A DNA stretch of 62,762 nt from a virus: positions 1 to 62,762 of IMG/VR virus record IMGVR_UViG_3300037091_000423. The stretch is one strand, 5' to 3'. Positions within the stretch are counted from its first letter, which is position 1. Each line of letters starts with the position of its first letter. Made by a program: the position numbers and the translations under genes. The notes below the pieces were generated by a model that saw nothing but the letters and a program-made list of their open reading frames with translations, had not been told where the DNA came from and did not search any database. Shown in pieces: positions 1 to 62,762 of this stretch.

Positions 1-791
1 TTTCTGGAATTGCTCTTCTCAACAAAATTTTCAGTTGGGCGTGGGAATACCACGTCTGGTCCCTGGACGTATCTCTTGTTACCGTCTTCGTCGAGAAGGA
101 TACAATATTCTAGTCGTTCTAGAGTGATGGCATCTCGAACGTATTGACCAACTTCATCAGCAATGACTTCGATACCAGTTGGCGGAATGTAGAATGAAAC
201 TTTGGTGCCTTCGATGATGTGCAATCGGCCCATTGTCAGGTCAGGCATCTTGCCGAGTGCTTCAGCTTTTTCCGCTTCAGTTGGGTCCTTGCCATCCTTA
301 CCCTTGGTCTGGAGCTTCATAGTTGCTTTGCCCCAGTTTTCTCTAGCAGCGTCTTCGTCATAGACTCGAACAATCAGATATTGATTGCTTCGCATGCGAT
401 GGCCGGACAGAGTCACAGCAAATTGACCAGGATACAAAGCGAAAGTTTGTGGTCCTTCAATGTTGATCTTGTTGCCCTGGTCCAATTTGGTGTGGACATT
501 AGAGCCCTGATTGGGATGGATGGGATCGCTTGAGTTGGTGAGGGTAGGATTGTGAAGAACAATGTAAGACCCCTTCTCTGCGAACGGGAAAGTCAAAATT
601 GACTCTTCCAATTTACAAGCAACAAATTTCCTTACCTTGGGGTCGAACTGAACTGGTCGGTCAGTCTGTGACAAGCTAGCTTTTGATGGGCCGACCCAGA
701 CGGTCACGTGCCCTTTTGTTTCATCCAGGATATTGGCATATTCTCCTGGACCGAGAATTAAGTCTCTTTCTCGATCTCTTGATGGTTCCAT
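1..791 (-). CDS. Major vault protein-like repeat protein, N-terminal part (C-terminus outside window)
   Basis: The frame opens at ATG 789-791 after a good ribosome site (AAAGGAGAT) and runs off the left edge after about 263 residues without a stop. Three stretches follow the vault-repeat pattern of MVP: an N-terminal strand pair with GPGEYANILDE then VWVGPS and RPVQFDPK; a second with IVLHNP, then GPQTFALYPGQ; a third with YIPPTGIEV, then LEYCILLDEDG and VVFPRPTE. Order and spacing match the first repeats of eukaryotic MVP (LDQNSNVSRVEVGP, then PLYPGE, then GTYIPR). Known MVP forms the vault shell; a shell or scaffold role here is inference. It is the last gene of a leftward group. An SPFH-like or tail protein with similar beta repeats is the main alternative. 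Confidence 0.68.
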   Translation of the reverse strand, partial: MEPSRDRERDLILGPGEYANILDETKGHVTVWVGPSKASLSQTDRPVQFDPKVRKFVACKLEESILTFPFAEKGSYIVLHNPTLTNSSDPIHPNQGSNVHTKLDQGNKINIEGPQTFALYPGQFAVTLSGHRMRSNQYLIVRVYDEDAARENWGKATMKLQTKGKDGKDPTEAEKAEALGKMPDLTMGRLHIIEGTKVSFYIPPTGIEVIADEVGQYVRDAITLERLEYCILLDEDGNKRYVQGPDVVFPRPTENFVEKSNSR

Positions 792-802
792 ATTATCTCC
801 TT

Positions 803-1120
803 TTATTTGGTATGTTCTTTCAGAAAAAACCATTTGCCTTGGGGTATTTTGACTGGTTGTTTAAGTAAAACTGTATCGCGAAGTTGTTGGAGCATTTTTT
901 GAGCTGTCACTACAGTCGCTTCTTTGCCAATCCATCCTTTATGTTCACCGTTCAAGAGCATAGTAAGTGATGTGTCTTCTTTGCTTGCATCAAGTTCAAC
1001 TACGTCTCTAATTTTTGAACGAGGGAAGAGATTAGAAAATACTGCCTTTGCATCTTCTTCACTTTCGGCAATTATCCAGTGTCCTCTTCGGCTCATATTA
1101 GCAATATCAAAGAGTTTCAT
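803..1120 (-). CDS. Hypothetical protein, 105 aa
   Basis: Not recognised. The longer frame opens at 1135, but the ribosome site AAAAGGGG lies inside that extension, seven bases before ATG 1118-1120, so the shorter start (MKLFDIANMSRRG) is chosen. The protein is soluble, mixed alpha/beta by composition, with a central LTMLLNGEHKGWIGKE stretch. It is co-directional with, and 11 bases upstream of, the MVP-like gene, so it may share its transcript. Confidence 0.7.
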   Translation of the reverse strand: MKLFDIANMSRRGHWIIAESEEDAKAVFSNLFPRSKIRDVVELDASKEDTSLTMLLNGEHKGWIGKEATVVTAQKMLQQLRDTVLLKQPVKIPQGKWFFLKEHTK

Positions 1121-1156
1121 TTGGCCCCTTTTCAAGTTTATATATGCACAGGATTT

Positions 1157-1462
1157 TTAATTTGAATCGGTTCCGTTCTCTAATAAAATTTTGGTGACTT
1201 CTTTCTTCCAGCCTTTGAGAGTATTTAGTTTTTTACCCCAATCACCTTCGAATAATTTTTTCCATCTATGCGAATCGCTTATTTGTGTCCATAAATTGTA
1301 GCGGCCTTTTTTCTTTAAAGCAATGACTAAGCCGTAGTGAAATGCGCGCCATAAATCTTTATATTTTTCGCCCTCAGAGTCATTCCAGTGTTTTTGAGCT
1401 TCATCTATTTCGTCCCATGTAATAAAGATGATATTGCCATGTGCGATTTTTTTCATACTCAT
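1157..1462 (-). CDS. Hypothetical basic protein, 101 aa
   Basis: Not recognised. Lys- and Trp-rich (EVTKILLENG at the C-terminus, which resembles the LIKxIF tail seen in other small proteins here). The start is ATG 1460-1462 or the ATG two codons later. Upstream reads TAAGTTAAATATG, a variant of the AAGATAAW start-site motif. It is divergent from the plus-strand cluster that begins at 1507. Confidence 0.6.
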   Translation of the reverse strand: MSMKKIAHGNIIFITWDEIDEAQKHWNDSEGEKYKDLWRAFHYGLVIALKKKGRYNLWTQISDSHRWKKLFEGDWGKKLNTLKGWKKEVTKILLENGTDSN

Positions 1463-1481
1463 ATTTAACTTATATGCCAGA

Positions 1482-1490
1482 AAGATAACT
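1482..1490 (+). promoter_or_regulatory. AAGATAAW motif ahead of plus-strand gene cluster
   Basis: AAGATAACT on the plus strand, before the only small-gene cluster on that strand. Its orientation follows the genes, which argues for a promoter or initiation signal. Confidence 0.5.
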
Positions 1491-1506
1491 ATATGAGGCG
1501 CAATAA

Positions 1507-1761
1507 ATGGAACTAAACAAACTACTTGAGGCTATAGGTAGAGAATTAAAAGACACGACTACTGCTGCAGAAATAGGTTATTTGCCTAGCGAAGGGATGG
1601 AAAGAAAAGATAATAAATTGACCTATACTTCTCATAATGGAAGAATAAAAATTAAGCAGCTAGATAAAGACCAGTGGGAAGTTGAGTTTGACGGTAAAGT
1701 CCAAAAAGGTAGTTTTAAAACTATAATGGAAAGAGTAGTAGAAGTTTCTAAGAGCGTATAA
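1507..1761 (+). CDS. Hypothetical protein, 84 aa
   Basis: Not recognised. First gene of a four-gene plus-strand cluster. ATG 1507 follows the AAGATAAC motif by 16 bases; no strong ribosome site is seen. Residues about 30-80 alternate as beta strands (WEVEFDGKVQKGSFKT), like a DUF with a small beta sheet. Its stop overlaps the next start (TAATG). Confidence 0.65.
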   Translation: MELNKLLEAIGRELKDTTTAAEIGYLPSEGMERKDNKLTYTSHNGRIKIKQLDKDQWEVEFDGKVQKGSFKTIMERVVEVSKSV

Positions 1762-2111
1762 TGAAGGTCCAAAAAGCAACTCACAAGGATATATCTTTAG
1801 GCGGATATGTTGGTAAGGTCATGACCGACTATGATGAGCTGTATGAATTATTTGGCGAACCAGAGGGTCCTAGCGGAGACAATAAAGTTCAAGCTGAATG
1901 GATCATTAAATTCAATAATATTGCAGCTCGCATTTACGACTATAAGAATTATGGGAAAGATCCCGAAGAAAATATTCTGTGGCATATAGGTGGCCCTAAT
2001 GGTAAAAATTCTTATACTCTGGTGATGGCTGCTATAAAAGGACGTAGGGCTATTAATCTCATATTCGCACACAAATTTTTTGATGGCCTTGACTCTCGGT
2101 TTAAGCTATGA
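1761..2111 (+). CDS. Hypothetical protein, 116 aa
   Basis: Starts inside the previous stop (TAATG), so translation is probably coupled. Contains DELYELFGEPEGPSGDNK, AEWIIKFNNIAARIYDYKNYG and WHIGG, a pattern I associate with a small phage family of unknown function that follows this order (YDxLxxxFGxPxxxDxxKxxxxWxxxF). No catalytic motif is visible. Overlaps the next gene by four bases. Confidence 0.7.
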   Translation: MKVQKATHKDISLGGYVGKVMTDYDELYELFGEPEGPSGDNKVQAEWIIKFNNIAARIYDYKNYGKDPEENILWHIGGPNGKNSYTLVMAAIKGRRAINLIFAHKFFDGLDSRFKL

Positions 2112-2413
2112 GACTTGATGACTCCTTAAAACAATACATAGGCAAGTGCATAAAGTTTGACCTGCAAAGAATGCATAAAGAAAGGGCTCCTAAAACTCTA
2201 CCGAGCATACTAGCCAAGTATTATTATATAACTGGTATAAAACAAGCAGATCAAAAAATGGTAACTTTTAGCGGTGTAAGATTTGCCGAAAATCTAACTA
2301 GTGAAGATGAATACGCCGACTCAATGATTATGTATAGAGATTATCAGTTTAATGAGCTACACGAAATGAGGCCACAAGACTATGTCAGAGTTATTACATT
2401 AATATTTAAATGA
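2108..2413 (+). CDS. Hypothetical protein with LIFK tail, 101 aa
   Basis: Not recognised. ATGA overlap with the gene before and after, so part of the coupled plus-strand cluster. It ends in RVITLIFK, the recurrent C-terminal tail of small proteins in this window. Central part is rich in aromatic residues. Confidence 0.65.
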   Translation: MRLDDSLKQYIGKCIKFDLQRMHKERAPKTLPSILAKYYYITGIKQADQKMVTFSGVRFAENLTSEDEYADSMIMYRDYQFNELHEMRPQDYVRVITLIFK

Positions 2414-2808
2414 TACACAAAACTGGTAAAAGCAAAATCCTATATTCCTCATATGTAGAAAAAGGTGATCATTTCTTTTTAGGCACTTTAGAGTTTGACA
2501 AACAAACTGACGAAAATAAGGATCTAATTAAAAAAGCTTTAAAAGATAGAACACAAGAAATAATTGCGAAACAGAAATCTACAGATACTTATGTCAGACA
2601 CATTATAATAGCGACAGAAGCTAAATCAGCCCGAGAGGGCGATAATATATATTTGAATTATGACTTTAAAGATGATGAGTGGTGGTTATTTCCTAGACAT
2701 ATTTTTGCAACTAAAAAACAAGCCTTAGCTCATCTTATGGAAGATAAGGGCGAATTATTCAATATTCTTTTTTCAAAAGAAAAACATTGGAAAATTCTCA
2801 AGCAGTAA
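2410..2808 (+). CDS. Hypothetical protein, 132 aa
   Basis: Not recognised. Last gene of the plus-strand cluster; start overlaps the preceding stop (ATGA). Mixed alpha/beta with a Trp-rich DDEWWLFPRH segment. Its 3' end overlaps the convergent gene at 2798-3229 by 11 bases. Confidence 0.65.
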   Translation: MIHKTGKSKILYSSYVEKGDHFFLGTLEFDKQTDENKDLIKKALKDRTQEIIAKQKSTDTYVRHIIIATEAKSAREGDNIYLNYDFKDDEWWLFPRHIFATKKQALAHLMEDKGELFNILFSKEKHWKILKQ

Positions 2809-3229
2809 GCCAATCAAAAAACTCATCTTCAGTTTCAGTTATATATAAAGGCTTGCCGAGATAGCTCTCTAATAATGTAATTTTCTTAGGATCAGGTAGT
2901 CTTTGTTGAGGTTGATAATTGACTATTTCTTGCATAGCTTCCCACAAAGTCGGATAGAATTGCGCATCTTCTTTTTCTAACACCCAACAGAAGTAAGAGC
3001 CATTGCCCTCTGTAATATGATCATCGTCGTCTTGTGCATATCCAGATTGTTTATAAAGTCTCTTGAAAACTCCCTTGGGCATTTTACCAATGTATATTAC
3101 ACCGTCTGTATCTTCAACTATTATTACGTAGGACTTAAACCCTTTTGGATCGTTTTTAGTCCATTTGTATTTTTCAGCTGGTATTTTTTCGGGTGTTTCT
3201 TCGTTTAGAACATCATATATATTTGTCAT
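2798..3229 (-). CDS. Hypothetical protein, 143 aa
   Basis: Not recognised. Start ATG 3227-3229 overlaps the upstream stop (ATGA), so it is translationally coupled to 3226-3558. A beta-rich segment (YVIIVEDTDGVIYIGKMPKG) is followed by a helical C-terminus with Pro-Gln (YQPQQRLPDPKK). Ends against the plus-strand cluster. Confidence 0.65.
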   Translation of the reverse strand: MTNIYDVLNEETPEKIPAEKYKWTKNDPKGFKSYVIIVEDTDGVIYIGKMPKGVFKRLYKQSGYAQDDDDHITEGNGSYFCWVLEKEDAQFYPTLWEAMQEIVNYQPQQRLPDPKKITLLESYLGKPLYITETEDEFFDWLTA

Positions 3230-3558
3230 ACTGCAACCTCATCTTCTCCAAATAATGTTTTAATCATAGCTCTATTGACTTTGTTTTGAGGAGCGTGCAT
3301 ATATGGATGCCATCCATTTTTGGGGTTCAATACAGTTACATTTTCTAAAAAAGCATCTGTTTTAGTTTTAGGCATAAAACTCAGAAGAGGTGGATCTTCA
3401 CTTCCAATAAAAGTAAACATGCCTATGTCTTTTTCCATTTTCACTAAGAACATGACGGAATAAAGTTGTTCTTCGCTACCCATCGATTCTGAAATGTCTT
3501 CAGCAATCCATTTATTGAGTAAGTTCTTCTTTTGTAAATCACGAAAGAATATTGCCAT
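3226..3558 (-). CDS. Hypothetical protein, 110 aa
   Basis: Not recognised. ATG 3556-3558 has no ribosome site; an AAGATAAAT motif ends two bases upstream. Beta-rich centre (YSVMFLVKMEKDIGMFTFIG). Overlaps the next gene by four bases. Confidence 0.65.
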   Translation of the reverse strand: MAIFFRDLQKKNLLNKWIAEDISESMGSEEQLYSVMFLVKMEKDIGMFTFIGSEDPPLLSFMPKTKTDAFLENVTVLNPKNGWHPYMHAPQNKVNRAMIKTLFGEDEVAV

Positions 3559-3560
3559 AT

Positions 3561-3569
3561 ATTTATCTT
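3561..3569 (-). promoter_or_regulatory. AAGATAAAT start-site motif
   Basis: Reads AAGATAAAT on the minus strand two bases before the start codon of 3226-3558. Confidence 0.5.
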
Positions 3570-3578
3570 GAAGATTTA

Positions 3579-3845
3579 CTATAACTCATATTTGGCCTTG
3601 AATGTAAATCTTATAAGCTGACGAAGATTTATTATTGTAGCTTCTTCAAGATCGGGCAATTGAGAGAGTTCGCCATAGTTATAAACTGCCAACTCGCGAT
3701 CAGTTGCGAGACCATCAGACCAAGCAAATATTTTCCAAGGCTTGAATTTGTCTTTGGTCTTAGGATCTCGGATCACCCAATCTATTGAGGTATAGGTTTT
3801 TCCTTTTTGAAACTTTTCTACGCTAGCTCTATAAAATGCTCTCAT
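3579..3845 (-). CDS. Small SH3-like protein, 88 aa
   Basis: The frame is open from 3863, but ATG 3843-3845 overlaps the upstream TAA (TAATG) and has GGAG about ten bases before it, so this start is chosen (MRAFYRASVEKFQKGKTYT). FxKGKTYxS followed by beta strands is the recurrent short SH3-like pattern of this window, and the end LIRFTFKAKYEL is the recurrent tail. Function unknown. Confidence 0.68.
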   Translation of the reverse strand: MRAFYRASVEKFQKGKTYTSIDWVIRDPKTKDKFKPWKIFAWSDGLATDRELAVYNYGELSQLPDLEEATIINLRQLIRFTFKAKYEL

Positions 3846-4117
3846 TATTCTAATAACTCCCAATCTGTAAAGATAAACTTTAAAGCAGAATGAACTTCTT
3901 TTTGGTTGGGCTTGTAATTAATTAATTCATCAGTTTTGAAAAGTATTGTAAACTCATCACTAACGGCTGTTGGCTCATCACTAATGGCGGACCTATAATC
4001 AAAGCCAATATAAACTATAATCATAGAAGAAAAATCATCTTGATCTTCTACCCTGATAATTAGACCTTTGCGCTCCCACGTTTTGGTATTAAACCAACGA
4101 CCTGTTTCTATTTTCAT
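3845..4117 (-). CDS. Small SH3-like protein, 90 aa
   Basis: ATG 4115-4117 overlaps the upstream TGA (ATGA). Begins MKIETGRWFNTKTWERKGLI, again a [K/E]xGxxF opening followed by strands (MIIVYIGFDY), and ends ALKFIFTDWELLE, close to the shared tail. Function unknown. Confidence 0.68.
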   Translation of the reverse strand: MKIETGRWFNTKTWERKGLIIRVEDQDDFSSMIIVYIGFDYRSAISDEPTAVSDEFTILFKTDELINYKPNQKEVHSALKFIFTDWELLE

Positions 4118-4380
4118 TTCCAAACTCTTCTCATCAACTCACGTTTTGCTTTTTCCATAGTCTTGAATGTATCACCCACGCCTATTATAAATGGATGTTC
4201 GTTGCGTAATCTTGAATTGTTGCTTCCTACTATTGGGTTGATTTCATCAACGTAAAAAAGATCAATATTACCGCTTTCTGGATCATCTCTGCCAATTACG
4301 TAGTAAATTTGCCAGTGCTTTTTCCCAAGGTAAATATAAAAGACGAACTTCTGTTTTTGTTCAGTTACAGGATGCTTCAT
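4114..4380 (-). CDS. Hypothetical protein, 88 aa
   Basis: Not recognised. ATG 4378-4380 is preferred over the frame's first ATG (4404) because AAGATAATT lies four bases upstream, as for many genes here, and it avoids overlap with the upstream gene. Beta-rich N-terminus (KFVFYIYLGKKHWQIYYVIG), helical Arg-rich C-terminus (KAKRELMRRVWK). Confidence 0.65.
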   Translation of the reverse strand: MKHPVTEQKQKFVFYIYLGKKHWQIYYVIGRDDPESGNIDLFYVDEINPIVGSNNSRLRNEHPFIIGVGDTFKTMEKAKRELMRRVWK

Positions 4381-4383
4381 TTG

Positions 4384-4392
4384 AATTATCTT
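4384..4392 (-). promoter_or_regulatory. AAGATAATT start-site motif
   Basis: AAGATAATT on the minus strand, three bases before ATG of 4114-4380. Confidence 0.5.
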
Positions 4393-4393
4393 A

Positions 4394-4960
4394 CTAATAA
4401 TCAATGCCTGGTTGTGGTTCTATACCTTTTCGCCAAGCGTGTTTTATTTCATTTACTTCGCTGACAGTATCGGCTAATTCAATAATTTGAGAATGAGCAT
4501 CTCGTCCTGTAAGAATTAAGTGAGTATCAATGGGCTTAGACTTGATAACGTTTATGACTTGCTCAAGATCTACTAGTTTCAATTTTAAAGCATTGTTTAT
4601 TTCATCAAGAATTACTACATCAAAAGCATTTAACTTTTCATGCACTAAATCAATAGCGTCTTGAGCATTGGCTCTATGTTCTTTCCATGAATAAGGATTA
4701 CCTTGTATGCCACAAAATCCTTTGCCTGTAGTATGTAATTCAACATTGGGTAAAAGCTTTAGGCTGTCCCATTCACCGGCATGAATATCGCCTTTCATGA
4801 ATTGAATCATACAGACACTTAAGCCATAACCTACTGATCTAAGAACAATCCCTAGTGCAGCTGTAGTTTTACCTTTGCCGTTTCCAGTTATGACTACGAT
4901 TAGTCCCTTTTTCGATTTGGGGCTTAAGTAATCTATTTTGGTTGGTGGGGTTCCTCTCAT
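4394..4960 (-). CDS. Cob(I)alamin adenosyltransferase-type P-loop protein (CobO/BtuR/CobA family)
   Basis: A 188-residue protein of typical length for the family. Walker A GNGKGKTT is at residues 26-33, followed by AALGIVLRSVGYG, VCMIQFMKG, LHTTGKGF and the acidic VVILDEINNAL motif. The family transfers adenosine from ATP to cobalamin to make adenosylcobalamin; in a phage it could feed B12-dependent host enzymes such as a class II ribonucleotide reductase (inference). Start ATG 4958-4960 has AAGGAT seven bases upstream. Family assignment is strong; actual substrate is not shown. Confidence 0.88.
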   Translation of the reverse strand: MRGTPPTKIDYLSPKSKKGLIVVITGNGKGKTTAALGIVLRSVGYGLSVCMIQFMKGDIHAGEWDSLKLLPNVELHTTGKGFCGIQGNPYSWKEHRANAQDAIDLVHEKLNAFDVVILDEINNALKLKLVDLEQVINVIKSKPIDTHLILTGRDAHSQIIELADTVSEVNEIKHAWRKGIEPQPGIDY

Positions 4961-5031
4961 GTATAATCCTTGAAAACTAGCTTCACTAATTTTCTGATTT
5001 GTTTTACGCTCGCGGGAAGAGGTTTATCCAA
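4957..5031 (-). CDS. Possible small peptide ending in LVKLVFKDYT
   Basis: An open frame directly ahead of the CobO-type gene, overlapping its start by ATGA. It ends VKQIRKLVKLVFKDYT, the tail motif of other small proteins here. No ATG exists; TTG 5029-5031 follows an AAGATAATT motif (5044-5052), while GTG 5062-5064 would give 35 residues. Possibly a truncated family member cut by the terminator upstream. Confidence 0.3.
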   Translation of the reverse strand: MDKPLPASVKQIRKLVKLVFKDYT

Positions 5032-5064
5032 ATATACAATTATAATTATCTTGTCGCTACACAC

Positions 5065-5095
5065 AAAACAAGGGACCTCTTGCGAAGTCCCTTGT
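5065..5095 (-). terminator. Rho-independent terminator (minus strand)
   Basis: Nine-base inverted repeat (ACAAGGGAC / GTCCCTTGT) with a short loop, followed on the minus strand by TTTT. It ends the transcript from the 5.1-6.0 kb genes before the CobO-type group. Confidence 0.7.
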
Positions 5096-5127
5096 AAAAA
5101 AGAAGTGGATTAGCATTTACCACTAAG

Positions 5128-5412
5128 CTAACGGAACAGATTCGGATTGTTCAACCACGCCCCTTCAGGACCGCGAATCCCAAAGGTTGAATAGCGGGTG
5201 GATTGTTTACCACCGAGTTTCGCAGCGAATAGCCATGTATTATGTTTCGGGGACTTCTGCGAAACTACCGCTCCAGCTGTTGGTCTTTCGACCATGCCCC
5301 AGAAGTTGTACGACTTCCAACTGGCCTTTGTGTCTTATCCTCGTCTGCCCTGCTACTACCCAAGACTCTTCGTCCCAGATATGCCTTACGCCATCGAGCG
5401 TATTTGGGCCAT
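5128..5412 (-). pseudogene. Broken or frameshifted small gene, about 94 aa
   Basis: No single frame is open, but protein-like segments join up. From ATG 5410-5412 the frame reads MAQIRSM then stops; a neighbouring frame carries DGVRHIWDEESWVVAGQTRI (about 5330-5395); the first frame then resumes with SWKSYNFWGMVERPTAG and runs to TAG 5128-5130 (ending GAWLNNPNLFR). Two compensating indels would restore one protein, and the total length is divisible by three. Product not recognised. Either a decayed gene or sequence errors. Confidence 0.4.
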
Positions 5413-5428
5413 CTCTTTTCTTGTATAA

Positions 5429-5713
5429 TCATGTATGCGAACTTTTAGAAAAAATTAGAATTTTGAAATAATTTTTAAAATTGTCTCCCCAGAATTCTTT
5501 GCCCATTTGCAACAACCAAATACGAACGCCATAATAACGATAATCCCAACCGGCTTGAGTACCTGTACCCAAATATTTTCGTATGATAAAATGGTCCTTC
5601 ATAAATCTAAGTAGGCCCTCATCTTTTGGCTCAGTAGTATCTAAATCTATGTAGCCATAATTTTCAAACGCGTCTTTTATAACTTGATGCATTTCTTGAT
5701 TGGAGATTTTCAT
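5429..5713 (-). CDS. Hypothetical protein, 94 aa
   Basis: Not recognised. Start overlaps the upstream stop (ATGA). Rich in aromatic residues (WDYRYYGVRIWLLQMGKEFWG) with C-terminal YFKILIFSK similar to the recurrent LIxxIF tail. Its stop TGA overlaps an ATG at the broken gene that follows. Confidence 0.62.
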   Translation of the reverse strand: MKISNQEMHQVIKDAFENYGYIDLDTTEPKDEGLLRFMKDHFIIRKYLGTGTQAGWDYRYYGVRIWLLQMGKEFWGDNFKNYFKILIFSKSSHT

Positions 5714-6036
5714 TCTGTTGGAACTGGACCTGTTTTCTTTTGATGTTTTTTTAGTATATCAGGTTTTGTAGCTATTTCAATACATTTTTGAACTATAGAC
5801 AAGAAGTTCCCAACGTCTTTCTGGCCGTCTGCGTATGTGATAGCCCATTTGTCAGGGCCTTCTTCTTCTACTTTGAAGCCATGCTGCTTAGCAAATTCAT
5901 CGCTATTTATATTGGCTAGAAGCTGTTTCTGCTTGCTTCTCCAATCATTGGGGTTGGGTTTTTTATACTCGGGCTTTATTATAGGCGGGAGGTCTTCTTG
6001 CAACATTCTTAGAACTTTGTTTAAATCTTCTGCCAT
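5710..6036 (-). CDS. Hypothetical protein, 108 aa
   Basis: Not recognised. A model case for the window's start signals: AAGATAAAT (6057-6065), then AGGAG, then ATG 6034-6036. Helical and charged; WAITYADGQKDVGNFLSIVQKC in the middle resembles the plus-strand gene at 1507 (WEVEFDGKVQKGSFKTIMERV), suggesting distant paralogy. Confidence 0.68.
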   Translation of the reverse strand: MAEDLNKVLRMLQEDLPPIIKPEYKKPNPNDWRSKQKQLLANINSDEFAKQHGFKVEEEGPDKWAITYADGQKDVGNFLSIVQKCIEIATKPDILKKHQKKTGPVPTE

Positions 6037-6056
6037 TTTGATACGACTCCTGTAGT

Positions 6057-6065
6057 ATTTATCTT
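6057..6065 (-). promoter_or_regulatory. AAGATAAAT motif followed by ribosome site
   Basis: AAGATAAAT lies upstream of a separate AGGAG and ATG 6036. Because a normal ribosome site follows, the motif is more likely a promoter element than a ribosome site. Confidence 0.55.
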
Positions 6066-6070
6066 ATGTC

Positions 6071-6928
6071 TTATTTTACTACAGTTTCTTCTACAAACTG
6101 GACTTTCATGTTATTGACGTCTTTTAGCTTTGCCCAAAATCGGAGAGATTTTGTCGAAATGTATTCCTTGCCGTCTCTAAGAATTTTGACTTTTTTGTCG
6201 GCATAGAAAGTCAATGACGAAAAGCCAGAAGCACCCTTTCTGATATAGATACGATCGACTGATAGGATTGTTCCCTTTGGGAAAACGAGCTCCGTGTGCT
6301 TGCTAGTGTTGGCGCCATAAAGCTCATCCCAATTTCGCTTCTTCTTCACAATCTCTGTCAATTCCAAAACGCTAGAGTTGCGATACTCATTGTGAAGCTC
6401 CATGTGCCAGTCTTCGGCAAGGATCATCTTCGTTCCGATTTCTGGAATCATAACCGGCATTACTGTTGAGAGTTGGGTCTGATTCGTCACGACGTTCTTA
6501 CTCAAAATATCGCGTTCTTTTTTACGCTTGGCTGCATCTTTTGTGTTTTGGTCGAAACGTAGTACATTTTCTTTGGTGCGTTCGAAACGATCTTGAAATG
6601 CTTTATAGAGATTTTCTTGGATATAGACTCGGTCAAGGATTGGAGCCATCCGCTTGTCGACGGCAGCATCAATATGGTGAAACAGATTCCACCATACTTC
6701 GTTGCTATTCTGCCACAAATATTGGTCAGTTGGCGGCTGGATGTTTGAAGTGAAAGCGATTGTTGCCGATTTTGAGGCCCTGAACTTGTTTACTCTGTCA
6801 TAGAGTTCTCGATAGTTCGAATGATTCCAAACGCTTCTTGACTCAAAGCTTTTTACTTCTTCGGCAGAAATGGTAATAGCGTCTGGCTTGACAGATACAC
6901 TTTGACCGTTCAAATTATAGAACATCAT
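6071..6928 (-). CDS. Hypothetical protein, 285 aa
   Basis: Not recognised. ATG 6926-6928 has AAGGAAA upstream. Middle part is strongly helical and charged (DQNTKDAAKRKKERD), C-terminus is beta-rich (FSSLTFYADKKVKILRDG). One of the longer proteins in the left part and close to the MVP-like and TROVE genes, so a virion or RNP component is possible but unsupported. Confidence 0.7.
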   Translation of the reverse strand: MMFYNLNGQSVSVKPDAITISAEEVKSFESRSVWNHSNYRELYDRVNKFRASKSATIAFTSNIQPPTDQYLWQNSNEVWWNLFHHIDAAVDKRMAPILDRVYIQENLYKAFQDRFERTKENVLRFDQNTKDAAKRKKERDILSKNVVTNQTQLSTVMPVMIPEIGTKMILAEDWHMELHNEYRNSSVLELTEIVKKKRNWDELYGANTSKHTELVFPKGTILSVDRIYIRKGASGFSSLTFYADKKVKILRDGKEYISTKSLRFWAKLKDVNNMKVQFVEETVVK

Positions 6929-6940
6929 GTGATTATTTCC

Positions 6941-7102
6941 TTAATCGATAAAGATCTTGTTTTGCTTATCAACGACTAGAACGGTCTTGCATTTGTGGCA
7001 ACGGTATTTGCCGCTGGGCTCTATAGGTCCCAGCCTATTATCGCAAATGGGACAATACTTGAGAGGAGTAATCAACTTGGGTATGACAGCATTGTTATTC
7101 AT
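6941..7102 (-). CDS. Zinc-ribbon protein, 53 aa
   Basis: Small gene with AGGAG five bases before ATG. CPIC (about residues 18-21) and CHKC (about 35-38) form a four-Cys zinc ribbon. Ends 13 bases before the 285-residue gene, whose ribosome site starts at its stop. Nucleic-acid or protein binding is likely, partner unknown. Confidence 0.72.
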   Translation of the reverse strand: MNNNAVIPKLITPLKYCPICDNRLGPIEPSGKYRCHKCKTVLVVDKQNKIFID

Positions 7103-7144
7103 AGACTCCTCTTTTAATGCCCTAAATATAAGACGGGCTCGAAA

Positions 7145-7240
7145 CTAAAATTGTTCATGCCTCCCCCACGCCTCTTTTCTTGTAGAGTCACAAGTCCTAT
7201 CTTTTAGAAGTCGTTTAATGTCTTCTTTATTAGTCATCAT
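7145..7240 (-). CDS. Decayed member of the LLK-CxxC family, 31 aa
   Basis: Begins MMTNKEDIKRLLKDRTC, a perfect match to the N-terminal signature of the Cys family, but the second Cys of CxxC is missing (CDST) and the protein ends 14 residues later. Overlaps the upstream stop. Read as a truncated paralogue. Confidence 0.5.
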   Translation of the reverse strand: MMTNKEDIKRLLKDRTCDSTRKEAWGRHEQF

Positions 7241-7442
7241 TTAAAATAAAGTATTGATCACCACCCGGATACCAGGATCGCGTCTTTATGTTGTGATCCG
7301 GTTCGCAAGCGTTAGTGCATCTCCAACACTTACCATCTTCGCGTATCTCACTAGACTTAAACCATTCGTTACAAACCGAACATTGAATTTCATCATGGAG
7401 TAAATGTTTAGTTCGACGTTTTTTGCGTTCTAGTTGCGACAT
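7230..7442 (-). CDS. Small zinc-binding protein of the LLK-CxxC type, 70 aa
   Basis: RTKHLLHDEIQCSVC opens the protein; further Cys at CWRC and NAC. Related to the Cys family but with a second CxxC rather than a lone CxxW. Start ATG 7440-7442, no clear ribosome site. Role unknown. Confidence 0.62.
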   Translation of the reverse strand: MSQLERKKRRTKHLLHDEIQCSVCNEWFKSSEIREDGKCWRCTNACEPDHNIKTRSWYPGGDQYFILNDD

Positions 7443-7453
7443 TTTTGAAAAAG

Positions 7454-7957
7454 CTAATAAATACGTCTATGAGTTCTTGTAGTCGTATTGCTGTAAGTTC
7501 TATTTCTATTGCCCAATAAAACAAAAACATCTTTTTTTTCTTCTGGATACTTATCTAGAGCTTTTTCTGATATTGCCCACTCAATGCCTAGCATTGCGCA
7601 TTCAATGCCTGGAGATTCATCTTTGAGTGTTCTAGAACCTAAAATAAATCTACTAAATTGCGCTGTGTCGACATAGCTCTTGGATTCTATGGCTAAGACT
7701 AATTTATCTTTATAATGAACATAAAGATCGAGATTATAGCTTTTGCCGTTCCGACTTTTGAGAAGAAAGTCTGAAAGATTTAGGCCTGATTGTCTAATTG
7801 CTATATAGATGATAGAATCAAAAAATTTCATTACAGCAGTGCCTCTAGCGTTTCTTTCCTTTGCCATTGATCTATAGCTTTCAAATTGCTTTAAGATTTT
7901 TGCAATATCAATGTTAGACTTTAGAAGCATTTCTAAATCAAAATCTCTAGCGTTCAT
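7454..7957 (-). CDS. PD-(D/E)XK nuclease-like protein, 167 aa
   Basis: LDLYVHYKDKLVLAIESKSY (about residues 75-95) has the Asp, then Glu-x-Lys layout of PD-(D/E)XK enzymes, followed by a helical region. A restriction- or repair-type nuclease is likely; target unknown. AGGAGATAAC precedes ATG 7955-7957. It is the next gene downstream of the Ro60 gene, beyond a terminator. Confidence 0.6.
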   Translation of the reverse strand: MNARDFDLEMLLKSNIDIAKILKQFESYRSMAKERNARGTAVMKFFDSIIYIAIRQSGLNLSDFLLKSRNGKSYNLDLYVHYKDKLVLAIESKSYVDTAQFSRFILGSRTLKDESPGIECAMLGIEWAISEKALDKYPEEKKDVFVLLGNRNRTYSNTTTRTHRRIY

Positions 7958-7995
7958 TGTTATCTCCTGAACTGAAGTATGCTACGCACAAAGAA

Positions 7996-8015
7996 GCCCA
8001 CCCTTTCGGGTGGGC
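7996..8015 (-). terminator. Terminator after the Ro60 gene
   Basis: GCCCACCC / GGGTGGGC hairpin with a GAAA loop on the minus strand, followed by TTCTTT. It separates the Ro60 transcript from the nuclease gene. Confidence 0.75.
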
Positions 8016-8024
8016 CTGAAATGT

Positions 8025-9641
8025 TTAGAGAAGGTCTTTGGCCATTAACTGGATCATTTTTGGAGTTTCGCCGGTGAACCCTGCGATATCATAACTCTTT
8101 GGATCTTTTGGATCTACAAGAGAAATGTGATCACTGTAGGCCGTAAGTGTCGTATAGATCGCTTTTGCCTTGGGATTGATCTTCGACCTGTATTCCTTCA
8201 GAGCTTCAGCTGGGTGTCGATACCCGGCCCACGACTCCGAATCTGTAAAGAATACGAAGACGTCTGTCTTGATCCTGTTCTTGAGAGCATAGAGATAGGC
8301 TTGGGCCGCATCTGTTCCACCGAAGCCACCGTGCCAGAAATTCATTGAATCCCTGTAACCCATCTTCTTGGTGAACTTCGGAATCTCTACGAAGTTAGTG
8401 TTGAATCCGCCGACGAAGTAATTCTTCTCCGATCGGACAGAAGCTAACGCCATGACGCCTTCGACCTCGTATGGACTCATGTGCAATTGGCCAACGCTAT
8501 TCCCCAACATAGAGCTTGATATGTCGAGGGCATAGAAGAAATCAAGGCCAGTTGGTTCGAGAGCGTCGAAACACTTCTCAATACCGTCTTCCATGATATC
8601 CTTTACTCGAGCGATTGGTGACCATCTGAGCTTGCTCTTTCCGCCTTCGCCACCCATGCCGTAAATCTTCAGGGCAGATGCGAATACGATTGGGTGAATA
8701 TAGGCTTTTGCCAAATTCTCCTTCGAGAATCTTGCCTCAAGCAGATCTAGATTCGCCTTGTTCTTAAAGACATCCTTGTCAGTAAGGTTACCCAAGTTCC
8801 TGATAGTCGCGCCGACAGGCATCTGAAGGAAGAGGGCTTCCCAGATCTTATTGGTCATCTTTAGGTTACCAGGCATCATTTCCCAAGTCATCTTGAACCT
8901 CTGGATGGCGTCGATGACGTCGGTTTCACTTGCACCTTTCTTCAACTGCTCGTAAGCGTTGATTCGAGCAAGCTCGACCGGGAAGCTTTCCATTAGAGGA
9001 TTCTTCTTGGTGCCACCGATTACCCAGTTGAACACTGCTTTCTGCAGATCAGTCCTTGGGGTAGGCCTGACAGTTCGAAGGATGTCCTTTGCGCTCCAGT
9101 CATACCTACTCTGATACTTCAGGAACTGATACTCCAGCTCTTTGGCGTCCTTACCTGAAATCCAGTTTTCGACCGTCTTGTGGATCAGTGAACCCAATCC
9201 TCGCTCGTTCTTCGTGTAGTTGAAGAACTCATACAAGTGGCTGCCATTTCGGATGACGTTGGCAAACACTTCCTTGAAAACGTTCTTTGCCTTCATGTCT
9301 CCCATAGACAAATAGGTAAGAGCATAAATCGGCGTGTGAACAGAAATGCCCTTCTTTGAAGCGTCAAGAATCTCCTGTCCAACTCGCGCTGGATCTGAAG
9401 CGATGAGCTTCATAAGCAACTTCTTATTGCCGTCGGTCATTTCCTGTGCATTCTGGTAATACGCACCAGACATGCTACCTACAAGCAACCATCTTCGCAA
9501 GGCCTGCCACTCATCAGCTTTGAAGCTGAATCCGCCGGCTAGGTTTTGAGTCATCTCTGCTTCTCGACCTGGAATTGGCATTGACTGTGGTGTTCGAGTA
9601 GCTCGAACTTTGCTAGTAGACTTAGAATACGGTGCACTCAT
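8025..9641 (-). CDS. rsr: Ro60/Rsr orthologue: TROVE domain plus von Willebrand A domain, 538 aa
   Basis: Length and order match bacterial Ro60 (Rsr). The N-terminal about 360 residues are the helical TROVE ring (LRRWLLVGSMSGAYYQ near 49, TPIYALTYLSMGD near 103, FNWVIGG, GNLTD). The vWA domain has an intact MIDAS: DISSS at 373-377, Thr443 in GGTD, Asp467 in FFTD. Ro60 binds Y RNAs on its outer surface and the 3' ends of misfolded RNAs in its channel; in Deinococcus a Y RNA tethers it to PNPase. Strong ribosome site (GAAGGAGG) before ATG 9639-9641. The gene-free DNA upstream carries repeated Y-RNA-like elements on the same strand. Confidence 0.92.
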   Translation of the reverse strand: MSAPYSKSTSKVRATRTPQSMPIPGREAEMTQNLAGGFSFKADEWQALRRWLLVGSMSGAYYQNAQEMTDGNKKLLMKLIASDPARVGQEILDASKKGISVHTPIYALTYLSMGDMKAKNVFKEVFANVIRNGSHLYEFFNYTKNERGLGSLIHKTVENWISGKDAKELEYQFLKYQSRYDWSAKDILRTVRPTPRTDLQKAVFNWVIGGTKKNPLMESFPVELARINAYEQLKKGASETDVIDAIQRFKMTWEMMPGNLKMTNKIWEALFLQMPVGATIRNLGNLTDKDVFKNKANLDLLEARFSKENLAKAYIHPIVFASALKIYGMGGEGGKSKLRWSPIARVKDIMEDGIEKCFDALEPTGLDFFYALDISSSMLGNSVGQLHMSPYEVEGVMALASVRSEKNYFVGGFNTNFVEIPKFTKKMGYRDSMNFWHGGFGGTDAAQAYLYALKNRIKTDVFVFFTDSESWAGYRHPAEALKEYRSKINPKAKAIYTTLTAYSDHISLVDPKDPKSYDIAGFTGETPKMIQLMAKDLL

Positions 9642-9839
9642 GTGTTTCCTCCTTCAGTCCTATAATAGGACAAAAACTTTATTAGTCTCCCGACTAACTG
9701 TCGAGAAATCTTCTATTAAATAAGGTATATACGGCTTGGCTAACAACCATACTTATGCGCCCTTGTCCTTAGAGGTTAAGGTCCTTGGACTCAGGTGTGA
9801 AAAATGTAATACGTCTTTGCTTTGTTTATAGAAAAAGAT

Positions 9840-9904
9840 AGAGCAAGGATATGAAGAACGTATTTTTGTTACCATTTAACGATAACGTCCCTCTGTCAGC
9901 TCTT
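9840..9904 (-). ncRNA. Y-RNA-like element A
   Basis: Minus strand. Terminal helix AGAGC/GCTCT; 5' arm AGCTG, 11 nt, TTATCG; inner helix GGACGT/ACGTTC. Same layout as elements B, C, D and F but with a different terminal pair (G-C where others have A-T), so the pairing covaries. About 200 bases upstream of the Ro60 start, same strand. Confidence 0.68.
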
Positions 9905-9982
9905 GTGTGAACTCAGGATTAATCTTATCCTAAGTAAAAGGAGATACACATGAATCGCCACTGCAGATTCATGAAAAATAAA

Positions 9983-10041
9983 CAAAGCAAGGGAGTTAAA
10001 GAACTATGTCAAATTGCGATAAAGTCCTTCGAACAGCTTTG
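9983..10041 (-). ncRNA. Y-RNA-like element B
   Basis: Minus strand. Terminal helix CAAAGC/GCTTTG; 5' arm AGCTG, then TTCGAAGGACT, then TTATCG. The TGTTCGAAGG stretch resembles the 5' strand of the Ro60-binding helix of animal Y RNAs (TGGTCCGAAGG). 3' arm carries GTTCTTT and CTTGCTTTG. Confidence 0.65.
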
Positions 10042-10083
10042 AGTTAATCCAAACAATAAAAGAGATTGACTCAGCCCATTTGA

Positions 10084-10149
10084 TCAAAGCAAACTTGGTG
10101 AAGAACGTTTTTTGTTTGTATAACGGTAACGTCCTCCGGACAGCTTTGA
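10084..10149 (-). ncRNA. Y-RNA-like element C
   Basis: Minus strand. Terminal helix TCAAAGC/GCTTTGA (7 bp); 5' arm AGCTG, then TCCGGAGGACG, then TTACCG; inner helix GGACGTT/AACGTTC (7 bp with one G-U). This is the best-formed copy and the closest to the animal Y RNA Ro-binding strand. Confidence 0.7.
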
Positions 10150-10193
10150 ACAAATGGAGTGAATCTCGCTCCGGGGGAATCCTACTACAGCGT

Positions 10194-10302
10194 CTAGCAC
10201 TGTTTCAGATTCATTTCTGCCCATCCCCTCTTAAAAGAAGAGGGGCAGACTGGGCGAATAAAAAGAAGCAATAGTCTGAAAAAGGTAAGTCCCTATTGCT
10301 AG
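10194..10302 (-). ncRNA. Structured RNA G, divergent Y-like copy
   Basis: Nested helices: CTAGC/GCTAG, TTTCAGA/TCTGAAA, GCCCA/TGGGC and CCCCTCTT/AAGAGGGG. The 5' arm on the minus strand reads AGCAATAGGGACTTACC, a weaker match to the AGCTG...TTAYC pattern of the other copies. Orientation follows from that match; the long stem is new to this copy. Confidence 0.5.
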
Positions 10303-10379
10303 GGTTGTGGGCATCGAATCCCACTGAAACTAATTTTTAAGATTGGTTTGTTATCCGGTAACCTTTTCCATTCAGCTTC

Positions 10380-10961
10380 TTACTCATCTTTATATATGCT
10401 TTTACTTTTACCTTTGCTTTTGACAAAGGTTTTTATTTCTTCTATATTAATGTAATTGTCTAGGCTTATTAAACTTTCCTTCAAAGTACCAGAGTGTATA
10501 AGTCTATGACAATTTGGACAAATGTAAGTGATATTAGAGTATGAATTTTTGCCTCCATCACTTTTTGATTTTATGTGGTGGTAATCACCACGACCTTTAT
10601 TCCACCCACAAATAGAACAGCCCTTATTTAAGCGTTTTATTATTCTCTTGCCAATTATCAATGATATCTGATCTATTGAAGTAAAACTGTCATATCTCTC
10701 GTTGCGATGTTTAACGGCTGCTTTCGAAAGCTCTATTTTAGTTTCAATTGAAGTTGGCTTATGTCTAAAACCTTTTAGTCGTTTCCCCTCAAGTCTTTTC
10801 TTGTCTCCACATACTTTACAATATTTTCGAGAATTAAAAAGAAATAGATCTTTCTTGTGAATATTACTTCCGTCGGATCTAACAACCACTTGTATTTGTT
10901 CGTTGCAATCCAAACAATTTTTTGAAAGAATTGTTTTTTCTAAAAAAGTTTTTGGTCTCAT
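10380..10961 (-). CDS. HNH endonuclease inserted in the Y RNA array, 193 aa
   Basis: HNH core at about residues 118-165: CSICGWNKGRGDYHHIKSKS, then NITYICPNCHRLIH. An N-terminal zinc finger (CLDC ... CKVC) precedes it. A homing-type nuclease by family. It interrupts the RNA array between elements C/G and F/D and lacks a good ribosome site (TAAGTT before ATG 10959-10961). Confidence 0.85.
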   Translation of the reverse strand: MRPKTFLEKTILSKNCLDCNEQIQVVVRSDGSNIHKKDLFLFNSRKYCKVCGDKKRLEGKRLKGFRHKPTSIETKIELSKAAVKHRNERYDSFTSIDQISLIIGKRIIKRLNKGCSICGWNKGRGDYHHIKSKSDGGKNSYSNITYICPNCHRLIHSGTLKESLISLDNYINIEEIKTFVKSKGKSKSIYKDE

Positions 10962-11276
10962 AACTTATGAGTTTTCGTAAAAAAAGAAAGCTGATTTCAG
11001 ATTAAAAAGTCAGCTTCTCGTTTTTCAATGCCAAGTCCGCCTATTTTTACCATTAAATTTTATAGAAGCATTTTGTCTTCTATAAATATAAGGCTTCGTC
11101 TATTGAGTCATCCTTTCGCCTGCCATAATAATCATCTCTATTTATTAAACCAAATTAACTGTATTATTTCATCATTTAAGTGTAAGATGAAGCGCAGCTA
11201 CTTCTGGTCTCAACAGATATAGACTTACCAACCCTAAAAGTTTCAAAGAACAGAACCAGATAAAGGCCCTAAGGCC

Positions 11277-11299
11277 AAGGGGTCGTAATTCGTCCCCTT
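11277..11299 (-). other. Hairpin AAGGGG/CCCCTT
   Basis: Six-bp helix with an 11-base loop, beside a smaller AAGGCC/GGCC repeat. Part of the gene-free RNA region; no motif match to the Y elements. Confidence 0.4.
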
Positions 11300-11311
11300 C
11301 TGATTCTTGTG

Positions 11312-11351
11312 AAAAGTATGCCGCCAAGTCGCCGTTGATTCAGCGGCATAC
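11312..11351 (-). terminator. Terminator within the RNA region
   Basis: GTATGCCGC/GCGGCATAC, nine perfect base pairs, followed on the minus strand by TTTT. It would end transcripts of elements D and F before the HNH gene. Confidence 0.65.
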
Positions 11352-11434
11352 AACAAAAAATGCTAGCAAAAGGAAAATAGGATGAATTTCTTAGCGGGCA
11401 TTCATTAGTCAGTGCCATTGACTCCGTCAAGAAC

Positions 11435-11505
11435 CTAGCCTCCATGCCACTATAGCTATGGGGCCGCGATATTCAGTTTGTCGGTAATCACCCTAGAACA
11501 GCTAG
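11435..11505 (-). ncRNA. Y-RNA-like element F
   Basis: Minus strand. Terminal helix CTAGC/GCTAG; 5' arm AGCTG, then TTCTAGGGTGA, then TTACCG. The distal part folds on CCATAG/CTATAGTGG. The terminal pair differs again from A, B, C and D, supporting covariation. Confidence 0.6.
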
Positions 11506-11528
11506 ACTTTTCAGAACTAACGCTAAGA

Positions 11529-11546
11529 GAGGACTAATCAGTCCTC
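11529..11546. other. Hairpin GAGGACT/AGTCCTC
   Basis: Seven-bp perfect hairpin with a four-base loop between elements F and D. No T-run on either side in the right place, so RNA structure or protein site. Confidence 0.35.
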
Positions 11547-11640
11547 AAAAACTTGGTTTAGCTTGTAGTTTATATCACCTCCCTAAACAAGCAAGTTTTA
11601 ATAGCCTTTACAGCTTTAAGTATGTGCCTACTTAAGAATA

Positions 11641-11728
11641 ACTAAAGCAAGAAATAGCAAAAAATGATTCTTTGTTTCCAAAGACGTTCGATTGTGGTAA
11701 ACGGTAATTTCTCGCTGTCAGCTTTAGT
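11641..11728 (-). ncRNA. Y-RNA-like element D
   Basis: Minus strand. Terminal helix ACTAAAGC/GCTTTAGT (8 bp); 5' arm AGCTG, then ACAGCGAGAAA, then TTACCG; 3' arm AACGTCTTTGG ... CTTGCTTTAG. First copy to be transcribed if the array reads leftward toward Ro60. Confidence 0.66.
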
Positions 11729-11857
11729 CGTTTTTAAGTATGCGTTATATTAGTATCTTGAGCATATTTTGGAAAACTTGAGGAAATCTTCTATATTATT
11801 TAGAAGTATTTTGTAGAGAGCTGCAACCAAGATAAACCCCCTACAGGAGGCATATTT

Positions 11858-12802
11858 TTGATTATGAAAATACATACGTTTTTAGATGCCATAGTCCACT
11901 TCATGAATGGCCATCGCACGGGTCGCTTGAAGCAGGTCTGGGCTAAATTCCTCCAAACAAAGGTAAAGCTATCAGCAGTTCTCCTCATTATTGCATCCTC
12001 CACTGCAATCATAGCTTTTATCATTCTGTTTGGTAGCACTGCAATCGCAGGTGCGAAGTTTGATGCTGATAAAGAGGCTTTGCAAGTGCAAATAGCCGAT
12101 CAGAAAAACATCAACAAAGACTACAAAGATCAATACCAAAACGTTCTAAAACTCAAAAACGAGTTCCGATCTTCTATTAAAGACATTGTACAAATGCTCT
12201 ATAATAAGGATACTTATTTAGCCGTTGGTGGTTCGTCAATCAAAGTTGCTGATAGTGACGAAGCTGTATTGCTTCAGCTCCGCAGCGCTGTAGACACCAT
12301 GGGAGATGACCAAAAGTGGTTGGGCGAAGTAAAAGATTATTTAGTTGCTAGACAAGATTTCATTCAAAACTTCCCGTTTGTCTGGCCTACGCTTAAATCG
12401 GGAATACCCAGGATCACATCGGGATATGGTTTTAGACCGGATCCTTTTAATGAGAAAAAGCTCAGTTACCATGCTGGTATTGACATAGCTGGTAATCCAG
12501 ATGATCCTGTATTTGCTACCGCTGATGGCGTAGTAGTGGAAATAGGCACATGGGGCCCAGGACAAGAGGGGCAATCTTCTGATTATGGAAATTTCATCAC
12601 CGTAAGGCATAAATATAGCTTTGAAACAAGATACGCTCACTTAGACAAAGTATTAGTTACTATGGGCCAACACATTAAACGAGGAGATAAGATAGGACAA
12701 CTTGGTAATACGGGCATGGCTACTGGCTACCACTTGCACTATGAGATTCGCAAGGATGGTGTAGCTATTGACCCTATGTCGTTCTTAACCGTTAATTATT
12801 AG
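11858..12802 (+). CDS. Membrane-anchored M23 (LytM-type) peptidase, 314 aa
   Basis: One membrane segment at about residues 40-62, a coiled-coil stretch (about 70-125), then an M23 domain: SGYGFRPDP, YHAGIDIAG (zinc His and Asp), RYAHLDKV, and GYHLHYEIRKDG (catalytic and zinc His). M23 enzymes cut peptidoglycan cross-bridges; the anchor suggests action from the inner membrane into the periplasm in late infection or on entry. AGGAGG lies seven bases before TTG 11858; ATG 11864 is the alternative start. Plus strand, paired with the next gene. Confidence 0.85.
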   Translation: MIMKIHTFLDAIVHFMNGHRTGRLKQVWAKFLQTKVKLSAVLLIIASSTAIIAFIILFGSTAIAGAKFDADKEALQVQIADQKNINKDYKDQYQNVLKLKNEFRSSIKDIVQMLYNKDTYLAVGGSSIKVADSDEAVLLQLRSAVDTMGDDQKWLGEVKDYLVARQDFIQNFPFVWPTLKSGIPRITSGYGFRPDPFNEKKLSYHAGIDIAGNPDDPVFATADGVVVEIGTWGPGQEGQSSDYGNFITVRHKYSFETRYAHLDKVLVTMGQHIKRGDKIGQLGNTGMATGYHLHYEIRKDGVAIDPMSFLTVNY

Positions 12803-12810
12803 GAGGCTAT

Positions 12811-13677
12811 ATGAACGAAGAGCAGCAGGAGAAGACACCAGAACAGAATGATGTCCAAACTCTGCAAAGGATGTTGGCTGCCGATGCAACTAGCGCAGGT
12901 TCAAACGCAACGCTTATCAAGACGTTTATCGCCGGATTTGCTGTTTCAGTTGTGATCTGCATCATAGTAGGCATAGTCGCCATACGGGCTGTTGCAGTGA
13001 TGCGAGAAACGTATCAAAAAAATACGGAAAGCGTCATCTTGGCTCGTTCTAATATGGAATCAGCTAACGCCTGGGAGCAATTGTCTCCTAGCCAAAAAAG
13101 AGAAAGGCTACAGGATCAGTATTTTCAGATCGTGAGATACTATACGACTAACGTAGCCCCCAACCAGAAACTGAACGACGATCAGATAATGTCTACCTTC
13201 AATTCGCTTTGGGAAACTACATCAAGAGTGAACTCAGTTAACTTCTTCTTGCCCGTTGCCTATATGAAGGTGAAGACGAACTTCAATCCAGCGTTTGGTA
13301 ATGGCTATCAGTCGGGTATTGCTGGTCTTTACTTCAAGGAAGCAGACCAAGCAGCTAACCTGAGTAGAGTAAAGACAGATCAAGCCTTCCAGGTAGTATT
13401 TAAAGGAAGTGAAACGCTGCTTAACTCTGATATGTCTATTAAGCTTTTAGTAGCGGAATTTGACGATTTGCTACTGACGTTCAATGGCAGAGTGGATTGG
13501 GCATTGTATGCTAAGTTCACTAATGTCTATGACGTTATGGCAAAGTATTGGAAGAACGGAGAGGGTCAGATACCTGATTCGGCTTTCAAGACGGGCGATT
13601 TCGCAGAGGCTTATAAGTACTATAACGCCTTCAAGACTTGGACTATACCGTCTAAGCAGGACTCTAAAGACAAGTAA
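12811..13677 (+). CDS. Single-pass membrane protein, 288 aa
   Basis: Gln/Glu-rich N-terminus, one membrane segment at about residues 37-62 (FIAGFAVSVVICIIVGIVAI), then a large soluble helical region (WEQLSPSQKRERLQDQYFQIVRYY) that resembles the lytic-transglycosylase-associated domains of phage proteins without clear catalytic residues. AGGAGG before ATG 12811. Eight bases after the M23 gene, so one operon and probably one envelope complex. Confidence 0.7.
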   Translation: MNEEQQEKTPEQNDVQTLQRMLAADATSAGSNATLIKTFIAGFAVSVVICIIVGIVAIRAVAVMRETYQKNTESVILARSNMESANAWEQLSPSQKRERLQDQYFQIVRYYTTNVAPNQKLNDDQIMSTFNSLWETTSRVNSVNFFLPVAYMKVKTNFNPAFGNGYQSGIAGLYFKEADQAANLSRVKTDQAFQVVFKGSETLLNSDMSIKLLVAEFDDLLLTFNGRVDWALYAKFTNVYDVMAKYWKNGEGQIPDSAFKTGDFAEAYKYYNAFKTWTIPSKQDSKDK

Positions 13678-13727
13678 AGGAGTTTCTCCTTTGTTTTGAA
13701 TTAGGCCGCTCTCTGGCGGCCTTTTTT
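13676..13727 (+). terminator. Double terminator after the M23 operon
   Basis: Two hairpins in tandem: AAAGGAG/CTCCTTT followed by GTTTT, then GGCCGC/GCGGCC followed by TTTTTT. Confidence 0.85.
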
Positions 13728-13728
13728 G

Positions 13729-14007
13729 TCAGTTGAGATTAAACGCTTTTCTGATTACTTGGCGCTTAGAAACTCGGCTTTTGTTGCCTTTGATTAGAGC
13801 CTCAAATCGTTTGTAATATGGTGAGCTCAAGGCAAACTGCCTAAGCTCACCTTGATCTGGATATAGCATAAGGATTGTTATGCCTGGCACTAATACGTAT
13901 TTACCTGGAATAGCTGAAGATACAGTCGCAGGCGCTATACTTTCAACTCTAGAAAAGTGAAACTCTTTATTGCTATATATGAAAATGAACAGGTCACCTA
14001 CTTTCAT
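13729..14007 (-). CDS. Small SH3-like protein, 92 aa
   Basis: Opens MKVGDLFIFIYSNKEFHF, the [K]xGxxF plus strands pattern of the window's SH3-like family; ends RQVIRKAFNLN, a variant of the recurrent tail. Start overlaps the upstream stop (TGATG). Function unknown. Confidence 0.65.
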   Translation of the reverse strand: MKVGDLFIFIYSNKEFHFSRVESIAPATVSSAIPGKYVLVPGITILMLYPDQGELRQFALSSPYYKRFEALIKGNKSRVSKRQVIRKAFNLN

Positions 14008-14411
14008 CAGTTAGTGTAGCTCTTGACGTAGTCAATAAGCTCTTTGAAGATCTTATCATAGTAAGCAAGGTCTTGTTTAACCCAACTGAGCATTTCTTTA
14101 GGGTCTTTTTCTGGCATCTTCTCAGCGGCTGCTTTCATTTTATCAGCGATTTTGTTTAGGATAGGGTCGTCCTTTTGAGTGTCTATGATTTTGTGGGCTA
14201 GATCTAAAGCGCTCATTTCGGCCTTTTGTTTGGCTTGAGTGGCCTTTAGTCTTTCACCCTCTTTACGTAGCTGCTTGATTTCTGCCCACACCTTAAATAG
14301 CTTTACAGCTCTAGGCACTATTTTGCTTAATAAGATTAGTGCAGCACTAATCATAATAGGCCCAATGACTTCATCTAGTCTGTTGTCCTCTATAGCCTCG
14401 TTTAATTTCAT
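14007..14411 (-). CDS. Membrane/coiled-coil protein, 134 aa
   Basis: MKLNEAIEDNRL start, membrane segment at about 15-36, then a long charged helix (AEIKQLRKEGERLKATQAKQ). GAAGGT before ATG. The MKLNE opening recurs in 52084-52470. Role unknown. Confidence 0.68.
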   Translation of the reverse strand: MKLNEAIEDNRLDEVIGPIMISAALILLSKIVPRAVKLFKVWAEIKQLRKEGERLKATQAKQKAEMSALDLAHKIIDTQKDDPILNKIADKMKAAAEKMPEKDPKEMLSWVKQDLAYYDKIFKELIDYVKSYTN

Positions 14412-14426
14412 ATGATTATTACCTTC

Positions 14427-15014
14427 TCATCTGTCTACTTTCTCGTATTCGTAGCCTTTCTTTTTGAACCAGTTAAGAGCCTTAAAGCCAGCACCCTTTT
14501 TAAGCATCCAGCGGAAGGTTTCTAGATCGTCGTAGCCTACATATTTATAACGATAGTAAAGATCCTTTACTCTAACTACTACAACCAATGGGTCATCTGG
14601 CATCTCTCTATGTGTGGATATGACTTGAACATCATTTTTGGATTCTTCTATTTTTGTGTTTCTGTATTCTACTCGTTCTATGCTGAATTTGTTGCTATAT
14701 AGGTCATCGAGTTTAAAGCCGGGGCTTAAGTAAAAAACTATGTCAAGATTTTCTTCCGACTGGGATAACTTATAAGCCGTTTCTTTTAAAGAGCTTAGTC
14801 TTACTTCTTTACCAGTGGGCCTAATAGTAGCTTTTATGATTTGATCTAATAGTCTGCTCGTGTTTCGTTTATTCCAAAGCTTGTCTATACTCATAACGTC
14901 AACGGCTAATCGTTTGGCTGAAGTTATTTTTACTACTAAGCCTTCGCTGGTATGTGTATATTTAATACCAATTTCAGGTTTAGTAGCATCTTCAGATAGC
15001 TGATAAAGTTTCAT
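14427..15014 (-). CDS. Hypothetical protein, 195 aa
   Basis: Not recognised. No ribosome site; AAGATATAT lies three bases before ATG 15012-15014. Beta-rich first half, C-terminal WMLKKGAGFKALNWFKKKGYEY helix. Upstream neighbour is thioredoxin. Confidence 0.65.
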   Translation of the reverse strand: MKLYQLSEDATKPEIGIKYTHTSEGLVVKITSAKRLAVDVMSIDKLWNKRNTSRLLDQIIKATIRPTGKEVRLSSLKETAYKLSQSEENLDIVFYLSPGFKLDDLYSNKFSIERVEYRNTKIEESKNDVQVISTHREMPDDPLVVVVRVKDLYYRYKYVGYDDLETFRWMLKKGAGFKALNWFKKKGYEYEKVDR

Positions 15015-15017
15015 ATT

Positions 15018-15026
15018 ATATATCTT
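15018..15026 (-). promoter_or_regulatory. AAGATATAT start-site motif
   Basis: Variant of AAGATAAW directly before ATG of 14427-15014. Confidence 0.4.
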
Positions 15027-15029
15027 GGT

Positions 15030-15383
15030 TTAAACCTTGAGTATATCTTTGACGAGCTTTAGGATGTTAGCTCTGGGTATTGCGCCTATAGACATTTTTG
15101 GTTCGCCATCTACAGGTATAAATAATAGAGAGGGTATACTATTGATTTTGAAAAACGACATTAATTCTGTTTCTTGATCTACATTTACTTTGAAGACGTT
15201 AATCTTGCCTTCATTTTCTTTGGCTATTTGTTCTAGTACAGGCGAGATCATTTTACAAGGTCCACACCACTCAGCCCAGAAATCAATGATAGAAGGTAAA
15301 GTGCCTTTAAATTTCCAGGCAGCTACATTTTCGTAATCAAATACTTTATCTATAAAACTTGCTTTAGTCAATTGTTCTGTCAT
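15030..15383 (-). CDS. trxA: Thioredoxin, 117 aa
   Basis: Full-length thioredoxin fold with the redox site WCGPC (Cys40 and Cys43), the following KMISPVLEQIA helix, VFKVNVDQE, and the cis-Pro in SIPSLLFI. Reduces disulphides in the cytoplasm; phages use it for ribonucleotide reductase or polymerase processivity. AGGAG before ATG 15381-15383, with AAGATAAAT further upstream. Confidence 0.93.
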   Translation of the reverse strand: MTEQLTKASFIDKVFDYENVAAWKFKGTLPSIIDFWAEWCGPCKMISPVLEQIAKENEGKINVFKVNVDQETELMSFFKINSIPSLLFIPVDGEPKMSIGAIPRANILKLVKDILKV

Positions 15384-15402
15384 ATGCGCATTCTCCTTTA
15401 TT

Positions 15403-15411
15403 ATTTATCTT
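15403..15411 (-). promoter_or_regulatory. AAGATAAAT motif upstream of trxA
   Basis: Lies between the tRNA-Arg and the separate AGGAG site of trxA, as expected of a promoter element. Confidence 0.55.
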
Positions 15412-15416
15412 GATTT

Positions 15417-15488
15417 TACGCCCGAGGAGGTTTGAACTCCTATTATGGGTTTCGTAGACCCAGGACCTATCCGTTGATCGACAGGCGC
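15417..15488 (-). tRNA. tRNA-Arg(ACG)
   Basis: Cloverleaf with acceptor GCGCCTG/CGGGCGT, anticodon stem TGGGT/ACCCA, loop CTACGAA, T-arm AGGAG/CTCCT. The 3' end of the upstream HNH ORF overlaps its 5' 22 bases. Confidence 0.9.
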
Positions 15489-16369
15489 GGTTGTTTCATA
15501 AAACAATTAATATAAAAATCTGGCCAATATTTTTTCATCCAATTATTAACGTGCTGAGTAGGAATACCTATTATTTCAGATGCTTTTGAAACCCATCCAA
15601 ATTTGTTAAAATTAATGTTGGACGATTTTAATTGGTTTTTGATTTTATCTATAGCTTCTTTCTTTACTTCTAATTTATGTCGTCTCCTTTCTAATTTTTT
15701 GTTTTTTTTAGTTGGTGTAATCTCTATTATTCTGATTTTATTTATTTCATCTTGTTCAATTATAAATTCAGCCGATTTGTAGTTTTTTATTTTATTTATT
15801 AATTCGTCATAAGTTATTATACTATTTTTGTGTTTAGACATATTGTCTTTATGCAGAATAAGGCGGCAATTAGCTGGATGTCTCATAATCTCTGGTGGGA
15901 TATTATTTTTTAATCCATCATTAATTGAAAATAAGTGATCTCTGCTTACGCCATCTAAATTCTCTGGTTTCTTGCATCCTCCTCCGGGCGAATACATTTT
16001 ATATTTTTTCAATAGAGCTAAATCTTCATCACTACAATATTTTCTTACATCAAATCTAAATTTACATGCACCTTTGTAAATTTTACGATTCTCAAAATAT
16101 TCATTATCTCTTTTCTTTTTCTTGCCTCGAAGATTAGCAGCGCCTTTGGCCACACTGTCGTTTGTATATTTTGTTAGACCCTTATTCCAACCCGCTTGTC
16201 CGTATTTTTTAACTTTAGCCTCATACATTAATTTAGCTTTTTCTTTGCCAGAATCAATATAAGTATTTCTCTTGGGGTTTTCTTTGCACCACCTAACATG
16301 GTTCGCCCGAAGAGGCCAATCTAGATCGGATATACTTAAATTGCAAAACGGACAATATTCTATGTTCAT
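15467..16369 (-). CDS. HNH homing-type endonuclease, 300 aa
   Basis: N-terminal zinc finger CPFCNLSISD ... HVRWC, a NUMOD3-like GWNKGLTKYTNDS, then the HNH-type core SRDHLFSINDGLKNNIPPEI, HPANCRLI, HKDNMSKHK. C-terminal helix-turn-helix (WVSKASEIIGIPTQHVNNWM) for site recognition. Start ATG 16367-16369 chosen because AAGATAATT precedes it by two bases. Its stop TAG is inside tRNA-Arg(ACG). Confidence 0.82.
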   Translation of the reverse strand: MNIEYCPFCNLSISDLDWPLRANHVRWCKENPKRNTYIDSGKEKAKLMYEAKVKKYGQAGWNKGLTKYTNDSVAKGAANLRGKKKKRDNEYFENRKIYKGACKFRFDVRKYCSDEDLALLKKYKMYSPGGGCKKPENLDGVSRDHLFSINDGLKNNIPPEIMRHPANCRLILHKDNMSKHKNSIITYDELINKIKNYKSAEFIIEQDEINKIRIIEITPTKKNKKLERRRHKLEVKKEAIDKIKNQLKSSNINFNKFGWVSKASEIIGIPTQHVNNWMKKYWPDFYINCFMKQPRLSING

Positions 16370-16371
16370 GT

Positions 16372-16380
16372 AATTATCTT
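16372..16380 (-). promoter_or_regulatory. AAGATAATT start-site motif
   Basis: Two bases before ATG 16369 of the HNH gene; no ribosome site intervenes. Confidence 0.5.
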
Positions 16381-16430
16381 GTGGAAACAGTGTATTATCC
16401 AGTAGCGTTCGAATTATTTTTGAGATTGAG

Positions 16431-16640
16431 CTATGAGGGCTCGTTTCTATGATCTTTAAGTTTTTCCTCAAACAATATTTTAATCAGCCGGTGCACAATT
16501 TCTTCACTAGCTATTTTTTTAGAACCTGTCTTAATGAGGTCTTCTTCGTCGTGTATATGAAGATAATTTGGTCCCCATAACAGAGCTAAGCCTTTATCTC
16601 CGTCTTTTATAGTGTAGCCAAATGTGTCATAATATATCAT
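16431..16640 (-). CDS. Hypothetical protein, 69 aa
   Basis: Not recognised. Strand-rich N-terminus (YYDTFGYTIKDGDKGLALLWG) and the tail RLIKILFEEK shared with other small proteins. Overlaps the 3' end of the upstream HNH gene. Confidence 0.6.
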   Translation of the reverse strand: MIYYDTFGYTIKDGDKGLALLWGPNYLHIHDEEDLIKTGSKKIASEEIVHRLIKILFEEKLKDHRNEPS

Positions 16641-16914
16641 GTGTTTCTTTCCAATGCAATTTCCGATGACAATTTGAACATAGGACTGTGCAGTTCTCTA
16701 GCTCTCTCATTATTTCATCGTATGTAAACTTACTGATCATTGAGTTTAATTCGCCGTTCTTAATAGTGGAATCTTTGTGATGAAATTCGAGACAGGCAAT
16801 ATCTGCTTCGCCGCAAGTATGACATTTACTTTTGGACTTTATCTGCTTCAATTTTCGTCGGATCTTATCCTTGTCGTTCTTAACTTTCTTTCTTCCCACT
16901 ATAGTTTTTCGCAT
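16627..16914 (-). CDS. Small HNH nuclease, 95 aa
   Basis: CHTCGEADIACLEFHHKDST then CTVLCSNCHRKLHW: a complete short HNH core with two CxxC zinc pairs. N-terminal basic helix. Start overlaps the upstream stop (TGATG). Confidence 0.82.
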   Translation of the reverse strand: MRKTIVGRKKVKNDKDKIRRKLKQIKSKSKCHTCGEADIACLEFHHKDSTIKNGELNSMISKFTYDEIMRELENCTVLCSNCHRKLHWKETHDIL

Positions 16915-17084
16915 CAGAGATCAAGAATAATGTTATGTTTTTCAAAACATTCTTTTATCACGTTGTATTTGAATTCCTCGTTTCCTAAAATTTGGCGTAT
17001 GCCAGGTCCATTCTTTTTCCACTGTTCATAATAACCTTTGATTTGATTGAATATTTCACGAGCACTTTTACCTTCTATACCCAT
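16914..17084 (-). CDS. Hypothetical protein, 56 aa
   Basis: Small frame from ATG 17082-17084 to TGA 16914, overlapping both neighbours. Helical, Lys-rich (IFNQIKGYYEQWKKNGPGI). Plausible because it fills the space between two coupled genes. Confidence 0.5.
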   Translation of the reverse strand: MGIEGKSAREIFNQIKGYYEQWKKNGPGIRQILGNEEFKYNVIKECFEKHNIILDL

Positions 17085-17392
17085 CCAGTGTCTTCACTTG
17101 GATCCCAAGTCCTAATAGCGCTACCATCTAGATAGTCACCAAAAAAATGTTTTATCAAATAACGACGGTCTTTCCACAAAGGCTCGAACTCTTGTGCTTG
17201 ATATGATTTGTAATGAATTCTTATTGGCCGATTTGTCAAGAGTTCTTTACCAATTAAAAAGTTGCCTTTAATTTCATCAATCTTAAAGAGCATTATCATT
17301 AGGGCTCGATGACTACGATCGTCGTGTTGTCTATAATAGGTTTTGCCTTTTATCCATTTGAATTTTTCAGAACCCCATGAGTCTAATGACAT
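17075..17392 (-). CDS. SH3-like protein, 105 aa
   Basis: FKWIKGKTYYRQHDDRSHRA then strands (LMIMLFKIDEIKGNFLIG): recurrent SH3-like pattern. Directly downstream of tRNA-Ser(GGA); AGGTAAC precedes ATG 17390-17392. Function unknown. Confidence 0.65.
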   Translation of the reverse strand: MSLDSWGSEKFKWIKGKTYYRQHDDRSHRALMIMLFKIDEIKGNFLIGKELLTNRPIRIHYKSYQAQEFEPLWKDRRYLIKHFFGDYLDGSAIRTWDPSEDTGWV

Positions 17393-17404
17393 TTGTTACC
17401 TATA

Positions 17405-17497
17405 CGGAGAGTAGAGGATTCGAACCTCCGGACCGGGTTTTAAACCGATCACTCGCTTTCCAAGCGAGCGCCATAAACCAGACTAGGCGAACTCTCC
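17405..17497 (-). tRNA. tRNA-Ser(GGA)
   Basis: Acceptor GGAGAGT/ACTCTCC, anticodon arm CTCGC TTGGAAA GCGAG, long variable arm, T-arm GGAGG/CCTCT. Class II as expected. Confidence 0.93.
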
Positions 17498-17498
17498 A

Positions 17499-17780
17499 TT
17501 ATATATAAAATCTCTTATCTCCTAATTCTTTAGCGTGAATAAATATATCTCTAACGACATCATGAGCTTGTGTGAAGAGAGGCTTCCAACCCATACTCGT
17601 AAGCAGCTCTTCTGTGACTGAAAAAATTCCTTTCTTTGAAGTCTCAGTAAAGTCTATCACAGTTCGGTGACTAAACCATATGCCCTGTATTTTTACAATC
17701 TTAATTATATCCCAGTATATATTTCCACCTGCGTTTCTTGGTTTATATCGATAAAAATAATCACCTTTCTTTATGTCCAT
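17499..17780 (-). CDS. SH3-like protein, 93 aa
   Basis: MDIKKGDYFYRYKPRNAGGN then WDIIKIVKIQGIWF. Start set by AAGATAAAT four bases upstream of ATG. Stop lies two bases before tRNA-Ser(GGA). Function unknown. Confidence 0.68.
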   Translation of the reverse strand: MDIKKGDYFYRYKPRNAGGNIYWDIIKIVKIQGIWFSHRTVIDFTETSKKGIFSVTEELLTSMGWKPLFTQAHDVVRDIFIHAKELGDKRFYI

Positions 17781-17784
17781 CTCT

Positions 17785-17793
17785 ATTTATCTT
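17785..17793 (-). promoter_or_regulatory. AAGATAAAT start-site motif
   Basis: Before ATG of 17499-17780, inside the 3' end of the upstream gene. Confidence 0.5.
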
Positions 17794-18098
17794 GTCCTCC
17801 TGAACCACCTAAAGATGAACTTTATGCACTCTTCTTTATCGGGCATCTCCTTAACAGTTTTCCATTCTGATTTTTTCCACCCTATTTCATATTTAGCCCC
17901 TTTCTTTGATATGACACGGTCATATACATTGTGCCACTCTGAACTCGTCACATAGTTTTCTACTTTTTTAGGATCTATTGTGGAATATGTAAAGACCCAA
18001 TTACCAACTAAGTAATAGTATTCTGTCCGAAAATACTCAGCTGTCTTGTCATGAAGGTGCGACCTTACAATGTCGCGTTGCATTACTTTTACCGCCAT
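17787..18098 (-). CDS. Hypothetical protein, 103 aa
   Basis: Not recognised. Strand-rich (TEYYYLVGNWVFTYSTIDPK) and ends ECIKFIFRWFRRTR, the recurrent tail. Overlaps the upstream gene by 10 bases. Confidence 0.62.
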   Translation of the reverse strand: MAVKVMQRDIVRSHLHDKTAEYFRTEYYYLVGNWVFTYSTIDPKKVENYVTSSEWHNVYDRVISKKGAKYEIGWKKSEWKTVKEMPDKEECIKFIFRWFRRTR

Positions 18099-18328
18099 AT
18101 GAATTTTACTAGACCTTCTTTATCAATTATGTTGTTTGGCGATATTTCTTTACCTTCAGGTCTAGTACCAAATTTACGCTCATATTGATACTTACGATGT
18201 GCTTTAGAGTAGACAAATATTTTATCACCTATAGTGTAGCGATATTCTGTATCTATAACTTCTAGCTCTTCTTTATCGCCAATTTTTATAGGCGATATTA
18301 TTGCGTGTCTGTTTAAATAGACTTTCAT
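18089..18328 (-). CDS. Hypothetical protein, 79 aa
   Basis: Not recognised. Similar layout to its neighbour (EYRYTIGDKIFVYSKAHRKY; tail GLVKFIWR), so the two are probably paralogues. ATGA overlap with 18325-18612. Confidence 0.62.
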   Translation of the reverse strand: MKVYLNRHAIISPIKIGDKEELEVIDTEYRYTIGDKIFVYSKAHRKYQYERKFGTRPEGKEISPNNIIDKEGLVKFIWR

Positions 18329-18612
18329 TTGGGTGCTGGACCTATATCGTTATCGCTTATGAATATAGCATCTATTATGGTATGAAGCTCTTCTGGTTTA
18401 GCCGTATGTTTGTTGTCGATCAAACTTAAATGGCCCTTCTCAATTTTATACGTAAGGGAACCAGTTGGTTTATCGACCTCATATTTATATGAGTCTGATT
18501 TGAAAGTACAAGTAAATTCAATCGTTAAAACTTTACTCTTACCAGCTGAAATTTGAGCGTACATATAAGCTTTACTATATTTTGGCGTGACTGGTCGATA
18601 AACTATTTTCAT
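18325..18612 (-). CDS. Hypothetical protein, 95 aa
   Basis: Not recognised. Beta-rich throughout; C-terminal LHTIIDAIFISDND resembles the shared tail. ATGA overlaps on both sides. Confidence 0.62.
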   Translation of the reverse strand: MKIVYRPVTPKYSKAYMYAQISAGKSKVLTIEFTCTFKSDSYKYEVDKPTGSLTYKIEKGHLSLIDNKHTAKPEELHTIIDAIFISDNDIGPAPK

Positions 18613-18983
18613 TGAAATATTAGTTTTACGAATTTGTGGCGACTTTTGTTGACTCTATAGTAAGGCTTGTCTTCAATGTCTCTTTCTAGAACATAGCCGC
18701 CAAACATGTAGCAAATCATCGTGACTATTTCAACGGCTCTACCATAAGCGCCAAAGCTTGACCAAGTGCCTTTAGCATTAGGCGGTATCCCATCATCAGT
18801 CCCTCTAGTAAAATAAAAGTCGCTGAGATGAAGCATTCGATCATCATTGTCTTTGTATTTGAAATAGACAGAATTAGAATCATCGCCCGATTTGACTTTA
18901 GCTGTTGGGTCCCACATTTTTATGAGCTTAATGACTTGTTCGCGATTGACATTTGAGAAGAGTGCTTTTGTATCTGTGCCCAT
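18609..18983 (-). CDS. Hypothetical protein, 124 aa
   Basis: Not recognised. First gene of the 17.8-19.0 kb cluster, with AAGATAATT two bases before ATG. Ends KFVKLIFQ. A hydrophobic helix (AVEIVTMICYMFGGYVL) may be buried rather than membrane. Confidence 0.65.
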   Translation of the reverse strand: MGTDTKALFSNVNREQVIKLIKMWDPTAKVKSGDDSNSVYFKYKDNDDRMLHLSDFYFTRGTDDGIPPNAKGTWSSFGAYGRAVEIVTMICYMFGGYVLERDIEDKPYYRVNKSRHKFVKLIFQ

Positions 18984-18985
18984 TT

Positions 18986-18994
18986 AATTATCTT
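18986..18994 (-). promoter_or_regulatory. AAGATAATT start-site motif
   Basis: Between tRNA-Ser(CGA) and the gene cluster 18983-17499; two bases before the ATG. Confidence 0.5.
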
Positions 18995-19003
18995 GAGCTT
19001 TGA

Positions 19004-19088
19004 CGGAGCCAGGGAGACTTGAACTCCCGAGAGATTTTACCTCCAGCCGTTTTCGAAACGGGTTCCTCGACCAAGCCGGACTAGCTCC
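19004..19088 (-). tRNA. tRNA-Ser(CGA)
   Basis: Acceptor GGAGCTA/TGGCTCC, anticodon loop TTCGAAA, long variable arm, T-arm GGGAG/CTCCC. The anticodon stem has one C-C mismatch at its base. Confidence 0.88.
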
Positions 19089-19415
19089 TTATTTATCTTT
19101 GGCAAACTTAGGATCTTTGAGATAGGAATCGGGTATTAGAATACTCTTGAAAGATCCCACTGGCGGTAACTCATTGAGAGGGATCCATAAAACATCATCA
19201 TCGCCTAAGAATCCTTCATAGTCTGAAAACACGTGATCAGTGTATTTTTTACCATCACCAAGATAATCAGACTCGTCATATTCACTAATACTAAATCCAG
19301 TATAGAAGAAATAGATCAAACAAATTTGACCCGGAGTTGGCCAATTCCAATTAGCGGGGCCATTTCCTGCGTTACTTCGTCGCCAAGGAATTTCAATCTT
19401 TTTGTCAAACATCAC
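19089..19415 (-). CDS. SH3-like protein, 108 aa
   Basis: WPTPGQICLIYFFYTGFSIS and an acidic centre. Start overlaps the AAA gene stop (ATGA); its own TAA touches the 5' end of tRNA-Ser(CGA). Function unknown. Confidence 0.65.
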   Translation of the reverse strand: MMFDKKIEIPWRRSNAGNGPANWNWPTPGQICLIYFFYTGFSISEYDESDYLGDGKKYTDHVFSDYEGFLGDDDVLWIPLNELPPVGSFKSILIPDSYLKDPKFAKDK

Positions 19416-20488
19416 GACTCTTTTCTAGCTGGTAGTGCTTTTCTAACTGGTATAAAGAAGTCATCAGATCCATCTTTTAACCTCTTTGGTCTGGGCTTAT
19501 CATCATCGTCGTCATTACCAAAACCAATTTCACCCTCTGATTCTGAGGTAGGTGGCGCTTTCTTGATAAGGTTGTTGATTTCTTTTACAGCCGTATGGAA
19601 TTCTATTCCAAGAGCTTTGATCGAAATAACTAGCTCTGTCATACCAGCGAAGGAGAAACCTTCGCTTGCCTTAACCCATTTATCAATATCTTCAGTTATA
19701 CCAAGCTTCTTAGTGAAAAATTCTTGTCGTATTGAAGCACTGGGAGGATTGATCTTAATGCGTCTATCAAACCTTCTCGGCCTTGCCACGATCCTCTTAT
19801 CAAGTCGCTCAGGATAATTGGTGGTGGCAATATTGAGAATATCATCAGCCTGTGATTCGCCATCTAAAAATGATAGGACACCATTCTCGCCATGCTTGGC
19901 TATAATAGCATCAATATCTTCAAAGACACATACGATGTGTTTATGTGGCTCGATATGACGAATGATCTTTACTTCTTCTGAAAGCATTTTGGGATGATCA
20001 CAAAATAAAACTATACCGCCGCGTTTGATGATCTTATTAATGATCAAATAAATGATTCCAGATTTACCACAGCCAGCTTTGCCGTAGAAAAGATATCCTC
20101 GCCTATGCAAGAATCCATAATGTTGGAATATCTCTTTTGCACCCCAGAATGTTTCAATTTCTGAAAGAATTTGATCGGTAATTGAGTCTTTGAATTCAAT
20201 AAGCTCATCGGAATTGACATCTTCTTTTCGAAGATATATAGTGCCATGGTTATCTTCGAAGAGACTATAAGCTGATGGATCTAAAGCTTTCTGTGTGCGC
20301 CCAGTATGTGTATAAACACCGTCCCCAAGATTAGTCCACTGAATATAATTAAAAGATTTTTTCGGAGAGTCTTCTGCTACACCGCAAGGTGAGGGAGCTT
20401 GTTTTCCCTCATCTCCGTCTTCTCTTAGTTCTGTCCCGAAATTATCTAACGTGTCTTCTACTGTCTCGACTATTTCGTTCTCATCCAT
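19412..20488 (-). CDS. AAA+ ATPase, 358 aa
   Basis: Walker A GKAGCGKS (136-143), Walker B FEDID (about 189-193), sensor region IATTNYPERLDKRI with the arginine pair RPRRFDRR that acts as finger. The closest layout I know is the BCS1/FtsH-like clade that follows RGYLFYGKAGCGKS. N-terminal region is acidic; C-terminus is Asp- and Lys-rich. A protein unfoldase or complex remodeller; target unknown. AAGGTGATAAT precedes ATG. Confidence 0.88.
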   Translation of the reverse strand: MDENEIVETVEDTLDNFGTELREDGDEGKQAPSPCGVAEDSPKKSFNYIQWTNLGDGVYTHTGRTQKALDPSAYSLFEDNHGTIYLRKEDVNSDELIEFKDSITDQILSEIETFWGAKEIFQHYGFLHRRGYLFYGKAGCGKSGIIYLIINKIIKRGGIVLFCDHPKMLSEEVKIIRHIEPHKHIVCVFEDIDAIIAKHGENGVLSFLDGESQADDILNIATTNYPERLDKRIVARPRRFDRRIKINPPSASIRQEFFTKKLGITEDIDKWVKASEGFSFAGMTELVISIKALGIEFHTAVKEINNLIKKAPPTSESEGEIGFGNDDDDDKPRPKRLKDGSDDFFIPVRKALPARKES

Positions 20489-20511
20489 ATTATCACCTTC
20501 ATAATATTATC

Positions 20512-20603
20512 CGGGATGACCGGGACTCGAACCCGGAAGCGTTCCTGATTAGGCCCGCTGGAAGATTAGCAATCTTCTCCGCTACCAATTACGGCATCAC
20601 CCC
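20512..20603 (-). tRNA. tRNA-Ser(GCT)
   Basis: Acceptor GGGGTGA/TCATCCC, anticodon arm GAAGA TTGCTAA TCTTC, long variable arm, T-arm CCGGG/CCCGG. The upstream nuclease ORF stops with the TAA of its anticodon loop. Confidence 0.92.
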
Positions 20604-21285
20604 ATTTGTGTTCAAAAAGGTCTTTTATTGTAAACAGACCTTTTCTTATCATTTTTATTTCTGGTCTTTTCAATACTATCAAATTATGCGGAAAGCTTTT
20701 CCACTTACATCTATCTCTTTCTGTTTCGTATCCTTTTACCTCTACATAAACATCATCTATTAAAAAATCGGGTTTATATTTTCTGTGAATTCCTGCCTCG
20801 TCGATATAATCAAATCTCTGCTTGTTTCTTGAGAAACTTATATTACTCTTGTCGGCCCATTCACAAAAAGTTAGTTCCCAACTTCCATCTACTGTAAAAT
20901 CTCTATATTTGTATTTTGGGGCTCGGCCAGCCTTAGGATCCCATCCGTTTTCATATCGTCTTTGTATATTAAATCTTGCTCGCTCAGATTGAAGTTTTTT
21001 GTTTTCAGGACTTACTTTGTCCCAGCTATTATTAAGAGTCCCATTTTTTATTCTAGACCTAAGAATTCTGTTTTTGTAATCAGAGTCATTAAGATATCTA
21101 TTTTTAATCCCTTCAGAGATTCTCTTAGAAAATTCTTTTGAGCCTCGCTTACATCCATAAGTGTGAACAACTAGTCTTCGAGGACCTTGGCCTGTGCAGT
21201 AAGATAAATGCTTTTGTCGGCTACTTTTTATTTCCTGATTACATTTAGGGCAAATAAATTTTTCGCATATTCTTTTGTGATGCAT
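20566..21285 (-). CDS. PD-(D/E)XK homing-type endonuclease, 239 aa
   Basis: N-terminal zinc finger (CPKCNQEIKS ... CTG), NUMOD3-like repeats, and KYKPDFLIDDVYVEVKGYET (D, then E-x-K) near residue 185. This layout matches phage/intron nucleases with a PD-(D/E)XK core. ATG 21283-21285 is used; TTG two codons upstream is possible. The last 12 residues are encoded inside tRNA-Ser(GCT). Confidence 0.78.
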   Translation of the reverse strand: MHHKRICEKFICPKCNQEIKSSRQKHLSYCTGQGPRRLVVHTYGCKRGSKEFSKRISEGIKNRYLNDSDYKNRILRSRIKNGTLNNSWDKVSPENKKLQSERARFNIQRRYENGWDPKAGRAPKYKYRDFTVDGSWELTFCEWADKSNISFSRNKQRFDYIDEAGIHRKYKPDFLIDDVYVEVKGYETERDRCKWKSFPHNLIVLKRPEIKMIRKGLFTIKDLFEHKWGDAVIGSGEDC

Positions 21286-21302
21286 TGGCAATGGAGAAAG
21301 TG

Positions 21303-21536
21303 CTACTTCTTTCCAACAACGTAGAAAGAAGTATGCATTGGTGTATCTTTGGGCCGTCCATCAGTTAAAGTATAGTGTTCGTTTCCTAAATCTTTAGGGC
21401 TCATCAAATAGATTTCTTTGTAGCCCTTTTTCGTAAATACTTCTTTCCAATGTTGGAATTTAGCTATGAACTCATCAATCGTGCCGTTAGCGATTACCCA
21501 ATTTTCCCAAAGAACTTCATATGTATCGTTATCCAT
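21303..21536 (-). CDS. Hypothetical protein, 77 aa
   Basis: Not recognised. Starts two bases after the 3' end of tRNA-Ser(TGA). Helix then strands (KEIYLMSPKDLGNEHYTL). Confidence 0.6.
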   Translation of the reverse strand: MDNDTYEVLWENWVIANGTIDEFIAKFQHWKEVFTKKGYKEIYLMSPKDLGNEHYTLTDGRPKDTPMHTSFYVVGKK

Positions 21537-21537
21537 A

Positions 21538-21624
21538 CAGAGAGTGAGGGATTTGAACCCCCGTGGCTGTTACACCCATCCGCTTTCAGGGCGGCGACGA
21601 TTAACCGAACTCCGTCAACTCTCT
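21538..21624 (-). tRNA. tRNA-Ser(TGA)
   Basis: Acceptor AGAGAGT/ACTCTCT, anticodon loop CCTGAAA (C at position 33 instead of U), stem CCGC/GCGG with a mismatched base pair, T-arm GGGGG/TCCCT-type. Class II. Confidence 0.85.
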
Positions 21625-21956
21625 ATTTTCTTCTTCATCTTCCCAATTATCTTATCTGCTTTAAATATACACTCAATCAAAACACGATTCGGATCTTTAG
21701 TGCTCAACGAATACTCAGCATCTTCATAACCAATAGAATACCATGAATTCGAGGTTATGAATCTGTTGAGGACAAGAGTTTTGAATTTTGTATCAAAGGC
21801 GTGTTCAAAAGTATGAACCTGTATTGTGTCGTCTTCGTAAGCATGTGAAGGTTCAGACGTGGAATAGTCTTTAATAATCCACATGAAATCCGTCGGCCCA
21901 AAGCTACTCGACTCATAGAACTCGCCAGGTTTAACTCCATTGAAAGTGAATCCCAT
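21615..21956 (-). CDS. SH3-like protein, 113 aa
   Basis: FNGVKPGEFYESSSFGPTDF, strands, then tail VLIECIFKADKIIGKMKKK. AAGATAAAC precedes ATG by three bases. Stop TGA is inside the acceptor of tRNA-Ser(TGA). Confidence 0.66.
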   Translation of the reverse strand: MGFTFNGVKPGEFYESSSFGPTDFMWIIKDYSTSEPSHAYEDDTIQVHTFEHAFDTKFKTLVLNRFITSNSWYSIGYEDAEYSLSTKDPNRVLIECIFKADKIIGKMKKKIES

Positions 21957-21959
21957 AGA

Positions 21960-21968
21960 GTTTATCTT
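21960..21968 (-). promoter_or_regulatory. AAGATAAAC start-site motif
   Basis: Three bases before ATG 21956. Confidence 0.45.
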
Positions 21969-22183
21969 GAAACTTTTACTTCCTTACTTAGGGCCCAGTA
22001 ATGGACATCACCTACGCCCATGGCATCTTCAGCCATGCTGTTCCAAAAGCCGTTATCACTAGGATCCCACCAAGCCGTCCGAAGTTCGAGGTCCTTGTTG
22101 ACAAGAACATAGCAAAACTGAACTTTTTTACCAGGCTGAACATCGCTGATGTCGTGGAAATCTATTGTGAAAGTTTTTGTCAT
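21962..22183 (-). CDS. Hypothetical protein, 73 aa
   Basis: Not recognised. VQPGKKVQFCYVLVNKDLEL fits the SH3-like opening. ATGA overlap with the small gene upstream. Confidence 0.6.
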   Translation of the reverse strand: MTKTFTIDFHDISDVQPGKKVQFCYVLVNKDLELRTAWWDPSDNGFWNSMAEDAMGVGDVHYWALSKEVKVSR

Positions 22184-22335
22184 CTTTCGTTGCGCTTTCG
22201 ATCTTCTTCTTCATGGATCCTCCTGCGCCTTCTCTGATCTTCTTCGTCCTGCATCCGCTGGTTGTGCAACATCATTTGCATACTGTTATTTGCCATTATG
22301 ATTGGCAGGATTGACATTATCGGGTTGAATACCAT
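22180..22335 (-). CDS. Small protein with hydrophobic N-terminus and charged tail, 51 aa
   Basis: AAAGGA seven bases before ATG 22333-22335. Residues 1-15 are hydrophobic (FNPIMSILPIIM); the rest is Met/Gln then dense Arg/Glu (QRRRRRIHEEEDRKRNER). The overlap with the next start supports it. Possible membrane-peripheral peptide. Confidence 0.6.
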   Translation of the reverse strand: MVFNPIMSILPIIMANNSMQMMLHNQRMQDEEDQRRRRRIHEEEDRKRNER

Positions 22336-22346
22336 GTTGCTATCCT

Positions 22347-22583
22347 TTACCCAGGCAACCTATTGCATTTTCTGCCGAGAGGGAAACGATTGCCGTTTGC
22401 TTTCCGAAAAGCTTTGACCGTCATGATTGGACCGAAGCTAAATCTGGTAGCATCGAACTTACCTGTGCATTTTGCTTCAGCCTCAGCCGAGGATTTGGCG
22501 AAGGTCGTCATCCATTCATCATTGTTGGTGTTGACGAAATTCTTTAGCCACACGACATATTTGATGGGCCTCTTTTTTGCCAT
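22347..22583 (-). CDS. Hypothetical basic protein, 78 aa
   Basis: AGGAG before ATG. VVWLKNFVNTNNDEWMTTFA then helix SAEAEAKC. Codons are more GC-rich than the small AT-rich genes nearby. Function unknown. Confidence 0.65.
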   Translation of the reverse strand: MAKKRPIKYVVWLKNFVNTNNDEWMTTFAKSSAEAEAKCTGKFDATRFSFGPIMTVKAFRKANGNRFPLGRKCNRLPG

Positions 22584-22616
22584 TATGATTTCTCCTCAAA
22601 AAGAATTATGCCTTAT

Positions 22617-22913
22617 TCATTCATTGATCACTTGACGCCCGCCTTTACCTAGAGGCCCAGAAGTTCGTCTGTCCCGAAATTTAATTAGGTCAAAACTGAC
22701 AGCCTCAAGTTCTTCGAGAACTTTTATGACTGTGTGTTTCCAGACTTCGGCGAGGTAAAGCCAGTTGTCTATAGACCAAATGACCCAAGAATATTCTTGG
22801 GCATTGGGTAAATCTTTGTATTGTTGAAGGATGGCCTCGGCATGTGCGATTGCCGAGGCCCAGCGGTCTTCGTTCAGGCGATCTTCGCCATTGTCGGAAG
22901 ACAAGTAGAGCAT
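22617..22913 (-). CDS. Hypothetical protein, 98 aa
   Basis: The frame opens at 22940, but ATG 22911-22913 is the first with any ribosome site (AGCAGGT) and reduces the overlap with the zinc-ribbon gene. Trp-rich helices (NAQEYSWVIWSIDNWLYLAE). Function unknown. Confidence 0.55.
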   Translation of the reverse strand: MLYLSSDNGEDRLNEDRWASAIAHAEAILQQYKDLPNAQEYSWVIWSIDNWLYLAEVWKHTVIKVLEELEAVSFDLIKFRDRRTSGPLGKGGRQVINE

Positions 22914-23080
22914 ACCTGCTTGACGGCAGCGATCTCCCAACCCTGTCCACCCTTGTCGATCGTCTTACCGTCAGGACCGAACCGCTCCGGATAAGACTTC
23001 GGCCTCTTGCTTGTGATGACCAACTCCGGCTTTGCGCCAACCTTCTGCGCCCTGCCACAAACTCCGCACCTGTAAGACAT
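22874..23080 (-). CDS. Zinc-ribbon protein, 68 aa
   Basis: AAAGGAG before ATG 23078-23080. CGVC (about 5-8) and CSTC (about 58-61) with a basic loop between. Probably a structural zinc ribbon. The longer frame to 23152 has no ribosome site. Confidence 0.72.
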   Translation of the reverse strand: MSYRCGVCGRAQKVGAKPELVITSKRPKSYPERFGPDGKTIDKGGQGWEIAAVKQVCSTCLPTMAKIA

Positions 23081-23091
23081 AAAGTCTCCTT

Positions 23092-23784
23092 TCAGTTGTA
23101 AGCATCGACTCCTGGTGTCAGTTGATTCTTGACCAATCTTTTGTATAGCCAATGATCGTCTTCTTCAAGCTGCTTCATGAACTCGGGTCGAACTAGTTTG
23201 CCCCTCATTTGTTTGACAGCATTCTTTACAACTATGCCTTCCATGGTCACAGTAGTTGAAACTTTTGAAGGCCCAATCAGTTTTTCCAATTGATGAAGAT
23301 GTTCGTTTTCATCGCCTTCAAGGCGACCGTAATAAAGCATTGGGACATGCTGAAGTTCTAGCTCGGAGCAAAGATCCAGTCTATCATTCGTGTCCAAATA
23401 TTCCTTGCCAGTCCAAACATCGAAGACCAAGAAATAAGATGGCAAGTGATCATAGAAAATATTGTGCTTGGCGTAGGTTAGCTCACCGTAGATGATCCAA
23501 TTTTCTGGAATGCTAAGAATCTTGTCCTCGTTGGCCCGAGCCCAGCTCCAGAAAAAAGAAAACTGAGGATGTTGCTGTGTTGCAATACCTCTCCTCTTCT
23601 GAAGTGTCCACTCGGAACCTTCACCACGAAGAATTGCCGTGTTAGCGCCATCAACTTTTTCAGTGATCTCAAGCGTCCCTCTGAGAAGCACTTTCTGATC
23701 TTTATCAGACAGCGTCAGTTTGCCTGGCACTCGGTAGTTGGGCGTAGTTATGCGGAATGTTTTTTCATAGCCGCGTAATGACAT
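23092..23784 (-). CDS. ATP-dependent RNA ligase (Rnl2/nucleotidyltransferase type), 230 aa
   Basis: Adenylation motif I KVDGAN at 43-48 (Lys43 nucleophile), motif III IIYGELT near 98-103, motif IV MEGIVVK at 181-187, motif V KLVRPEF near 196-202. Length fits the Rnl2-like small RNA ligases. Seals nicked RNA with ATP; in phages it repairs tRNAs cut by host anticodon nucleases. A DNA ligase role is less likely without an OB domain. Fits the RNA-centred gene set here. Confidence 0.85.
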   Translation of the reverse strand: MSLRGYEKTFRITTPNYRVPGKLTLSDKDQKVLLRGTLEITEKVDGANTAILRGEGSEWTLQKRRGIATQQHPQFSFFWSWARANEDKILSIPENWIIYGELTYAKHNIFYDHLPSYFLVFDVWTGKEYLDTNDRLDLCSELELQHVPMLYYGRLEGDENEHLHQLEKLIGPSKVSTTVTMEGIVVKNAVKQMRGKLVRPEFMKQLEEDDHWLYKRLVKNQLTPGVDAYN

Positions 23785-23812
23785 GTAGAAATCTTAAGTC
23801 GTTGTCGAAAGT

Positions 23813-24034
23813 CTATAACCAAAACCAATTAACATCCCTGCGCAGCTTAACAATACAACTGACAGGGACTCGCTCTTGAAGCTCACTTATTTGTTCGTTT
23901 ATGTGTGGGTATCTAAGTTTGGGAATTACTACGATGACATTGCCATCTTCTTCCATAACTTTGTGGTCTTTGATACCCCAAGCAAGTAAGAGCTTGCTAA
24001 TTTGGTTTTTGTTTATGGGTTGAAAATTAAACAT
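23813..24034 (-). CDS. Hypothetical protein, 73 aa
   Basis: Not recognised. ATG 24032-24034 overlaps the stop region of the vWA gene, so coupled to it. MFNFQPINKNQISKLLLAWG then strands (GNVIVVIPKLRY). Ends in WFWL. Confidence 0.6.
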   Translation of the reverse strand: MFNFQPINKNQISKLLLAWGIKDHKVMEEDGNVIVVIPKLRYPHINEQISELQERVPVSCIVKLRRDVNWFWL

Positions 24035-24824
24035 TGTCCTTCTTATCCGTTTCATCTGCTGGGGGCGTTTTCTTTGCGTATTTCTTTAGCAGATTAGATT
24101 CTTCTTCTTTCAATTCATCTTGGTCAACACTAGCATAGAAGTTTTGAACGCTAGTTTTGTGCATGAGCCTTTCGCTCATGTAATTTCGTGTTCCGATATT
24201 TTGACTAGCCGTAGACATAGTAGCTCCTGCTGCAGTAGCTACCCAAGCTTGCGTATTGCCGGCCGACATACCTAAACTTCTTGACTCTTCGAAAGCATCT
24301 TTACAACCCATGAATGTAATGGTCCATTTGCCAGTTTTCTCTAACTCTTCTACTCTTGACTTTAGAAGCTTTCTACCTTCTTCTCCACCATATCTCTTAG
24401 AAGCATTTTCTTGACCATCTGTAACGACGATCATTAAAACACCAACGTCTGGTTGATCTAGATCAGTGGCCTCTTTTACAAGGCGATCGATTGTATCGCC
24501 AATTGCGTCACGAAGAGCTGTAGAGCCATTCGGCTTATATTCATTGGCGGGAAACTCATCTACTTTATTTACGTCTTCGTTGAAGGTATGAAACGTCACA
24601 TCATCAGCGAACGAAACAAGCGTGACGAGTGTTTCAACTCCAACTGGATTCTCACTTCCATGAAGTAACTTCTTTGTGATTGCTTTGGGGTCGTTTGATT
24701 CATTTTTTAATGTCTGAATTTGTTCGTTAAAGTTGTTGATCGCCTGCTCTCTAATAGAACCCATTGAACCACTCTTATCAAGAATGATAGCTGCATAGGT
24801 TTTAATCTTTTTAGTATTCTCCAT
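24027..24824 (-). CDS. von Willebrand A domain protein, 265 aa
   Basis: MIDAS DKSGSMG near residues 17-23, Thr in GSTALRDA near 98, Asp in VTDGQENAS near 132. Whole-length vWA with a short helical C-terminus; resembles the TerY/CoxE-like single-domain proteins. Metal-dependent protein binding; may act with the Ro60 protein or the AAA ATPase (inference). AGGAGATAAT before ATG. Confidence 0.86.
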   Translation of the reverse strand: MENTKKIKTYAAIILDKSGSMGSIREQAINNFNEQIQTLKNESNDPKAITKKLLHGSENPVGVETLVTLVSFADDVTFHTFNEDVNKVDEFPANEYKPNGSTALRDAIGDTIDRLVKEATDLDQPDVGVLMIVVTDGQENASKRYGGEEGRKLLKSRVEELEKTGKWTITFMGCKDAFEESRSLGMSAGNTQAWVATAAGATMSTASQNIGTRNYMSERLMHKTSVQNFYASVDQDELKEEESNLLKKYAKKTPPADETDKKDNV

Positions 24825-24887
24825 TATTATCTCCTAAATTTTCCCACCTTTCAAGTGGATTTGTCTATAATGATATATGTTCTTTAT

Positions 24888-25106
24888 CTAGAGAATTTTT
24901 TCAGCATTGTGTATTTTTAGAAACTTATATAACTTTCTGTTACCGCCAATAACCAATGTGAATATGGGAAATTTTTCATCTACCAGAGATTTTAAAATTA
25001 TTAGATCTTCGGCTGTGAGGTTAGTTGGAATTTTGTAATAACTATCGAAAAGAAAACCTTCTACTTTTAAACAAGTTTCAGTTAGGAAGTGTGCTAGAGT
25101 TACCAC
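24888..25106 (-). CDS. Hypothetical protein, 72 aa
   Basis: GTG 25104-25106 is chosen because AAGGAGG lies five bases upstream. Mixed helix/strand; unknown. Overlaps the previous gene by 29 bases. Confidence 0.62.
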   Translation of the reverse strand: MVTLAHFLTETCLKVEGFLFDSYYKIPTNLTAEDLIILKSLVDEKFPIFTLVIGGNRKLYKFLKIHNAEKIL

Positions 25107-25467
25107 GTTTTCCTCCTTTTCTTTTCTTATGAGGTTGTGGTATTATTTCTGGAGTGTCTGTGTGATGGCGAATGCCACTTGATTTCATTCGCCCTATATC
25201 ATCTGTTTTTACAGCTTCAGGTAACTGTTGTTTTAATTCTATCATATGGGCTTGTGTTGCTAGAGCAGATTCGGCCTCAATGCAATTAGTGTTCTTTTTA
25301 CACCATTGCCAATTAAAATGCCAAAAGATGTGAATAAGAAATTCATTAACGTTTACTTTGATTCTAAAAAGAGATCTCATTCCGTTTGGTGTCGAGATGG
25401 ATAGAAAAGAGAAATCTATTGAATTTGATTCAAGAGCGAGTATAAACGGCAAAAAACTTATGAACAT
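25078..25467 (-). CDS. Hypothetical protein with hydrophobic N-terminus, 129 aa
   Basis: CAGGGG before ATG. First 25 residues are hydrophobic (FISFLPFILALES), possibly a membrane anchor; then Trp-rich, then a basic C-terminus (KKRKGGKRG). Function unknown. Confidence 0.6.
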   Translation of the reverse strand: MFISFLPFILALESNSIDFSFLSISTPNGMRSLFRIKVNVNEFLIHIFWHFNWQWCKKNTNCIEAESALATQAHMIELKQQLPEAVKTDDIGRMKSSGIRHHTDTPEIIPQPHKKRKGGKRGNSSTLPN

Positions 25468-25479
25468 ATTAACCCCTGT

Positions 25480-25623
25480 TTACTTCATTATTTCAGCTAG
25501 TAATTTTAGGGCTTCTAGCCTAATTTTATAATTTTCTGTTGAAGTAACTGCCCCCTCAGTAGTTGCGGCAATAATTAATCGCTTCAATTCTTCTTCTATA
25601 TATTTTTCTATAGATGCTAACAT
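25480..25623 (-). CDS. Small helical protein, 47 aa
   Basis: GAGGAG before ATG 25621-25623. Reads as two helices (IEKYIEEELKRLIIAATTEG and YKIRLEALKLLAEIMK). First gene downstream of the tRNA-like Y RNA. Function unknown. Confidence 0.62.
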   Translation of the reverse strand: MLASIEKYIEEELKRLIIAATTEGAVTSTENYKIRLEALKLLAEIMK

Positions 25624-25654
25624 ATTAGCTCCTCAAATAAACTAGCAAGCAATG

Positions 25655-25778
25655 ATAAAAGCTGTGTCTTCCAATTGTGTGTCTGCCACATTCCACCACC
25701 GGGTAGCTTACGCTACGGGGGCAGGCTTCGAACCTGCAATATCAATTTCTCGATAATCTCTTATCGTCAGCTAGTCTT
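25655..25778 (-). ncRNA. YrlA-type Y RNA with circularly permuted tRNA-like module
   Basis: On the minus strand: 5' arm AGCTG, 11 nt, TTATCG as in the Ro60-linked elements; outer helix AGCTG/CAGCT; anticodon-like helix AATTG/CAATT; T-arm GCAGG TTCGAAG CCTGC; acceptor-like helix CCCCGTAGC/GCTACCCGG (two C-C mismatches) capped by a GTAA loop; then a Leu-type D-arm GTG GAATGTGGCAGA CAC. The T half precedes the D half, so the ends open at the anticodon side. Bacterial YrlA Y RNAs are known to carry such tRNA mimics. It follows tRNA-Leu(TAA) directly. Confidence 0.7.
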
Positions 25779-25863
25779 TACCGCAGGAGAGACTTGAACT
25801 CTCACGCCGTTTACACAGCAACGATTCTTAAGACCGTTGTGTCTGCCATTTCACCACTGCGGC
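25779..25863 (-). tRNA. tRNA-Leu(TAA) copy 1
   Basis: Acceptor GCCGCAG/CTGCGGT, anticodon arm ACGGT CTTAAGA ATCGT, long variable arm, T-arm GAGAG/CTCTC. Confidence 0.92.
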
Positions 25864-25864
25864 A

Positions 25865-26059
25865 TTATGTTTCATCTTCTGGAACTTCTTCAAAATTCTC
25901 TTCGTGCCATCCAGCAAAGAATTTTCCAGTAACCATTTCCATTAAAATAATATGACCAGGCATATTGGGAATTTCTCCAAAATATATGTAGGTCACATTT
26001 TGCTTAAATGGATATAGATTCTCATCGCCTATAAATCGTATTAAAGCGTATTGTCTCAT
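25865..26059 (-). CDS. Small SH3-like protein, 64 aa
   Basis: FKQNVTYIYFGEIPNMPGH then LMEMVTGKFFAGWH: SH3-like. TGA/ATG spacing places it directly after 26060-26362; its stop is next to tRNA-Leu(TAA). Function unknown. Confidence 0.6.
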   Translation of the reverse strand: MRQYALIRFIGDENLYPFKQNVTYIYFGEIPNMPGHIILMEMVTGKFFAGWHEENFEEVPEDET

Positions 26060-26362
26060 TTATGCTTTAATCTCTTGCGCATAATATTCAGGGACAGTTT
26101 CTGCCTCAACGGAAAATTCTTTCACCGTGCCCGTTCCATCTCTTACAAGAATTTTATCTAAATTACCACGCTTGACGATTGTATATTCGCCACTATCATT
26201 GTCATCTTTTTCGCATGCTTTTTCTGCAGCATCTTGAAAACTCAATGCGCGAATGCTAAGCCACTCAGGACCGAATTCTGGAATTTGATATTCAAAGAGA
26301 GGTTTGCATCTATCAGTGCTAAAATGATATTCACCACACTTGAGACATTTCTCGTATGCCAT
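26060..26362 (-). CDS. Zinc-finger protein, 100 aa
   Basis: N-terminal CLKCGEYHFSTDRC (about residues 6-19) as a knuckle; then a basic alpha/beta part (SFQDAAEKACEKDD). Function unknown. Located directly after two Leu tRNAs. Confidence 0.66.
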   Translation of the reverse strand: MAYEKCLKCGEYHFSTDRCKPLFEYQIPEFGPEWLSIRALSFQDAAEKACEKDDNDSGEYTIVKRGNLDKILVRDGTGTVKEFSVEAETVPEYYAQEIKA

Positions 26363-26374
26363 ATTATTCCCTTT

Positions 26375-26457
26375 TGCCGGAGACGGGAATTGAACCCGTA
26401 CGCCTTGCGGTGCGAGGTTTTAAATCTCGTGCGTCTGCCTAGTTCCGCCACTCCGGC
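26375..26457 (-). tRNA. tRNA-Leu(TAA) copy 2
   Basis: Acceptor GCCGGAG/CTCCGGC, anticodon loop TTTAAAA with stem CGAGA/CCTCG (one A-C mismatch at the loop), long variable arm, T-arm ACGGG/CCCGT. Confidence 0.88.
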
Positions 26458-26461
26458 CTAT

Positions 26462-26545
26462 TACCGCCACTCGGACTTGAACCGAGAATGAGCTTTCGCT
26501 CGCTAGTTCTTGAGACTAGTGTGTCTGCCATTTCACCATGACGGC
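26462..26545 (-). tRNA. tRNA-Leu(CAA)
   Basis: Acceptor GCCGTCA/TGGCGGT, anticodon arm CTAGT CTCAAGA ACTAG, variable arm GAGCG/CGAAAGCTC, T-arm CTCGG/CCGAG. Confidence 0.92.
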
Positions 26546-26546
26546 G

Positions 26547-26876
26547 TCAATCTGGATTCTTATATGTCTTTCTAAAAATGATATCAATAATACTATGCTC
26601 TAAAAGGTGTCCAACCATGAAGGCCACTAATGGATAGACGACTTTTTCGTTTCCGCCTACACGCCAATCTCTATTTCTTTTCAGACCATCGACTGACCAT
26701 ATCTTATCATAATTAGCCGGGTAAATAGTGAAATAAAGTCCATTCCAAAGATACCCTCTCCAATCTTCATCATCTACATTTATGTCGCCAATTACTTCAG
26801 CTATTTCTCTATATGATATAAACAGCGAACCTACTCCGCTTGCACTAATCGGTCTTTCACCAGCAGTTTTATACAT
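26547..26876 (-). CDS. Hypothetical protein, 109 aa
   Basis: Start ATG 26874-26876 (MYKTAGERPISASGVG) has GGAAG just upstream and lies beyond the previous stop; the longer frame to 26933 overlaps. WRGYLWNGLYFTIYPANYDK and VYPLVAFMVGHLLEHSIIDI; ends IIDIIFRKTYKNPD, the recurrent tail. Confidence 0.55.
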   Translation of the reverse strand: MYKTAGERPISASGVGSLFISYREIAEVIGDINVDDEDWRGYLWNGLYFTIYPANYDKIWSVDGLKRNRDWRVGGNEKVVYPLVAFMVGHLLEHSIIDIIFRKTYKNPD

Positions 26877-26898
26877 AGACTTCCGAAGACTTAGATTG

Positions 26899-27288
26899 TT
26901 ATGGGCATTCATGTCCGAGGTCGATTTTTTCATGGAGTGGTATCGTCTTAGCCACCTTGTAATAAGGTCTAGCTTGCCTATATCTTTGCTCAGTCTCTTT
27001 AAATGATTGATAATCCTTTGCTTTTATTCTAGCCAGCGCTAGTCTAGCATCTGCTAGTGTTTTGAATATAAGAGGCTCACGTTTGTAATACCCGTATCTC
27101 ACATTTATAGTTTTGTATTGGATTTCATCATTGACGGTTATTTGATAACGACCATCACAATATTTAATGACCTGATACTTGTTATCGTTAACCTGATGCC
27201 AATATTGTTCAGAAATTTCAATTTCACCAGGGAAAGGATAAACTGGTGGATATTTTTTTTCTTCTGGACAACCGCAAGGATCTTTCAT
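26899..27288 (-). CDS. Hypothetical protein, 129 aa
   Basis: MKDPCGCPEEKKYPPVYPFPG then strands (YQVIKYCDGRYQITVNDE) with Arg-rich helices. N-terminal CxC could bind metal. Function unknown. Confidence 0.62.
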   Translation of the reverse strand: MKDPCGCPEEKKYPPVYPFPGEIEISEQYWHQVNDNKYQVIKYCDGRYQITVNDEIQYKTINVRYGYYKREPLIFKTLADARLALARIKAKDYQSFKETEQRYRQARPYYKVAKTIPLHEKIDLGHECP

Positions 27289-27289
27289 T

Positions 27290-27484
27290 TCATTTCCTTA
27301 CTATTTGCTCATAGCGTTGATGTTGATAGTGATGCGGAGTCGGCATAATACTAGAAAGCCATACGAAGAGAAATGAAGCAAAAATGGCAACTGAAATTAT
27401 AACTAAGATTTCTTTCCACGCTTCTTTGCAGAGGCGGATTTGTTCTCTTAGTTTAGTCGCGCCTCTCTTTATCATTTCTGTCAT
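27290..27484 (-). CDS. Single-pass membrane protein, 64 aa
   Basis: Basic N-terminus then a membrane segment (ILVIISVAIFASFLFVWLSS, about 26-46) and a His-rich tail. Overlaps the bS21 gene by 32 bases. Function unknown. Confidence 0.62.
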   Translation of the reverse strand: MTEMIKRGATKLREQIRLCKEAWKEILVIISVAIFASFLFVWLSSIMPTPHHYQHQRYEQIVRK

Positions 27485-27692
27485 AGTTCGGCTTTTTATG
27501 CTTCACCTTCAACATCCTTCTTGCATGCTTGTGAACTACATCACGAATCTTCGTGTGTTCGATCATGCTTGGCTTTATGAAGTATTCCTTCTTCCGGTAA
27601 TCCTTCAAAATGCCTTCTTTCTCCTGTAACTTCTTAAACCTCCGGATTGCCGAGTCAATTGTTTCATTTTCCCCGACACTTATAAAAGCCAT
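27453..27692 (-). CDS. rpsU: Ribosomal protein bS21 homologue, 79 aa
   Basis: Residues 1-70 follow bS21: ISVGENETIDSAIRRFKK, GILKDYRKKEYFIKPS, HKHARRMLKVKHKK (compare IKVRENEPFDVALRRFKR and [20 protein letters not shown]). bS21 sits near the 16S 3' end and helps mRNA start-site pairing, so a phage copy could steer ribosomes to phage mRNAs (inference; phage bS21 genes are known). GGAG before ATG. Confidence 0.9.
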   Translation of the reverse strand: MAFISVGENETIDSAIRRFKKLQEKEGILKDYRKKEYFIKPSMIEHTKIRDVVHKHARRMLKVKHKKPNYDRNDKERRD

Positions 27693-27712
27693 ATTAACTC
27701 CTTACTCTCTAT

Positions 27713-28666
27713 CTATGCTAATCTAGCGTATTTATAACCAATTTCGTCGTTGCCTTCTGTAACTACTGAGATTGTCAAACCAGAATTTTCTGCATTCGGT
27801 GCATAGGTTCTAGCCACTGTCGTACTAGCTATTGCTACTGTTGTAGAATCGTTGGGTTTTATGGTGGCTGAAAATCCAGGAGTGCCGGCCATTGTGACTT
27901 TAAGCTTAATAGCAACATCAGTAGCTTTATCGGCGTTCAGTAATAGAACTTGAATACCAGTTGCGTGTGTTCCAAAAAACGGCCCTCCAACTAAGCCTGG
28001 GTCTATCCCATTAGCCGCAACGTTAAACCAAACATAATACTGTCGATCAGTTCCATTATAGATCGTGAAATATTTGCTGTTTAATGTAAGAGCTGGTATG
28101 CAGGTTACTTCTTCAACTTGTGCCGTATTTAAGTGCGAATAAGATGTTCTACCATCATCCCAAACATAATAGAATTGCTGATTTGGATCTAATGGGTCAT
28201 ATAAATCAAAATAGGCATTTTGCCAATTTACATTGTCAGTGCTTACTTGAACTTGAGTATTAGGAGCGATTAAGTTCCATAACACTTGAACTTGAACTTG
28301 ATTGACCCAATTACTTCTAACGTATAATCCACCAATTGTGATATAATCATATGACGGATTATCTGAAGGAATAAGTTCTAGAATTAAACCAGCCAACGCA
28401 TTAAGTCGCTGATCATATTGGTAATAACCTCTTGAATCTCGCCCACTAAAACTTAAAGCACCAGCAACATTTATTATAGTAGCGGCAGCAATTACTGCAC
28501 CAGTTATAGTTTCCAAGTTAGGATTAAAACTTGTTGTTTGTAATGTTGTTGCAGCTCCGTTTAACGCAGCAATACCAGAAGCTGTATACCTGAAAATTGC
28601 GCTTCGAGAAGTTATAGCGATTCCGCTTAATACAGCTCTGCCAGAAGCTATGTATGTATAAATCAT
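27713..28666 (-). CDS. Probable virion/tail-fibre or decoration protein, 317 aa
   Basis: N-terminal pseudo-repeat YTYIASGRAVLSGIA then FRYTASGIAALNGAA, short beta turns as in fibre shafts. The rest is Ala/Thr/Asn-rich beta (VQVQVLWNLIAPNTQVQVST; TVAIASTTVARTY), as in phage adhesins. AAGATAATAT at 28684-28692 then GGAG before ATG 28664-28666. A surface role is inference. Confidence 0.6.
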   Translation of the reverse strand: MIYTYIASGRAVLSGIAITSRSAIFRYTASGIAALNGAATTLQTTSFNPNLETITGAVIAAATIINVAGALSFSGRDSRGYYQYDQRLNALAGLILELIPSDNPSYDYITIGGLYVRSNWVNQVQVQVLWNLIAPNTQVQVSTDNVNWQNAYFDLYDPLDPNQQFYYVWDDGRTSYSHLNTAQVEEVTCIPALTLNSKYFTIYNGTDRQYYVWFNVAANGIDPGLVGGPFFGTHATGIQVLLLNADKATDVAIKLKVTMAGTPGFSATIKPNDSTTVAIASTTVARTYAPNAENSGLTISVVTEGNDEIGYKYARLA

Positions 28667-28672
28667 TAAATG

Positions 28673-28981
28673 TTACTCCGCTATATTATCTTGATCATTT
28701 ACGCAGTAGCATTTACCAGTTAGCGGATACAATTTGCAGACAGTTGGCCTGAAGCTATAGATTTTGCAAGCCGTAATATTGGGATCAGTAGCACTAGTTT
28801 CTAAGAATGGGCAGATACCCTCTAGTTTATATTGTCTTCTGTCAGGATGATAGACGGCTTTGTGTTGTTCCCATTTTCCTTCTAGTTGAAGAATATAACG
28901 GAACATGTCAAATTCTGTTGGATGTAATGGAATGTCGTGGCAACACTTACCACAGCGAATACATCTAAACGTCCCCGACAT
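28673..28981 (-). CDS. YkgJ/UPF0153-family Cys-rich protein, 102 aa
   Basis: CIRCGKCCHDIPLHPTEFD at the start, CPFLE in the middle, CKIYSFRPTVCKLYP and CYC near the end: the eight-Cys pattern of the UPF0153 (YkgJ) family of putative metal/Fe-S proteins. Cytoplasmic; reaction unknown. GTCGGGGACG before ATG 28979-28981. Confidence 0.82.
   Translation of the reverse strand: MSGTFRCIRCGKCCHDIPLHPTEFDMFRYILQLEGKWEQHKAVYHPDRRQYKLEGICPFLETSATDPNITACKIYSFRPTVCKLYPLTGKCYCVNDQDNIAE
28684..28692 (-). promoter_or_regulatory. AAGATAATA motif before fibre-like gene
   Basis: Sits inside the last codons of the YkgJ-like gene, followed by a separate GGAG and ATG. Confidence 0.5.
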
Positions 28982-29222
28982 TTTCTTCGTTTTCGTCTAC
29001 CCAAACCATTGCGCCTTTGGGTATATCTTTGACGTTCTCTGTGACGACTAATTCACCAGTTGACTCTCTATGCCACACAATAACTGTATTGCCTTTTATA
29101 TTGTCTACAACTACACCTTCACGATCTTTCAAAATTGCAAGAAGAGCCCTCACAAAAATTACAAAGGCAGCCTTGTTGAAGTCATCCTCTGTGACGTTAT
29201 TATAAACTTCGTCTATGATCAC
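28965..29222 (-). CDS. Hypothetical protein, 85 aa
   Basis: GTG 29220-29222 with AAAGGAAATGAA upstream. Strands in the C-terminal half (NTVIVWHRESTGELVVTENV). Function unknown. Confidence 0.6.
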   Translation of the reverse strand: MIIDEVYNNVTEDDFNKAAFVIFVRALLAILKDREGVVVDNIKGNTVIVWHRESTGELVVTENVKDIPKGAMVWVDENEENVGDV

Positions 29223-29223
29223 T

Positions 29224-29400
29224 TCATTTCCTTTCCTTTATGTCGGTAATTGCGGGACTCTCGTTTAGAATATGCTTTTTGATGAAAAGAAGAAAGCGCA
29301 TGGTCCAATCTCCGATCCACGTGCGGCCAATCATTAACCATTCATCTTCTTCGGTTTTCTCTAGCGTCACTGGGATGCCGCATATTTTAGCGCTCAGCAT
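29224..29400 (-). CDS. Hypothetical protein, 58 aa
   Basis: ATG 29398-29400 follows AAGGATAATAA. WLMIGRTWIGDWTMRFLLFIKKHI is hydrophobic, perhaps membrane-associated. Its stop overlaps the ribosome site of the next gene. Confidence 0.55.
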   Translation of the reverse strand: MLSAKICGIPVTLEKTEEDEWLMIGRTWIGDWTMRFLLFIKKHILNESPAITDIKERK

Positions 29401-29581
29401 TTATTATCCTTATGTTTTTTGAGTCTTTGAGGCAGTAGCTACCTTGAACATCTTCGCCAAGATATTCACACATGCAATATGCCATGTGTCCCCAGGATTG
29501 TCCGGGTATAAAATCTTCACAACTATAACAATTACGAGATTTTAGTAGATTGATGACTTCAGTCTTCGTGGTATTCGGCAT
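29387..29581 (-). CDS. LLK-CxxC family protein, 64 aa
   Basis: TTKTEVINLLKSRNCYSC opens the protein, then CMCEYL and CLKDS. A member of the expanded Cys family (helix with LLK, CxxC, later C-x-x-aromatic). Likely binds one metal ion. Function unknown. Confidence 0.68.
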   Translation of the reverse strand: MPNTTKTEVINLLKSRNCYSCEDFIPGQSWGHMAYCMCEYLGEDVQGSYCLKDSKNIRIINAER

Positions 29582-29849
29582 AGCCTATGATTTCACATAC
29601 AATTTCAGCTAAGTCAGGTAGAGCTTGATTTACCCCGTCGTTTTGAAGAATAGCCTCAGCACAGAGCACTTCTTCTTTTTCTATCCACTCTTTACATTTC
29701 CGCCAGAGTAATTCTTTTTTACCAGCGAGTTCGATTCTCTCGAATCTCTTACCTTCAGGATCATTCTTGGCTATGTGGTCGTCAATTTCTTTTTGGGTAT
29801 GCGTCATGCAAAAGGCTTCCCATGCTTCGCCGAGACCCATTAGAGCCAC
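29559..29849 (-). CDS. Hypothetical protein, 96 aa
   Basis: Helical, Lys/Glu-rich (KKELLWRKCKEWIEKEEVL). ATG 29847-29849 within the end of the upstream gene. Function unknown. Confidence 0.6.
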   Translation of the reverse strand: MALMGLGEAWEAFCMTHTQKEIDDHIAKNDPEGKRFERIELAGKKELLWRKCKEWIEKEEVLCAEAILQNDGVNQALPDLAEIVCEIIGYAEYHED

Positions 29850-30064
29850 TCCGTTACATGAGGTTCGTTATCTTCCCAAAAAATTGTGCAGCCTATAGGA
29901 TCATGAATCTGTTCTCTAATGCAGGAGCATAAATCTTCGAACTTCCAGCCATCGGGAGGCCATGCGGGTAGACTAGTTGGAAGAACGTCGTAATCTTCGA
30001 GCTTGCGGAGACCGTTTTTACATTTCTTGCAGTTAAGTGCACGAGAATATCTATATTGCCTCAT
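29840..30064 (-). CDS. Cys-rich small protein, 74 aa
   Basis: CKKCKNGLRK near residue 12 and CSC near 48, consistent with a metal site. Pro/Trp-rich middle (LPAWPPDGWKFEDL). Function unknown. Confidence 0.58.
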   Translation of the reverse strand: MRQYRYSRALNCKKCKNGLRKLEDYDVLPTSLPAWPPDGWKFEDLCSCIREQIHDPIGCTIFWEDNEPHVTEWL

Positions 30065-30119
30065 GAAATTAAATATGCTGTGTATGACAGTTTGGACAAA
30101 GTATTCGCAGATTGCTTAA

Positions 30120-30204
30120 TGCGGAAAGGGGGATTTGAACCCCCACGGGTTTGACTCCACTAGGGCCTAAGCCTAGCGCGGCTGCCGGGTTACGCCATTT
30201 CCGC
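30120..30204 (-). tRNA. tRNA-Leu(TAG)
   Basis: Acceptor GCGGAAA/TTTCCGC, anticodon arm CTAGG CTTAGGC CCTAG, long variable arm, T-arm GGGGG/CCCCC. The upstream HNH ORF stops within its anticodon stem. Confidence 0.93.
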
Positions 30205-30646
30205 GTTTTCTACAACTGAATGTTTCAGTTTGGCTGTGACAATTCGGACATATGATCCGAAGGTTACTTAGCCTGTTATCCTTTCTATTACCATTTATGT
30301 GATCAATCTGTAGAATCAAAGGATGATTATTCCAGAAAGTGGCCAATCCACAGACTTCACATTTTTCTTCTTTTAAGCTATATTCAAATAGCCTATCTTT
30401 AAATTGTGTTTTCCATCCTCGTTTGCCATTTAGAATCAAAACAATTTTTATGAATTCTTCTTTTGTAAATTTCTTTGAAGAGCTTTTACCTTTGCCACCT
30501 TGATTAGGTTTCCATAGACCAAAAATTTTTGCATATCTTTTGAAAGTCTTGTAGTCGACCCTGGGCTCGTATTTAACCCAAGCCTGTCTCATAGACAAAC
30601 TAGATTCTATGCAAGTGGCCATTATTTCTTTGATAATCTTTATCAT
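30173..30646 (-). CDS. HNH endonuclease, 157 aa
   Basis: C-terminal core CEVCGLATFWNNHP, LQIDHINGNRKDNR, RIICPNCHSQTETF. The N-terminal half (MRQAWVKYEPRVDYKTFKRY) looks like a DNA-binding helix bundle. AAGATAATC three bases before ATG. Last nine residues are encoded inside tRNA-Leu(TAG). Confidence 0.85.
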   Translation of the reverse strand: MIKIIKEIMATCIESSLSMRQAWVKYEPRVDYKTFKRYAKIFGLWKPNQGGKGKSSSKKFTKEEFIKIVLILNGKRGWKTQFKDRLFEYSLKEEKCEVCGLATFWNNHPLILQIDHINGNRKDNRLSNLRIICPNCHSQTETFSCRKRGNGVTRQPR

Positions 30647-30648
30647 GA

Positions 30649-30657
30649 GATTATCTT
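30649..30657 (-). promoter_or_regulatory. AAGATAATC start-site motif
   Basis: Two to three bases before ATG 30646, no ribosome site. Confidence 0.48.
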
Positions 30658-30696
30658 GTGAGACGCATTAGATTTTTATCTTATACGTTTGACTTT

Positions 30697-30781
30697 TGCA
30701 AGGTAAGGGATTCGAACCCTTAGGACATAAGTCCGGCACCTTCTGAAGATGCTGCGTCTACCAAAATTTCGCCAACCTTGC
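30697..30781 (-). tRNA. tRNA-Leu(CAG)
   Basis: Acceptor GCAAGGT/ACCTTGC, anticodon arm GCATC TTCAGAA GGTGC, long variable arm, T-arm AAGGG/CCCTT. Confidence 0.93.
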
Positions 30782-30786
30782 ATTTA

Positions 30787-31023
30787 TCAATGATCTATGC
30801 GTTTAGCATTAAAAATGCTTCGAATTAATTCCTTTAGATCCTCATTCGTGCCTAACTTAGCGTCATAGGCGTCATATTTCCCACTGCTATAAGCAAAGGC
30901 TTTAGTGTCATAATTGAAGTTGAAGGAAAAGACTTTGCCCTGATATTCTACATCCCACCAGTTAGTAGCATTTTCACCTGCGTTCTCAAAACCTGTGCTT
31001 GTATATGCAATCCAAACCTTCAC
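30787..31023 (-). CDS. Hypothetical protein, 78 aa
   Basis: GTG 31021-31023 just after AAGATAAAT; the overlapping ATG is out of frame and stops after 13 codons. Strand-rich (WWDVEYQGKVFSFNFNYDT), tail ELIRSIFNAKRIDH. Function unknown. Confidence 0.6.
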   Translation of the reverse strand: MKVWIAYTSTGFENAGENATNWWDVEYQGKVFSFNFNYDTKAFAYSSGKYDAYDAKLGTNEDLKELIRSIFNAKRIDH

Positions 31024-31025
31024 TC

Positions 31026-31034
31026 ATTTATCTT
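31026..31034 (-). promoter_or_regulatory. AAGATAAAT start-site motif
   Basis: Three bases before GTG 31023. Confidence 0.45.
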
Positions 31035-31260
31035 AGTAATTGTCGAATAGAACATTGCCTTTGTTTTCTTTTTTAGGCCTTATGGATACTGGCAATGTCG
31101 GATCCCATTTAAATTCTGGTCTGAAACTACCATCACCATCGCTATAAATGGCCACGATACGTGAGCTACCCATTTGCCCCAATTTTTCCATGTATCTTAA
31201 CATGCCCAGAAAAGCGGCAACCCATTTATCATTCATCTCACATTCGATAGTAAACTTCAT
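31033..31260 (-). CDS. Hypothetical protein, 75 aa
   Basis: ATG 31258-31260 overlaps the upstream stop (ATGA), so this start is preferred over TTG-type starts at 31284. Strands plus GDGSFRPEFKWDP. Function unknown. Confidence 0.62.
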   Translation of the reverse strand: MKFTIECEMNDKWVAAFLGMLRYMEKLGQMGSSRIVAIYSDGDGSFRPEFKWDPTLPVSIRPKKENKGNVLFDNY

Positions 31261-31424
31261 CTGGTTTGCTCTGGACCGTTCCAAATCCGTTCAATGGTGT
31301 GCTTCAGTCCGTAGTTAGCAATCTCAGTTGCGATATTGATCTTGAGAACTGAACTGAGGATTGCGCCGATGATGAGAAGGGCAATGAATGCCCAGAAGAT
31401 AGCTCGGACAACGTCGTAAAACAT
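31257..31424 (-). CDS. Single-pass membrane protein, 55 aa
   Basis: TTAGGAGG before ATG 31422-31424. Membrane segment about residues 5-27 (VVRAIFWAFIALLIIGAILS). Coupled to the next gene. Function unknown. Confidence 0.68.
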   Translation of the reverse strand: MFYDVVRAIFWAFIALLIIGAILSSVLKINIATEIANYGLKHTIERIWNGPEQTR

Positions 31425-31432
31425 AAAGCCTC

Positions 31433-32527
31433 CTAAATCCGCTTGAGTTGTAGATCTGTATCTTTTTCAAGGTTTAGAGAATTGATTATATCTTTTTGCG
31501 ATTGTGTCAATTTTCGAGGTATTTTGACAAGCACGTTTATATAAAGCTCATCGCCTGCAATACCCTTCCCCTGGATTTTTATGATTTCTCCATTTTTTGT
31601 GTTGGGTGGAATGGTGACGGGTATTATGGAACCATCTAACCAAGTCAAATTTATTGTGTCTCCCAATAGAGCTTGAGTGAGTGGGACTTCCGCCAAACAA
31701 GAGAGTCTATTACCATCACGTTTGAAGTGGGGATTAGATTTCACTTTTACAGTAATGAATAGATCTCCAGGGGGTCCGCCATTAAAGCTCTGATGCCCTT
31801 CACTATTTATTTTTAACATTGCACCATCGCTAATTCCGGGTGGAATTTTTATTTTGACAGTCTTAGTCTTTGTAGCAAGTTTCTCACCATGACAGTTGGT
31901 GCAAGGCTTGTCAATAATTACCCCGGTGCCTCGACATTTTTGACAACCAGTTTGAATAGAGAAAAATCCCTGTTGACTTCGTATTTGACCAGTGCCTGAG
32001 CAGTGTTCGCATTTTATTTCTTTACCGTCAGGTGCAGTGCCAGTTCCTTTGCAAGATTCGCAAACCTCTTTTCTTGCAAAATCAAATTCAACCTTCTTTT
32101 CAACAAGAATATCTTTCAATTCAAATGTAAGACGATATTGGGCATTAGATCCCGGAGTTTTTTGTCGAGATTGTCCACGCTGTTGTCTAAAAATATCTTC
32201 GAAGGGATTTCCACCCCACATTCGGTTGAAAAAATCTGTGTATCCACCGCTGTTTCCAAAAATGTCTTCAAACCCCTGATAAACATTTGGATTAGAACGC
32301 CCTTTGCTCAGACCTTCAAAACCAAATTGATCATATTGACTTCTTTTATTATCATCCATGAGGATTTCATACGCTTCAGTCCCTTCTTTGAAAGATTCCT
32401 CAGCTTCTTTTGAAGGATTTCTATCGGGGTGGAATTGAAGAGCTAATTTTCTGTAAGCTGTTTTGATTTCGTCTTTGGACGCTTTTTTGTCTACACCCAG
32501 AACTTCATAATAGTCTCTTTTTGCCAT
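31433..32527 (-). CDS. dnaJ: DnaJ/Hsp40 co-chaperone, 364 aa
   Basis: J-domain with HPD at 33-35, Gly/Phe-rich linker ([20 protein letters not shown]), four CxxCxGxG zinc repeats ([31 protein letters not shown]), and the C-terminal substrate domains. Full length. Stimulates DnaK ATPase and holds unfolded proteins; phages use DnaJ for replication or virion assembly. GGAAGAGG before ATG. Confidence 0.95.
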
Positions 32528-32541
32528 ACCTCTTCCTATTT

Positions 32542-32715
32542 TTACTTTTCACCGTCGTAATAGATAAAAGGCAGATTCGACTCTAAGACCTTTATCTTCT
32601 TTTCTTCCCGATAGGTGACCCGGATATAGCCCTGAAAAATAGTGACTCGCTCGACGTTCGTTATTGTGTTGATTCGTTGCCCACTGGGACTATAGAATTC
32701 GACTGTGCTTTTCAT
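32542..32715 (-). CDS. Hypothetical protein, 57 aa
   Basis: AGGTAAG before ATG 32713-32715. Beta-rich ([36 protein letters not shown]). Upstream of dnaJ with a 15-base gap. Function unknown. Confidence 0.62.
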
Positions 32716-32761
32716 GATCTTACCTCAATACCTATTATAGCGAATTATCGATGCTTTTTTG

Positions 32762-33007
32762 CTAGAAGTCGTTGTAAAAAACTCTCATGCTTTTCAGCTG
32801 CTGCAAGCGCATCGTGTACCTTGGCATATAGTCATCCATCCATTTAGGTTTTTTACTCCAATCTTCGCAAGTTTGCTCTTTGGGCCAATCATTCATCTGA
32901 TCACCAAAAGAACACATGTCTCTTTTAGAGAAAACACAATTTTCACAGACTATTCCCTTGAGGAGATTCAGCGTTACTTCTTTAGGGCCGAAAATCGAAT
33001 CTGGCAT
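32762..33007 (-). CDS. LLK-CxxC family protein, 81 aa
   Basis: GPKEVTLNLLKGIVCENCVF, then CSF, then EQTCEDWSKK: full signature (LLK helix, CxxC, Cys, C-x-x-W). C-terminal extension of about 30 residues. End of a run of five such genes. Confidence 0.68.
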   Translation of the reverse strand: MPDSIFGPKEVTLNLLKGIVCENCVFSKRDMCSFGDQMNDWPKEQTCEDWSKKPKWMDDYMPRYTMRLQQLKSMRVFYNDF

Positions 33008-33034
33008 ATTTTGGACAAGTTCCTATTTTGGGTA

Positions 33035-33229
33035 TTAATATATGCTGAGATTATAGACAGCATCTTCATCACAGACGGCTAACCAGCCATCTTCACTAAA
33101 ATGATAGTCTTGAAATTGTGAATTACCATAAGCGAATTTAATATGATCTTTATCTAAATACCATACTGCATATTTACAAGATTCACAAGTCTTTCCCTTT
33201 AGTAGGTTCTTCGTTATCTGTCTTTCCAT
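33035..33229 (-). CDS. LLK-CxxC family protein, 64 aa
   Basis: MERQITKNLLKGKTCESCKY. The later Cys is in WLAVCDED. Its first 47 bases overlap the 3' end of the next family member in another frame. Confidence 0.65.
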   Translation of the reverse strand: MERQITKNLLKGKTCESCKYAVWYLDKDHIKFAYGNSQFQDYHFSEDGWLAVCDEDAVYNLSIY

Positions 33230-33395
33230 AAATCATTTTCATCCAGTAGATTCGTTCGCCTTCCCATTTTTCACAAGTGATTGTGCCTTTCGGAATATCT
33301 CCTTTTATGCAATCGTCGGGTATAATACTTCTATATTGACAATTTCGACAGACTTTATTTTTTAGGAGATTCTTGGTTATTTCATTTCGCGTCAT
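33183..33395 (-). CDS. LLK-CxxC family protein, 70 aa
   Basis: MTRNEITKNLLKNKVCRNC then CIKGD and ITCEKWEGER. Complete signature. Overlaps both neighbours, which are paralogues. Confidence 0.68.
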   Translation of the reverse strand: MTRNEITKNLLKNKVCRNCQYRSIIPDDCIKGDIPKGTITCEKWEGERIYWMKMIYGKTDNEEPTKGKDL

Positions 33396-33633
33396 TTATT
33401 TCTACGGGATCACAAAAACAACCATCGTCATGTGGTTCGTTTGGATCAAGCAAAATTGTGTTGGTGTTATATTGACAGTGCCATCGTCTCTTCAGCTGCC
33501 AATTCTCGCATGTTCCACTTTCTGGTTCAAAACACGCAGGATGATAAACTTTGTCAATTATATCATCACAAACTCCAATACAGTTTTTACAAGTTCTATT
33601 TTTTAGCAGATTCTTGACGATTTCTTTGTTCAC
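33382..33633 (-). CDS. LLK-CxxC family protein, 83 aa
   Basis: GTG 33631-33633 gives MNKEIVKNLLKNRTCKNC, matching the other starts; the frame's ATG at 33657 adds eight unlike residues. Then CDD, ACFE, GTCENWQLKR. Confidence 0.62.
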   Translation of the reverse strand: MNKEIVKNLLKNRTCKNCIGVCDDIIDKVYHPACFEPESGTCENWQLKRRWHCQYNTNTILLDPNEPHDDGCFCDPVEINDAK

Positions 33634-33820
33634 ACTTTTGTTTTTCCACAAGTTCAAGTTCTATTGCTTTAGATGGGGAGATCCACCATGGCCACTTACG
33701 CCAATCTTTACAAGTTCCTTCAATTGCTCTTCCATGCGAAGAGTCGGGAGCGCAATCATTAGAGCAATTTTCACAGGTTCTATTTTTGAGTAAATTCTTA
33801 GTTATTTCTTTGGAACTCAC
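33596..33820 (-). CDS. LLK-CxxC family protein, 74 aa
   Basis: MSSKEITKNLLKNRTCENC then CAPDS and GTCKDWRKWPWW. Complete signature. First of the five tandem copies to be read. Confidence 0.68.
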   Translation of the reverse strand: MSSKEITKNLLKNRTCENCSNDCAPDSSHGRAIEGTCKDWRKWPWWISPSKAIELELVEKQKCEQRNRQESAKK

Positions 33821-34283
33821 CGTTGACTTTCTTTACATCCCAATCATCATGGCTGAGCTCGCCGCTTGTAATGCATTCTTTTTTACCAGCACCTTTATAC
33901 CAAATGCTAGGAATATTTCCTATGACTTCGGCGTAGTCTGATTGCGCTAATTCAGCTAAAGGCACTCTCTTTTCATTAAGATCGAAAAGAGCTGCAATAC
34001 GACCGTTTACTCGTAAGATCCAAAGTCCTTGAGGATTGTTATACGTGCCTATTACTTCTTCATAACCTTTACTAATCATGTGGCCTATTTTGGCTTGCTT
34101 CTCTTTATGGTATTGCTCTTCCCATTTTTGGTGTGCTTCATATTCTTCTCGGCTTCGTTTTTCTTCTTCCTCATTAGCTCTTTGTATTCCTCGAACTAAA
34201 AGCCATAAAGGCAACATTCTTTTCAGATAAGCACCGATTACGAGTAAAGCTATTAGAATCATTGCGAGATAAACATAGATCAT
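33798..34283 (-). CDS. Membrane-anchored protein, 161 aa
   Basis: N-terminal membrane segment (YLAMILIALLVIGAYL), a charged coiled coil (NEEEEKRSREEYEAHQKWEE), then a beta domain (GLWILRVNGRIAALFDLNEK). ATGA overlap with Pth2. Function unknown. Confidence 0.66.
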   Translation of the reverse strand: MIYVYLAMILIALLVIGAYLKRMLPLWLLVRGIQRANEEEEKRSREEYEAHQKWEEQYHKEKQAKIGHMISKGYEEVIGTYNNPQGLWILRVNGRIAALFDLNEKRVPLAELAQSDYAEVIGNIPSIWYKGAGKKECITSGELSHDDWDVKKVNGEFQRNN

Positions 34284-34666
34284 ATTAGTTCTAGATCTCC
34301 AGTAATCTTGTCGATTTTATCGCCGTCATCTGGCCCAATGGCAATACAGGTAGTAGTCTTGTTACCATGAAACTCAGTGAATCCAGAATCAATGATGACA
34401 GCGTGGGGTATTCCCGCTTCTCTGGCTTTTTCAGCTAGTTGATAAATAGCATCTTCAGAATTGACACCGACGACAACTTTAGTGAAAGCACCTTTCATCC
34501 ACTCAACCATTGAATCAGAGAGTCCGCTGATTTCAAAAGAGTGGCCATACCATTCGCCTTTGTCAAAAAAGACTTTCATCGCAGCGTGAGCTCCTTGAGC
34601 AATTTGCTTTCCGCATCTCATGTGTAAGTCTTTTCTAACAGCTATGACTTGTTTTACCTTACCCAT
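34280..34666 (-). CDS. Peptidyl-tRNA hydrolase, Pth2 type, 128 aa
   Basis: KQVIAVRKDLHMRCGKQIAQ, GAHAAMKV, KVVVGVNSEDAIYQLAEKA, HAVIIDSGFTEF, TTTCIAIGPDDGDKI: the archaeal/eukaryotic Pth2 pattern, with catalytic region residues Lys/Asp in place. Frees tRNA from stalled peptidyl-tRNA. Fits a phage with many own tRNAs. Good ribosome site (GGGAGATTAC). Confidence 0.9.
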   Translation of the reverse strand: MGKVKQVIAVRKDLHMRCGKQIAQGAHAAMKVFFDKGEWYGHSFEISGLSDSMVEWMKGAFTKVVVGVNSEDAIYQLAEKAREAGIPHAVIIDSGFTEFHGNKTTTCIAIGPDDGDKIDKITGDLELI

Positions 34667-34679
34667 TGTAATCTCCCTT

Positions 34680-35384
34680 TCATAGAATTATGCAATTGTC
34701 AAAGTGCCAACGATACATAGTAGTCCCACCGATTTTACCACAGTGTGGACATTGTATTTTCCTTTGTGGTTTTCCCTTTCGCGCAGCTGCTGATTTTCTT
34801 ATGGACTCTTCAGGCAGTCTTTTACCCTTGAGGGCCCGAGATAATTTTTCTTTGTGTTCTTCTGACTTTGGTCTTTTGTTCTTGCCCTTCATAGCTATAG
34901 AATGAATTATTTTTTGCTCTTCGGACATCGCACCCAACTTTAATCCTTTGTTCCAGGGTGGTTTGCATTTTTTACCTTTGTTCCAAGGAATATGACCCAG
35001 AGTTGGATGTGGTAAAATTTGATATCTCTTTTTTAGAGTTTCTGATTGTTTCTTTTTTTGTTCTTCTGATAATGGCCCAAGTTTTAAACCTTTATTCCAA
35101 GGCTTTTCGCAAGTTTTTCCGCCGTCTCCGCCGATAGCTAAGTTGTAACCAACTTCTTTATCACGAGAATTTAGTTTTTCTATCCAGAGTTGTTCTGCCT
35201 CTAACCATTCGGGCTTAGAAGAGCATTCTTGTAAAATTTCTTTTTTGAAGTTTTGTTGGCCATATTTAGAAATGGCCTGTTTTAAAATTTTGCCTGAGCC
35301 TAAATAATTTTGGCGGTCATTATGAAGTTGTTTACCAACATAAATTTTGTTATTTATTAAATTTGTGGTTTTGTAAATTATCAT
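34680..35384 (-). CDS. GIY-YIG homing-type endonuclease, 234 aa
   Basis: IIYKTTNLINNKIYVGKQ at the N-terminus (GIY-YIG core), with the Arg (DRQNYLG) and Glu (LEAEQLW) region; then NUMOD3 repeats (GLKLGPLSEEQKKKQSETLK) and a C-terminal zinc finger (CPHCGKIGGT). ATG 35382-35384 chosen because AAGATAATT lies two bases upstream. Confidence 0.88.
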   Translation of the reverse strand: MIIYKTTNLINNKIYVGKQLHNDRQNYLGSGKILKQAISKYGQQNFKKEILQECSSKPEWLEAEQLWIEKLNSRDKEVGYNLAIGGDGGKTCEKPWNKGLKLGPLSEEQKKKQSETLKKRYQILPHPTLGHIPWNKGKKCKPPWNKGLKLGAMSEEQKIIHSIAMKGKNKRPKSEEHKEKLSRALKGKRLPEESIRKSAAARKGKPQRKIQCPHCGKIGGTTMYRWHFDNCIIL

Positions 35385-35386
35385 GC

Positions 35387-35395
35387 AATTATCTT
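35387..35395 (-). promoter_or_regulatory. AAGATAATT start-site motif
   Basis: Fixes the start of the GIY-YIG gene at 35384 rather than 35399. Confidence 0.52.
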
Positions 35396-35436
35396 GCAAC
35401 CTGCGCAGATAACTTACCTTTGAGCATAATGACTAA

Positions 35437-35655
35437 TTATGTGTCCATATTATATGGTGTTTTAACTTTAAAAATGACTGTTATGAGCCTATGTATTTTT
35501 GATTCAGTGGCTTCTTCATCCAATGCCATATATTTGCGACTTACACCTATTCGAGGATAGTTAGGGTTGTCCTTATTGTAGATTAAATATAGGTCTCGGT
35601 TAATTTGCCATGCTTCATATCGGCCACCGCGGCCGGGCTCATAATATATTACCAT
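35437..35655 (-). CDS. Hypothetical protein, 72 aa
   Basis: Strand-rich (AWQINRDLYLIYNKDNPNY) with tail RLITVIFKVKTPYNMDT. AAGATAATC before ATG. Function unknown. Confidence 0.62.
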   Translation of the reverse strand: MVIYYEPGRGGRYEAWQINRDLYLIYNKDNPNYPRIGVSRKYMALDEEATESKIHRLITVIFKVKTPYNMDT

Positions 35656-35657
35656 AA

Positions 35658-35666
35658 GATTATCTT
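35658..35666 (-). promoter_or_regulatory. AAGATAATC start-site motif
   Basis: Two bases before ATG 35655; overlaps the last codon of the aminomutase gene. Confidence 0.48.
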
Positions 35667-36690
35667 ATTCTGCTGGATACTTAAACTTTTCACCTTCATA
35701 GTTCTTAAAGATCATATCATTGTTTTCTTGTCCGACGTAATATTCGGGCAATAAAGGAACTTTCCCACCGCCGTTTGGTAAATCTATAACAAATTGTGGA
35801 ACTGCGTATCCTGATATAAATCCTCGCAAGCCTTTAATAATGTCAAGGCCCGTCTTTACTGACGTCCTGAAGTGACTTGTACCTGCTGCTAAGTCTGCTT
35901 GATATATGTAGTATGGTCTAACTCGAATTGTCAATAGTTTCTTCATCAGTTTGCCCATTGTTTCTACATTGTCGTTGACGCCTTTTAACAAAACCGTTTG
36001 ACTTCCTAAAGGGATACCTACATCAGCTAATTTGTTGCAAGCCGACTTAACTTCTTCGGTGATCTCGTCTGGATGTGTAAAGTGAATACTCATATAAAGT
36101 GGATGGTATTTTTTAAGTATGTTTACAAGGATATCAGTAATTCTAGCTGGCATCACTACGGGAATTTTAGTTCCAATCCTTATAATTTCTAAGTGTTCAA
36201 TGTCCCTTAGATTTAACAGCAAGTATTCAAGTTTAGCATCTGATAATGTCAAAGGATCGCCGCCGCTTATTATAACGTCTCTAACTTCTTTATGTTGCTT
36301 TATATAGTTAATACCTTCATCCCAATCTGTTTTAGTAAAGCCGTCACTTTCTATCAAACGTGATCTTGTGCAATACCTACAATAGGTAGCACATCGGTCA
36401 GTAGCTAAGAACAACACACGGTCAGGATAACGGTGAACTATACACTTAACTGGTGAATCGTGCTCTTCACCAAGTGAGTCGTTCATTTCTTCGGGTTGAA
36501 TTATTGATTCTAGTTCTGATGGGATTACTGTTTTTTGTAGTTCTGGAGAATGTGAAATAACATCATGATAATATTGTGTCACGGCGAATGGCACTCTCAA
36601 ATTTTTCATTTCCGTGTTAATTAATCTATTTTGCAACTGCTTTTGCCACGAACTTGGGGGCTCCTCTTCTTTCTGAAGATCTTCGTTCAT
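35665..36690 (-). CDS. Lysine 2,3-aminomutase (KamA/EpmB-type radical SAM enzyme), 341 aa
   Basis: SAM cluster motif CATYCRYC (Cys100, 104, 107), SGGDPL, IRIGTKIPVVMPARIT, HFTHPDEIT, QTVLLKGVNDN, RVRPYYIYQADL, and GGGKVPLLPEY with the PLP lysine. Length is near E. coli EpmB (about 342) and shorter than clostridial KamA. Moves the alpha-amino group of lysine to the beta carbon; products serve EF-P modification or as osmolyte. No EF-P or EpmA gene is in the window. GAGGAATT before ATG. Confidence 0.92.
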   Translation of the reverse strand: MNEDLQKEEEPPSSWQKQLQNRLINTEMKNLRVPFAVTQYYHDVISHSPELQKTVIPSELESIIQPEEMNDSLGEEHDSPVKCIVHRYPDRVLFLATDRCATYCRYCTRSRLIESDGFTKTDWDEGINYIKQHKEVRDVIISGGDPLTLSDAKLEYLLLNLRDIEHLEIIRIGTKIPVVMPARITDILVNILKKYHPLYMSIHFTHPDEITEEVKSACNKLADVGIPLGSQTVLLKGVNDNVETMGKLMKKLLTIRVRPYYIYQADLAAGTSHFRTSVKTGLDIIKGLRGFISGYAVPQFVIDLPNGGGKVPLLPEYYVGQENNDMIFKNYEGEKFKYPAE

Positions 36691-36727
36691 TTTAATTCCT
36701 CTATTTTCTTTTTGGTTTAATAATATG

Positions 36728-36994
36728 TTAAGGCGACTGAGTGCCGCTCGTGTTGTTTGTAGAAGTGCTTCCTTCCAGTATTGCTTCTAATTCTAGACAA
36801 AATACTTCTAGGATTTCCTCCTCGGCATTAATGCCGTAGAGCCGATTAAGTTTTTCATCTAAATCTTTTTCCCAGCTTAATGAAATAATTTCATCTCTTA
36901 CTTTGACTATTAGTTTTTCGTTAGTTCTTTCAAAGGTAAGAGGTTGATTGGGAAATCTTTTTTTTAACCTTGCTATAAATTCTTCGTCTGTCAT
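36728..36994 (-). CDS. Hypothetical protein, 88 aa
   Basis: AAGATAAAT (37012-37020), then GAAGGAT, then ATG 36992-36994. Ser/Thr-rich C-terminus. Function unknown. Confidence 0.65.
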   Translation of the reverse strand: MTDEEFIARLKKRFPNQPLTFERTNEKLIVKVRDEIISLSWEKDLDEKLNRLYGINAEEEILEVFCLELEAILEGSTSTNNTSGTQSP

Positions 36995-37011
36995 ATTATC
37001 CTTCGCTTATT

Positions 37012-37020
37012 ATTTATCTT
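37012..37020 (-). promoter_or_regulatory. AAGATAAAT motif with separate ribosome site
   Basis: Upstream of 36728-36994, 17 bases before ATG, with GAAGGA between. Confidence 0.55.
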
Positions 37021-37047
37021 ACGGGGTGCTTTTTCTTTTTGCAGTTT

Positions 37048-38067
37048 CTACCGAAATCTTTTTATAAAAGTTGCCCGTCTTGGAATTTCCTTCAGTCTCT
37101 TCGCACCAAGGTAAGTGCATGCCGATCTCATCGCGCCCATCATCTCAAGTAGTGTCTCATCGACTGGGCCCTTGACGGGCATCATAATTTCTTTACCCTC
37201 AGAAGCTCTATAATCTTTCATGCCTCCATTGTATTTTTCATTAGCGAACCTAGAAGACATACCGTAGAATTTAATAAACTTCTTGCCACTTTTATCGATA
37301 ATGATATCGTTTTCTTTCAAGCCCTCGTCGTGTCCAGCCAACATGCCACCGAGCATTACAAAATCTGCCCCACCCGCAAAGGCTTTTATGATGTCACCAA
37401 ACTTTTTACAACCACCATCTGAGATTATATGACCACCTAAGCCGTGGGCAGCATCAGCACAATCTATTACTGCTGAAAGTTGAGGATAACCAATACCCGT
37501 CACGTCTGTAGTAGAGCATCCCATGCCTGGACCAATGCCTATCTTTACTATGTCGGCTCCGGCAAGTATAAGTTCTTGCGTCATATCTGCAGTTACTACG
37601 TTGCCAGCTATTAAAATGATGTCAGGAAAGAGCTTTCTAATTTTCTTAATATGTTGAGGTAAATATTCGCCATAGCCATTCGCCACGTCTATACAAAGGA
37701 ACTTAGTAGGCTTGTCCTTATAAATCTTCTTGAACTTCGTAAGATCTTCTCTTTTCACGCCTATAGAAGGAATAGTGTGATTGAAATCTATATCTGTCTT
37801 AAGCCAATCCTTAGTTGAATAATATTTGTGAATACAGGTCAGCATTCCCCTATTGGATAAAGCTTTGGCCATTTCGAAAGTGCCTACCGTATCCATATTT
37901 GCAGCAACGATAGGGATACCATTCCAAGTTTGTGTAGACCACTTGAACTTGAAAGGTTTATCATCTTCTCTAGTCAGCTCTATTTCTTGTCGTGATTTTA
38001 ATGTGCTTCGTTGAGGACGGATAAGTACGTCGTCAAAATCTAACTTTATATCTTCTTCAATTTTCAT
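37048..38067 (-). CDS. guaC: GMP reductase, 339 aa
   Basis: Near-complete match to E. coli GuaC order: KIEEDIKLDFDDVLIRP, AANMDTVGTFEMAKAL, AGNVVTADM, KIGIGPGMGCST (catalytic Cys184), GGHIISDGGCKKFGDI, ADFVMLGGMLAGH, YGMSS, RSACTYLGA. No CBS domain, so reductase rather than IMP dehydrogenase. Converts GMP to IMP with NADPH, shifting purine pools. AAAGGCGAT before ATG. Confidence 0.95.
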   Translation of the reverse strand: MKIEEDIKLDFDDVLIRPQRSTLKSRQEIELTREDDKPFKFKWSTQTWNGIPIVAANMDTVGTFEMAKALSNRGMLTCIHKYYSTKDWLKTDIDFNHTIPSIGVKREDLTKFKKIYKDKPTKFLCIDVANGYGEYLPQHIKKIRKLFPDIILIAGNVVTADMTQELILAGADIVKIGIGPGMGCSTTDVTGIGYPQLSAVIDCADAAHGLGGHIISDGGCKKFGDIIKAFAGGADFVMLGGMLAGHDEGLKENDIIIDKSGKKFIKFYGMSSRFANEKYNGGMKDYRASEGKEIMMPVKGPVDETLLEMMGAMRSACTYLGAKRLKEIPRRATFIKRFR

Positions 38068-38122
38068 TTTATCGCCTTTGGAAAAATATTATGATTGGGT
38101 GAACTTAATTATGCCTAAGATT

Positions 38123-38527
38123 TTAGGTTTCAGGTGGGAATCTTAAAACTAGATATTTTATTAAAATTTCTCTCTTTGCAAAGATAGACCTTATTAGAAT
38201 CTTTTTATCATCAACACCTTTACCCAACGCTTTAGCGCCCAAGCCTAACATAAGCTCTTGTAACTCTTCGGGTTTAGCATTCTTAAGGAATTCTTTAAAT
38301 TGGTTGTTACCCCAACTATTCAGATCGTCTATGAAAGCCTTATAGGCTTCTTCTTTGGTCTTATATCTATCGAGATTAGTTTCTCCACCTACAGCCCAAT
38401 CACCTTTGCCGCTAACATATTCTTTTTCCCAATCTTTCTTTTCCTTAGCGCTCATTGGTTGACCAGCTATTATGGGCGCCATGATTTCGTCATAAGTGCC
38501 TACCCTAGTAACATCATGCTCTAACAT
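38123..38527 (-). CDS. Hypothetical protein, paralogue of next gene, 134 aa
   Basis: Shares KEYVSGKGDWAVGGETNLDR, TKEEAYKAFI and AKPEELQELML with 38514-38825; ends LIRSIFAKREILIKYL. Start overlaps the upstream end. Tandem duplicates of unknown function. Confidence 0.68.
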   Translation of the reverse strand: MLEHDVTRVGTYDEIMAPIIAGQPMSAKEKKDWEKEYVSGKGDWAVGGETNLDRYKTKEEAYKAFIDDLNSWGNNQFKEFLKNAKPEELQELMLGLGAKALGKGVDDKKILIRSIFAKREILIKYLVLRFPPET

Positions 38528-38825
38528 CTACTTCTCCTCTAAGAATCATTTTTATTAATTCATACATGCCTTTACTAAGTCTGAGCTCATTTATATCTTC
38601 TGGGCTAGCTTGTTTGAAAAAATCTTCAAGTTGGTCGTGCTCGAGTAATCTTGCAAGAAAAGTTCCATAGGCTTGAGGTTTAGTGCGAAATCTTTCTGTG
38701 CTCATTTCACCAGCTATAGCCCATGTCCCGCTTCCAGAAACATAATCTTTATCAATTGGCTCATCCATGTAAGATTTCATCTCAGCCCATGAACCTACAG
38801 TGTCTGTGTCGTAGGTTATACTCAT
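38514..38825 (-). CDS. Hypothetical protein, paralogue of previous gene, 103 aa
   Basis: KDYVSGSGTWAIAGEMSTER, TKPQAYGTFL, ASPEDINELRL match 38123-38527 in the same order; tail ELIKMILRGEV. Function unknown. Confidence 0.68.
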   Translation of the reverse strand: MSITYDTDTVGSWAEMKSYMDEPIDKDYVSGSGTWAIAGEMSTERFRTKPQAYGTFLARLLEHDQLEDFFKQASPEDINELRLSKGMYELIKMILRGEVDVRA

Positions 38826-38835
38826 TCTCTTGCTC

Positions 38836-40107
38836 CTAGTTCAATTCACAGGTCAAACATCTATCTAATTTTCTGGCTTTAGCGGAATTGATTATTGTGT
38901 AGTCAATATTATCTTGAAATATGTTGCCTATTTTACCCGGTGTCATACAACACGGATGAATATCTCCATTAGCTGCAACGAATGGAAAGTTTGGTTGGGC
39001 ACATTTATAGAAATCAGTTTTCTGAGGGATACCTATATGTCTAACGTTTGTGGCCATATATTTGATTTGATGTTTTTCAGCTATTTCTATAAATTCATTT
39101 ATGTCGTTTTTGTTAGTTTCTTGAACGACGGCTTTTATAGCAATATTCAATCTCATGCTTTTTGCTTTTAAAATGTTATCTAAAACCTTGTTAATTTTCT
39201 GACCAGTAATTTTGAAATAGTTCTTCTCGTTAAATGTATGGAGGGATATATAGATAACATCAGCATTAGAAATACTTTGCCAATCAATGTCCAAGTTGAA
39301 GTTCGTCGTTAAGTAGATTATAATTGCCCGTTTTTTCATTTCGTCAATCATACGCCAACAATCTTTGTGTATTAGAGATTCACCTCGACCCCAAAATTTT
39401 ACATGTAAAGGTTCAAGCTTATCAAGTATGAATTTGAAAGAGTCAAACGTTAAATCACTAGCAGGCGTGTCTCTTCTTGTACACATAACGCAATTACTAT
39501 TACATCTTGTAGTCGGCTCAATGTAGAAAGATCTTTCTGTGCAATAGAAGTATTCATTTTTCCAATACTTTTTAATGAGATTGAACTCTCTTATTTCATA
39601 ATTCATTGGTTGGCTATATATGAATCGTTCATACTTTTCGGGCACGTCAAATAGAATTTTATCTTCAGAATCAAAACATACATCCTCAGACATTTCACGA
39701 TCCATGATTTCATTTGACTTTAGTAGACCAAAGTGCGTCATATAATAACCATGCTTCTTTGCATCTTTAAGTAGTCTATCAAATCGATCGTGTGGCCCTA
39801 TCATTAGACAACTGAAAGCTGACATGTATTTTTTATCAACGCCATAAGCTTCAATCTTAAGTGAGTCTAAGTGACCCTTAATGAGAATACGTTTTTTGTC
39901 ACGTTCCAGGTATATATTGTTAGATTTGATCAAGGGCTTGAATTTTTTATAGGCGTTAAGATCGAATAGCTCTCTATTGAAAAGAATGTCTAAATCGCCT
40001 ATTTCAGACTCGCCTCTTCCATAGGATCCTAGTATTTGATAATTTGGGAGTATAGATAAGAAGTCTTTGTATTTTGTTATAATCTGGTCGCAAGTCTTAC
40101 GGTTCAT
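38836..40107 (-). CDS. PolX-like nucleotidyltransferase fused to radical SAM/SPASM domain, 423 aa
   Basis: Residues 1-170 carry the polymerase-beta signature GSYGRGESEIGDLDIL (27-42, Asp38 and Asp40), a third acidic residue in LKIEAYG (85), and an end (YYMTHFGLLKSNEI) like the PolX C-terminus. Residues 190-423 are a radical SAM enzyme: CNSNCVMC (Cys202, 206, 209), GRGESLIH, YISLHTF, then SPASM-type Cys at CAQP, HPCCM and CLTC. The order joins nucleotide transfer to radical chemistry in one chain. I know no such pairing; function cannot be assigned. Overlaps the upstream stop. Confidence 0.8.
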   Translation of the reverse strand: MNRKTCDQIITKYKDFLSILPNYQILGSYGRGESEIGDLDILFNRELFDLNAYKKFKPLIKSNNIYLERDKKRILIKGHLDSLKIEAYGVDKKYMSAFSCLMIGPHDRFDRLLKDAKKHGYYMTHFGLLKSNEIMDREMSEDVCFDSEDKILFDVPEKYERFIYSQPMNYEIREFNLIKKYWKNEYFYCTERSFYIEPTTRCNSNCVMCTRRDTPASDLTFDSFKFILDKLEPLHVKFWGRGESLIHKDCWRMIDEMKKRAIIIYLTTNFNLDIDWQSISNADVIYISLHTFNEKNYFKITGQKINKVLDNILKAKSMRLNIAIKAVVQETNKNDINEFIEIAEKHQIKYMATNVRHIGIPQKTDFYKCAQPNFPFVAANGDIHPCCMTPGKIGNIFQDNIDYTIINSAKARKLDRCLTCELN

Positions 40108-40577
40108 TTGCTAAATGAATGCGGTCGATTCGGTTCGAATTCTGCCACTAGCTCTCTGAACAAAGCTCGTTGCTTAGGCTCAAAGCTATTTATCGCTTCT
40201 TCAACTTCTTTCTTTGCGTTAATGACTGCATCTTTATTTTGTGGTGTGTCTTTTTTGGATAGCTTCTGGGCTGCCATCAACAACTTGTTCATAGCTCTCG
40301 TAAAAGATGGATTTCTTATTTCCTTTTTAAAGTCTGCGATATTTACACCATGCTTTTCTACTATCTTCTTAACACGCTTAGAATTAAGATTTCGCATGTG
40401 ATATTTTTTTAAAAGCGACTCAAGACCTGGTGCATCAATCGAAAAAAGATCTCCACCGCCATAAACTTTGCATATTAACCAAATAGCGCCGGCAAAATAT
40501 AATGCCCACTTTATTATGTCGACAAGAAACGATTCATTTAGTTGATCGTCTAGAGCATCTCGGAAGTTCTTTAACAT
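40104..40577 (-). CDS. Membrane protein with helical tail, 157 aa
   Basis: Membrane segment about 20-40 (IIKWALYFAGAIWLICKVYG), then basic helices (NLNSKRVKKIVEKHG; FTRAMNKLLMAAQKLSKK). AGAGGTAG before ATG and AAGATAATA upstream. Function unknown. Confidence 0.66.
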   Translation of the reverse strand: MLKNFRDALDDQLNESFLVDIIKWALYFAGAIWLICKVYGGGDLFSIDAPGLESLLKKYHMRNLNSKRVKKIVEKHGVNIADFKKEIRNPSFTRAMNKLLMAAQKLSKKDTPQNKDAVINAKKEVEEAINSFEPKQRALFRELVAEFEPNRPHSFSK

Positions 40578-40592
40578 TTTACTACCTCTAGA

Positions 40593-40601
40593 TATTATCT
40601 T
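40593..40601 (-). promoter_or_regulatory. AAGATAATA motif with separate ribosome site
   Basis: Between tRNA-Arg(TCG) and the ribosome site of 40104-40577. Confidence 0.53.
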
Positions 40602-40604
40602 GTA

Positions 40605-40679
40605 GTACCTCCGAGCAGGTTCGAACTGCTAACCTCCAACTTCGAAGGATGGCGCTCTATCCAATTGAGCTACGGGGGC
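40605..40679 (-). tRNA. tRNA-Arg(TCG)
   Basis: D-arm GCTC/GAGC, anticodon loop CTTCGAA, T-arm AGCAG/CTGCT. The acceptor has one C-A mismatch and the anticodon stem one T-T mismatch, so function may be reduced. The exonuclease ORF reads into it. Confidence 0.82.
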
Positions 40680-41441
40680 AAGTTCTGCTGCAGCGTTTTG
40701 TGCTGCTACTGCGTTAAGTAATTTATCTATGTCAGAATCCATATGATTTACAGGAAAGAATGTAGTTTTATCTCGTATGTGCACAATACCCATTTCGTAT
40801 TTTGAAACGTCGGGATAATAACCTTCTTCTATTAAAAGACGTTTGTAGAAATTGAGCTGCAACGAATAGTGAACGAAATTGCAGTCTTCTAAGTATTCAA
40901 TCGGTGAGAGCATCTTTTGATGGTAACGACTAAACTGAATAATCTGTGCACTAGTCTTCCAGTCTAAAATCATTAGGCCGTCGTCCAATAAAACTAAAAG
41001 ATCGACCGTTCCTGCTAAACCAAGCTTTTCTGAAAACAAGATCTTTTCTACTACTACATCTCTAGCACCTTTAGTAATAGTATCTACCACGTTTCTCATA
41101 TGTTTACAACGTTCGCGCGTATAAGTATCTTTAGGTTTCTCCGTAGGTAATCCTAATGCATAAGCTTCAAGGTAGTTGTGCATCCAAGATCCATTTTCTT
41201 TTGCCGTCTCGTTATGTTCTCTCCAAGCATGCTTAATGACGCTAGCGTCTTCGCCATAAGTAGCTTCAGAACGTTTAGCCATTATGTCGGTATGAAACTC
41301 AGGAGCGAATTTGTCTATAGTTTGTGTGACTGATATAAGTCTTTTACCGTTTTTTTCAAGTCTGTATATATGATCCTTAACATCAAAAATTACTTTTTCT
41401 CCACACGCGTTGCTTTCATATTTAATTAGCGATGCCTTCAT
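40629..41441 (-). CDS. RecB/Cas4-like PD-(D/E)XK exonuclease, 270 aa
   Basis: Early His region (GSWMHNYLEAYALG), then GLAGTVDLLVLLDDG, LMILDWKTS (Asp, then D-x-K), and YSLQLNFYKRLL: the RecB-family nuclease order. Likely DNA end processing in replication or recombination. AAAGGAT before ATG. The last about 15 residues (VAQLDRAPSFEVGG) are translated tRNA-Arg(TCG), so the natural C-terminus depends on a stop in the tRNA. Confidence 0.85.
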   Translation of the reverse strand: MKASLIKYESNACGEKVIFDVKDHIYRLEKNGKRLISVTQTIDKFAPEFHTDIMAKRSEATYGEDASVIKHAWREHNETAKENGSWMHNYLEAYALGLPTEKPKDTYTRERCKHMRNVVDTITKGARDVVVEKILFSEKLGLAGTVDLLVLLDDGLMILDWKTSAQIIQFSRYHQKMLSPIEYLEDCNFVHYSLQLNFYKRLLIEEGYYPDVSKYEMGIVHIRDKTTFFPVNHMDSDIDKLLNAVAAQNAAAELAPVAQLDRAPSFEVGG

Positions 41442-41453
41442 TTTTAATCCTTT

Positions 41454-41648
41454 TTAAATTGAGCCATGCCAGAAGCGCTTTACACGTCTTATGGGATGGA
41501 TAACGTCTAAAATAGCTTCGGCTGTTTCTTGGGAGAGTTTCTGTCCTGGAGTTTTACTACAAAATTCTAAATATTGTTCGTCTATTTTGAGTTCTAGTAA
41601 TAGTTTTTCGACTAGCTCTTTCAGAGTCGTGAAGTCGTAAACATCCAT
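41454..41648 (-). CDS. Hypothetical protein, 64 aa
   Basis: Helical (TTLKELVEKLLLELKIDEQYL). AAGATAATT two bases before ATG. Function unknown. Confidence 0.6.
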   Translation of the reverse strand: MDVYDFTTLKELVEKLLLELKIDEQYLEFCSKTPGQKLSQETAEAILDVIHPIRRVKRFWHGSI

Positions 41649-41650
41649 AG

Positions 41651-41659
41651 AATTATCTT
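41651..41659 (-). promoter_or_regulatory. AAGATAATT start-site motif
   Basis: Two bases before ATG 41648. Confidence 0.5.
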
Positions 41660-41662
41660 ATT

Positions 41663-41860
41663 CTATAGAAGGTCTAATTTTTCCTCTCTATTAAATATAG
41701 CATTACCATAGTGTCGTCGCCAACGACGCTCATACCGTTTGTCTTGAGTAGAAGAAGGTATTTTAGTTTTCCCTTTTCGAGTTGTAGGTTTGAAGCCGTC
41801 ATCGAAAGCGTCTATCCAGCGTGGGAAGCTACCTTCTTTTTTAGACAGATCTCCGTTCAT
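41663..41860 (-). CDS. Hypothetical basic protein, 65 aa
   Basis: Arg/Lys-rich (RYERRWRRHYGNAIF), ATG overlaps the upstream stop by one base (TAATG). Nucleic-acid binding possible, unproven. Confidence 0.6.
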   Translation of the reverse strand: MNGDLSKKEGSFPRWIDAFDDGFKPTTRKGKTKIPSSTQDKRYERRWRRHYGNAIFNREEKLDLL

Positions 41861-42180
41861 TAGACCTCTGCAACCGCCTTCAGTAGAATGTCTCTCATTC
41901 TATCTTTCAAAAGCGATTTTTGATTATCGAGTTGTGCTTCGGCTTTTTCTCTCAGACTCTTAGCTACTGCTTTCATTTCTGAACTTACATCTAATTTTAT
42001 AGATGGTGTGAAATTAAAGCCATCATCATAACCACCGCTTGCGCTAAAGATAGGCTCGCCTGTTGTGTCGTCGTTTAAAGGAAAAGTTATAGTGATTGAT
42101 GTGACTCTTTGAACGCTGCCGCGCCGAATACTGTGGAATGCCTCGTTCATTTCTTTCATGAAGCTATCTTCGTTTAACAT
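41860..42180 (-). CDS. Hypothetical protein, 106 aa
   Basis: AAGAGGTG before ATG 42178-42180. Beta middle (VTSITITFPLNDD), helical C-terminus (AKSLREKAEAQLDNQKSLLK). Function unknown. Confidence 0.63.
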   Translation of the reverse strand: MLNEDSFMKEMNEAFHSIRRGSVQRVTSITITFPLNDDTTGEPIFSASGGYDDGFNFTPSIKLDVSSEMKAVAKSLREKAEAQLDNQKSLLKDRMRDILLKAVAEV

Positions 42181-42200
42181 ATTAACACCTCTTTTTAAAT

Positions 42201-42493
42201 GGAGAGATCGAACCGAGAAGGGTTTGAGCCTGGACTACCTTGACTCGTTTACTTCCACGCCACCATAGAGGCTATGAGCTTCAAAGGCTATCGGCGCAAA
42301 TACTATTATTGGAGTTCATGGAAAAAACATCAAGCGCTGCGCTAGCACTATATAGCCTTTCCTATGTTGACGCCGCAAGCATTGTATTGCTTTCGCCCGA
42401 ATCACAGACGTCTATAACTTCTAACCATGCTGTCTTTAGGGCGGCACCGGCGGTTGCGACCGGCGTGTCTATTTCCACCACGGTTCGTCTCTC
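42201..42493 (-). ncRNA. Structured RNA of about 290 nt closed by a 13-bp helix
   Basis: Ends pair over 13 bp with one bulged A (GAGAGACGAACCG with CGGTTCGATCTCTC). Inside: AAAGGCTAT/ATAGCCTTT (9 bp), hairpins CATAG/CTATG and AAGCA/TGCTT, and CGGT/ACCG. The composition is more GC-rich than the genes around it and short ORFs appear on both strands as by-products. It lies directly after a GIY-YIG gene, as tRNAs do elsewhere here. No tmRNA tag or group I core recognised. Strand taken from neighbours. Confidence 0.5.
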
Positions 42494-42500
42494 GATAAAT

Positions 42501-43034
42501 TCATATATGCATTAATAGCGCTCGTTTTTGTTTTCGTAATTTATGTTCAGCTATGAATTTAAAAACGTCTCTTTGTTTCTGTTTTCTTTTTCTTAAAGTT
42601 CGCTCAGTAACATTTTCTCCCTTCCATCTCCAATTTTTGTTTCCAATAAATTTGTTTTTTAACGACTCTGATTGTTTTTTAGCAACAGCAGAACGCTTCA
42701 TTGGATTTTTATTTCCAATTTTTCTGATTGACATTTTATTTTTAGATTCAGAGTTGTGATGTTTAAATAAGCTTCCTCCTGACTCTAAATTATAACCAAA
42801 TGGGGCCATTGTATTTAAGATTTTTATTAGTTCAATCTCTAGCCAATCCAGATCTTTTTCACAACATTCGAAAATGTAAGTCTGAAAATTTTTCCAGCCA
42901 TATTTTTTTATAGCTTGATCAATAAGAGATTTTTTCTTATTTTTGTGACTCTTGAATCGATGCTTAATATTAGTTGATTGACCAACGTATTTAAAGCTAT
43001 TGGTCATGTTAGTCAAAATATATATACCAATCAT
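42501..43034 (-). CDS. GIY-YIG homing-type endonuclease, 177 aa
   Basis: GIYILTNMTNSFKYVGQSTN with RFKSHK and DLDWLEIELI: complete GIY-YIG core; then NUMOD-like region and a very basic C-terminus (KLRKQKRALLMHI). ATG 43032-43034, six bases after the tRNA-like RNA at 43.1 kb. Stop lies eight bases before the 290-nt RNA. Confidence 0.88.
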   Translation of the reverse strand: MIGIYILTNMTNSFKYVGQSTNIKHRFKSHKNKKKSLIDQAIKKYGWKNFQTYIFECCEKDLDWLEIELIKILNTMAPFGYNLESGGSLFKHHNSESKNKMSIRKIGNKNPMKRSAVAKKQSESLKNKFIGNKNWRWKGENVTERTLRKRKQKQRDVFKFIAEHKLRKQKRALLMHI

Positions 43035-43039
43035 TTATT

Positions 43040-43174
43040 TTAGAGGAGAAGGATTTGCACCTCCGGCCGCCAGTTCCTTAGTTAACGGTAATCTCTCAGT
43101 GTCAGCTTATTCAGCAAGGTAATACCAAAAGACGTTTGTTTTTACTGGAGCTCTTCTATCTGAGCTATCCTCTA
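43040..43174 (-). ncRNA. tRNA cloverleaf carrying a Y-RNA (Ro60-binding) stem in its anticodon arm
   Basis: Acceptor TAGAGGA/TCCTCTA, D-arm GCTC/GAGC, anticodon stem CCAGT/ACTGG and T-arm GGAGG/CCTTC form a full tRNA outline, but 69 bases (43075-43143) replace the 7-base anticodon loop. They contain AACGTCTTTTGG ... CTTGCT, a GAATA loop, then AGCTG, 11 nt, TTACCG, that is both arms of the Y element seen near Ro60, joined tip to tip. Best read as a Y RNA built on a tRNA; a tRNA with a short intron is the alternative. Confidence 0.66.
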
Positions 43175-43205
43175 ATGAATGTTTCAATGTGCGAAATTTG
43201 TTTAT

Positions 43206-43276
43206 AGTCCGGTGGGTGAATCGAACACCCGATGAAAGGGTTGCGACCTTCCGCCTTTCCACTTGGCCAACCGGAC
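43206..43276 (-). tRNA. tRNA-Cys(GCA)
   Basis: Acceptor GTCCGGT/ACCGGAC, D-arm GCC/GGC, anticodon stem GAAGG/CCTTT, loop TCGCAAC (C33 instead of U33), T-arm GGGTG/CACCC. Confidence 0.87.
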
Positions 43277-43330
43277 GATTAATTGATTTATGCCTTATGA
43301 AAGATATTTTCTATTTAACTTGTTCTAAAA

Positions 43331-43364
43331 CCCCAAAAGTGGCGGAACGTTGTCATTCCGCCAC
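43331..43364 (-). terminator. Terminator after lipoprotein gene
   Basis: GTGGCGGAA/TTCCGCCAC, nine base pairs, then TTTTGGGG on the minus strand. Confidence 0.78.
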
Positions 43365-43374
43365 CGATGTTGTA

Positions 43375-44226
43375 TTACTGGTTAGAAGTGGAGCTGTCTT
43401 CCGTGCTGCTGACTTCCATGCGGTCCATGAAATCTCGGCGTAGAGTGTAGTAGTTTTTGCCGTCGACATTGTAATGTGCAATGATTCCATCGCCTTCAGG
43501 AGTGTTGTCATTAGTGCCGGTTCCAAGAAACCAATTGAGCGTGATTACGTAGTTGCCTGAAGGCTCAATGGTGATGGGAGTAAAATTGCCCACCAGTAAT
43601 GGTCCTGTTTTTCCCCAGACATTGAGGGGATGGGTGTCGCCCCAAGCCAGGTTTCCTAGACCGTCAGTTTTCAGCGAAGTTGCGTCTGCCTTAGAAAGCA
43701 AAAGCAAAGTCGCGAAATCATCTTTGAGTGTTCCGAGAGTTCTTCCATCGCTAATACTACCATCTGTCGGATCTAACGAGAGATCCAACGAGAAGCAGAC
43801 ATAGGTGTCAGCGTTTATTGTCGTACTGATTAAGGGCGGGTTGAAAAAATCGATAGAGCCTTCATTTTCAACCCCGAAGAGGACACTGTTAGTGTCTTCG
43901 AGATTGTACAAAGCCATGCCGCGGGTGACTACCTGAAATTTTGAGGGCGTGATATAGGTAATCGTTCCGCCCTTTCCCTTAACGTAATCTTCAATGGCCT
44001 GATAGGCGTTGTCAAAATCGTTTTTGACGGGGACGATTTTTCTAGCCAGTGCAGCCCGAGAGTTGGATATCGCCATTGAAGAGCTCTTGGCGATGGATAC
44101 CGAATTGGTGTTTGAAAACTGCAACGTAATCTTGCCGGGACCACTAGTAGGGCCACCGCCAGGTGCGCTGCATGCCACCAAAATCGATCCGATGAGAAAT
44201 ATCAACGAGAACCGTATGAGCTTCAT
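43375..44226 (-). CDS. Lipoprotein, 283 aa
   Basis: Signal peptide with lipobox LVAC (Cys19), then a Gly/Pro/Ser-rich linker and a Ser/Ala stretch; the body is beta-rich (YVCFSLDLSLDP; NYVITLNWFLGTGTND) and ends in a Ser/Thr-rich tail. Codons are more GC-rich than the neighbours. Would be exported and lipidated; in phages such proteins block superinfection or alter the surface. It has its own terminator. Confidence 0.82.
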   Translation of the reverse strand: MKLIRFSLIFLIGSILVACSAPGGGPTSGPGKITLQFSNTNSVSIAKSSSMAISNSRAALARKIVPVKNDFDNAYQAIEDYVKGKGGTITYITPSKFQVVTRGMALYNLEDTNSVLFGVENEGSIDFFNPPLISTTINADTYVCFSLDLSLDPTDGSISDGRTLGTLKDDFATLLLLSKADATSLKTDGLGNLAWGDTHPLNVWGKTGPLLVGNFTPITIEPSGNYVITLNWFLGTGTNDNTPEGDGIIAHYNVDGKNYYTLRRDFMDRMEVSSTEDSSTSNQ

Positions 44227-44272
44227 ATTTCGCCCCCTTGTTATAGTTATACTATATCAGGGTCGAAACTTA

Positions 44273-44716
44273 TCACTGCAACTCAACAGGTCCGCATAAC
44301 GTCCCAAAGCTATTATAGTGAAACGATCCTGTCTCGTCATTACCCCATTCTGGTCTGACTGATTTACCACATGTCTTACACTTGTAATGCTCTATTGGGG
44401 CTACACCCGTTGAGGGGTATTTTTTCCAATCTCTTTGCTTAACCTTGTCCCAAGTTTCAACGACTAAAGTTTCTAGATCAAACCCCATTGCCGAGCAATA
44501 ATCAGCCAGATAAATAACCGTATCGGCTACAGCATCTTTAGCGTTTTCAATATGAGTTTCTGAGACGCGAATGTTCTGTGCGTGCTTCAAGTGAGCGTGA
44601 GCTAATTCACCAATTTCTTCTACCGCTCCGAGCAAGGGTTGCCATGCCGGCCTATCGCCAAAATTATGCTTCACCCACGGTCTTTGTTCGTCCTGTAGTT
44701 GTTTCAATACTCCCAT
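44273..44716 (-). CDS. MazG-like nucleotide pyrophosphohydrolase with C-terminal zinc ribbon, 147 aa
   Basis: ATG 44714-44716 with AAGGAAAA upstream. EExxE in GAVEEIGELAH (33-37) and DxxxD in KDAVADTVIY (61-65) form the MazG-type metal site. Then CKTCGKS and a Cys near the end (GTLCGP). Hydrolyses nucleoside triphosphates, for example to lower ppGpp precursors or non-canonical dNTPs. Confidence 0.82.
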   Translation of the reverse strand: MGVLKQLQDEQRPWVKHNFGDRPAWQPLLGAVEEIGELAHAHLKHAQNIRVSETHIENAKDAVADTVIYLADYCSAMGFDLETLVVETWDKVKQRDWKKYPSTGVAPIEHYKCKTCGKSVRPEWGNDETGSFHYNSFGTLCGPVELQ

Positions 44717-44951
44717 TTTTATTTTCCTTATATTTTGATGGATACTTTTGTTTAACAGTTCCAAAATAAATCTTTTCTATTTTGAATAGAGGCATAGGTC
44801 CGTCGTAATTATCACAAATTCTTAATATTGGTAAGACGTGTGTTCTATCACATCGATAAAGATCATCCCCTCTTTTAATAAAAGGCACATTACAGTTATC
44901 ACAGTTGCAACCTTTAAGTAGCAAAAGCGTTTCTTTCTTTGAAGCTCTCAT
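44664..44951 (-). CDS. LLK-CxxC family protein, 95 aa
   Basis: SKKETLLLLKGCNCDNCNV, CDRTH, RICDNYDGP. Long Lys/Thr tail that overlaps the start of the MazG-like gene. Member of the Cys family. Confidence 0.65.
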   Translation of the reverse strand: MRASKKETLLLLKGCNCDNCNVPFIKRGDDLYRCDRTHVLPILRICDNYDGPMPLFKIEKIYFGTVKQKYPSKYKENKNGSIETTTGRTKTVGEA

Positions 44952-45175
44952 TTCATCTTCGGCGAATAGTCTTCAATCCATATTTCAGATGCTGGTATGT
45001 AATCGAAGCGACCTTTGTAGTTTTCACAAATCCCTATACTTAGTGGCATACAACTGCCGCCATTTATAAAGCCTACATGTCTAGCGTTTTTCCAACAATT
45101 ATTGCATTCACAGCCTTTGAGTAATAGCAATGCCTCTTTCTTAGTTGTCGCTCTGGATAATAATTTAGTCGCCAT
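44948..45175 (-). CDS. LLK-CxxC family protein, 75 aa
   Basis: TTKKEALLLLKGCECNNCWK, CMPLS, GICENYKGR. Most similar to its downstream neighbour, so a recent tandem duplication. Confidence 0.67.
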   Translation of the reverse strand: MATKLLSRATTKKEALLLLKGCECNNCWKNARHVGFINGGSCMPLSIGICENYKGRFDYIPASEIWIEDYSPKMK

Positions 45176-45765
45176 TATGGCTCATCGCTTTCCTTTATTG
45201 CCTTGATTAAAAGTGGATCCTCTACTTCACCAACCTTGGTGCCTATATTTCCAGCTACTACGCCTTGTTTAGCAAAATATGCATCACCTTGGCAATAACG
45301 AAGAGCGTTCTCAAAATCAATATCTACGAATGCGTCTTTGTCTAGAATATACTCATTATGACATTCTTCGATCATGTTCTTGAGAAAATCTACAGATTCC
45401 TTTTCGACGCCATTCCACTCACCGTCATCACTAAATCCATAACAACCTATAGCGACCATACCGCCCCAAGTCATTTTGTAATCTGGCTTGTCGCCGTATT
45501 GTCTCCAAATGGCTACGAGATAGATACCATTTTGCGGACCTCGCTTAGCGAAAATTTCTAAGTCCTTGTAAGTTAAGTGACCATCTTCAATTACCATTAT
45601 CACAGGTTCTACATAGCTGTTATCTTCAGACCAAGCTTTGGGGTCTAAAACATGGGCCCAATTCTTATAAATTTCTATGCTAACTCCCTTTGGGGTAGTA
45701 AGACGTCCTTCTATTGATTCGCCGTTTCTATCAATAGCTAATGTGTCCCAATTACTTAATGCCAT
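45175..45765 (-). CDS. Hypothetical protein, 196 aa
   Basis: TTTAGGAGAAAAC before ATG. Alternating strands and helices (YVEPVIMVIEDGHLTYKDLE; GIYLVAIWRQYGDKPDY). Not recognised. Larger than most neighbours, codon use typical. Confidence 0.68.
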   Translation of the reverse strand: MALSNWDTLAIDRNGESIEGRLTTPKGVSIEIYKNWAHVLDPKAWSEDNSYVEPVIMVIEDGHLTYKDLEIFAKRGPQNGIYLVAIWRQYGDKPDYKMTWGGMVAIGCYGFSDDGEWNGVEKESVDFLKNMIEECHNEYILDKDAFVDIDFENALRYCQGDAYFAKQGVVAGNIGTKVGEVEDPLLIKAIKESDEP

Positions 45766-45898
45766 TTCGTTTTCTCCTAAATTCTTTAATGTATCCGATC
45801 AAGAATTTCCAATACATTATCGTCAAACTAATTAGAGCTGCAGGCCACGCATAGCCAATGAGAAAGAAAAATATGATTGCCAGCTTAAACCATCTCAT
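45752..45898 (-). CDS. Small membrane protein, 48 aa
   Basis: MRWFKLAIIFFFLIGYAWPA then ALISLTIMYWKFLIGYI: two hydrophobic segments and a basic end. Overlaps both neighbours; the next gene's ribosome site lies inside its 3' end. Holin-like size but nothing decisive. Confidence 0.55.
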   Translation of the reverse strand: MRWFKLAIIFFFLIGYAWPAALISLTIMYWKFLIGYIKEFRRKRNGIK

Positions 45899-46115
45899 TG
45901 TTACTCCAATGTTCACAAATCCAATCGTCTGGAAACTTTATAGGAAATTTTGTGGGTGTAACATCATAACCGCAACTTATGTTAATGATGCCTGAGGGTC
46001 GTTCTATACGTAAACCTTTATATTCAACTGTATAAGTTTCATGCGTGTTAATACGAAGGCCACAAGTATTACAAGTTCGACCTTGAAGCCGTAATATTAC
46101 TTCTCTTTTATTCAT
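45885..46115 (-). CDS. LLK-CxxC family protein, 76 aa
   Basis: NKREVILRLQGRTCNTCGLR, then ISCGYD and DWICEHWSNN. The LLK is varied to RLQ. Start ATG 46113-46115 overlaps the upstream TAA. Confidence 0.66.
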   Translation of the reverse strand: MNKREVILRLQGRTCNTCGLRINTHETYTVEYKGLRIERPSGIINISCGYDVTPTKFPIKFPDDWICEHWSNNEMV

Positions 46116-46287
46116 CAAAGTTTATGCAAATTTCTTTTGCTGGAAAGTCATCCCTTTGACCATAATCAAGACAGCATTTATATTCCGTTATCTTTTCCAT
46201 TAAATAGTGATGGAAAAATTCTTTGTGCCATCTACACTTATAGCAACTCTTGTTTTGAAGCTTTAGGATCGTTTCTTTTTTGTTCAT
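46108..46287 (-). CDS. LLK-CxxC family protein, 59 aa
   Basis: MNKKETILKLQNKSCYKCRW, KCCLDYGQ, EICINFDE. Same variant (KLQ) as its downstream neighbour. Overlaps the NADAR gene by 50 bases. Confidence 0.63.
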   Translation of the reverse strand: MNKKETILKLQNKSCYKCRWHKEFFHHYLMEKITEYKCCLDYGQRDDFPAKEICINFDE

Positions 46288-46702
46288 CTTGAATTTCTGC
46301 CCTAATCTTCATCAGGATCTTACCGAGGTTGTTTGCTCCCACGTTGTTATAGACGCCCCAGAAAGTGTCGTGCCAGGTATTGCCTTCCACTAAAATTTGA
46401 TGACCAGTAGACAATAGCCTTTCTCTTAGTATGGCGTCTTGAAACTTCTGACGAACCAAGTTTTCCATTACGCTTATTTTGATTTCTTCCCAGTCAGCTC
46501 TGAGTGTTACATGTCGTCCCATAATCTTTGCTACTCCTGGAGTAGAAGCCTCTTTTATTGTTAGGCGCTCTTCTATGTCGAGTGTCTTGGCGGCTTGAAA
46601 CGCGTGTTCGACAGTTGGAAATTCTATGTCGTCAAGCATTACTTTTGATGCATAAAAGTTGCTGAGAAACCTAAATTCAGTGCCATCAAATTTATCAATC
46701 AT
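46238..46702 (-). CDS. NADAR-domain protein (YbiA type), 154 aa
   Basis: EFRFLSNFYASKVMLDD, FPTVEHAFQAAKTLD, ADWEEIKISVMENLVRQKF, ERLLSTGHQILVEGNTWHDT, FWGVYNN: full NADAR pattern of typical length. Members are N-glycosidases linked to ADP-ribose/NAD chemistry; phage copies may reverse NAD-based host defences (inference). Confidence 0.9.
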   Translation of the reverse strand: MIDKFDGTEFRFLSNFYASKVMLDDIEFPTVEHAFQAAKTLDIEERLTIKEASTPGVAKIMGRHVTLRADWEEIKISVMENLVRQKFQDAILRERLLSTGHQILVEGNTWHDTFWGVYNNVGANNLGKILMKIRAEIQDEQKRNDPKASKQELL

Positions 46703-46965
46703 TCTTCGACCTCTACTATTGCTGGAAATCCACGTGATTGAGTGTAATCATCAATTGCTTTGTATAATTGCTCCTCAGTCAACGCCATGAACTCTTCTAA
46801 AGTATAATTTGGTAAATCATTATCATCATCATCTTGTTCGTTAGCCCGCCAATCGGAGTATTGGTAGTCGCCGCTCCCATAAATCACCTTCCAAAGCATT
46901 CGACGATTTGTCATGCCGACGACTTGGACGTGATCGTATTGGCTTAAGTGGACGAAGACTTTCAT
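46699..46965 (-). CDS. Hypothetical acidic protein, 88 aa
   Basis: KVIYGSGDYQYSDWRANEQD then an acidic run and TLEEFMALTEEQLYKAIDDY. ATGA overlaps on both sides. Function unknown. Confidence 0.62.
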   Translation of the reverse strand: MKVFVHLSQYDHVQVVGMTNRRMLWKVIYGSGDYQYSDWRANEQDDDDNDLPNYTLEEFMALTEEQLYKAIDDYTQSRGFPAIVEVEE

Positions 46966-47288
46966 ATCAACCCTTTCAGCATAAGTTTCGTTTTTTCTTT
47001 GTCAGATACAAGTATGTGGTTTGAATGGTATCTATTAAAAACTTTCCAGCGCATTGTGCATGTATATAGTCTATTACCAAAACCTATTTGTGGGAGTTTG
47101 CCTACTAAGCCAGCATCATTAATCTTTTTCAAGGAGCCGCTTGTATAGTCGTCGATATTTAGGACTATTAGCCCAATATAATCGCTGCAATTGGGAGCGC
47201 CAGAAGCTAGTCGGCCCTCGTATATGAAGTAAAAAGAGTATTTACCATCTTCTACTTTATATGTCTTACCGATTGCAAGTCTACTCAT
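46962..47288 (-). CDS. SH3-like protein, 108 aa
   Basis: LAIGKTYKVEDGKYSFYFIY then YIGLIVLNIDDYTSG; tail TKLMLKGLI. Recurrent SH3-like layout. ATGA overlap with the Cys-family gene upstream. Confidence 0.64.
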   Translation of the reverse strand: MSRLAIGKTYKVEDGKYSFYFIYEGRLASGAPNCSDYIGLIVLNIDDYTSGSLKKINDAGLVGKLPQIGFGNRLYTCTMRWKVFNRYHSNHILVSDKEKTKLMLKGLI

Positions 47289-47545
47289 TTATACCACTCA
47301 CCGTTTAAGCGTTGTATAAATTCATCCTTTGTCATTTCTTGTTCAGGTTTTTCAAAGAGTTCGCAGCTATCTGATATGCTTATTGACATGCCTGTCACTC
47401 CGCAATTATTTTTGCGATGATAATGGCCATTGCTTTCAGCGTCTTTTAATATCTTTTCATCATAAAGATTGGCGTGAAGGCAATTTTTACAAATGTTGTC
47501 TTTGAGTAGATTTTTAGTTAGACGGCGGGAATATTCACTCATCAT
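47285..47545 (-). CDS. LLK-CxxC family protein, 86 aa
   Basis: SRRLTKNLLKDNICKNCLHA, NNCGVTG, DSCELFEK: full signature with a C-x-x-F end. Start near the upstream stop. Confidence 0.68.
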   Translation of the reverse strand: MMSEYSRRLTKNLLKDNICKNCLHANLYDEKILKDAESNGHYHRKNNCGVTGMSISISDSCELFEKPEQEMTKDEFIQRLNGEWYK

Positions 47546-47810
47546 CCTCTGTTCTTTTTTCTTTAATGAACTTCTTGATGATGTCGGGCCAAGTTTTTGG
47601 TTCCTGTTTCATTTTGGCAATTGTATCTTTCACTGTTTGATCTAAGACCGAACGCCACTCAGGATGTGAGGTGATCTGATCACAGATAGGCCCGAAGACA
47701 GTCACGATTTCTTTGGCCAATGGATCGCCTTCAGCCAATCTTTTCTCAAGTTCTCCCTGACCCATTTCTATCCATTTAGAAAGCAAGACATCTTTTGATA
47801 TTTTATACAT
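47535..47810 (-). CDS. Hypothetical helical protein, 91 aa
   Basis: ATG 47808-47810 has GAGGTG four bases before it and lies in the last codons of the zinc-ribbon gene. All helical (MYKISKDVLLSKWIEMGQGE). Function unknown. Confidence 0.64.
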   Translation of the reverse strand: MYKISKDVLLSKWIEMGQGELEKRLAEGDPLAKEIVTVFGPICDQITSHPEWRSVLDQTVKDTIAKMKQEPKTWPDIIKKFIKEKRTEDDE

Positions 47811-47991
47811 CAAGCACCTCAGCAAAAATTTTATAGCAACTTCCACAGCGGTGTCCATAGTGAGCTACTAAACAACCTGGACGTCCCTCTGGACATGGTA
47901 TTGAGGTGAAATGTAAATCTCCACCACAAGATGGACAAGTGCCTGATTTTTTGGGCTTAGGCGGTTCTGGGTATATTATTTCTTCAAACAT
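47803..47991 (-). CDS. Zinc-ribbon protein, 62 aa
   Basis: CPSCGGDLHFTSIPCPEG, HRCGSCYKIF: four or more Cys as a ribbon. Pro-rich N-terminus. Upstream of 47535-47810 and coupled to it. Confidence 0.72.
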   Translation of the reverse strand: MFEEIIYPEPPKPKKSGTCPSCGGDLHFTSIPCPEGRPGCLVAHYGHRCGSCYKIFAEVLDV

Positions 47992-47993
47992 GA

Positions 47994-48260
47994 TTATTCG
48001 ATATGAACCTTGAACTTCATAATGATTTTGAATACTTCATCGGCTAATCTCGAGTAAAGGATAGCGTCAAGATTCGTTTTGCCTCTGAGGGCTTGATAGT
48101 CTGTTTCTGCCCACATAGACCAAGAGATGAAAGTTTTCTTCCCATCGATTATCAAGTATCTTCTTTGTTCAAAAGTGTCTGGGTCGACTAGTATTTGAAC
48201 TTCAAATTTATTCAGCGGGAAATCTTTTGACATCCCTTCTACAAGTTCTTGATCGGTCAT
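47994..48260 (-). CDS. Hypothetical protein, 88 aa
   Basis: Beta strands around RRYLIIDGKKTFISWSMWAE, tail DEVFKIIMKFKVHIE. Follows tRNA-Lys. Function unknown. Confidence 0.62.
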   Translation of the reverse strand: MTDQELVEGMSKDFPLNKFEVQILVDPDTFEQRRYLIIDGKKTFISWSMWAETDYQALRGKTNLDAILYSRLADEVFKIIMKFKVHIE

Positions 48261-48270
48261 ATTTTTTCCT

Positions 48271-48344
48271 TGAGCTCGCCCGGACTCGAACCGGGAACCG
48301 GCAATTTAAAGGACTGCGACTCTACCGAATTGAGCTACGAGCCC
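48271..48344 (-). tRNA. tRNA-Lys(TTT) copy 1
   Basis: Acceptor GGGCTCG/CGAGCTC, anticodon arm GCAGT CCTTTAA ATTGC (C33), T-arm CCCGG/CCGGG. Confidence 0.88.
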
Positions 48345-48400
48345 GCTAGAAATTTAGTATTAATCAAGTGTTTAATTCTTGACACAGCAGATCGTGCCAT
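48335..48400 (-). CDS. Possible 21-aa peptide ending in tRNA-Lys
   Basis: AAAGGAGG nine bases before ATG 48398-48400; MARSAVSRIKHLINTKFLAGS, with TAG inside the tRNA D-arm. The strong ribosome site is the main support; length is short. Confidence 0.35.
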   Translation of the reverse strand: MARSAVSRIKHLINTKFLAGS

Positions 48401-48431
48401 TAGTAGGGTCCTCCTTTTATATTAAATTTTA

Positions 48432-48506
48432 TGAGCTCGCCCGGATTTGAACCGGGAATTGTCCAGATTAAGAGTCTGGTGCCATACCGGGTTAGGCGAC
48501 GAGCCC
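48432..48506 (-). tRNA. tRNA-Lys(CTT)
   Basis: Acceptor GGGCTCG/CGAGCTC, anticodon arm CCAGA CTCTTAA TCTGG, T-arm CCCGG/CCGGG. Confidence 0.92.
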
Positions 48507-48509
48507 AAG

Positions 48510-49112
48510 CTATATTATTTCCTTTAGTCTTTTAGACATCAATATTTTTTGTCGTTCTTTATAAGAAAGGTATTTTTTCAAATACTCTCTTGCATGCCCC
48601 TTATTAGCATTTCTCCCACCAAAAGTTTCTGTCTGTCTATGACAATTAGGACAAATGGCTCTAAGATTTTCTCTTGAAAAATCACTAGAATCACCATTAA
48701 TATGATCTACATCAAAAATTAATTCTTTACCGTTCCAGACGTTTTCATTTCCGCAAATTGCACATTTGTTATTTTGATACTCAATCAATAAAGGTCTAAT
48801 AGCTTTGCTTTTAGTTAGTAAGCCTTTACCCAAAAGATCTTTATTTCGTATACGATTTCTTAGGGCTTTAGTTATGCCGCCCCTTTTCAATTCTTCGTAT
48901 GTAAAAATATGCGTTTTTCTTTTCTCTTTTGGCACCCAACATTCTCTGCCCTTTAGCGATTTAGAAACTCTCTCGTTTATGTCTTGACGTTTTTCTTTGC
49001 TTGAAAATCCCTTTGCGCATCTTTTAGAACAAAAACGCTGAAGTTCTTTTTTAGATCTTTTACTTTTACGATAATCAGATGTTATCTTGTTGTTGCAATA
49101 TTCGCAAATCAT
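48510..49112 (-). CDS. HNH endonuclease, 200 aa
   Basis: ATG 49110-49112 has AGGAG upstream, itself after AAGATAATT. N-terminal zinc finger (CEYCNNKITSDYR ... CSKRC) and HNH core (CAICGNENVWNGKE, FDVDHINGDSSD, RAICPNCHRQTETF). Ends three bases before tRNA-Lys(CTT). Confidence 0.87.
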   Translation of the reverse strand: MICEYCNNKITSDYRKSKRSKKELQRFCSKRCAKGFSSKEKRQDINERVSKSLKGRECWVPKEKRKTHIFTYEELKRGGITKALRNRIRNKDLLGKGLLTKSKAIRPLLIEYQNNKCAICGNENVWNGKELIFDVDHINGDSSDFSRENLRAICPNCHRQTETFGGRNANKGHAREYLKKYLSYKERQKILMSKRLKEII

Positions 49113-49137
49113 GAATCGAACTCCTAACATAAGATAT

Positions 49138-49146
49138 AATTATCTT
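49138..49146 (-). promoter_or_regulatory. AAGATAATT motif with separate ribosome site
   Basis: Upstream of the HNH gene; AGGAG lies between motif and ATG. Confidence 0.53.
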
Positions 49147-49166
49147 GTATGTTCTCAGTTCGAAAG

Positions 49167-49391
49167 TTAAATCAATCCTCTTAATCTTATTTTAGTTTTT
49201 ATTTTGACGTCTTTAACTTTTTTGAACTTGTGTTTAGTTTCTCCCCACTCATCGACAATATTACTCCTCAAAGTTGAGGTTGAAATATCGAGATGATCTA
49301 CTTCAATATGTCTGTCCTCAATTTTTCGTATTATAAAGTAGATTCCACTTTTATAGCGATAGAGTGTGTTGATTTTTGGTTTAAAGTTCAT
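49167..49391 (-). CDS. SH3-like protein, 74 aa
   Basis: NFKPKINTLYRYKSGIYFII then strands (HIEVDHLDISTSTLR) and tail KTKIRLRGLI. Member of the SH3-like set. Function unknown. Confidence 0.64.
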   Translation of the reverse strand: MNFKPKINTLYRYKSGIYFIIRKIEDRHIEVDHLDISTSTLRSNIVDEWGETKHKFKKVKDVKIKTKIRLRGLI

Positions 49392-49396
49392 ATTAA

Positions 49397-49645
49397 TTAT
49401 GCATTAGCCAGTTCAAGTAATACATCGCCATGGCAAACTTTAGGCGAGCACCAGCAACCTAACGTTTTACCTTTTAGCTCTGGTAGACAGGACATCAAAT
49501 ATTCATTCTTGAGAATCCAATCTCTATACTTTTCTACAACTTCTTCTCGTGTGCCGTCTTTGCCAATTACGTAAGGATTACCCCAGCGAGACGGTCTTCC
49601 AATGTAAATATCATAGGGTTCTTTTTTGCAATGTACTACTTTCAT
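49397..49645 (-). CDS. DUF4326-domain protein, 82 aa
   Basis: KKEPYDIYIGRPSRWGNPYV, then KYRDWIL, LKGKTLGCWCSPKVCHGDVL: the DUF4326 signature common in phages. ATG overlaps the upstream TGA (ATGA). Function of the family unknown. Confidence 0.88.
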   Translation of the reverse strand: MKVVHCKKEPYDIYIGRPSRWGNPYVIGKDGTREEVVEKYRDWILKNEYLMSCLPELKGKTLGCWCSPKVCHGDVLLELANA

Positions 49646-49797
49646 TTTTTCAAATTTTGACATAAAGGACACATTGGATATTTACAAGAATTCTCTGGAT
49701 CTCTTTTTCGATAGTCCTTACATAATAAAGACAAAGTGGATCTTATACCACTCAAGAGGTTATTGTATTCTTCTTCCCAATTTATTTCATTATCCAT
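49642..49797 (-). CDS. Small Cys protein, 51 aa
   Basis: ATG 49795-49797 directly after tRNA-Met; the frame's earlier ATG lies in the tRNA. MDNEINWEEEYNNLLSGIRS then CKYPMCPLCQ as a metal knuckle. Function unknown. Confidence 0.58.
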   Translation of the reverse strand: MDNEINWEEEYNNLLSGIRSTLSLLCKDYRKRDPENSCKYPMCPLCQNLKK

Positions 49798-49799
49798 AG

Positions 49800-49872
49800 T
49801 AGTGAAGGTGGGACTCGAACCCACGGTAGGCAGAATATGAGTCTGCTGAATTAGCCGCTATTCTACTTCACC
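49800..49872 (-). tRNA. tRNA with CAT anticodon (Met, or Ile if modified)
   Basis: Acceptor GGTGAAG/CTTCACT, anticodon arm GCAGA CTCATAT TCTGC, T-arm GTGGG/CCCAC. Identity (initiator, elongator or lysidine-Ile) cannot be decided by eye. Confidence 0.9.
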
Positions 49873-50179
49873 AAGTGTGTTGTATTTCAGAAGCACGTTT
49901 GATGTTGCCACTAAATATGCGATCAAAAAGCTCATTAAAGATTTCGTTCTTACCATATACTCGGCCAAACTTATAGGCAACATCACTAGGTTCTTCTGCA
50001 AATGGCGGCCGCTTAAGAAAGAAGCTCATAGCCTTAGTGTCAAGGTGATGGTTGTATAACAACTTAACCATTATGTAATCTTTCTTAACTGCTTCTACTC
50101 GAAAGAGTAGATCATTGTTATTATTCGAATTCTCTACGTGATAAATAAAGAACTCGCCGACTTTATATTTATTGACCAT
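49868..50179 (-). CDS. SH3-like protein, 103 aa
   Basis: NKYKVGEFFIYHVENSNNNN then LFRVEAVKKDYIMVKLLY. Stop TGA lies in the acceptor of the CAT tRNA. Overlaps the upstream gene by 11 bases. Function unknown. Confidence 0.65.
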   Translation of the reverse strand: MVNKYKVGEFFIYHVENSNNNNDLLFRVEAVKKDYIMVKLLYNHHLDTKAMSFFLKRPPFAEEPSDVAYKFGRVYGKNEIFNELFDRIFSGNIKRASEIQHTW

Positions 50180-50399
50180 AACCCTTTTCTTTTCGGTAAT
50201 CTCTTAGGCTTTTAGCCTTGAAGAGCGCTGTGATTAGTTTCATTTCTTCTTCTGCGACTATTGGAAATTCATCAGAATTCCTGTCATTGTACACTAGTAA
50301 TAATTTAGTCTTGTTTTGAAAATGGAACATTAAGCTTCCAATAGCCCATAAGTCTATTTTGTCTTTACTTAAGTATAAATGCTTAATCAAGATATTCAC
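50169..50399 (-). CDS. Hypothetical protein, 76 aa
   Basis: Strand-rich (AIGSLMFHFQNKTKLLLVYN), tail LITALFKAKSLRDYRKE. Function unknown. Confidence 0.6.
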   Translation of the reverse strand: MNILIKHLYLSKDKIDLWAIGSLMFHFQNKTKLLLVYNDRNSDEFPIVAEEEMKLITALFKAKSLRDYRKEKGYGQ

Positions 50400-50622
50400 C
50401 GCTCAATCTGAAAGCGTTAAATATCATATCTCTATATTGTTTTGATGTTGGATGACTTTCATCATAGTCAGCGTAGGGAGCAAGTATTTGTATATAGTCG
50501 TCTCTTGTAGAAGGTAATGCATATACTATGCCATCTTTTCTAACGCCTATAACATAAAAGGGTTTCTTATCAATACCCTGTAAAATTTTACCAATATATC
50601 GTGTAGCTGATTTAAGTTCCAT
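50383..50622 (-). CDS. Hypothetical protein, 79 aa
   Basis: ATRYIGKILQGIDKKPFYVI then strands; tail YRDMIFNAFRLSGEYLD. Overlaps both neighbours. Function unknown. Confidence 0.6.
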   Translation of the reverse strand: MELKSATRYIGKILQGIDKKPFYVIGVRKDGIVYALPSTRDDYIQILAPYADYDESHPTSKQYRDMIFNAFRLSGEYLD

Positions 50623-50851
50623 GGATCTTGAAAGCTGCCTTTATCATTTTATGTTTTCCAATATCTGGGTCGGCTATTTTTACGAACTCTTTTGTTTGAA
50701 GCCACCGCGTTTCTCGGCTCATCTTAATTAAACCTTTGGTCTTGTGTATCATAAGAATCTTAGTAGTTTCACCAGATGCTGATTGTCTAGTTACTATACC
50801 AATTGACGAGGATCGTTCTAGAATAGTTCCAACTTTTATTTCAGCAGTCAC
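50612..50851 (-). CDS. SH3-like protein, 79 aa
   Basis: GTG 50849-50851 overlaps the upstream stop (TAGTG). EIKVGTILERSSSIGIVTRQ then strands; tail KMIKAAFKIHGT. Function unknown. Confidence 0.6.
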   Translation of the reverse strand: MTAEIKVGTILERSSSIGIVTRQSASGETTKILMIHKTKGLIKMSRETRWLQTKEFVKIADPDIGKHKMIKAAFKIHGT

Positions 50852-51033
50852 TATTTTTTAAAGTATTCTATTGCGGACAATATTAAGGCTATTACTAATG
50901 CTATAATTCCGCCGAACCAATCACCAATAATAAACTGTCTAATCGCTATAGCTAAAAGTCCAAATCCACTAATGTATTTAACAACAAAATTTTTTGCAGT
51001 AGCTATGAGCGTTTTTACATTTTCAAGCGTCAT
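50851..51033 (-). CDS. Small membrane protein, holin-like, 60 aa
   Basis: AAAGGAGAG before ATG. Two hydrophobic segments (FGLLAIAIRQFIIG and FGGIIALVIALILSAIEYF) with a charged C-terminus. Size and layout allow a holin, but no lysis gene is adjacent. Confidence 0.66.
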   Translation of the reverse strand: MTLENVKTLIATAKNFVVKYISGFGLLAIAIRQFIIGDWFGGIIALVIALILSAIEYFKK

Positions 51034-51055
51034 TTGATCTCTCCTTTCTGCAATA

Positions 51056-51080
51056 AGGGCCAGCGCATAAGACTGGCCCT
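51056..51080 (-). terminator. Probable terminator
   Basis: AGGGCCAG/CTGGCCCT, eight base pairs, flanked by ATAAG/CTTAT; weak T-run on the minus strand. Follows 51101-51334. Confidence 0.5.
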
Positions 51081-51100
51081 CTTATGCTTCAATTATTTTA

Positions 51101-51334
51101 TTATCCCCAGATTTGCCTTGCATCCATCGGATACTTTGAACCACTTCCATCAACTACATAGCTTTTTGTTTTATTGCATCCAGGGATAGTGCATTTTTCT
51201 AAAACAGCTTTTACTCTAACGTTCTCTTTGACGCCGCCCGCAATTCCTGTGAAGTTGACTCTGCCAATTTTCTCTTTCGCAACTTCGAATTGGTGCTTGT
51301 GTAATTTTTCGTTGAGTAATTTGTCGAGCTTCAT
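51101..51334 (-). CDS. Hypothetical protein, 77 aa
   Basis: MKLDKLLNEKLHKHQFEVAK, strands, then CTIPGCNK. The start resembles other MKLNE-type openings. Start overlaps the upstream stop. Function unknown. Confidence 0.63.
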   Translation of the reverse strand: MKLDKLLNEKLHKHQFEVAKEKIGRVNFTGIAGGVKENVRVKAVLEKCTIPGCNKTKSYVVDGSGSKYPMDARQIWG

Positions 51335-51543
51335 TAGTCTTTCTTTACTTCTTCAGTAGCGGCCCAAACTAATGTGCCATGCTCATCTGAGTCTTCAACT
51401 CTGGGCAGTTTTCTATAACCCTTTCGTGCGTGATATCCACCGCGAGGATCAGGAATAGGATCTTTGCCAGATACAGAGTATCCGAGTCTTCGAGCAATCT
51501 CTCTTGGGTCAAGAGGATCTTTAGGTGCTTCTTTTTCTAGCAT
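51334..51543 (-). CDS. Hypothetical protein, 69 aa
   Basis: Charged and Pro/Gly-rich (DPREIARRLGYSVSGKDPIP), no fold recognised. Confidence 0.6.
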   Translation of the reverse strand: MLEKEAPKDPLDPREIARRLGYSVSGKDPIPDPRGGYHARKGYRKLPRVEDSDEHGTLVWAATEEVKKD

Positions 51544-51547
51544 GTTA

Positions 51548-51862
51548 TTACTTCTTGGTGTATGGGCCTAGATTTCCAGCATCACCATCACCTTCGCCAT
51601 AGTTGTTCCCTTCCATCGGAAAACCTTTCCCAGCTGGATTAGGTCTCTTTGCGAGTGGAGCTTGTGGTTTTTGAACATAACTATCAGTATCTGACTTTCC
51701 ACCATAAGTGGTGACCTGTGTTGGATACTTGCTCATCTTGTCTTCTGCCATTGGTTTGGCCTCCTTCATTGCTTGAACTTTGGCTACAGACGTCTTTAAA
51801 CGCTCTACTGCCGCCTGTAGCTTCATGCGCGCTTCCTCTAATCTTTGTTCTTGATCAGTCAT
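51548..51862 (-). CDS. Hypothetical protein, 104 aa
   Basis: N-terminal coiled coil (EQRLEEARMKLQAAVERLKT), then low-complexity Pro/Gly/Asn. AAGATAATC two bases before ATG. Function unknown. Confidence 0.65.
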   Translation of the reverse strand: MTDQEQRLEEARMKLQAAVERLKTSVAKVQAMKEAKPMAEDKMSKYPTQVTTYGGKSDTDSYVQKPQAPLAKRPNPAGKGFPMEGNNYGEGDGDAGNLGPYTKK

Positions 51863-51864
51863 GA

Positions 51865-51873
51865 GATTATCTT
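51865..51873 (-). promoter_or_regulatory. AAGATAATC start-site motif
   Basis: Two bases before ATG 51862. Confidence 0.48.
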
Positions 51874-51894
51874 GTGTGTTGGAGGCTAGAAAAT

Positions 51895-52065
51895 TTACTT
51901 TGTGATAAGCTTACGGACTATTTCTTCGTGGCATTTAGGACAATAACCAATAGTGACCTTGTCGTTACGTTCATTTTTTTCCCATTTAACGTTGTCTACT
52001 TTGCCTCGGCAGTTGGTGCAGAAATAAATAGGTGTGAACTCTTTGTTGGTATCTTTGGTTTCCAT
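51895..52065 (-). CDS. Zinc-ribbon protein, 56 aa
   Basis: CTNCRGKVDN (about 16-19) and CPKCHEEIVRK (about 42-45): four-Cys ribbon. Between 51548 and 52084 genes with small gaps. Function unknown. Confidence 0.66.
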   Translation of the reverse strand: METKDTNKEFTPIYFCTNCRGKVDNVKWEKNERNDKVTIGYCPKCHEEIVRKLITK

Positions 52066-52083
52066 AGAGTCAATTATGCTCTC

Positions 52084-52470
52084 TTAATACCATTCGACGT
52101 CAACCTTTTTGTTCCACCATTTTGGATCTTCTTTTGTTAAAAGCAATAGAGTGGCTACTCTATGATTACCGTCGCTGAACTTATTACTAGTGATTTGAAT
52201 TGGCGGCATTTTGACATCTGGATGTTCTTTAGTATATTTGACGTATTTTAAGACAGTCTGATAAACTCCCCAATCTTTAGCGTCAGGATCTGGATCTGAG
52301 CCATCGTGTATTTTTTCAATGTCTTTCCAATAGTATGCCCCAGGTATTTTTTTGAGTAGATCGAAGAGCTCTTTAAACGTCATAGTTTTCTTCTTTATTG
52401 GCGCTTTCTTAGTTTCAGCTGCTCCACCAGAAGAGCCCATAGGAGCTTTTAAGACTTCGTTTAATTTCAT
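52084..52470 (-). CDS. ParB-like domain protein, 128 aa
   Basis: MKLNEVLKAPMGSS opening; PPIQITSNKFSDGNHRVATL near residues 90-110 fits the ParB/sulfiredoxin fold (DGNHR in place of DGxHR). A phage host-takeover or partition-type nuclease role is possible. AAGATAACT three bases before ATG. Confidence 0.68.
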   Translation of the reverse strand: MKLNEVLKAPMGSSGGAAETKKAPIKKKTMTFKELFDLLKKIPGAYYWKDIEKIHDGSDPDPDAKDWGVYQTVLKYVKYTKEHPDVKMPPIQITSNKFSDGNHRVATLLLLTKEDPKWWNKKVDVEWY

Positions 52471-52472
52471 AA

Positions 52473-52481
52473 AGTTATCTT
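52473..52481 (-). promoter_or_regulatory. AAGATAACT start-site motif
   Basis: Three bases before ATG 52470. Confidence 0.47.
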
Positions 52482-52798
52482 ACATGTTTTATAGTTAACG
52501 TATCTTCAGGAGAGACTGAGATATCGTGGCGATCTATTTCCCCTAATTTACTGCCATCATAATCGAATATTTCAATAGATTTTATACAAGTATGTTTTTT
52601 GAATGTAAGTGTTCTATTTAGAGTTTGAAAAGCTTCTCGAGACATTACTATAAACAAGTAGCTATCCCATATTTCCCAATCAGTCCACTCTTTGCATGTT
52701 AATTTCAAGTCTGTGGGACAGTGGCTTGCTATTCTCTTAACGCAGGTTTCGCAGGTTTGATTTTTGAGTAGTTGCTTAGTCAGATGCTTTTTTATCAT
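52475..52798 (-). CDS. LLK-CxxC family protein with C-terminal extension, 107 aa
   Basis: KKHLTKQLLKNQTCETCVKR, HCPTDLK, LTCKEWTDWE. A 55-residue strand-rich extension (FLIVMSREAFQTLNRTLTFK) is shared with the next gene, so these two form a subfamily. Confidence 0.68.
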   Translation of the reverse strand: MIKKHLTKQLLKNQTCETCVKRIASHCPTDLKLTCKEWTDWEIWDSYLFIVMSREAFQTLNRTLTFKKHTCIKSIEIFDYDGSKLGEIDRHDISVSPEDTLTIKHVR

Positions 52799-53141
52799 GT
52801 AGAGATGCTGTCAAACTTATATCTGCGTTGAGCCAATAACTAAATGCTTTAGTAAATAGCTGTTCGCCTTTTTGATCTATGATGATTAAAGTTTCTAAAT
52901 AAAGAGTCTTATCAAAATTCAAAGTGATTGGAATGTTGTGCATGAAGTCTTCTTTTGAAACCATCACAGTTAATTTGCCTTTATCCATAGCCGTCCAATT
53001 TTTACAAGTAGGTAAGTCGGGCAAGAAAGACTTATGCCGAAAGCAGCACTTCGTTTTATCTGTGCCTATTACGCCTTGATTGATACAGAACTCGCAGGTC
53101 TTATCTTTAAGGAGATATTTAGTTCGAGTCTTTCTCCACAT
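52776..53141 (-). CDS. LLK-CxxC family protein with C-terminal extension, 121 aa
   Basis: RKTRTKYLLKDKTCEFCINQ, KCCFRHK, PTCKNWTAMD, then MVSKEDFMHNIPITLNFDKT as in the previous gene. Confidence 0.68.
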   Translation of the reverse strand: MWRKTRTKYLLKDKTCEFCINQGVIGTDKTKCCFRHKSFLPDLPTCKNWTAMDKGKLTVMVSKEDFMHNIPITLNFDKTLYLETLIIIDQKGEQLFTKAFSYWLNADISLTASLHDKKASD

Positions 53142-53323
53142 TAATTCAAAAGAGCTGCGTCTTTCTCGGTAGAGTGTTGAGGATACATTGTGGGAGGTCC
53201 GACCTCGACGCTTTCGATAGGAGTGTAGCTGTCTTCATCAATCCCACTGTTGAAATTGAACACTTCCATGTCGGGATCTAACTTCTGGAGCCGCTCAATC
53301 AAATCTCTGACTTTCATTGCCAT
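53141..53323 (-). CDS. Hypothetical protein, 60 aa
   Basis: GGAG before ATG. KVRDLIERLQKLDPDMEVFN resembles the short DUF found in many phages (VKDLIEELKKLDPDAEV) that regulates or caps other proteins. Acidic. Confidence 0.7.
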   Translation of the reverse strand: MAMKVRDLIERLQKLDPDMEVFNFNSGIDEDSYTPIESVEVGPPTMYPQHSTEKDAALLN

Positions 53324-53340
53324 AGTTTCTCCCTACAATG

Positions 53341-53362
53341 AAGGCGGTGTTGCCACCGCCTT
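53341..53362 (-). terminator. Hairpin between 53407 and 53323 genes
   Basis: AAGGCGGTG/CACCGCCTT, nine base pairs with a four-base loop; no T-run on the minus strand. Termination or mRNA protection. Confidence 0.42.
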
Positions 53363-53406
53363 AGATAATCCAACATGGTCTGTTGGATATTTACCGGATT
53401 TACTTG

Positions 53407-53607
53407 TTAGAAGTTTTCGAAGGGATCGAATTCACCGAGCTCTTCCTCGTCGCGAAGGGCCATCTCGATATCAAAGAGATCGTCGTTGATCTCCATATCG
53501 ACTGCTTCCGCTTCGGCAGCCGCCTCAAGATCTTCCAAGTAGGCCTGAGCCTCTTCGGGATCTTCCCTTTCCAGCTCTGCCAAAACCTTTGAATCAAAGC
53601 CGCTCAT
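53407..53607 (-). CDS. Very acidic small protein, 66 aa
   Basis: CAGGAGGATC before ATG. About half the residues are Asp, Glu or Ala (LEREDPEEAQAYLEDLEAAA). DNA-mimic or anti-restriction proteins look like this, but so do other acidic phage proteins. Confidence 0.72.
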   Translation of the reverse strand: MSGFDSKVLAELEREDPEEAQAYLEDLEAAAEAEAVDMEINDDLFDIEMALRDEEELGEFDPFENF

Positions 53608-53652
53608 TGAATTGATCCTCCTGTAGCTTCATAATAAGCTACTGTCGAAACT

Positions 53653-53946
53653 CTACTGATATGGAATTGTTTCGGCTAATTGCTTGAGAAAAGCTTGAGC
53701 TTCAGCGCTATTATTAAAACAAAGATATATCGGAGTATTGTTACTTTTAAGCCAAACTTCAACAAATCTATTGTTGTTTTCAAGCTGTGCAGCTGCAAGA
53801 ATTTCGTGTGGCAAAATAACAAAAGCCGCTTTGTTTTCCCATCCTCCCGTGATAATAGTTTTGTTTACTACAGGAGGAGTTGAGGGTGCAGCAAATATAA
53901 GTGCCGTTAAAAATAGCATGACCCCTATTACAAATAGCTTCTTCAT
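53653..53946 (-). CDS. Exported small protein, 97 aa
   Basis: Signal peptide KKLFVIGVMLFLTALIFAAP, no lipobox. Soluble domain (NKAAFVILPHEILAAAQLEN). GAAGGAGC before ATG. Would act in the periplasm or outside; function unknown. Confidence 0.74.
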   Translation of the reverse strand: MKKLFVIGVMLFLTALIFAAPSTPPVVNKTIITGGWENKAAFVILPHEILAAAQLENNNRFVEVWLKSNNTPIYLCFNNSAEAQAFLKQLAETIPYQ

Positions 53947-53947
53947 G

Positions 53948-54040
53948 TTAGAGCTCCTTCAACGATCGACGAATTTCAGTGAGATATTCTATTGCCTTTG
54001 CAACACTCCAAGCATGAACCATGTCAGTGCTCTTTGTCAC
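53948..54040 (-). CDS. Possible 30-aa peptide
   Basis: GTG 54038-54040 to TAA 53948, helical (VAKAIEYLTEIRRSLKEL). Its end contains the ribosome site of the exported protein, suggesting coupling. Low support. Confidence 0.35.
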   Translation of the reverse strand: MTKSTDMVHAWSVAKAIEYLTEIRRSLKEL

Positions 54041-54045
54041 ATCAT

Positions 54046-54516
54046 CTACAGTGATAGTTTTGCGAAGCGGAGTGTCGGACCGGACCAGTCAATGCTGATC
54101 ACCCTGTGTCGGTAGCCAATTTCAATAAAACCTTGGTCAATCTTCACCAGCCACCAGCGATCGTCTCGTTCAGGATCGTAGCAGTTAACTAGGCAATGCA
54201 TCTTTTCTGGTCTTTCAAAGCCGGCCGAGATGAACCATGCCCTTACTGTTTCTTCTTTGAGGAGATCTGCCTCTTTGTCATACTTCGGCTTTCGATAAGC
54301 GGGATCATCTTCAAAGCGTCCATAAATCGTGAAGCCTTCAAAGTCGTGACCGTCAGTAGTACCTGCACGAACTACAGCTACTTCTTGTGTCGCTGGGTCA
54401 TTGAACATCTCAACGACGTCGGCTGGTAATCCGCAGTCGTCAGACTGAGGGCCTGACACATGGATGTATCCAGTGATCTTCGGTCTGCCAGAGCCATGAG
54501 CCGTGCCCAGCCTCAT
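54046..54516 (-). CDS. Hypothetical protein, 156 aa
   Basis: GC-richer codons. Strands with FTIYGRFEDDPAYRKPKYDK and CYDPERDDRWWLVKIDQGFI. ATG overlaps the eL13-like stop (ATGA). Not recognised. Confidence 0.68.
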   Translation of the reverse strand: MRLGTAHGSGRPKITGYIHVSGPQSDDCGLPADVVEMFNDPATQEVAVVRAGTTDGHDFEGFTIYGRFEDDPAYRKPKYDKEADLLKEETVRAWFISAGFERPEKMHCLVNCYDPERDDRWWLVKIDQGFIEIGYRHRVISIDWSGPTLRFAKLSL

Positions 54517-54689
54517 ATTTTTAGCGCTTCACAATTGATGTTGTGCGTAGTCTTTCGGCGTCGGTCAAAGAGAAGACCGCTTGCCTTTAGATCAGCTACA
54601 GTCATGCTCACCTTAGCTAACTCCCCATGGCTGAAGCCTTTACCCTTGCGATAATAACGATGTCCATTTGCAAAAACCTTTGCTCTCAT
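54513..54689 (-). CDS. eL13-like short domain protein, 58 aa
   Basis: GGGGGAAAT before ATG 54687-54689. KGKGFSHGELAKVSMTVADL then ASGLLFDRRRKTTHNINCEA matches the core of eukaryotic/archaeal ribosomal protein eL13 (GRGFxxxEL, A...GIxVDxRRR, N...LK). A few bacteria carry such domains. A role with the ribosome or RNA is inference. Confidence 0.6.
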   Translation of the reverse strand: MRAKVFANGHRYYRKGKGFSHGELAKVSMTVADLKASGLLFDRRRKTTHNINCEALKI

Positions 54690-54699
54690 ATTTCCCCCG

Positions 54700-55250
54700 T
54701 TATGTTATTTTCAATCTCTTATCAAAATGTTTCTCTTGGTTTAAATCATTTTCAAGTTCTCTAACAGAAGCCCGATAATCTGGGTCACCTTCATCAATTT
54801 TTGTTTTGGGCTTGGATTCAACTTTAGCGCCCCACTTTATATCGTCAGATCGGACTTCGCCGTCTATCCAGAAACCGTCACCATCTTCATGGTTTGTATA
54901 CCAGAGAGCGCAACCAAAAGGTATGAAGGTCAGACACATCGGAGCTATTAACTCCATCCACTCCCAATTGGGTTGAGTGTTATCCCAAACAAGTTTTTCT
55001 GTTTTTTTGTCGATGCGTGCAACAGAAGTTGGGAAGACAAAAGATGCAATGATAGGAATGCCCGTAACAAGAGCACTCTGTAATAGTATAATAGCGAGAA
55101 CGTAAAGAATTCTTTGCTCATAGAATTTAGAGCGTAGGAAGCCCCCCGCTTCAAAAACTTGAAAGAATGATAGAAAATGAAAGCGACTACGCGCCCAACT
55201 CCGATGAACAGATAAGCAATAGCCCTGATTACGAAATAGATAACTTTCAT
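54700..55250 (-). CDS. Membrane protein, reading frame split at a G6 run, about 183 aa if joined
   Basis: ATG 55248-55250 (GAGGAGTGG upstream) begins a good frame: KVIYFVIRAIAYLFIGVGRV ... FKFLKRG. At GGGGGG (55142-55147) the convincing frame moves by one: SKFYEQRILYVLAIILLQSA ... FVFPTS, then WEWMELIAPMCLTFIPFGCA and a soluble end to 54700. Three to four membrane segments. A one-base slip there (real -1 frameshift or homopolymer error) gives one 183-residue protein; otherwise two truncated frames (54948-55250 and 54700-54957) remain. Confidence 0.6.
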
Positions 55251-55251
55251 C

Positions 55252-55653
55252 TTACCACTCCTCAAAATCTTTTGCCCAATGTAAATATTTCTTTTGACCA
55301 CGTCCCGCTGGGGCATGTCTAAGCTTGATACTGTTTCTGCCAGTCTCTCCTAACATTTCACTAGGAATGTAATAAAAATTCTTAGTGAAAGTGTCGTAGA
55401 CGATGATAGCGTCTATATCATCTTTTGTGTATTTCTTAGCATCATAACCCTTGTTATATCTACACGTAATTTTGGTAATTATTCCATTACCAGTGTGATA
55501 TCTAATTTGGATTTTTTCTAGTTTGTTGTTCCTTTCTATAACTAAATCATAGCGTTGGTTATCGCCCATCGGAATTGATACTGGATAACCTCTTTTCACA
55601 GCTTCCGCTAAAACAAAAGCTTCTCCTATGTCGCCCTCGTTTTTCCAATTCAT
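55252..55653 (-). CDS. PD-(D/E)XK nuclease-like protein, 133 aa
   Basis: EGDIGEAFVLAEAVKRGYPV, GDNQRYDLVIERNNKLEKIQ: Glu, Asp and Gln-x-[KR] positions of the small PD-(D/E)XK endonucleases related to group I intron and archaeal Holliday enzymes, with Arg instead of Lys in the last motif (IQIRYH). AAGATAAAT then AGGAGG before ATG. Confidence 0.72.
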   Translation of the reverse strand: MNWKNEGDIGEAFVLAEAVKRGYPVSIPMGDNQRYDLVIERNNKLEKIQIRYHTGNGIITKITCRYNKGYDAKKYTKDDIDAIIVYDTFTKNFYYIPSEMLGETGRNSIKLRHAPAGRGQKKYLHWAKDFEEW

Positions 55654-55670
55654 GGCCGCCGCCTCCTACA

Positions 55671-55679
55671 ATTTATCTT
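55671..55679 (-). promoter_or_regulatory. AAGATAAAT motif with separate ribosome site
   Basis: Upstream of 55252-55653, 17 bases before ATG with AGGAGG between. Confidence 0.55.
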
Positions 55680-55701
55680 ATGGCCGGCGGCCGATAAGTC
55701 T

Positions 55702-55773
55702 TGAGCTCGGCCCGGATTGAACGGGCGACTCACTGGTTAAAAGCCAGTTGCTCTACCACTGAGCTACGAGCCC
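55702..55773 (-). tRNA. tRNA-Lys(TTT) copy 2
   Basis: Acceptor GGGCTCG/CGAGCTC, anticodon arm ACTGG CTTTTAA CCAGT, T-arm GCCCG/CGGGC. Has normal U33, unlike copy 1. Confidence 0.93.
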
Positions 55774-55780
55774 AGATTTT

Positions 55781-55912
55781 CTATGTCGCTATTCCCTTTG
55801 CAAGTAGAAGAGCTTGAAGCCTCATCCACTCTTTCTTGTCATACTCATTCTGACCAACAGCCTTAGTCCAAAGCCTATGGAACAATTCTGCGATCTCTGG
55901 ATCTTTTACCAT
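55781..55912 (-). CDS. Hypothetical protein, 43 aa
   Basis: AAAGGAG before ATG 55910-55912. Helical (EIAELFHRLWTKAVGQNEYD). Followed directly by tRNA-Lys(TTT). Confidence 0.62.
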   Translation of the reverse strand: MVKDPEIAELFHRLWTKAVGQNEYDKKEWMRLQALLLAKGIAT

Positions 55913-55934
55913 TTTGAATTCTCCTTTGTATCAC

Positions 55935-56267
55935 TTATGCGCCAGAACAAAGAGGCCAGTGTCGCTCGAGGTGGTCTTTCCTCATTGCGAGGTTGTGTCC
56001 TTTGTTCTTCTGTTTCCGAGAGGTTTTCTCCCGCTCCCTGATTTTCTGTTGAGCTTCTCGCTGCTTCACTCGGATTGCTTCATCGAACTTATCAACCATC
56101 CGTGAGAGCTCTAAGTGCAGGTCGCTAAAAGTTCTCTTCGCTTCGTTGAACTTCTTGATGAAGTCAGGATCGAGGTCCATGAGCTCATCATCTTCGTAGT
56201 CGTCTCCTTCAGGCACCTTAATGCCATAGACAGGATACCACTCATCGCCCGAGACGTAGACTTTCAC
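55935..56267 (-). CDS. Hypothetical protein, 110 aa
   Basis: GTG 56265-56267 with AGGAGAG nine bases upstream. N-terminal strands (YVSGDEWYPVYGIKVPEG), long charged helix (DEAIRVKQREAQQKIREREK). Function unknown. Confidence 0.66.
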   Translation of the reverse strand: MKVYVSGDEWYPVYGIKVPEGDDYEDDELMDLDPDFIKKFNEAKRTFSDLHLELSRMVDKFDEAIRVKQREAQQKIREREKTSRKQKNKGHNLAMRKDHLERHWPLCSGA

Positions 56268-56278
56268 CAGACTCTCCT

Positions 56279-57163
56279 TTAGGAGAATACTATAACTCCG
56301 TCTCGAAGCTCCATCTTGTTTGCTTGGAAGCCGGAAGCTTGAGGATGTCCTCCACCACCATGTTTCTTTGCGATCTGAGAAACGTCTAACGTTTTGGAAG
56401 TAGTATAGAGTCCTACTCGGTATTGACCATTCCTGTCAAATTCAAAAGCCAGCATGATGTCATGTTTCTTCTCATCCCAGACTGAAAGAAATGCGTTTGA
56501 ATTTCTATCTGAGTTGCAGCAGATGGCCTTATAGCCATCGAACGTAGCTTCAAAAGCATCATTCTTCATTGTGTCAATATCATATTGTCTTTGGTATTTG
56601 CGAATAGCAAATCCTGATTCAATGATCGAATGAACTCTGCCCGCCTCAGCTTCCAGAGAAAGACTGAAGAGATCTTGCCAGAATTGCCAATTGGTAACTG
56701 GATCTGTGTCGATCGCCTTCATCCCGAGTTGAAATGGCTCAATTCTGTCTTGCCAGCGTTCTTCGTTTGAATGATCCCAGACGTCATATGCGCCCAAGAG
56801 CTGAACGGTTAGAGGAGCCGGCTTGCGGGGAAAGAAATATTCCCAAGCTAACATACAGGCTGCCGTTCCGATTCGACGAAGCCCAGCGAACTTTGTGAGA
56901 GGATAGTTCTGATTCAGCCAATCGATAAAAGACTTGTGATGGTCTACTATCGTCAGGTTGGGATATTTCTTGATGATGGCATCGATTTTTTCATATGGCG
57001 ACGGAACGACGTCTACGAAAATGATAGTATCTTCTATAGGAAGATCTGGTACTTCTTCGCCGTATTCAAGTGGACGAAGAATTGCATCTGTCAAAGCCCA
57101 CTTGATGATGGCTCCTGATGCCTTACCGTCGTTGTCGCTTTTGTGATAAAAGATGTGCGTCAT
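56279..57163 (-). CDS. DHH/DHHA1 family phosphoesterase, 294 aa
   Basis: Metal motifs HKSDNDGKASG (7-17), FVDVVP near 50, IVDHHKS (74-76 DHH), Asp near 127 in YDVWDHS, and the DHHA1 ending GGGGHPQASGF. RecJ/NrnA-like enzymes degrade DNA ends, nanoRNA or cyclic dinucleotides; a small phage form of this length more often acts on oligonucleotides. Start codon directly beside the upstream stop (ATGA). Confidence 0.9.
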   Translation of the reverse strand: MTHIFYHKSDNDGKASGAIIKWALTDAILRPLEYGEEVPDLPIEDTIIFVDVVPSPYEKIDAIIKKYPNLTIVDHHKSFIDWLNQNYPLTKFAGLRRIGTAACMLAWEYFFPRKPAPLTVQLLGAYDVWDHSNEERWQDRIEPFQLGMKAIDTDPVTNWQFWQDLFSLSLEAEAGRVHSIIESGFAIRKYQRQYDIDTMKNDAFEATFDGYKAICCNSDRNSNAFLSVWDEKKHDIMLAFEFDRNGQYRVGLYTTSKTLDVSQIAKKHGGGGHPQASGFQANKMELRDGVIVFS

Positions 57164-57720
57164 TTTTTGTCCTTATTAAGAATTTCATCTACGGGAGTAA
57201 CGAAAACTACATACGGCTTTAACATCATTTGGTCATACTGTTCTAACGCTACAGCTAAGGGATGGTTCTCGTAGACATTCTTTTCAAACCATTTGATCTT
57301 GTTGAAGATTTCAGTTCCGTATGGAAGCTCTAAGCGAATTTGAGCTGGAGAGACATGACGATTTTGGGCTTCAACAAAGGTGATCGCCGCTATTGTCGCA
57401 TCTTTGGCACCAACTTTATAGCCCTCACCATATTTGTCTGCATGGACAGCTGCTGCAATTCCAATAGCAATTCCGCCGCAAACAGCTATGGTGATAGTTA
57501 TAGAAAGTATTACTTTCCAGAATTTTCTCCAACCAGACCAGAAGATTTGTCGAGCTTCTTGTGGAGAGAATTCTCTGAATCTTCTATTCTCTTGTTCGAG
57601 TTCGGTGCCACGCTTGATTGCTTCATCGATAAGGTTAGCATCGTAGCCAGTCCAATATTGCTGCTCATTTTGCATGCGAATAAATGGGCTGCTTTCAATT
57701 ACAGTCTGTAATTTTCTCAT
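57160..57720 (-). CDS. Single-pass membrane protein, 186 aa
   Basis: ATG 57718-57720 overlaps the upstream TGA with AAGGAATGAA before it. Cytoplasmic N-terminus, membrane segment about 67-92 (FWKVILSITITIAVCGGIAI), then a soluble domain. Function unknown. Confidence 0.67.
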   Translation of the reverse strand: MRKLQTVIESSPFIRMQNEQQYWTGYDANLIDEAIKRGTELEQENRRFREFSPQEARQIFWSGWRKFWKVILSITITIAVCGGIAIGIAAAVHADKYGEGYKVGAKDATIAAITFVEAQNRHVSPAQIRLELPYGTEIFNKIKWFEKNVYENHPLAVALEQYDQMMLKPYVVFVTPVDEILNKDKK

Positions 57721-58178
57721 TTCATTCCTTGCCTTACATATCCAGCCGGGCAACGGACAATACCACCGTCGTCCAGTCTTACGAGAATATGACAACTCTT
57801 TGCTCTTGGATTTATGCCATAAATTGTAGAAACTTTTCCAGCTAGTCTCTTAGGTTTGCCATCAGGGAATATGAATTTTCGACCATAGTCGGTGGGAAGA
57901 AAACTAAAACTTTTACAGTAGCGATTCCAGTTGGCTTGTTCTGCCGGTAGTCCAGATTGATCATTCAAGACTGAGCCTTTGAGACTACAACGAAAACCAA
58001 TGTTATCCCAACTGATACGACCCGTTGTGATCTTGATGCCATAAGTCATTTCTAAAACTTCGAGCTTTGCCTCAATCTCAAAGCGAAGTTCTTCGATGTT
58101 TGCGCTATTGAAGCTGTGTATGTATTTGCCCCTGAGTGCTTTCTTCAGGTCTTCTCGTTCTAGAGGTGGATGTGCCAT
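57717..58178 (-). CDS. Hypothetical protein, 153 aa
   Basis: Helical start, then basic strands (KSCHILVRLDDGGIVRCPAG), perhaps nucleic-acid binding. Coupled to the next gene. Not recognised. Confidence 0.65.
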   Translation of the reverse strand: MAHPPLEREDLKKALRGKYIHSFNSANIEELRFEIEAKLEVLEMTYGIKITTGRISWDNIGFRCSLKGSVLNDQSGLPAEQANWNRYCKSFSFLPTDYGRKFIFPDGKPKRLAGKVSTIYGINPRAKSCHILVRLDDGGIVRCPAGYVRQGMK

Positions 58179-58186
58179 ACTTCATT

Positions 58187-58354
58187 CTAAGATATTGTCG
58201 AAGGCAGAATTGGCCAGCTGAGTTGCATGTTAGGAACAATGAGACCGCATGTTAGGGTAATGTAGCCGCCATCAACAATTGCTTGTTTGTAAGTGGCGTC
58301 CATTAATTTCATTTTTTCATCGGTCGGTTTGCCGAGCGTTTCTGCTTCAGTCAT
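58187..58354 (-). CDS. Hypothetical protein, 55 aa
   Basis: ATG 58352-58354 with AAAAGGAAAA upstream. The longer frame to 58453 only reads through tRNA-Leu(GAG) and is rejected. Function unknown. Confidence 0.62.
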   Translation of the reverse strand: MTEAETLGKPTDEKMKLMDATYKQAIVDGGYITLTCGLIVPNMQLSWPILPSTIS

Positions 58355-58374
58355 TGATTTTCCTTTTTGTTCTA

Positions 58375-58459
58375 TGCAGCCGGAGAGATTTGAACTCTCA
58401 ATCCCAAATGGGCCATAGCGCCTCGGGCTATGGTGTATGCCAGGTTCCACCACGGCTGC
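58375..58459 (-). tRNA. tRNA-Leu(GAG)
   Basis: Acceptor GCAGCCG/CGGCTGC, anticodon arm ATAGC CCGAGGC GCTAT (C33), long variable arm, T-arm GAGAG/CTCTC. Confidence 0.86.
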
Positions 58460-58465
58460 TCAATT

Positions 58466-58515
58466 TAGACTTATGTTGCCAAAGGAAAATGTGTTTGCCG
58501 TTTCACCACTGTCGC
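58466..58515 (-). pseudogene. tRNA-Leu 5'-half remnant
   Basis: GCGACAG TG GTG AAACGGCAAA CAC A TTTTC matches the acceptor, D-arm and anticodon-stem start of the Leu tRNAs here, but no T-arm follows before tRNA-Leu(GAG). Confidence 0.5.
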
Positions 58516-58516
58516 A

Positions 58517-58801
58517 TTATTTCTTTCGCTTCTTAGTTGCCGTACTATAAAGACTGGTAAGAGGTTTATTCTTTACCCAGTTGACATACTTCTGTAGTCT
58601 CTCATTACCGAGTAGAAGATTGAGTGAATTGAATTGGAGTCTTAGCTCTGTGTTACTAAAAAGTAAATGTAATTGGTCACCGCACTGGACACAAACTTGA
58701 ATTCCATCATCTGTCTTCCGACGCGATGCAATCGGTTCATAATGATGGAATTCAAAGAAGCTCTTGTCATCGCTTTCGCGTTTACAGATCGAGCAAATCA
58801 T
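58517..58801 (-). CDS. HNH-like zinc protein, 94 aa
   Basis: CSICKRESDD, FFEFHHYEPI, VCVQCGDQLHLLF: HNH-type order with two CxxC pairs, as in a known small family. Helical Lys-rich C-terminus. Could be nuclease or structural. Confidence 0.74.
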   Translation of the reverse strand: MICSICKRESDDKSFFEFHHYEPIASRRKTDDGIQVCVQCGDQLHLLFSNTELRLQFNSLNLLLGNERLQKYVNWVKNKPLTSLYSTATKKRKK

Positions 58802-58817
58802 ATTCCTATGTATGCTC

Positions 58818-59633
58818 TTAATCTAGGAAAGCCATGAACTCCCGAGCCCTTGCTTTGTTTTCGGTATTGGGCTCGACCTTGTGCCAGCCGTCGAGATAGG
58901 TAGTGCTATGGTCAGGGTGTTTTACATAACCACGTGCATAAACCGTTGCATCTCTTACCATACGGTTCCAAGGAGTATTGGCCTCATCAGGATGCGCTTT
59001 CAAATAATCTTTGTGTTCGCTTTCGTTTTGAACCATTCCGCCGCGAGTGTAAACGGTTTCACCGCCGACCCTGTAAACAAATTCACAGAGATGGGGCTTA
59101 CCACCGCGAGTTCTAACGATTGGTTCGTTCTTGAGGATCATGAGTTTGTCTACTTCCAGATTTTTTGCTGGAATGAAAAACCATTCTCCTTGGCGAATGT
59201 AAGCTTCGTTCTTTCTTTTGTTTTTGTGTTTTGCTTTTACTCCCGCCCTTTTGAGTGCTTCTTTTACGACTTCTGGTTTGAGAGCATCCATTGCATCAGC
59301 CACGTTTTTAGCACTAGCTGATTCGGGGATTGCTGCCACGAACCAGTGTCTTTCGTCGTGCCCACAAAGGAATTTAGAATTTTCGTGAGTCATGTTGTTT
59401 TTGAGCATCAGTAAAAGATGTCTTTGTTTTGGTTGGACGTCGAGGACTTCAACGTCGATATTCTGGTCATAGGTATCAATGACAAAAACTTCATCTCGTC
59501 CTCTTGTAGCAATGTCAATTCTTGGATTGGTGCCCTGTGAACCCCTGACGATTCTTGCTCGACCTACTTTGTCTTCAAGTTCAACTTTAGCACCCATCTT
59601 TTCGAACTTGCGTTCGAGAGTGTCTGCATTCAT
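58818..59633 (-). CDS. Hypothetical protein, 271 aa
   Basis: FCGHDERHWFVAAIP and EWFFIPAKNLEVDKLMILKN; Arg/Lys linker (KHKNKRKNEAYI). I recall similar phage and plasmid hypotheticals with the LCGHDERHWFVAAIPE stretch, but no function. Long, well-behaved frame with GC-richer codons. Confidence 0.75.
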   Translation of the reverse strand: MNADTLERKFEKMGAKVELEDKVGRARIVRGSQGTNPRIDIATRGRDEVFVIDTYDQNIDVEVLDVQPKQRHLLLMLKNNMTHENSKFLCGHDERHWFVAAIPESASAKNVADAMDALKPEVVKEALKRAGVKAKHKNKRKNEAYIRQGEWFFIPAKNLEVDKLMILKNEPIVRTRGGKPHLCEFVYRVGGETVYTRGGMVQNESEHKDYLKAHPDEANTPWNRMVRDATVYARGYVKHPDHSTTYLDGWHKVEPNTENKARAREFMAFLD

Positions 59634-59667
59634 AAATTCTCCTCAGCTCTTTTAATAGAGCAATTTA

Positions 59668-59741
59668 TGGAGCTGGCCGGGTTCGAACCGGCTGCCTCAA
59701 CATTGCAAATGTTGCGCTCTAGCCAATTGAGCTACAGCCCC
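59668..59741 (-). tRNA. tRNA-Ala(TGC)
   Basis: Acceptor GGGGCTG/CAGCTCC, anticodon arm CAACA TTTGCAA TGTTG, T-arm GCCGG/CCGGC. Confidence 0.93.
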
Positions 59742-59786
59742 GTAGAGCACCGCTTTGGTGCTCTGCGCCTACCATACTGAAGCTGG

Positions 59787-59951
59787 TTAACCAACTCTCA
59801 GTAGTGTAGCGTCGTTGTAAGCTGCACGAGCAGCTACTTTGTTAGTGAAATACCCCAGGTGATACCTGCGGCCATTGATCGAGATCTGTGAGCGATATTT
59901 TCTATGCTCCCAATCGAAGTAATAGCCACGCGGCTTCCTCTTGTCAGTCAT
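59787..59951 (-). CDS. Stand-alone AP2-type DNA-binding domain, 54 aa
   Basis: GGAG before ATG. RGYYFDWEHRKYRSQISING then RRYHLGYFTNKVAARAAYND: the AP2/ERF three-strand plus helix pattern (YRG..W..W.A.I...G....LG.F.....AA.AYD), here with no nuclease domain. Normally joined to HNH homing nucleases; alone it may be a repressor or a remnant. Confidence 0.82.
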   Translation of the reverse strand: MTDKRKPRGYYFDWEHRKYRSQISINGRRYHLGYFTNKVAARAAYNDATLLRVG

Positions 59952-60008
59952 ATTAACTCCTCCGTCACATATTATATTTTCAGCTTTCTGCTGTTTATAC
60001 TAATTATG

Positions 60009-60524
60009 CTACTTCTTGACGGATTTTGAGCTGTTTTCTATATAGTTGGCCAACCGCCTAATAAGAGGCCGGATATTTTGTGAGCCTGTCCATGCTTTTT
60101 GTATTACGGCTTTAACTATCGGTTTAGCCATTAAACGTTGATACCAATCCCTTATAATGTTCCAAAGAGCTATGATACGAGGCACTACAAAATCTCGAGC
60201 GACGATGTAATACTTCACTATAATATTCCAAATGATAATGGAATATTTTACCACTTCTTTTCGAATAGCGATCACTTGTGGTGTTTCCCACTGGACTTTC
60301 AAAAAAGCAAAGATCTTCTTTACCAGAATTTCAATATAAAGCTCATGCCGTATGAAGTTTGGATCTACAACAAGTTTACGCTTTGCTGGTAACGGTTTTT
60401 TGAACTCACCTGTTCGGATCAAATAGCCGATCAAATATTTTAGGGCATAAAATATACCCCAGCTTGCTACGCCGAATGTCAGCAAGCCAAAGAACACCAT
60501 GAGATAAAACAACGAGATGTCCAT
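60009..60524 (-). CDS. Membrane-anchored helical protein, 171 aa
   Basis: AAAGGAAT before ATG. Membrane segment about 5-36 (FYLMVFFGLLTFGVASWGIF), then amphipathic helices rich in Ile/Val/Trp. Function unknown. Confidence 0.67.
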   Translation of the reverse strand: MDISLFYLMVFFGLLTFGVASWGIFYALKYLIGYLIRTGEFKKPLPAKRKLVVDPNFIRHELYIEILVKKIFAFLKVQWETPQVIAIRKEVVKYSIIIWNIIVKYYIVARDFVVPRIIALWNIIRDWYQRLMAKPIVKAVIQKAWTGSQNIRPLIRRLANYIENSSKSVKK

Positions 60525-60535
60525 GTTATTCCTTT

Positions 60536-60898
60536 CTAAGATAAACTATGCTCTTTCTCGTGCGGACAATAACCATAATGTCCTCGGGCACAATTACAAT
60601 TAAAACAGAGAGTTCTAAATTCTTTTGGAAAATTGTTTTTGATGAGCCAACGATGTAATTTCTTGCCGCCACCACCTATTTCTTGTCTATGTTTTTTTCC
60701 GCCACCATTAATATGATCGATAGTCAAAAATTCCTGTCTTGCTTCACCGCACCCTGAACAGGAACATACTCGGCCATAGTGATCAAAAATTTTATCTTTA
60801 AGTCTTTTTCTTTGAGCTGCTCTTACCGCTTTACATTTTGCTGATCGATTGTATTCTCTCCGTTTAGTTTTATTTGGTTTTTTGTGTTGATGATCCAT
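60536..60898 (-). CDS. HNH-type nuclease, 120 aa
   Basis: CSCSGCGEARQEFLTIDHIN, then GGGGKKLHRWLIKNNFP and LCFNCNCARGHYG: compact phage HNH with two zinc pairs. Very basic start. Begins two bases after tRNA-Gly(TCC). Confidence 0.84.
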   Translation of the reverse strand: MDHQHKKPNKTKRREYNRSAKCKAVRAAQRKRLKDKIFDHYGRVCSCSGCGEARQEFLTIDHINGGGKKHRQEIGGGGKKLHRWLIKNNFPKEFRTLCFNCNCARGHYGYCPHEKEHSLS

Positions 60899-60899
60899 A

Positions 60900-60970
60900 A
60901 GCGACCGGGGAGAGTCGAACTCCCATCATGGACTTGGAGGGCCCAGGTAATACCGCTATACGACGATCGC
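60900..60970 (-). tRNA. tRNA-Gly(TCC)
   Basis: Acceptor GCGATCG/CGGTCGC, anticodon arm TGGGC CCTCCAA GTCCA (C33), T-arm GGGAG/CTCCC. Confidence 0.88.
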
Positions 60971-61054
60971 ATCTAAAGAAGGGTCTTGGTATGCCCACCT
61001 ACCGTAGTCTTCATGACAAAGATACGCGATAAACAAACATACCCAAAGAATCAT
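60956..61054 (-). CDS. Possible 32-aa membrane peptide ending in tRNA-Gly
   Basis: ATG 61052-61054 (GGTGGCGC upstream); MILWVCLFIAYLCHE then a polar end; stop TAG lies in the tRNA D-arm. Follows the coupled-gene style of the region. Confidence 0.4.
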   Translation of the reverse strand: MILWVCLFIAYLCHEDYGRWAYQDPSLDAIVV

Positions 61055-61078
61055 GCGCCACCGACCCTACGTAGCTCT

Positions 61079-61330
61079 TTATTTTTTAGTCATGAACAGA
61101 TCACAGCAATACTCATCTGCTGGGGCAGGCAGAAGAGACGGATCGCTTACATCTTCAAGCGTGTTAGTCATCCACTTTTGGAAACCTTTGTTTTTACAAT
61201 TATGGGTGCCACTTAAGAATTTACACTTTGCACAATCAGACCCACCCTTAGGAACTACCATACCGAGTTGATGATTTTCTGGATAATAGTTAGTTTCTTC
61301 ATTGATGAGAGTGAATATGTCTTTATTCAT
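61079..61330 (-). CDS. Cys-cluster protein, 83 aa
   Basis: ATG 61328-61330 with GGAAGGATC upstream. CAKCKFLSGTHNCKNKGFQK and PADEYCCDLF form a four- to five-Cys cluster at spacings recalling small metal-binding phage proteins. Function unknown. Confidence 0.66.
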   Translation of the reverse strand: MNKDIFTLINEETNYYPENHQLGMVVPKGGSDCAKCKFLSGTHNCKNKGFQKWMTNTLEDVSDPSLLPAPADEYCCDLFMTKK

Positions 61331-61559
61331 GTTTGATCCTTCCATAATTAATATCTTTCAGTAAATGCTTAGTAGTTTCACGTCTGGCTCTTTTCCAAGA
61401 CTCTTTTACTTTTGCCCAAAGTTCTTCTTGGTTAGGAGCTTTTTCACCAAGAGCGTAATACGTTTTGTCTCTGCTTACAAAGACGGCACAATTCTTAAAC
61501 AAGATTGCCAATTGTTGTTCGTTTCTTGCGCTATAGAGAAGCGCTTCGATGTAATACAC
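61323..61559 (-). CDS. Hypothetical protein with decayed LLK tail, 78 aa
   Basis: Helix/strand body; the C-terminus RRETTKHLLKDINYG repeats the family's LLK helix but without the CxxC, as if a Cys-family gene had fused and been truncated. Confidence 0.55.
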   Translation of the reverse strand: MYYIEALLYSARNEQQLAILFKNCAVFVSRDKTYYALGEKAPNQEELWAKVKESWKRARRETTKHLLKDINYGRIKHE

Positions 61560-61869
61560 AGAACTTTTCTCTTTTTTCTATTGCTCTAATAATTGCTTGC
61601 CAAGCCTTCTTCCCTCGATTTGTTTTTCGACTTGGGGCAGCAAAGTATGGTCCCACACTATAGACTGGTCTCCTACATTCCGGACAAATTTTTAAAGTAC
61701 CGTTTCGGCGATGAGGATGAAAAGCTTTTAAGCACTCTAGGCAGACAAAGACACAGTCGTGAGAGGTCCAGCCGTCGTCGATAGGATCGTATGGACTGAT
61801 AGCGCATTTATCTCTTTCGCCATTCCATTTCCAATAACGCATTCCTGGATGAAGCCAATAATAGTTCAT
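61531..61869 (-). CDS. Zinc-finger protein, 112 aa
   Basis: CVFVCLECLKAFHPHRRNGT, KICPECRRPVYS: zinc ribbon in the middle; Trp-rich N-terminus and basic C-terminus. Overlaps its neighbours by ATGA-type junctions. Confidence 0.68.
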   Translation of the reverse strand: MNYYWLHPGMRYWKWNGERDKCAISPYDPIDDGWTSHDCVFVCLECLKAFHPHRRNGTLKICPECRRPVYSVGPYFAAPSRKTNRGKKAWQAIIRAIEKREKFCVLHRSASL

Positions 61870-62213
61870 TTGGAAGCTTCTTTTTCTTTCGCAAGAAAAA
61901 AGAGAGTATCAGTTAAGTCCTCAATGATTTCTTTTATCTCTTTAGAAATATTTGACGAAGATAGCTGATCGTGATAATAACGAATTAATGCCTCTTCTCT
62001 TGCTTGCATCCAAAGGATTAAATCGTTAATATTTATAGAACCATTAATGATTTTGGCACGATCTAATAAACTCTCTGATAGATTAGGATCTAATTTCCCC
62101 GTCCCATAGCAACGCCTGCAAGGAACCTTTATTGAAGAGCTTTTAAAAAATCCACGATAGATTTCGGGCGTAGATCCTTTGCCGTTACAGTTGGGACAAT
62201 CTTTGCCTATCAC
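61866..62213 (-). CDS. DnaJ-type zinc motif protein, 115 aa
   Basis: CPNCNGKGSTPEIYRGFF and CRRCYGTGKL carry two CxxCxGxG-type knuckles as in DnaJ, then an all-helical domain. No J-domain. Could assist folding or be an unrelated zinc protein. Confidence 0.7.
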   Translation of the reverse strand: MIGKDCPNCNGKGSTPEIYRGFFKSSSIKVPCRRCYGTGKLDPNLSESLLDRAKIINGSININDLILWMQAREEALIRYYHDQLSSSNISKEIKEIIEDLTDTLFFLAKEKEASK

Positions 62214-62228
62214 AGTCAGCTCCTTTAT

Positions 62229-62301
62229 TACTCCCTACCAGAATTGAACTGGTGTTTGAAGGATGAAAACCTCCTGACCTGGACCACTAGTCGAAGGGAG
62301 C
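62229..62301 (-). tRNA. tRNA-Glu(TTC)
   Basis: Acceptor GCTCCCT/AGGGAGT, anticodon arm GGAGG TTTTCAT CCTTC, T-arm ACCAG/CTGGT. Confidence 0.92.
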
Positions 62302-62306
62302 ACGTT

Positions 62307-62381
62307 TGCGGGACGAGGGATTCGAACCCCCGACCTACTGGGTGTAGACCAGCCGCTCTGGGCCATCTGAGCTAGTCCCGC
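62307..62381 (-). tRNA. tRNA-Val(TAC)
   Basis: Acceptor GCGGGAC/GTCCCGC, anticodon arm GCTGG TCTACAC CCAGT (C33), T-arm GGGGG/CCCTC. Confidence 0.88.
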
Positions 62382-62387
62382 GTGTAT

Positions 62388-62558
62388 TTATTTATGCCCA
62401 AACCAATATTCTTCTCGTTCTCTTCGTTTGCGTCCTATTTCTTCGGCTTCTTTCATGATTTTATTTACGAGCTCACTTTCTTTTTCGAAATCTCTTTCTA
62501 TCCCAGTGAAGGTGTAAACTCCAGGATGACCAGGAATTGGAATTCGTTTTGCTTTCAT
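62388..62558 (-). CDS. Hypothetical protein, 56 aa
   Basis: ATG 62556-62558 overlaps the upstream TAA (TAATG). IPGHPGVYTFTGIERDFEKE then a charged helix. Function unknown. Confidence 0.6.
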   Translation of the reverse strand: MKAKRIPIPGHPGVYTFTGIERDFEKESELVNKIMKEAEEIGRKRREREEYWFGHK

Positions 62559-62755
62559 TACTTTACCTTTGGTAAATCTAAGGTCTTATAGTATTTAGGA
62601 TCTAGACCAGATTTCATATAGCTCAAAGCTTCTTTTGCTGAAAGCTTTCCAAGAGTAGTTGAAAGACTTAGTATTGGTCTATCACTTCCACTTGGAGTGG
62701 GATGGTTACGATAGAGATAGGCGTGCCATAAGCCATCTTCTTTACTCACATCCAA
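62558..62755 (-). CDS. Hypothetical protein, 65 aa
   Basis: An in-frame stop precedes ATG 62753-62755, so the gene is complete although its ribosome site is cut by the window edge. LWHAYLYRNHPTPSGSDRPI then SAKEALSYMKSGLDPKY. Function unknown. Confidence 0.58.
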   Translation of the reverse strand: MDVSKEDGLWHAYLYRNHPTPSGSDRPILSLSTTLGKLSAKEALSYMKSGLDPKYYKTLDLPKVK

Positions 62756-62762
62756 AATTATA

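What the first reader, a model, noticed from the sequence alone, without database searches (positions are those of the whole stretch)
8025..11728. Phage Ro60 gene with an upstream array of Y-RNA-like elements
Five elements in the gene-free DNA upstream of the TROVE/vWA gene (9840, 9983, 10084, 11435, 11641) share AGCTG, exactly 11 nt, then TTACCG or TTATCG on the minus strand. Each is closed by a terminal helix whose sequence differs but still pairs: AGAGC/GCTCT, CAAAGC/GCTTTG, TCAAAGC/GCTTTGA, CTAGC/GCTAG, ACTAAAGC/GCTTTAGT. That is covariation seen directly. Elements B and C have TTCGAAGG or TCCGGAGG after AGCTG, close to the Ro60-binding strand of animal Y RNAs. Ro60 orthologues are known to be encoded beside Y RNAs in bacteria. 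A phage with one Ro60 and a multi-copy array is unusual.
Basis: partly seen in the sequence, partly recalled or inferred. Interest (0 to 1): 0.93.

Follow-up and report, generated by a model that had tools for sequence, protein, structure and literature searches.

The report
Phage Ro60 with three Y-RNA architectures
An uncultured phage carries its own copy of the Ro60 protein, known in humans as an autoimmune target, together with at least eight small RNAs predicted to bind it, some built from tRNAs, including one in which the Ro60-binding arm takes the place of a tRNA's anticodon loop.

Summary
The finding is real and larger than described. The gene is a true Ro60 (TROVE plus vWA; human Ro60 E = 4e-59). 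The motif AGCTG-N11-TTAYCG occurs 8 times in the window, all on the Ro60 strand (0.02 expected). D's closing arm was misplaced. One array element (F) and two distant ones in the tRNA cluster (G, H) were missed.

A covariance model from window and relatives shows compensatory change at 13 of 15 pairs and finds 75 elements, all on the Ro60 strand, in 20 viral records (up to 11 per contig), with none in 685 kb of control DNA. The arm has the vertebrate Y-RNA Ro60-site letters: [C/U]GA hinge, CUU opposite, UUAUC 13 nt downstream.

Three architectures coexist: minimal hairpins (A, B, C, E); YrlA-like RNAs enclosing a circularly permuted tRNA (G; reduced in F); and the reverse permutation, a tRNA with open acceptor whose anticodon loop is replaced by the Ro60 arm (H). 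H scores E = 6e-13 against a model trained without it, mostly on cyanobacterial Ro60 loci, where this form is the norm. Binding and expression are inferred.

The parts
8025..9641 (-). Ro60 gene (538 aa, TROVE + Ro60 vWA domain)
   Evidence: PF25045 3.8e-32, PF05731 1.8e-19; human Ro60 4e-59. The metal-site residues D373-x-S375-x-S377, T443, D467 and the residues aligned to Xenopus K170 and R174 (here K175, R179) are invariant in nine Ro60s; that K170/R174 contact Y RNA is from memory.
7996..8015 (-). Terminator-like hairpin after ro60 (GCCCACCC GAAA GGGTGGGC, then TTCTTT)
   Evidence: sequence
9648..9671 (-). Ro60 leader hairpin GTCCTA TTA TAGGAC followed by UGAAGGAGG (hinge-like letters plus ribosome-binding site)
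   Evidence: stem letters change but pair in L024 and L028; 67 of 80 cyanobacterial leaders have a similar hairpin
9840..9903 (-). Element A, minimal Y hairpin (64 nt)
   Evidence: R2 56.7 bits
9983..10041 (-). Element B, minimal Y hairpin (59 nt)
   Evidence: R2 46.7 bits
10084..10149 (-). Element C, minimal Y hairpin (66 nt)
   Evidence: R2 49.7 bits
10263..10381 (-).
   Evidence: z = -3.5; R2 46.1 bits
10380..10961 (-). HNH endonuclease gene lying between F and D
   Evidence: PF01844 1e-9
11363..11505 (-). Element D, redrawn: Y arm enclosing a ~100-nt domain that is not tRNA-like
   Evidence: same arm in L028 3878-4031; not reported by R2 at E <= 0.05, so the weakest of the eight
11640..11729 (-). 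Element E, Y hairpin (90 nt, 9-bp closing stem)
   Evidence: (z = -5.2); R2 48 bits
25639..25777 (-). Element G: Y arm enclosing a circularly permuted tRNA-like module (T-arm, GTAA-capped acceptor halves, Leu-type D-arm), one base after a tRNA-Leu gene
   Evidence: R2 30.5 bits
43039..43175 (-). Element H: tRNA body with open 7-bp acceptor; anticodon loop replaced by a capped Ro60 arm (reverse permutation of G)
   Evidence: R3, trained without it, 60.8 bits, E = 6.3e-13; only intron-mode ARAGORN call in the window at 20-120 nt; arm verified

Best explanation
The locus encodes a phage Ro ribonucleoprotein system: one Ro60 protein plus at least eight small RNAs that share a Ro60-binding arm. The arm is a stem of 3 to 9 pairs ending in a C-G pair, a [C/U]GA hinge opposite CUU, a stem of about 8-10 pairs, and UUAYCG at its far end. 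Shown computationally: the arm exists, is conserved through compensatory change, is linked to Ro60 genes on the same strand, and carries the letters of the vertebrate Ro60 site. Also shown: it is mounted as a bare hairpin (A, B, C, E), as a hairpin enclosing a circularly permuted tRNA (G; reduced in F), and as an arm in place of a tRNA's anticodon loop (H). Inferred: the array and ro60 form one minus-strand transcription unit from about 11.8 to 8.0 kb. Each RNA docks on the outside of the Ro60 ring through the arm. Bare hairpins act as gates or competitors that regulate what Ro60 can bind. tRNA-bearing RNAs tether Ro60 to tRNA-handling enzymes, or serve as decoys for anticodon nucleases. Ro60 may also bind the arm-like hairpin over its own ribosome-binding site and limit its own synthesis. 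The RNP would serve RNA quality control or tRNA protection in a phage with about 20 tRNA genes and an RNA ligase.
For: Ro60 identity. Eight motif copies on one strand, 0.02 expected. Pairing beyond shuffled search. Covariation at 13 of 15 pairs. 75 elements, all on the Ro60 strand, in 20 viral records, none in 685 kb of control loci. Vertebrate Y-RNA letters in register. Permuted tRNA modules against shuffles. H found by an independent model, with acceptor covariation across 24 such RNAs. Leader hairpin. RNA ligase and tRNA genes in the window.
Against: No transcript or binding data. Copies within the window are paralogues. Rfam calls none of the eight a Y RNA; YrlA fits G only at 12.4 bits against a cut-off of 69. 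Element D is weak. The tRNA-like module of G has acceptor mismatches and fails the strict descriptor. No PNPase partner was identified. The functional steps (gating, tethering, decoy, autoregulation) rest on analogy.
Confidence: 0.83

Rival explanations
1. The hairpins are processing, stability or attenuation hairpins of a long tRNA transcript, unrelated to Ro60; the neighbouring Ro60 gene is a coincidence.
For: Several elements sit 2-5 nt from tRNA genes, and G lies one base after a tRNA-Leu gene.
Against: The densest arrays lie directly upstream of Ro60 on its strand in many diverged viruses. Single-stranded hinge and UUAYCG letters are conserved while stems vary, which is unlike processing hairpins. 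The letters match the vertebrate Ro60 site. None in control DNA, nor in tRNA-bearing phage P100.
Confidence: 0.07
2. H is a real tRNA-Leu(AAG) gene with a small spliced intron, not a Y RNA.
For: Taking the 62-nt insert out leaves a canonical 7-nt anticodon loop CUAAGGA.
Against: The insert contains every feature of the Ro60 arm, in register. The same kind of insert, with varied tRNA bodies and formal anticodons, recurs upstream of Ro60 in cyanobacteria and viruses. It resembles no bacterial tRNA intron class known to me. A Leu tRNA with a short variable loop would be abnormal.
Confidence: 0.05
3. The elements are Ro60-bound RNAs, but the short hairpins are decayed remnants of YrlA-type RNAs spread by recombination in the array and have no separate role.
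For: The HNH gene inside the array and the mix of full (G), reduced (F) and bare (A, B, C, E) forms fit decay and turnover.
Against: Bare hairpins keep both stems, hinge and UUAYCG across phages whose Ro60s are only 60-67% identical to the window's, and give the highest R2 scores, so they are under selection.
Confidence: 0.12

Closest known systems
Bacterial YrlA Y RNA (Rfam RF02553; Salmonella, Mycobacterium; RYPER with PNPase)
   Same: Ro60-binding stem at the ends, loop holding T-arm, capped acceptor and D-arm in that order (G, and many relatives); encoded beside Ro60. Rfam YrlA aligns G in the same order.
   Different: Far below the Rfam cut-off; several copies per phage; minimal hairpins without the tRNA part; UUAYCG, absent from the Rfam consensus printed; and the reverse permutation in H.
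Vertebrate Y RNAs / nematode sbRNAs (RF00019)
   Same: Hinge CGA, CUU on the other strand, UUAUC 13 nt from the hinge.
   Different: Phage RNAs lack the La-binding Pol III end, are shorter or carry tRNA modules, and do not match the Rfam Y_RNA model.
tRNA (RF00005)
   Same: H has acceptor, D, anticodon and T stems; Rfam labels some cyanobacterial relatives plain tRNA.
   Different: The anticodon loop is replaced by a Ro60 arm of about 60 nt.
Y RNA / Ro60 systems of cultured phages (mycobacteriophages, Vibrio phage BONAISHI)
   Same: Phage-encoded Ro60, 341 INPHARED records. BONAISHI has two R2 elements upstream of Ro60; HyRo has an R3 match just upstream.
   Different: At most 31% protein identity to the window; no arrays of this kind in the four cultured phages tested.

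Membership tests
Ro60 / TROVE protein | TROVE domain followed by vWA domain, full length | tested here: met
Ro60 / TROVE protein | Conserved vWA metal site and RNA-contact residues | tested here: met
   D373/S375/S377/T443/D467 and K175/R179 invariant in alignment; their roles are from memory
Y RNA (Ro60-bound noncoding RNA) | Binds Ro60 | not testable with these tools
   no binding data
Y RNA (Ro60-bound noncoding RNA) | Lower stem with bulged pyrimidine and asymmetric bulge opposite, conserved letters | tested here: met
   [C/U]GA hinge, CUU opposite, covarying stems; reference description PMC4726728
Y RNA (Ro60-bound noncoding RNA) | Genetic linkage to Ro60 | tested here: met
   75 elements all on the Ro60 strand; controls empty
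YrlA (RF02553) | Rfam score above gathering cut-off | tested here: not met
   G 12.4 bits against 69; others none
YrlA (RF02553) | Ro60 stem open, tRNA-like module in T-arm, capped acceptor, D-arm order | tested here: met
   G, and many relatives; F reduced; A, B, C, E lack the module; H has the reverse topology
Vertebrate Y RNA (RF00019) | Match to Rfam Y_RNA | tested here: not met
tRNA (RF00005) | Acceptor, D, anticodon and T arms with an anticodon loop | tested here: not met
   H has all stems, but its anticodon loop is interrupted by the Ro60 arm; it has a tRNA body but is not a decoding tRNA as read

The most novel reading that the evidence does not exclude
Y RNAs exist in two circularly permuted forms of one tRNA-plus-Ro60-arm chimera: the known YrlA form (arm open, acceptor capped) and an unrecognised form (acceptor open like a true tRNA, arm capped in place of the anticodon loop). 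The second form is the norm in cyanobacteria and occurs beside the first in this phage. The tRNA mimicry of bacterial Y RNAs would then come from insertion of a Ro60-binding arm into tRNA anticodon loops followed by permutation in tandem arrays, and the CGA/CUU/UUAUC arm would be shared from phages and bacteria to vertebrates.
Probability: 0.55. Interest if true: 0.93.

Novelty: new variant of a known kind. Interest (0 to 1): 0.86.

Why it matters
Ro60 and Y RNAs are major human autoantigens, yet the origin of Y RNAs and of bacterial tRNA mimicry is unsettled. This locus links animal-type arm letters, minimal hairpins and real tRNA bodies in one phage. It predicts which RNAs bind Ro60, including a class in cyanobacteria that can be tested at once in ordinary laboratory strains. 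It also shows that viruses multiply and diversify Y RNAs, which points to a role in RNA or tRNA control during infection, and it suggests that Ro60 may regulate its own mRNA.

Tried and rejected
Rfam at threshold and at relaxed E: only tRNAs, plus a sub-threshold YrlA alignment for G. The plus-strand motif at 18335 has no pairing partner. A viral-wide scan for the permuted motif gave 30 stretches, of which only H (and its copy on the same phage) keeps the arm; a candidate in G012 at 17144 had no tRNA body. A second ARAGORN intron call in the window (48270-48507, seen only with a 150-nt limit) is a false join of two tRNA-Lys genes. Model R2 misses most cyanobacterial RNAs because their Ro60 stem is capped, so model R3 was built. 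Listeria phage P100, whose relative was proposed to have Y RNAs (PMC12282133), has no R2 match. Whole cyanobacterial genomes searched with R2 gave nothing, uninformative for the same reason. Primary papers on YrlA (Chen 2014; Sim 2018, 2020) are not in the library, so whether the tRNA-topology form has been noted before could not be checked at source; Rfam has no model that names it.
Full report
WHAT IS THERE. The gene at 8025-9641 (minus) is a full-length Ro60. It has a TROVE and a Ro60-type vWA domain and matches human Ro60 at 4e-59, Xenopus at 4e-58 and Deinococcus Rsr at 5e-49 (the species names of the last two are from memory of the PDB entries). The same phage appears, identical over the compared stretch, in two other metagenome contigs. 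Ro60 at 61-67% identity occurs in two further viral contigs (L024, L028), and at 41-48% in L025-L029 and in cyanobacteria and their plasmids. In a tree the window's viral group is sister to the cyanobacterial proteins plus viral L029 (support 100/100 for the joint group).

THE OBSERVATION. AGCTG-N11-TTAYCG occurs 8 times in 62.8 kb, all on the Ro60 strand, with 0.02 expected. D does not close at 11435; its partner lies at 11363-11367. F (10381-10263) was missed, and G (25777-25639) and H (43175-43039) lie in the tRNA cluster. Repeating the partner search on 200 shuffled downstream sequences never reached the observed pairing for A to G, so the helices are not an artefact of looking.

COVARIATION. 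Nineteen elements from the window and relatives align in register. Stem 1 and stem 2 have compensatory changes at 13 of 15 pairs. Double-sided changes number 83 against 24.8 in shuffles, the covariation score is 0.818 against 0.212, and slid registers collapse. A model (R1) finds further untrained elements upstream of Ro60, nearly all on the Ro60 strand. The refined model R2 finds 75 elements in 20 viral records, all on the Ro60 strand, up to 11 per contig. It finds none at E <= 1 in 685 kb of other phage DNA, most of which was fetched because it contains the bare motif. Caveat: later alignments are fitted to the model, and E-values are rough.

LINK TO ANIMAL Y RNAs. The arm has a [C/U]GA hinge (64 of 78 elements by a strict position rule), CUU-G on the other strand (58 of 78), and UUAYC (68 of 78, 2.7 in shuffles), mostly 13 or 14 nt after the hinge. 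Human Y1 and Y4 read CGA, then UUAUC at exactly 13 nt (reads listed in PMC5839159; identified as Y1 and Y4 from memory), and rat Y1 ends GCACTTGACTAG (PMC3928194). UUAUC is described as a conserved motif of nematode sbRNAs and vertebrate Y RNAs (PMC4726728; PMC4450293). [quoted passage not shown]

THREE ARCHITECTURES. (1) Minimal hairpins of 59-90 nt (A, B, C, E). (2) Longer hairpins whose loop holds a domain. In many relatives it is a circularly permuted tRNA: variable loop, T-arm, acceptor 3' half, short loop, acceptor 5' half, D-arm. ARAGORN run on doubled inner sequences calls a tRNA in 8 of 29, against 0 of 620 shuffles; a strict descriptor fits 13 of 31, against 0.5% of shuffles. G reads this way with a Leu-type D-arm but fails the strict descriptor because of acceptor mismatches. 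F keeps only the T-arm and a GCAA hairpin. D's domain is not tRNA-like. This is the YrlA order; Rfam YrlA aligns G in the same order but far below threshold. In tandem arrays some R2 matches may join arms of neighbouring units, so individual boundaries there are provisional. (3) H is the reverse permutation: a complete tRNA body whose anticodon loop is replaced by the Ro60 arm with its outer stem capped. ARAGORN in intron mode (20-120 nt) reports a single candidate in the whole window, and it is H.

CYANOBACTERIA HAVE FORM 3. Intron-mode ARAGORN over 161 Ro60 loci, the window included, gives 216 calls, every one on the Ro60 strand (174 cyanobacterial, 40 viral, 2 in the window, of which one is a false join). 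In 130 the capped arm was verified, mostly with GNRA caps. A locus with one copy (L283 2811-2934) rules out mispairing between neighbours. In an alignment of 24 such RNAs all seven acceptor pairs covary and are 100% paired. Model R3, built without the window, finds H at 60.8 bits, E = 6e-13, its top hit in the window; ordinary tRNAs reach 43 bits at most.

HOW IT MAY WORK (inferred). The array, the leader and ro60 appear to be one minus-strand unit between the divergent M23-peptidase gene at 11858 and a terminator-like hairpin after ro60. In Deinococcus a Y RNA tethers Ro60 to PNPase for structured-RNA decay (PMC7790460), and in YrlA the tRNA-like domain is described as the effector end (PMC8394870). 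By analogy, bare hairpins can only occupy or gate Ro60, while tRNA-bearing RNAs can tether it to tRNA-handling enzymes or act as decoys for anticodon nucleases, an idea already raised for YrlA. An RNA ligase gene and about 20 tRNA genes in the window fit a tRNA-maintenance role. The Ro60 leader itself carries a capped hairpin followed by UGAAGGAGG; the stem letters change but still pair in the two nearest relatives, and similar leaders occur in 67 of 80 cyanobacterial loci. This suggests Ro60 may repress its own translation; in the window the leader fold alone is not significant (z = -1.2).

NOVELTY. Phage Ro60 genes are well known (341 INPHARED records), and bacterial and phage Y RNAs with tRNA mimicry are described in the literature. 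What seems new is the multi-copy, mixed-architecture arrays, the minimal hairpins, the animal-type arm letters in register, and above all the tRNA-topology form. The primary YrlA papers could not be read here, so prior notice of that form cannot be excluded.

Noticed in passing
L250-L329 (cyanobacterial Ro60 loci), e.g. L283 2811-2934: Cyanobacterial Ro60 genes are preceded by 1-4 tRNA-like RNAs whose anticodon loop is replaced by a GNRA-capped Ro60 arm; some encode CCA. Rfam labels a few as plain tRNA, none as Y RNA.
   Followed up: yes
window 9648-9676; L024, L028; L258, L264, L282 and others: The Ro60 mRNA leader carries a capped hairpin followed by UGA/CGG letters over the ribosome-binding site, resembling the Ro60 arm; a possible autoregulatory site.
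   Followed up: partly
L229 403-704; window 25639-25864: Y elements wedged 1-5 nt between tRNA genes (e.g. tRNA-Gly, Y, tRNA-Pro, Y), suggesting joint processing from one transcript.
   Followed up: no
W01 (mycobacteriophage HyRo NC_028869) 127904-128063; W02 (Streptomyces phage SparkleGoddess) 80873-81028: R3 matches of about 160 nt, the first directly upstream of HyRo Ro60: possible tRNA-topology Y RNAs in cultured phages.
   Followed up: no
window 23092-23784: RNA ligase gene (PF09414, 3e-30) in the tRNA cluster.
   Followed up: no
window 7454-7957: 167-aa gene after ro60 with no Pfam match; its IESKSYVDTAQF stretch looks like a restriction-type nuclease core by eye.
   Followed up: no
window 4394-4960, 35665-36690, 38836-40107: Unusual phage cargo: corrinoid adenosyltransferase (CobO), lysine-2,3-aminomutase-like radical SAM, and a second radical SAM gene.
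   Followed up: no
window 10985-11020 and 11314-11353: Two more strong hairpins in the array region: AAGCTGA...TCAGCTT followed by T-rich sequence (terminator-like, minus strand), and GTATGCCGC...GCGGCATAC; role unknown.
   Followed up: no
L030 3979-4751; L089; L046: Further viral loci with several intron-mode tRNA calls near Ro60, only some verified as arm-bearing.
   Followed up: partly
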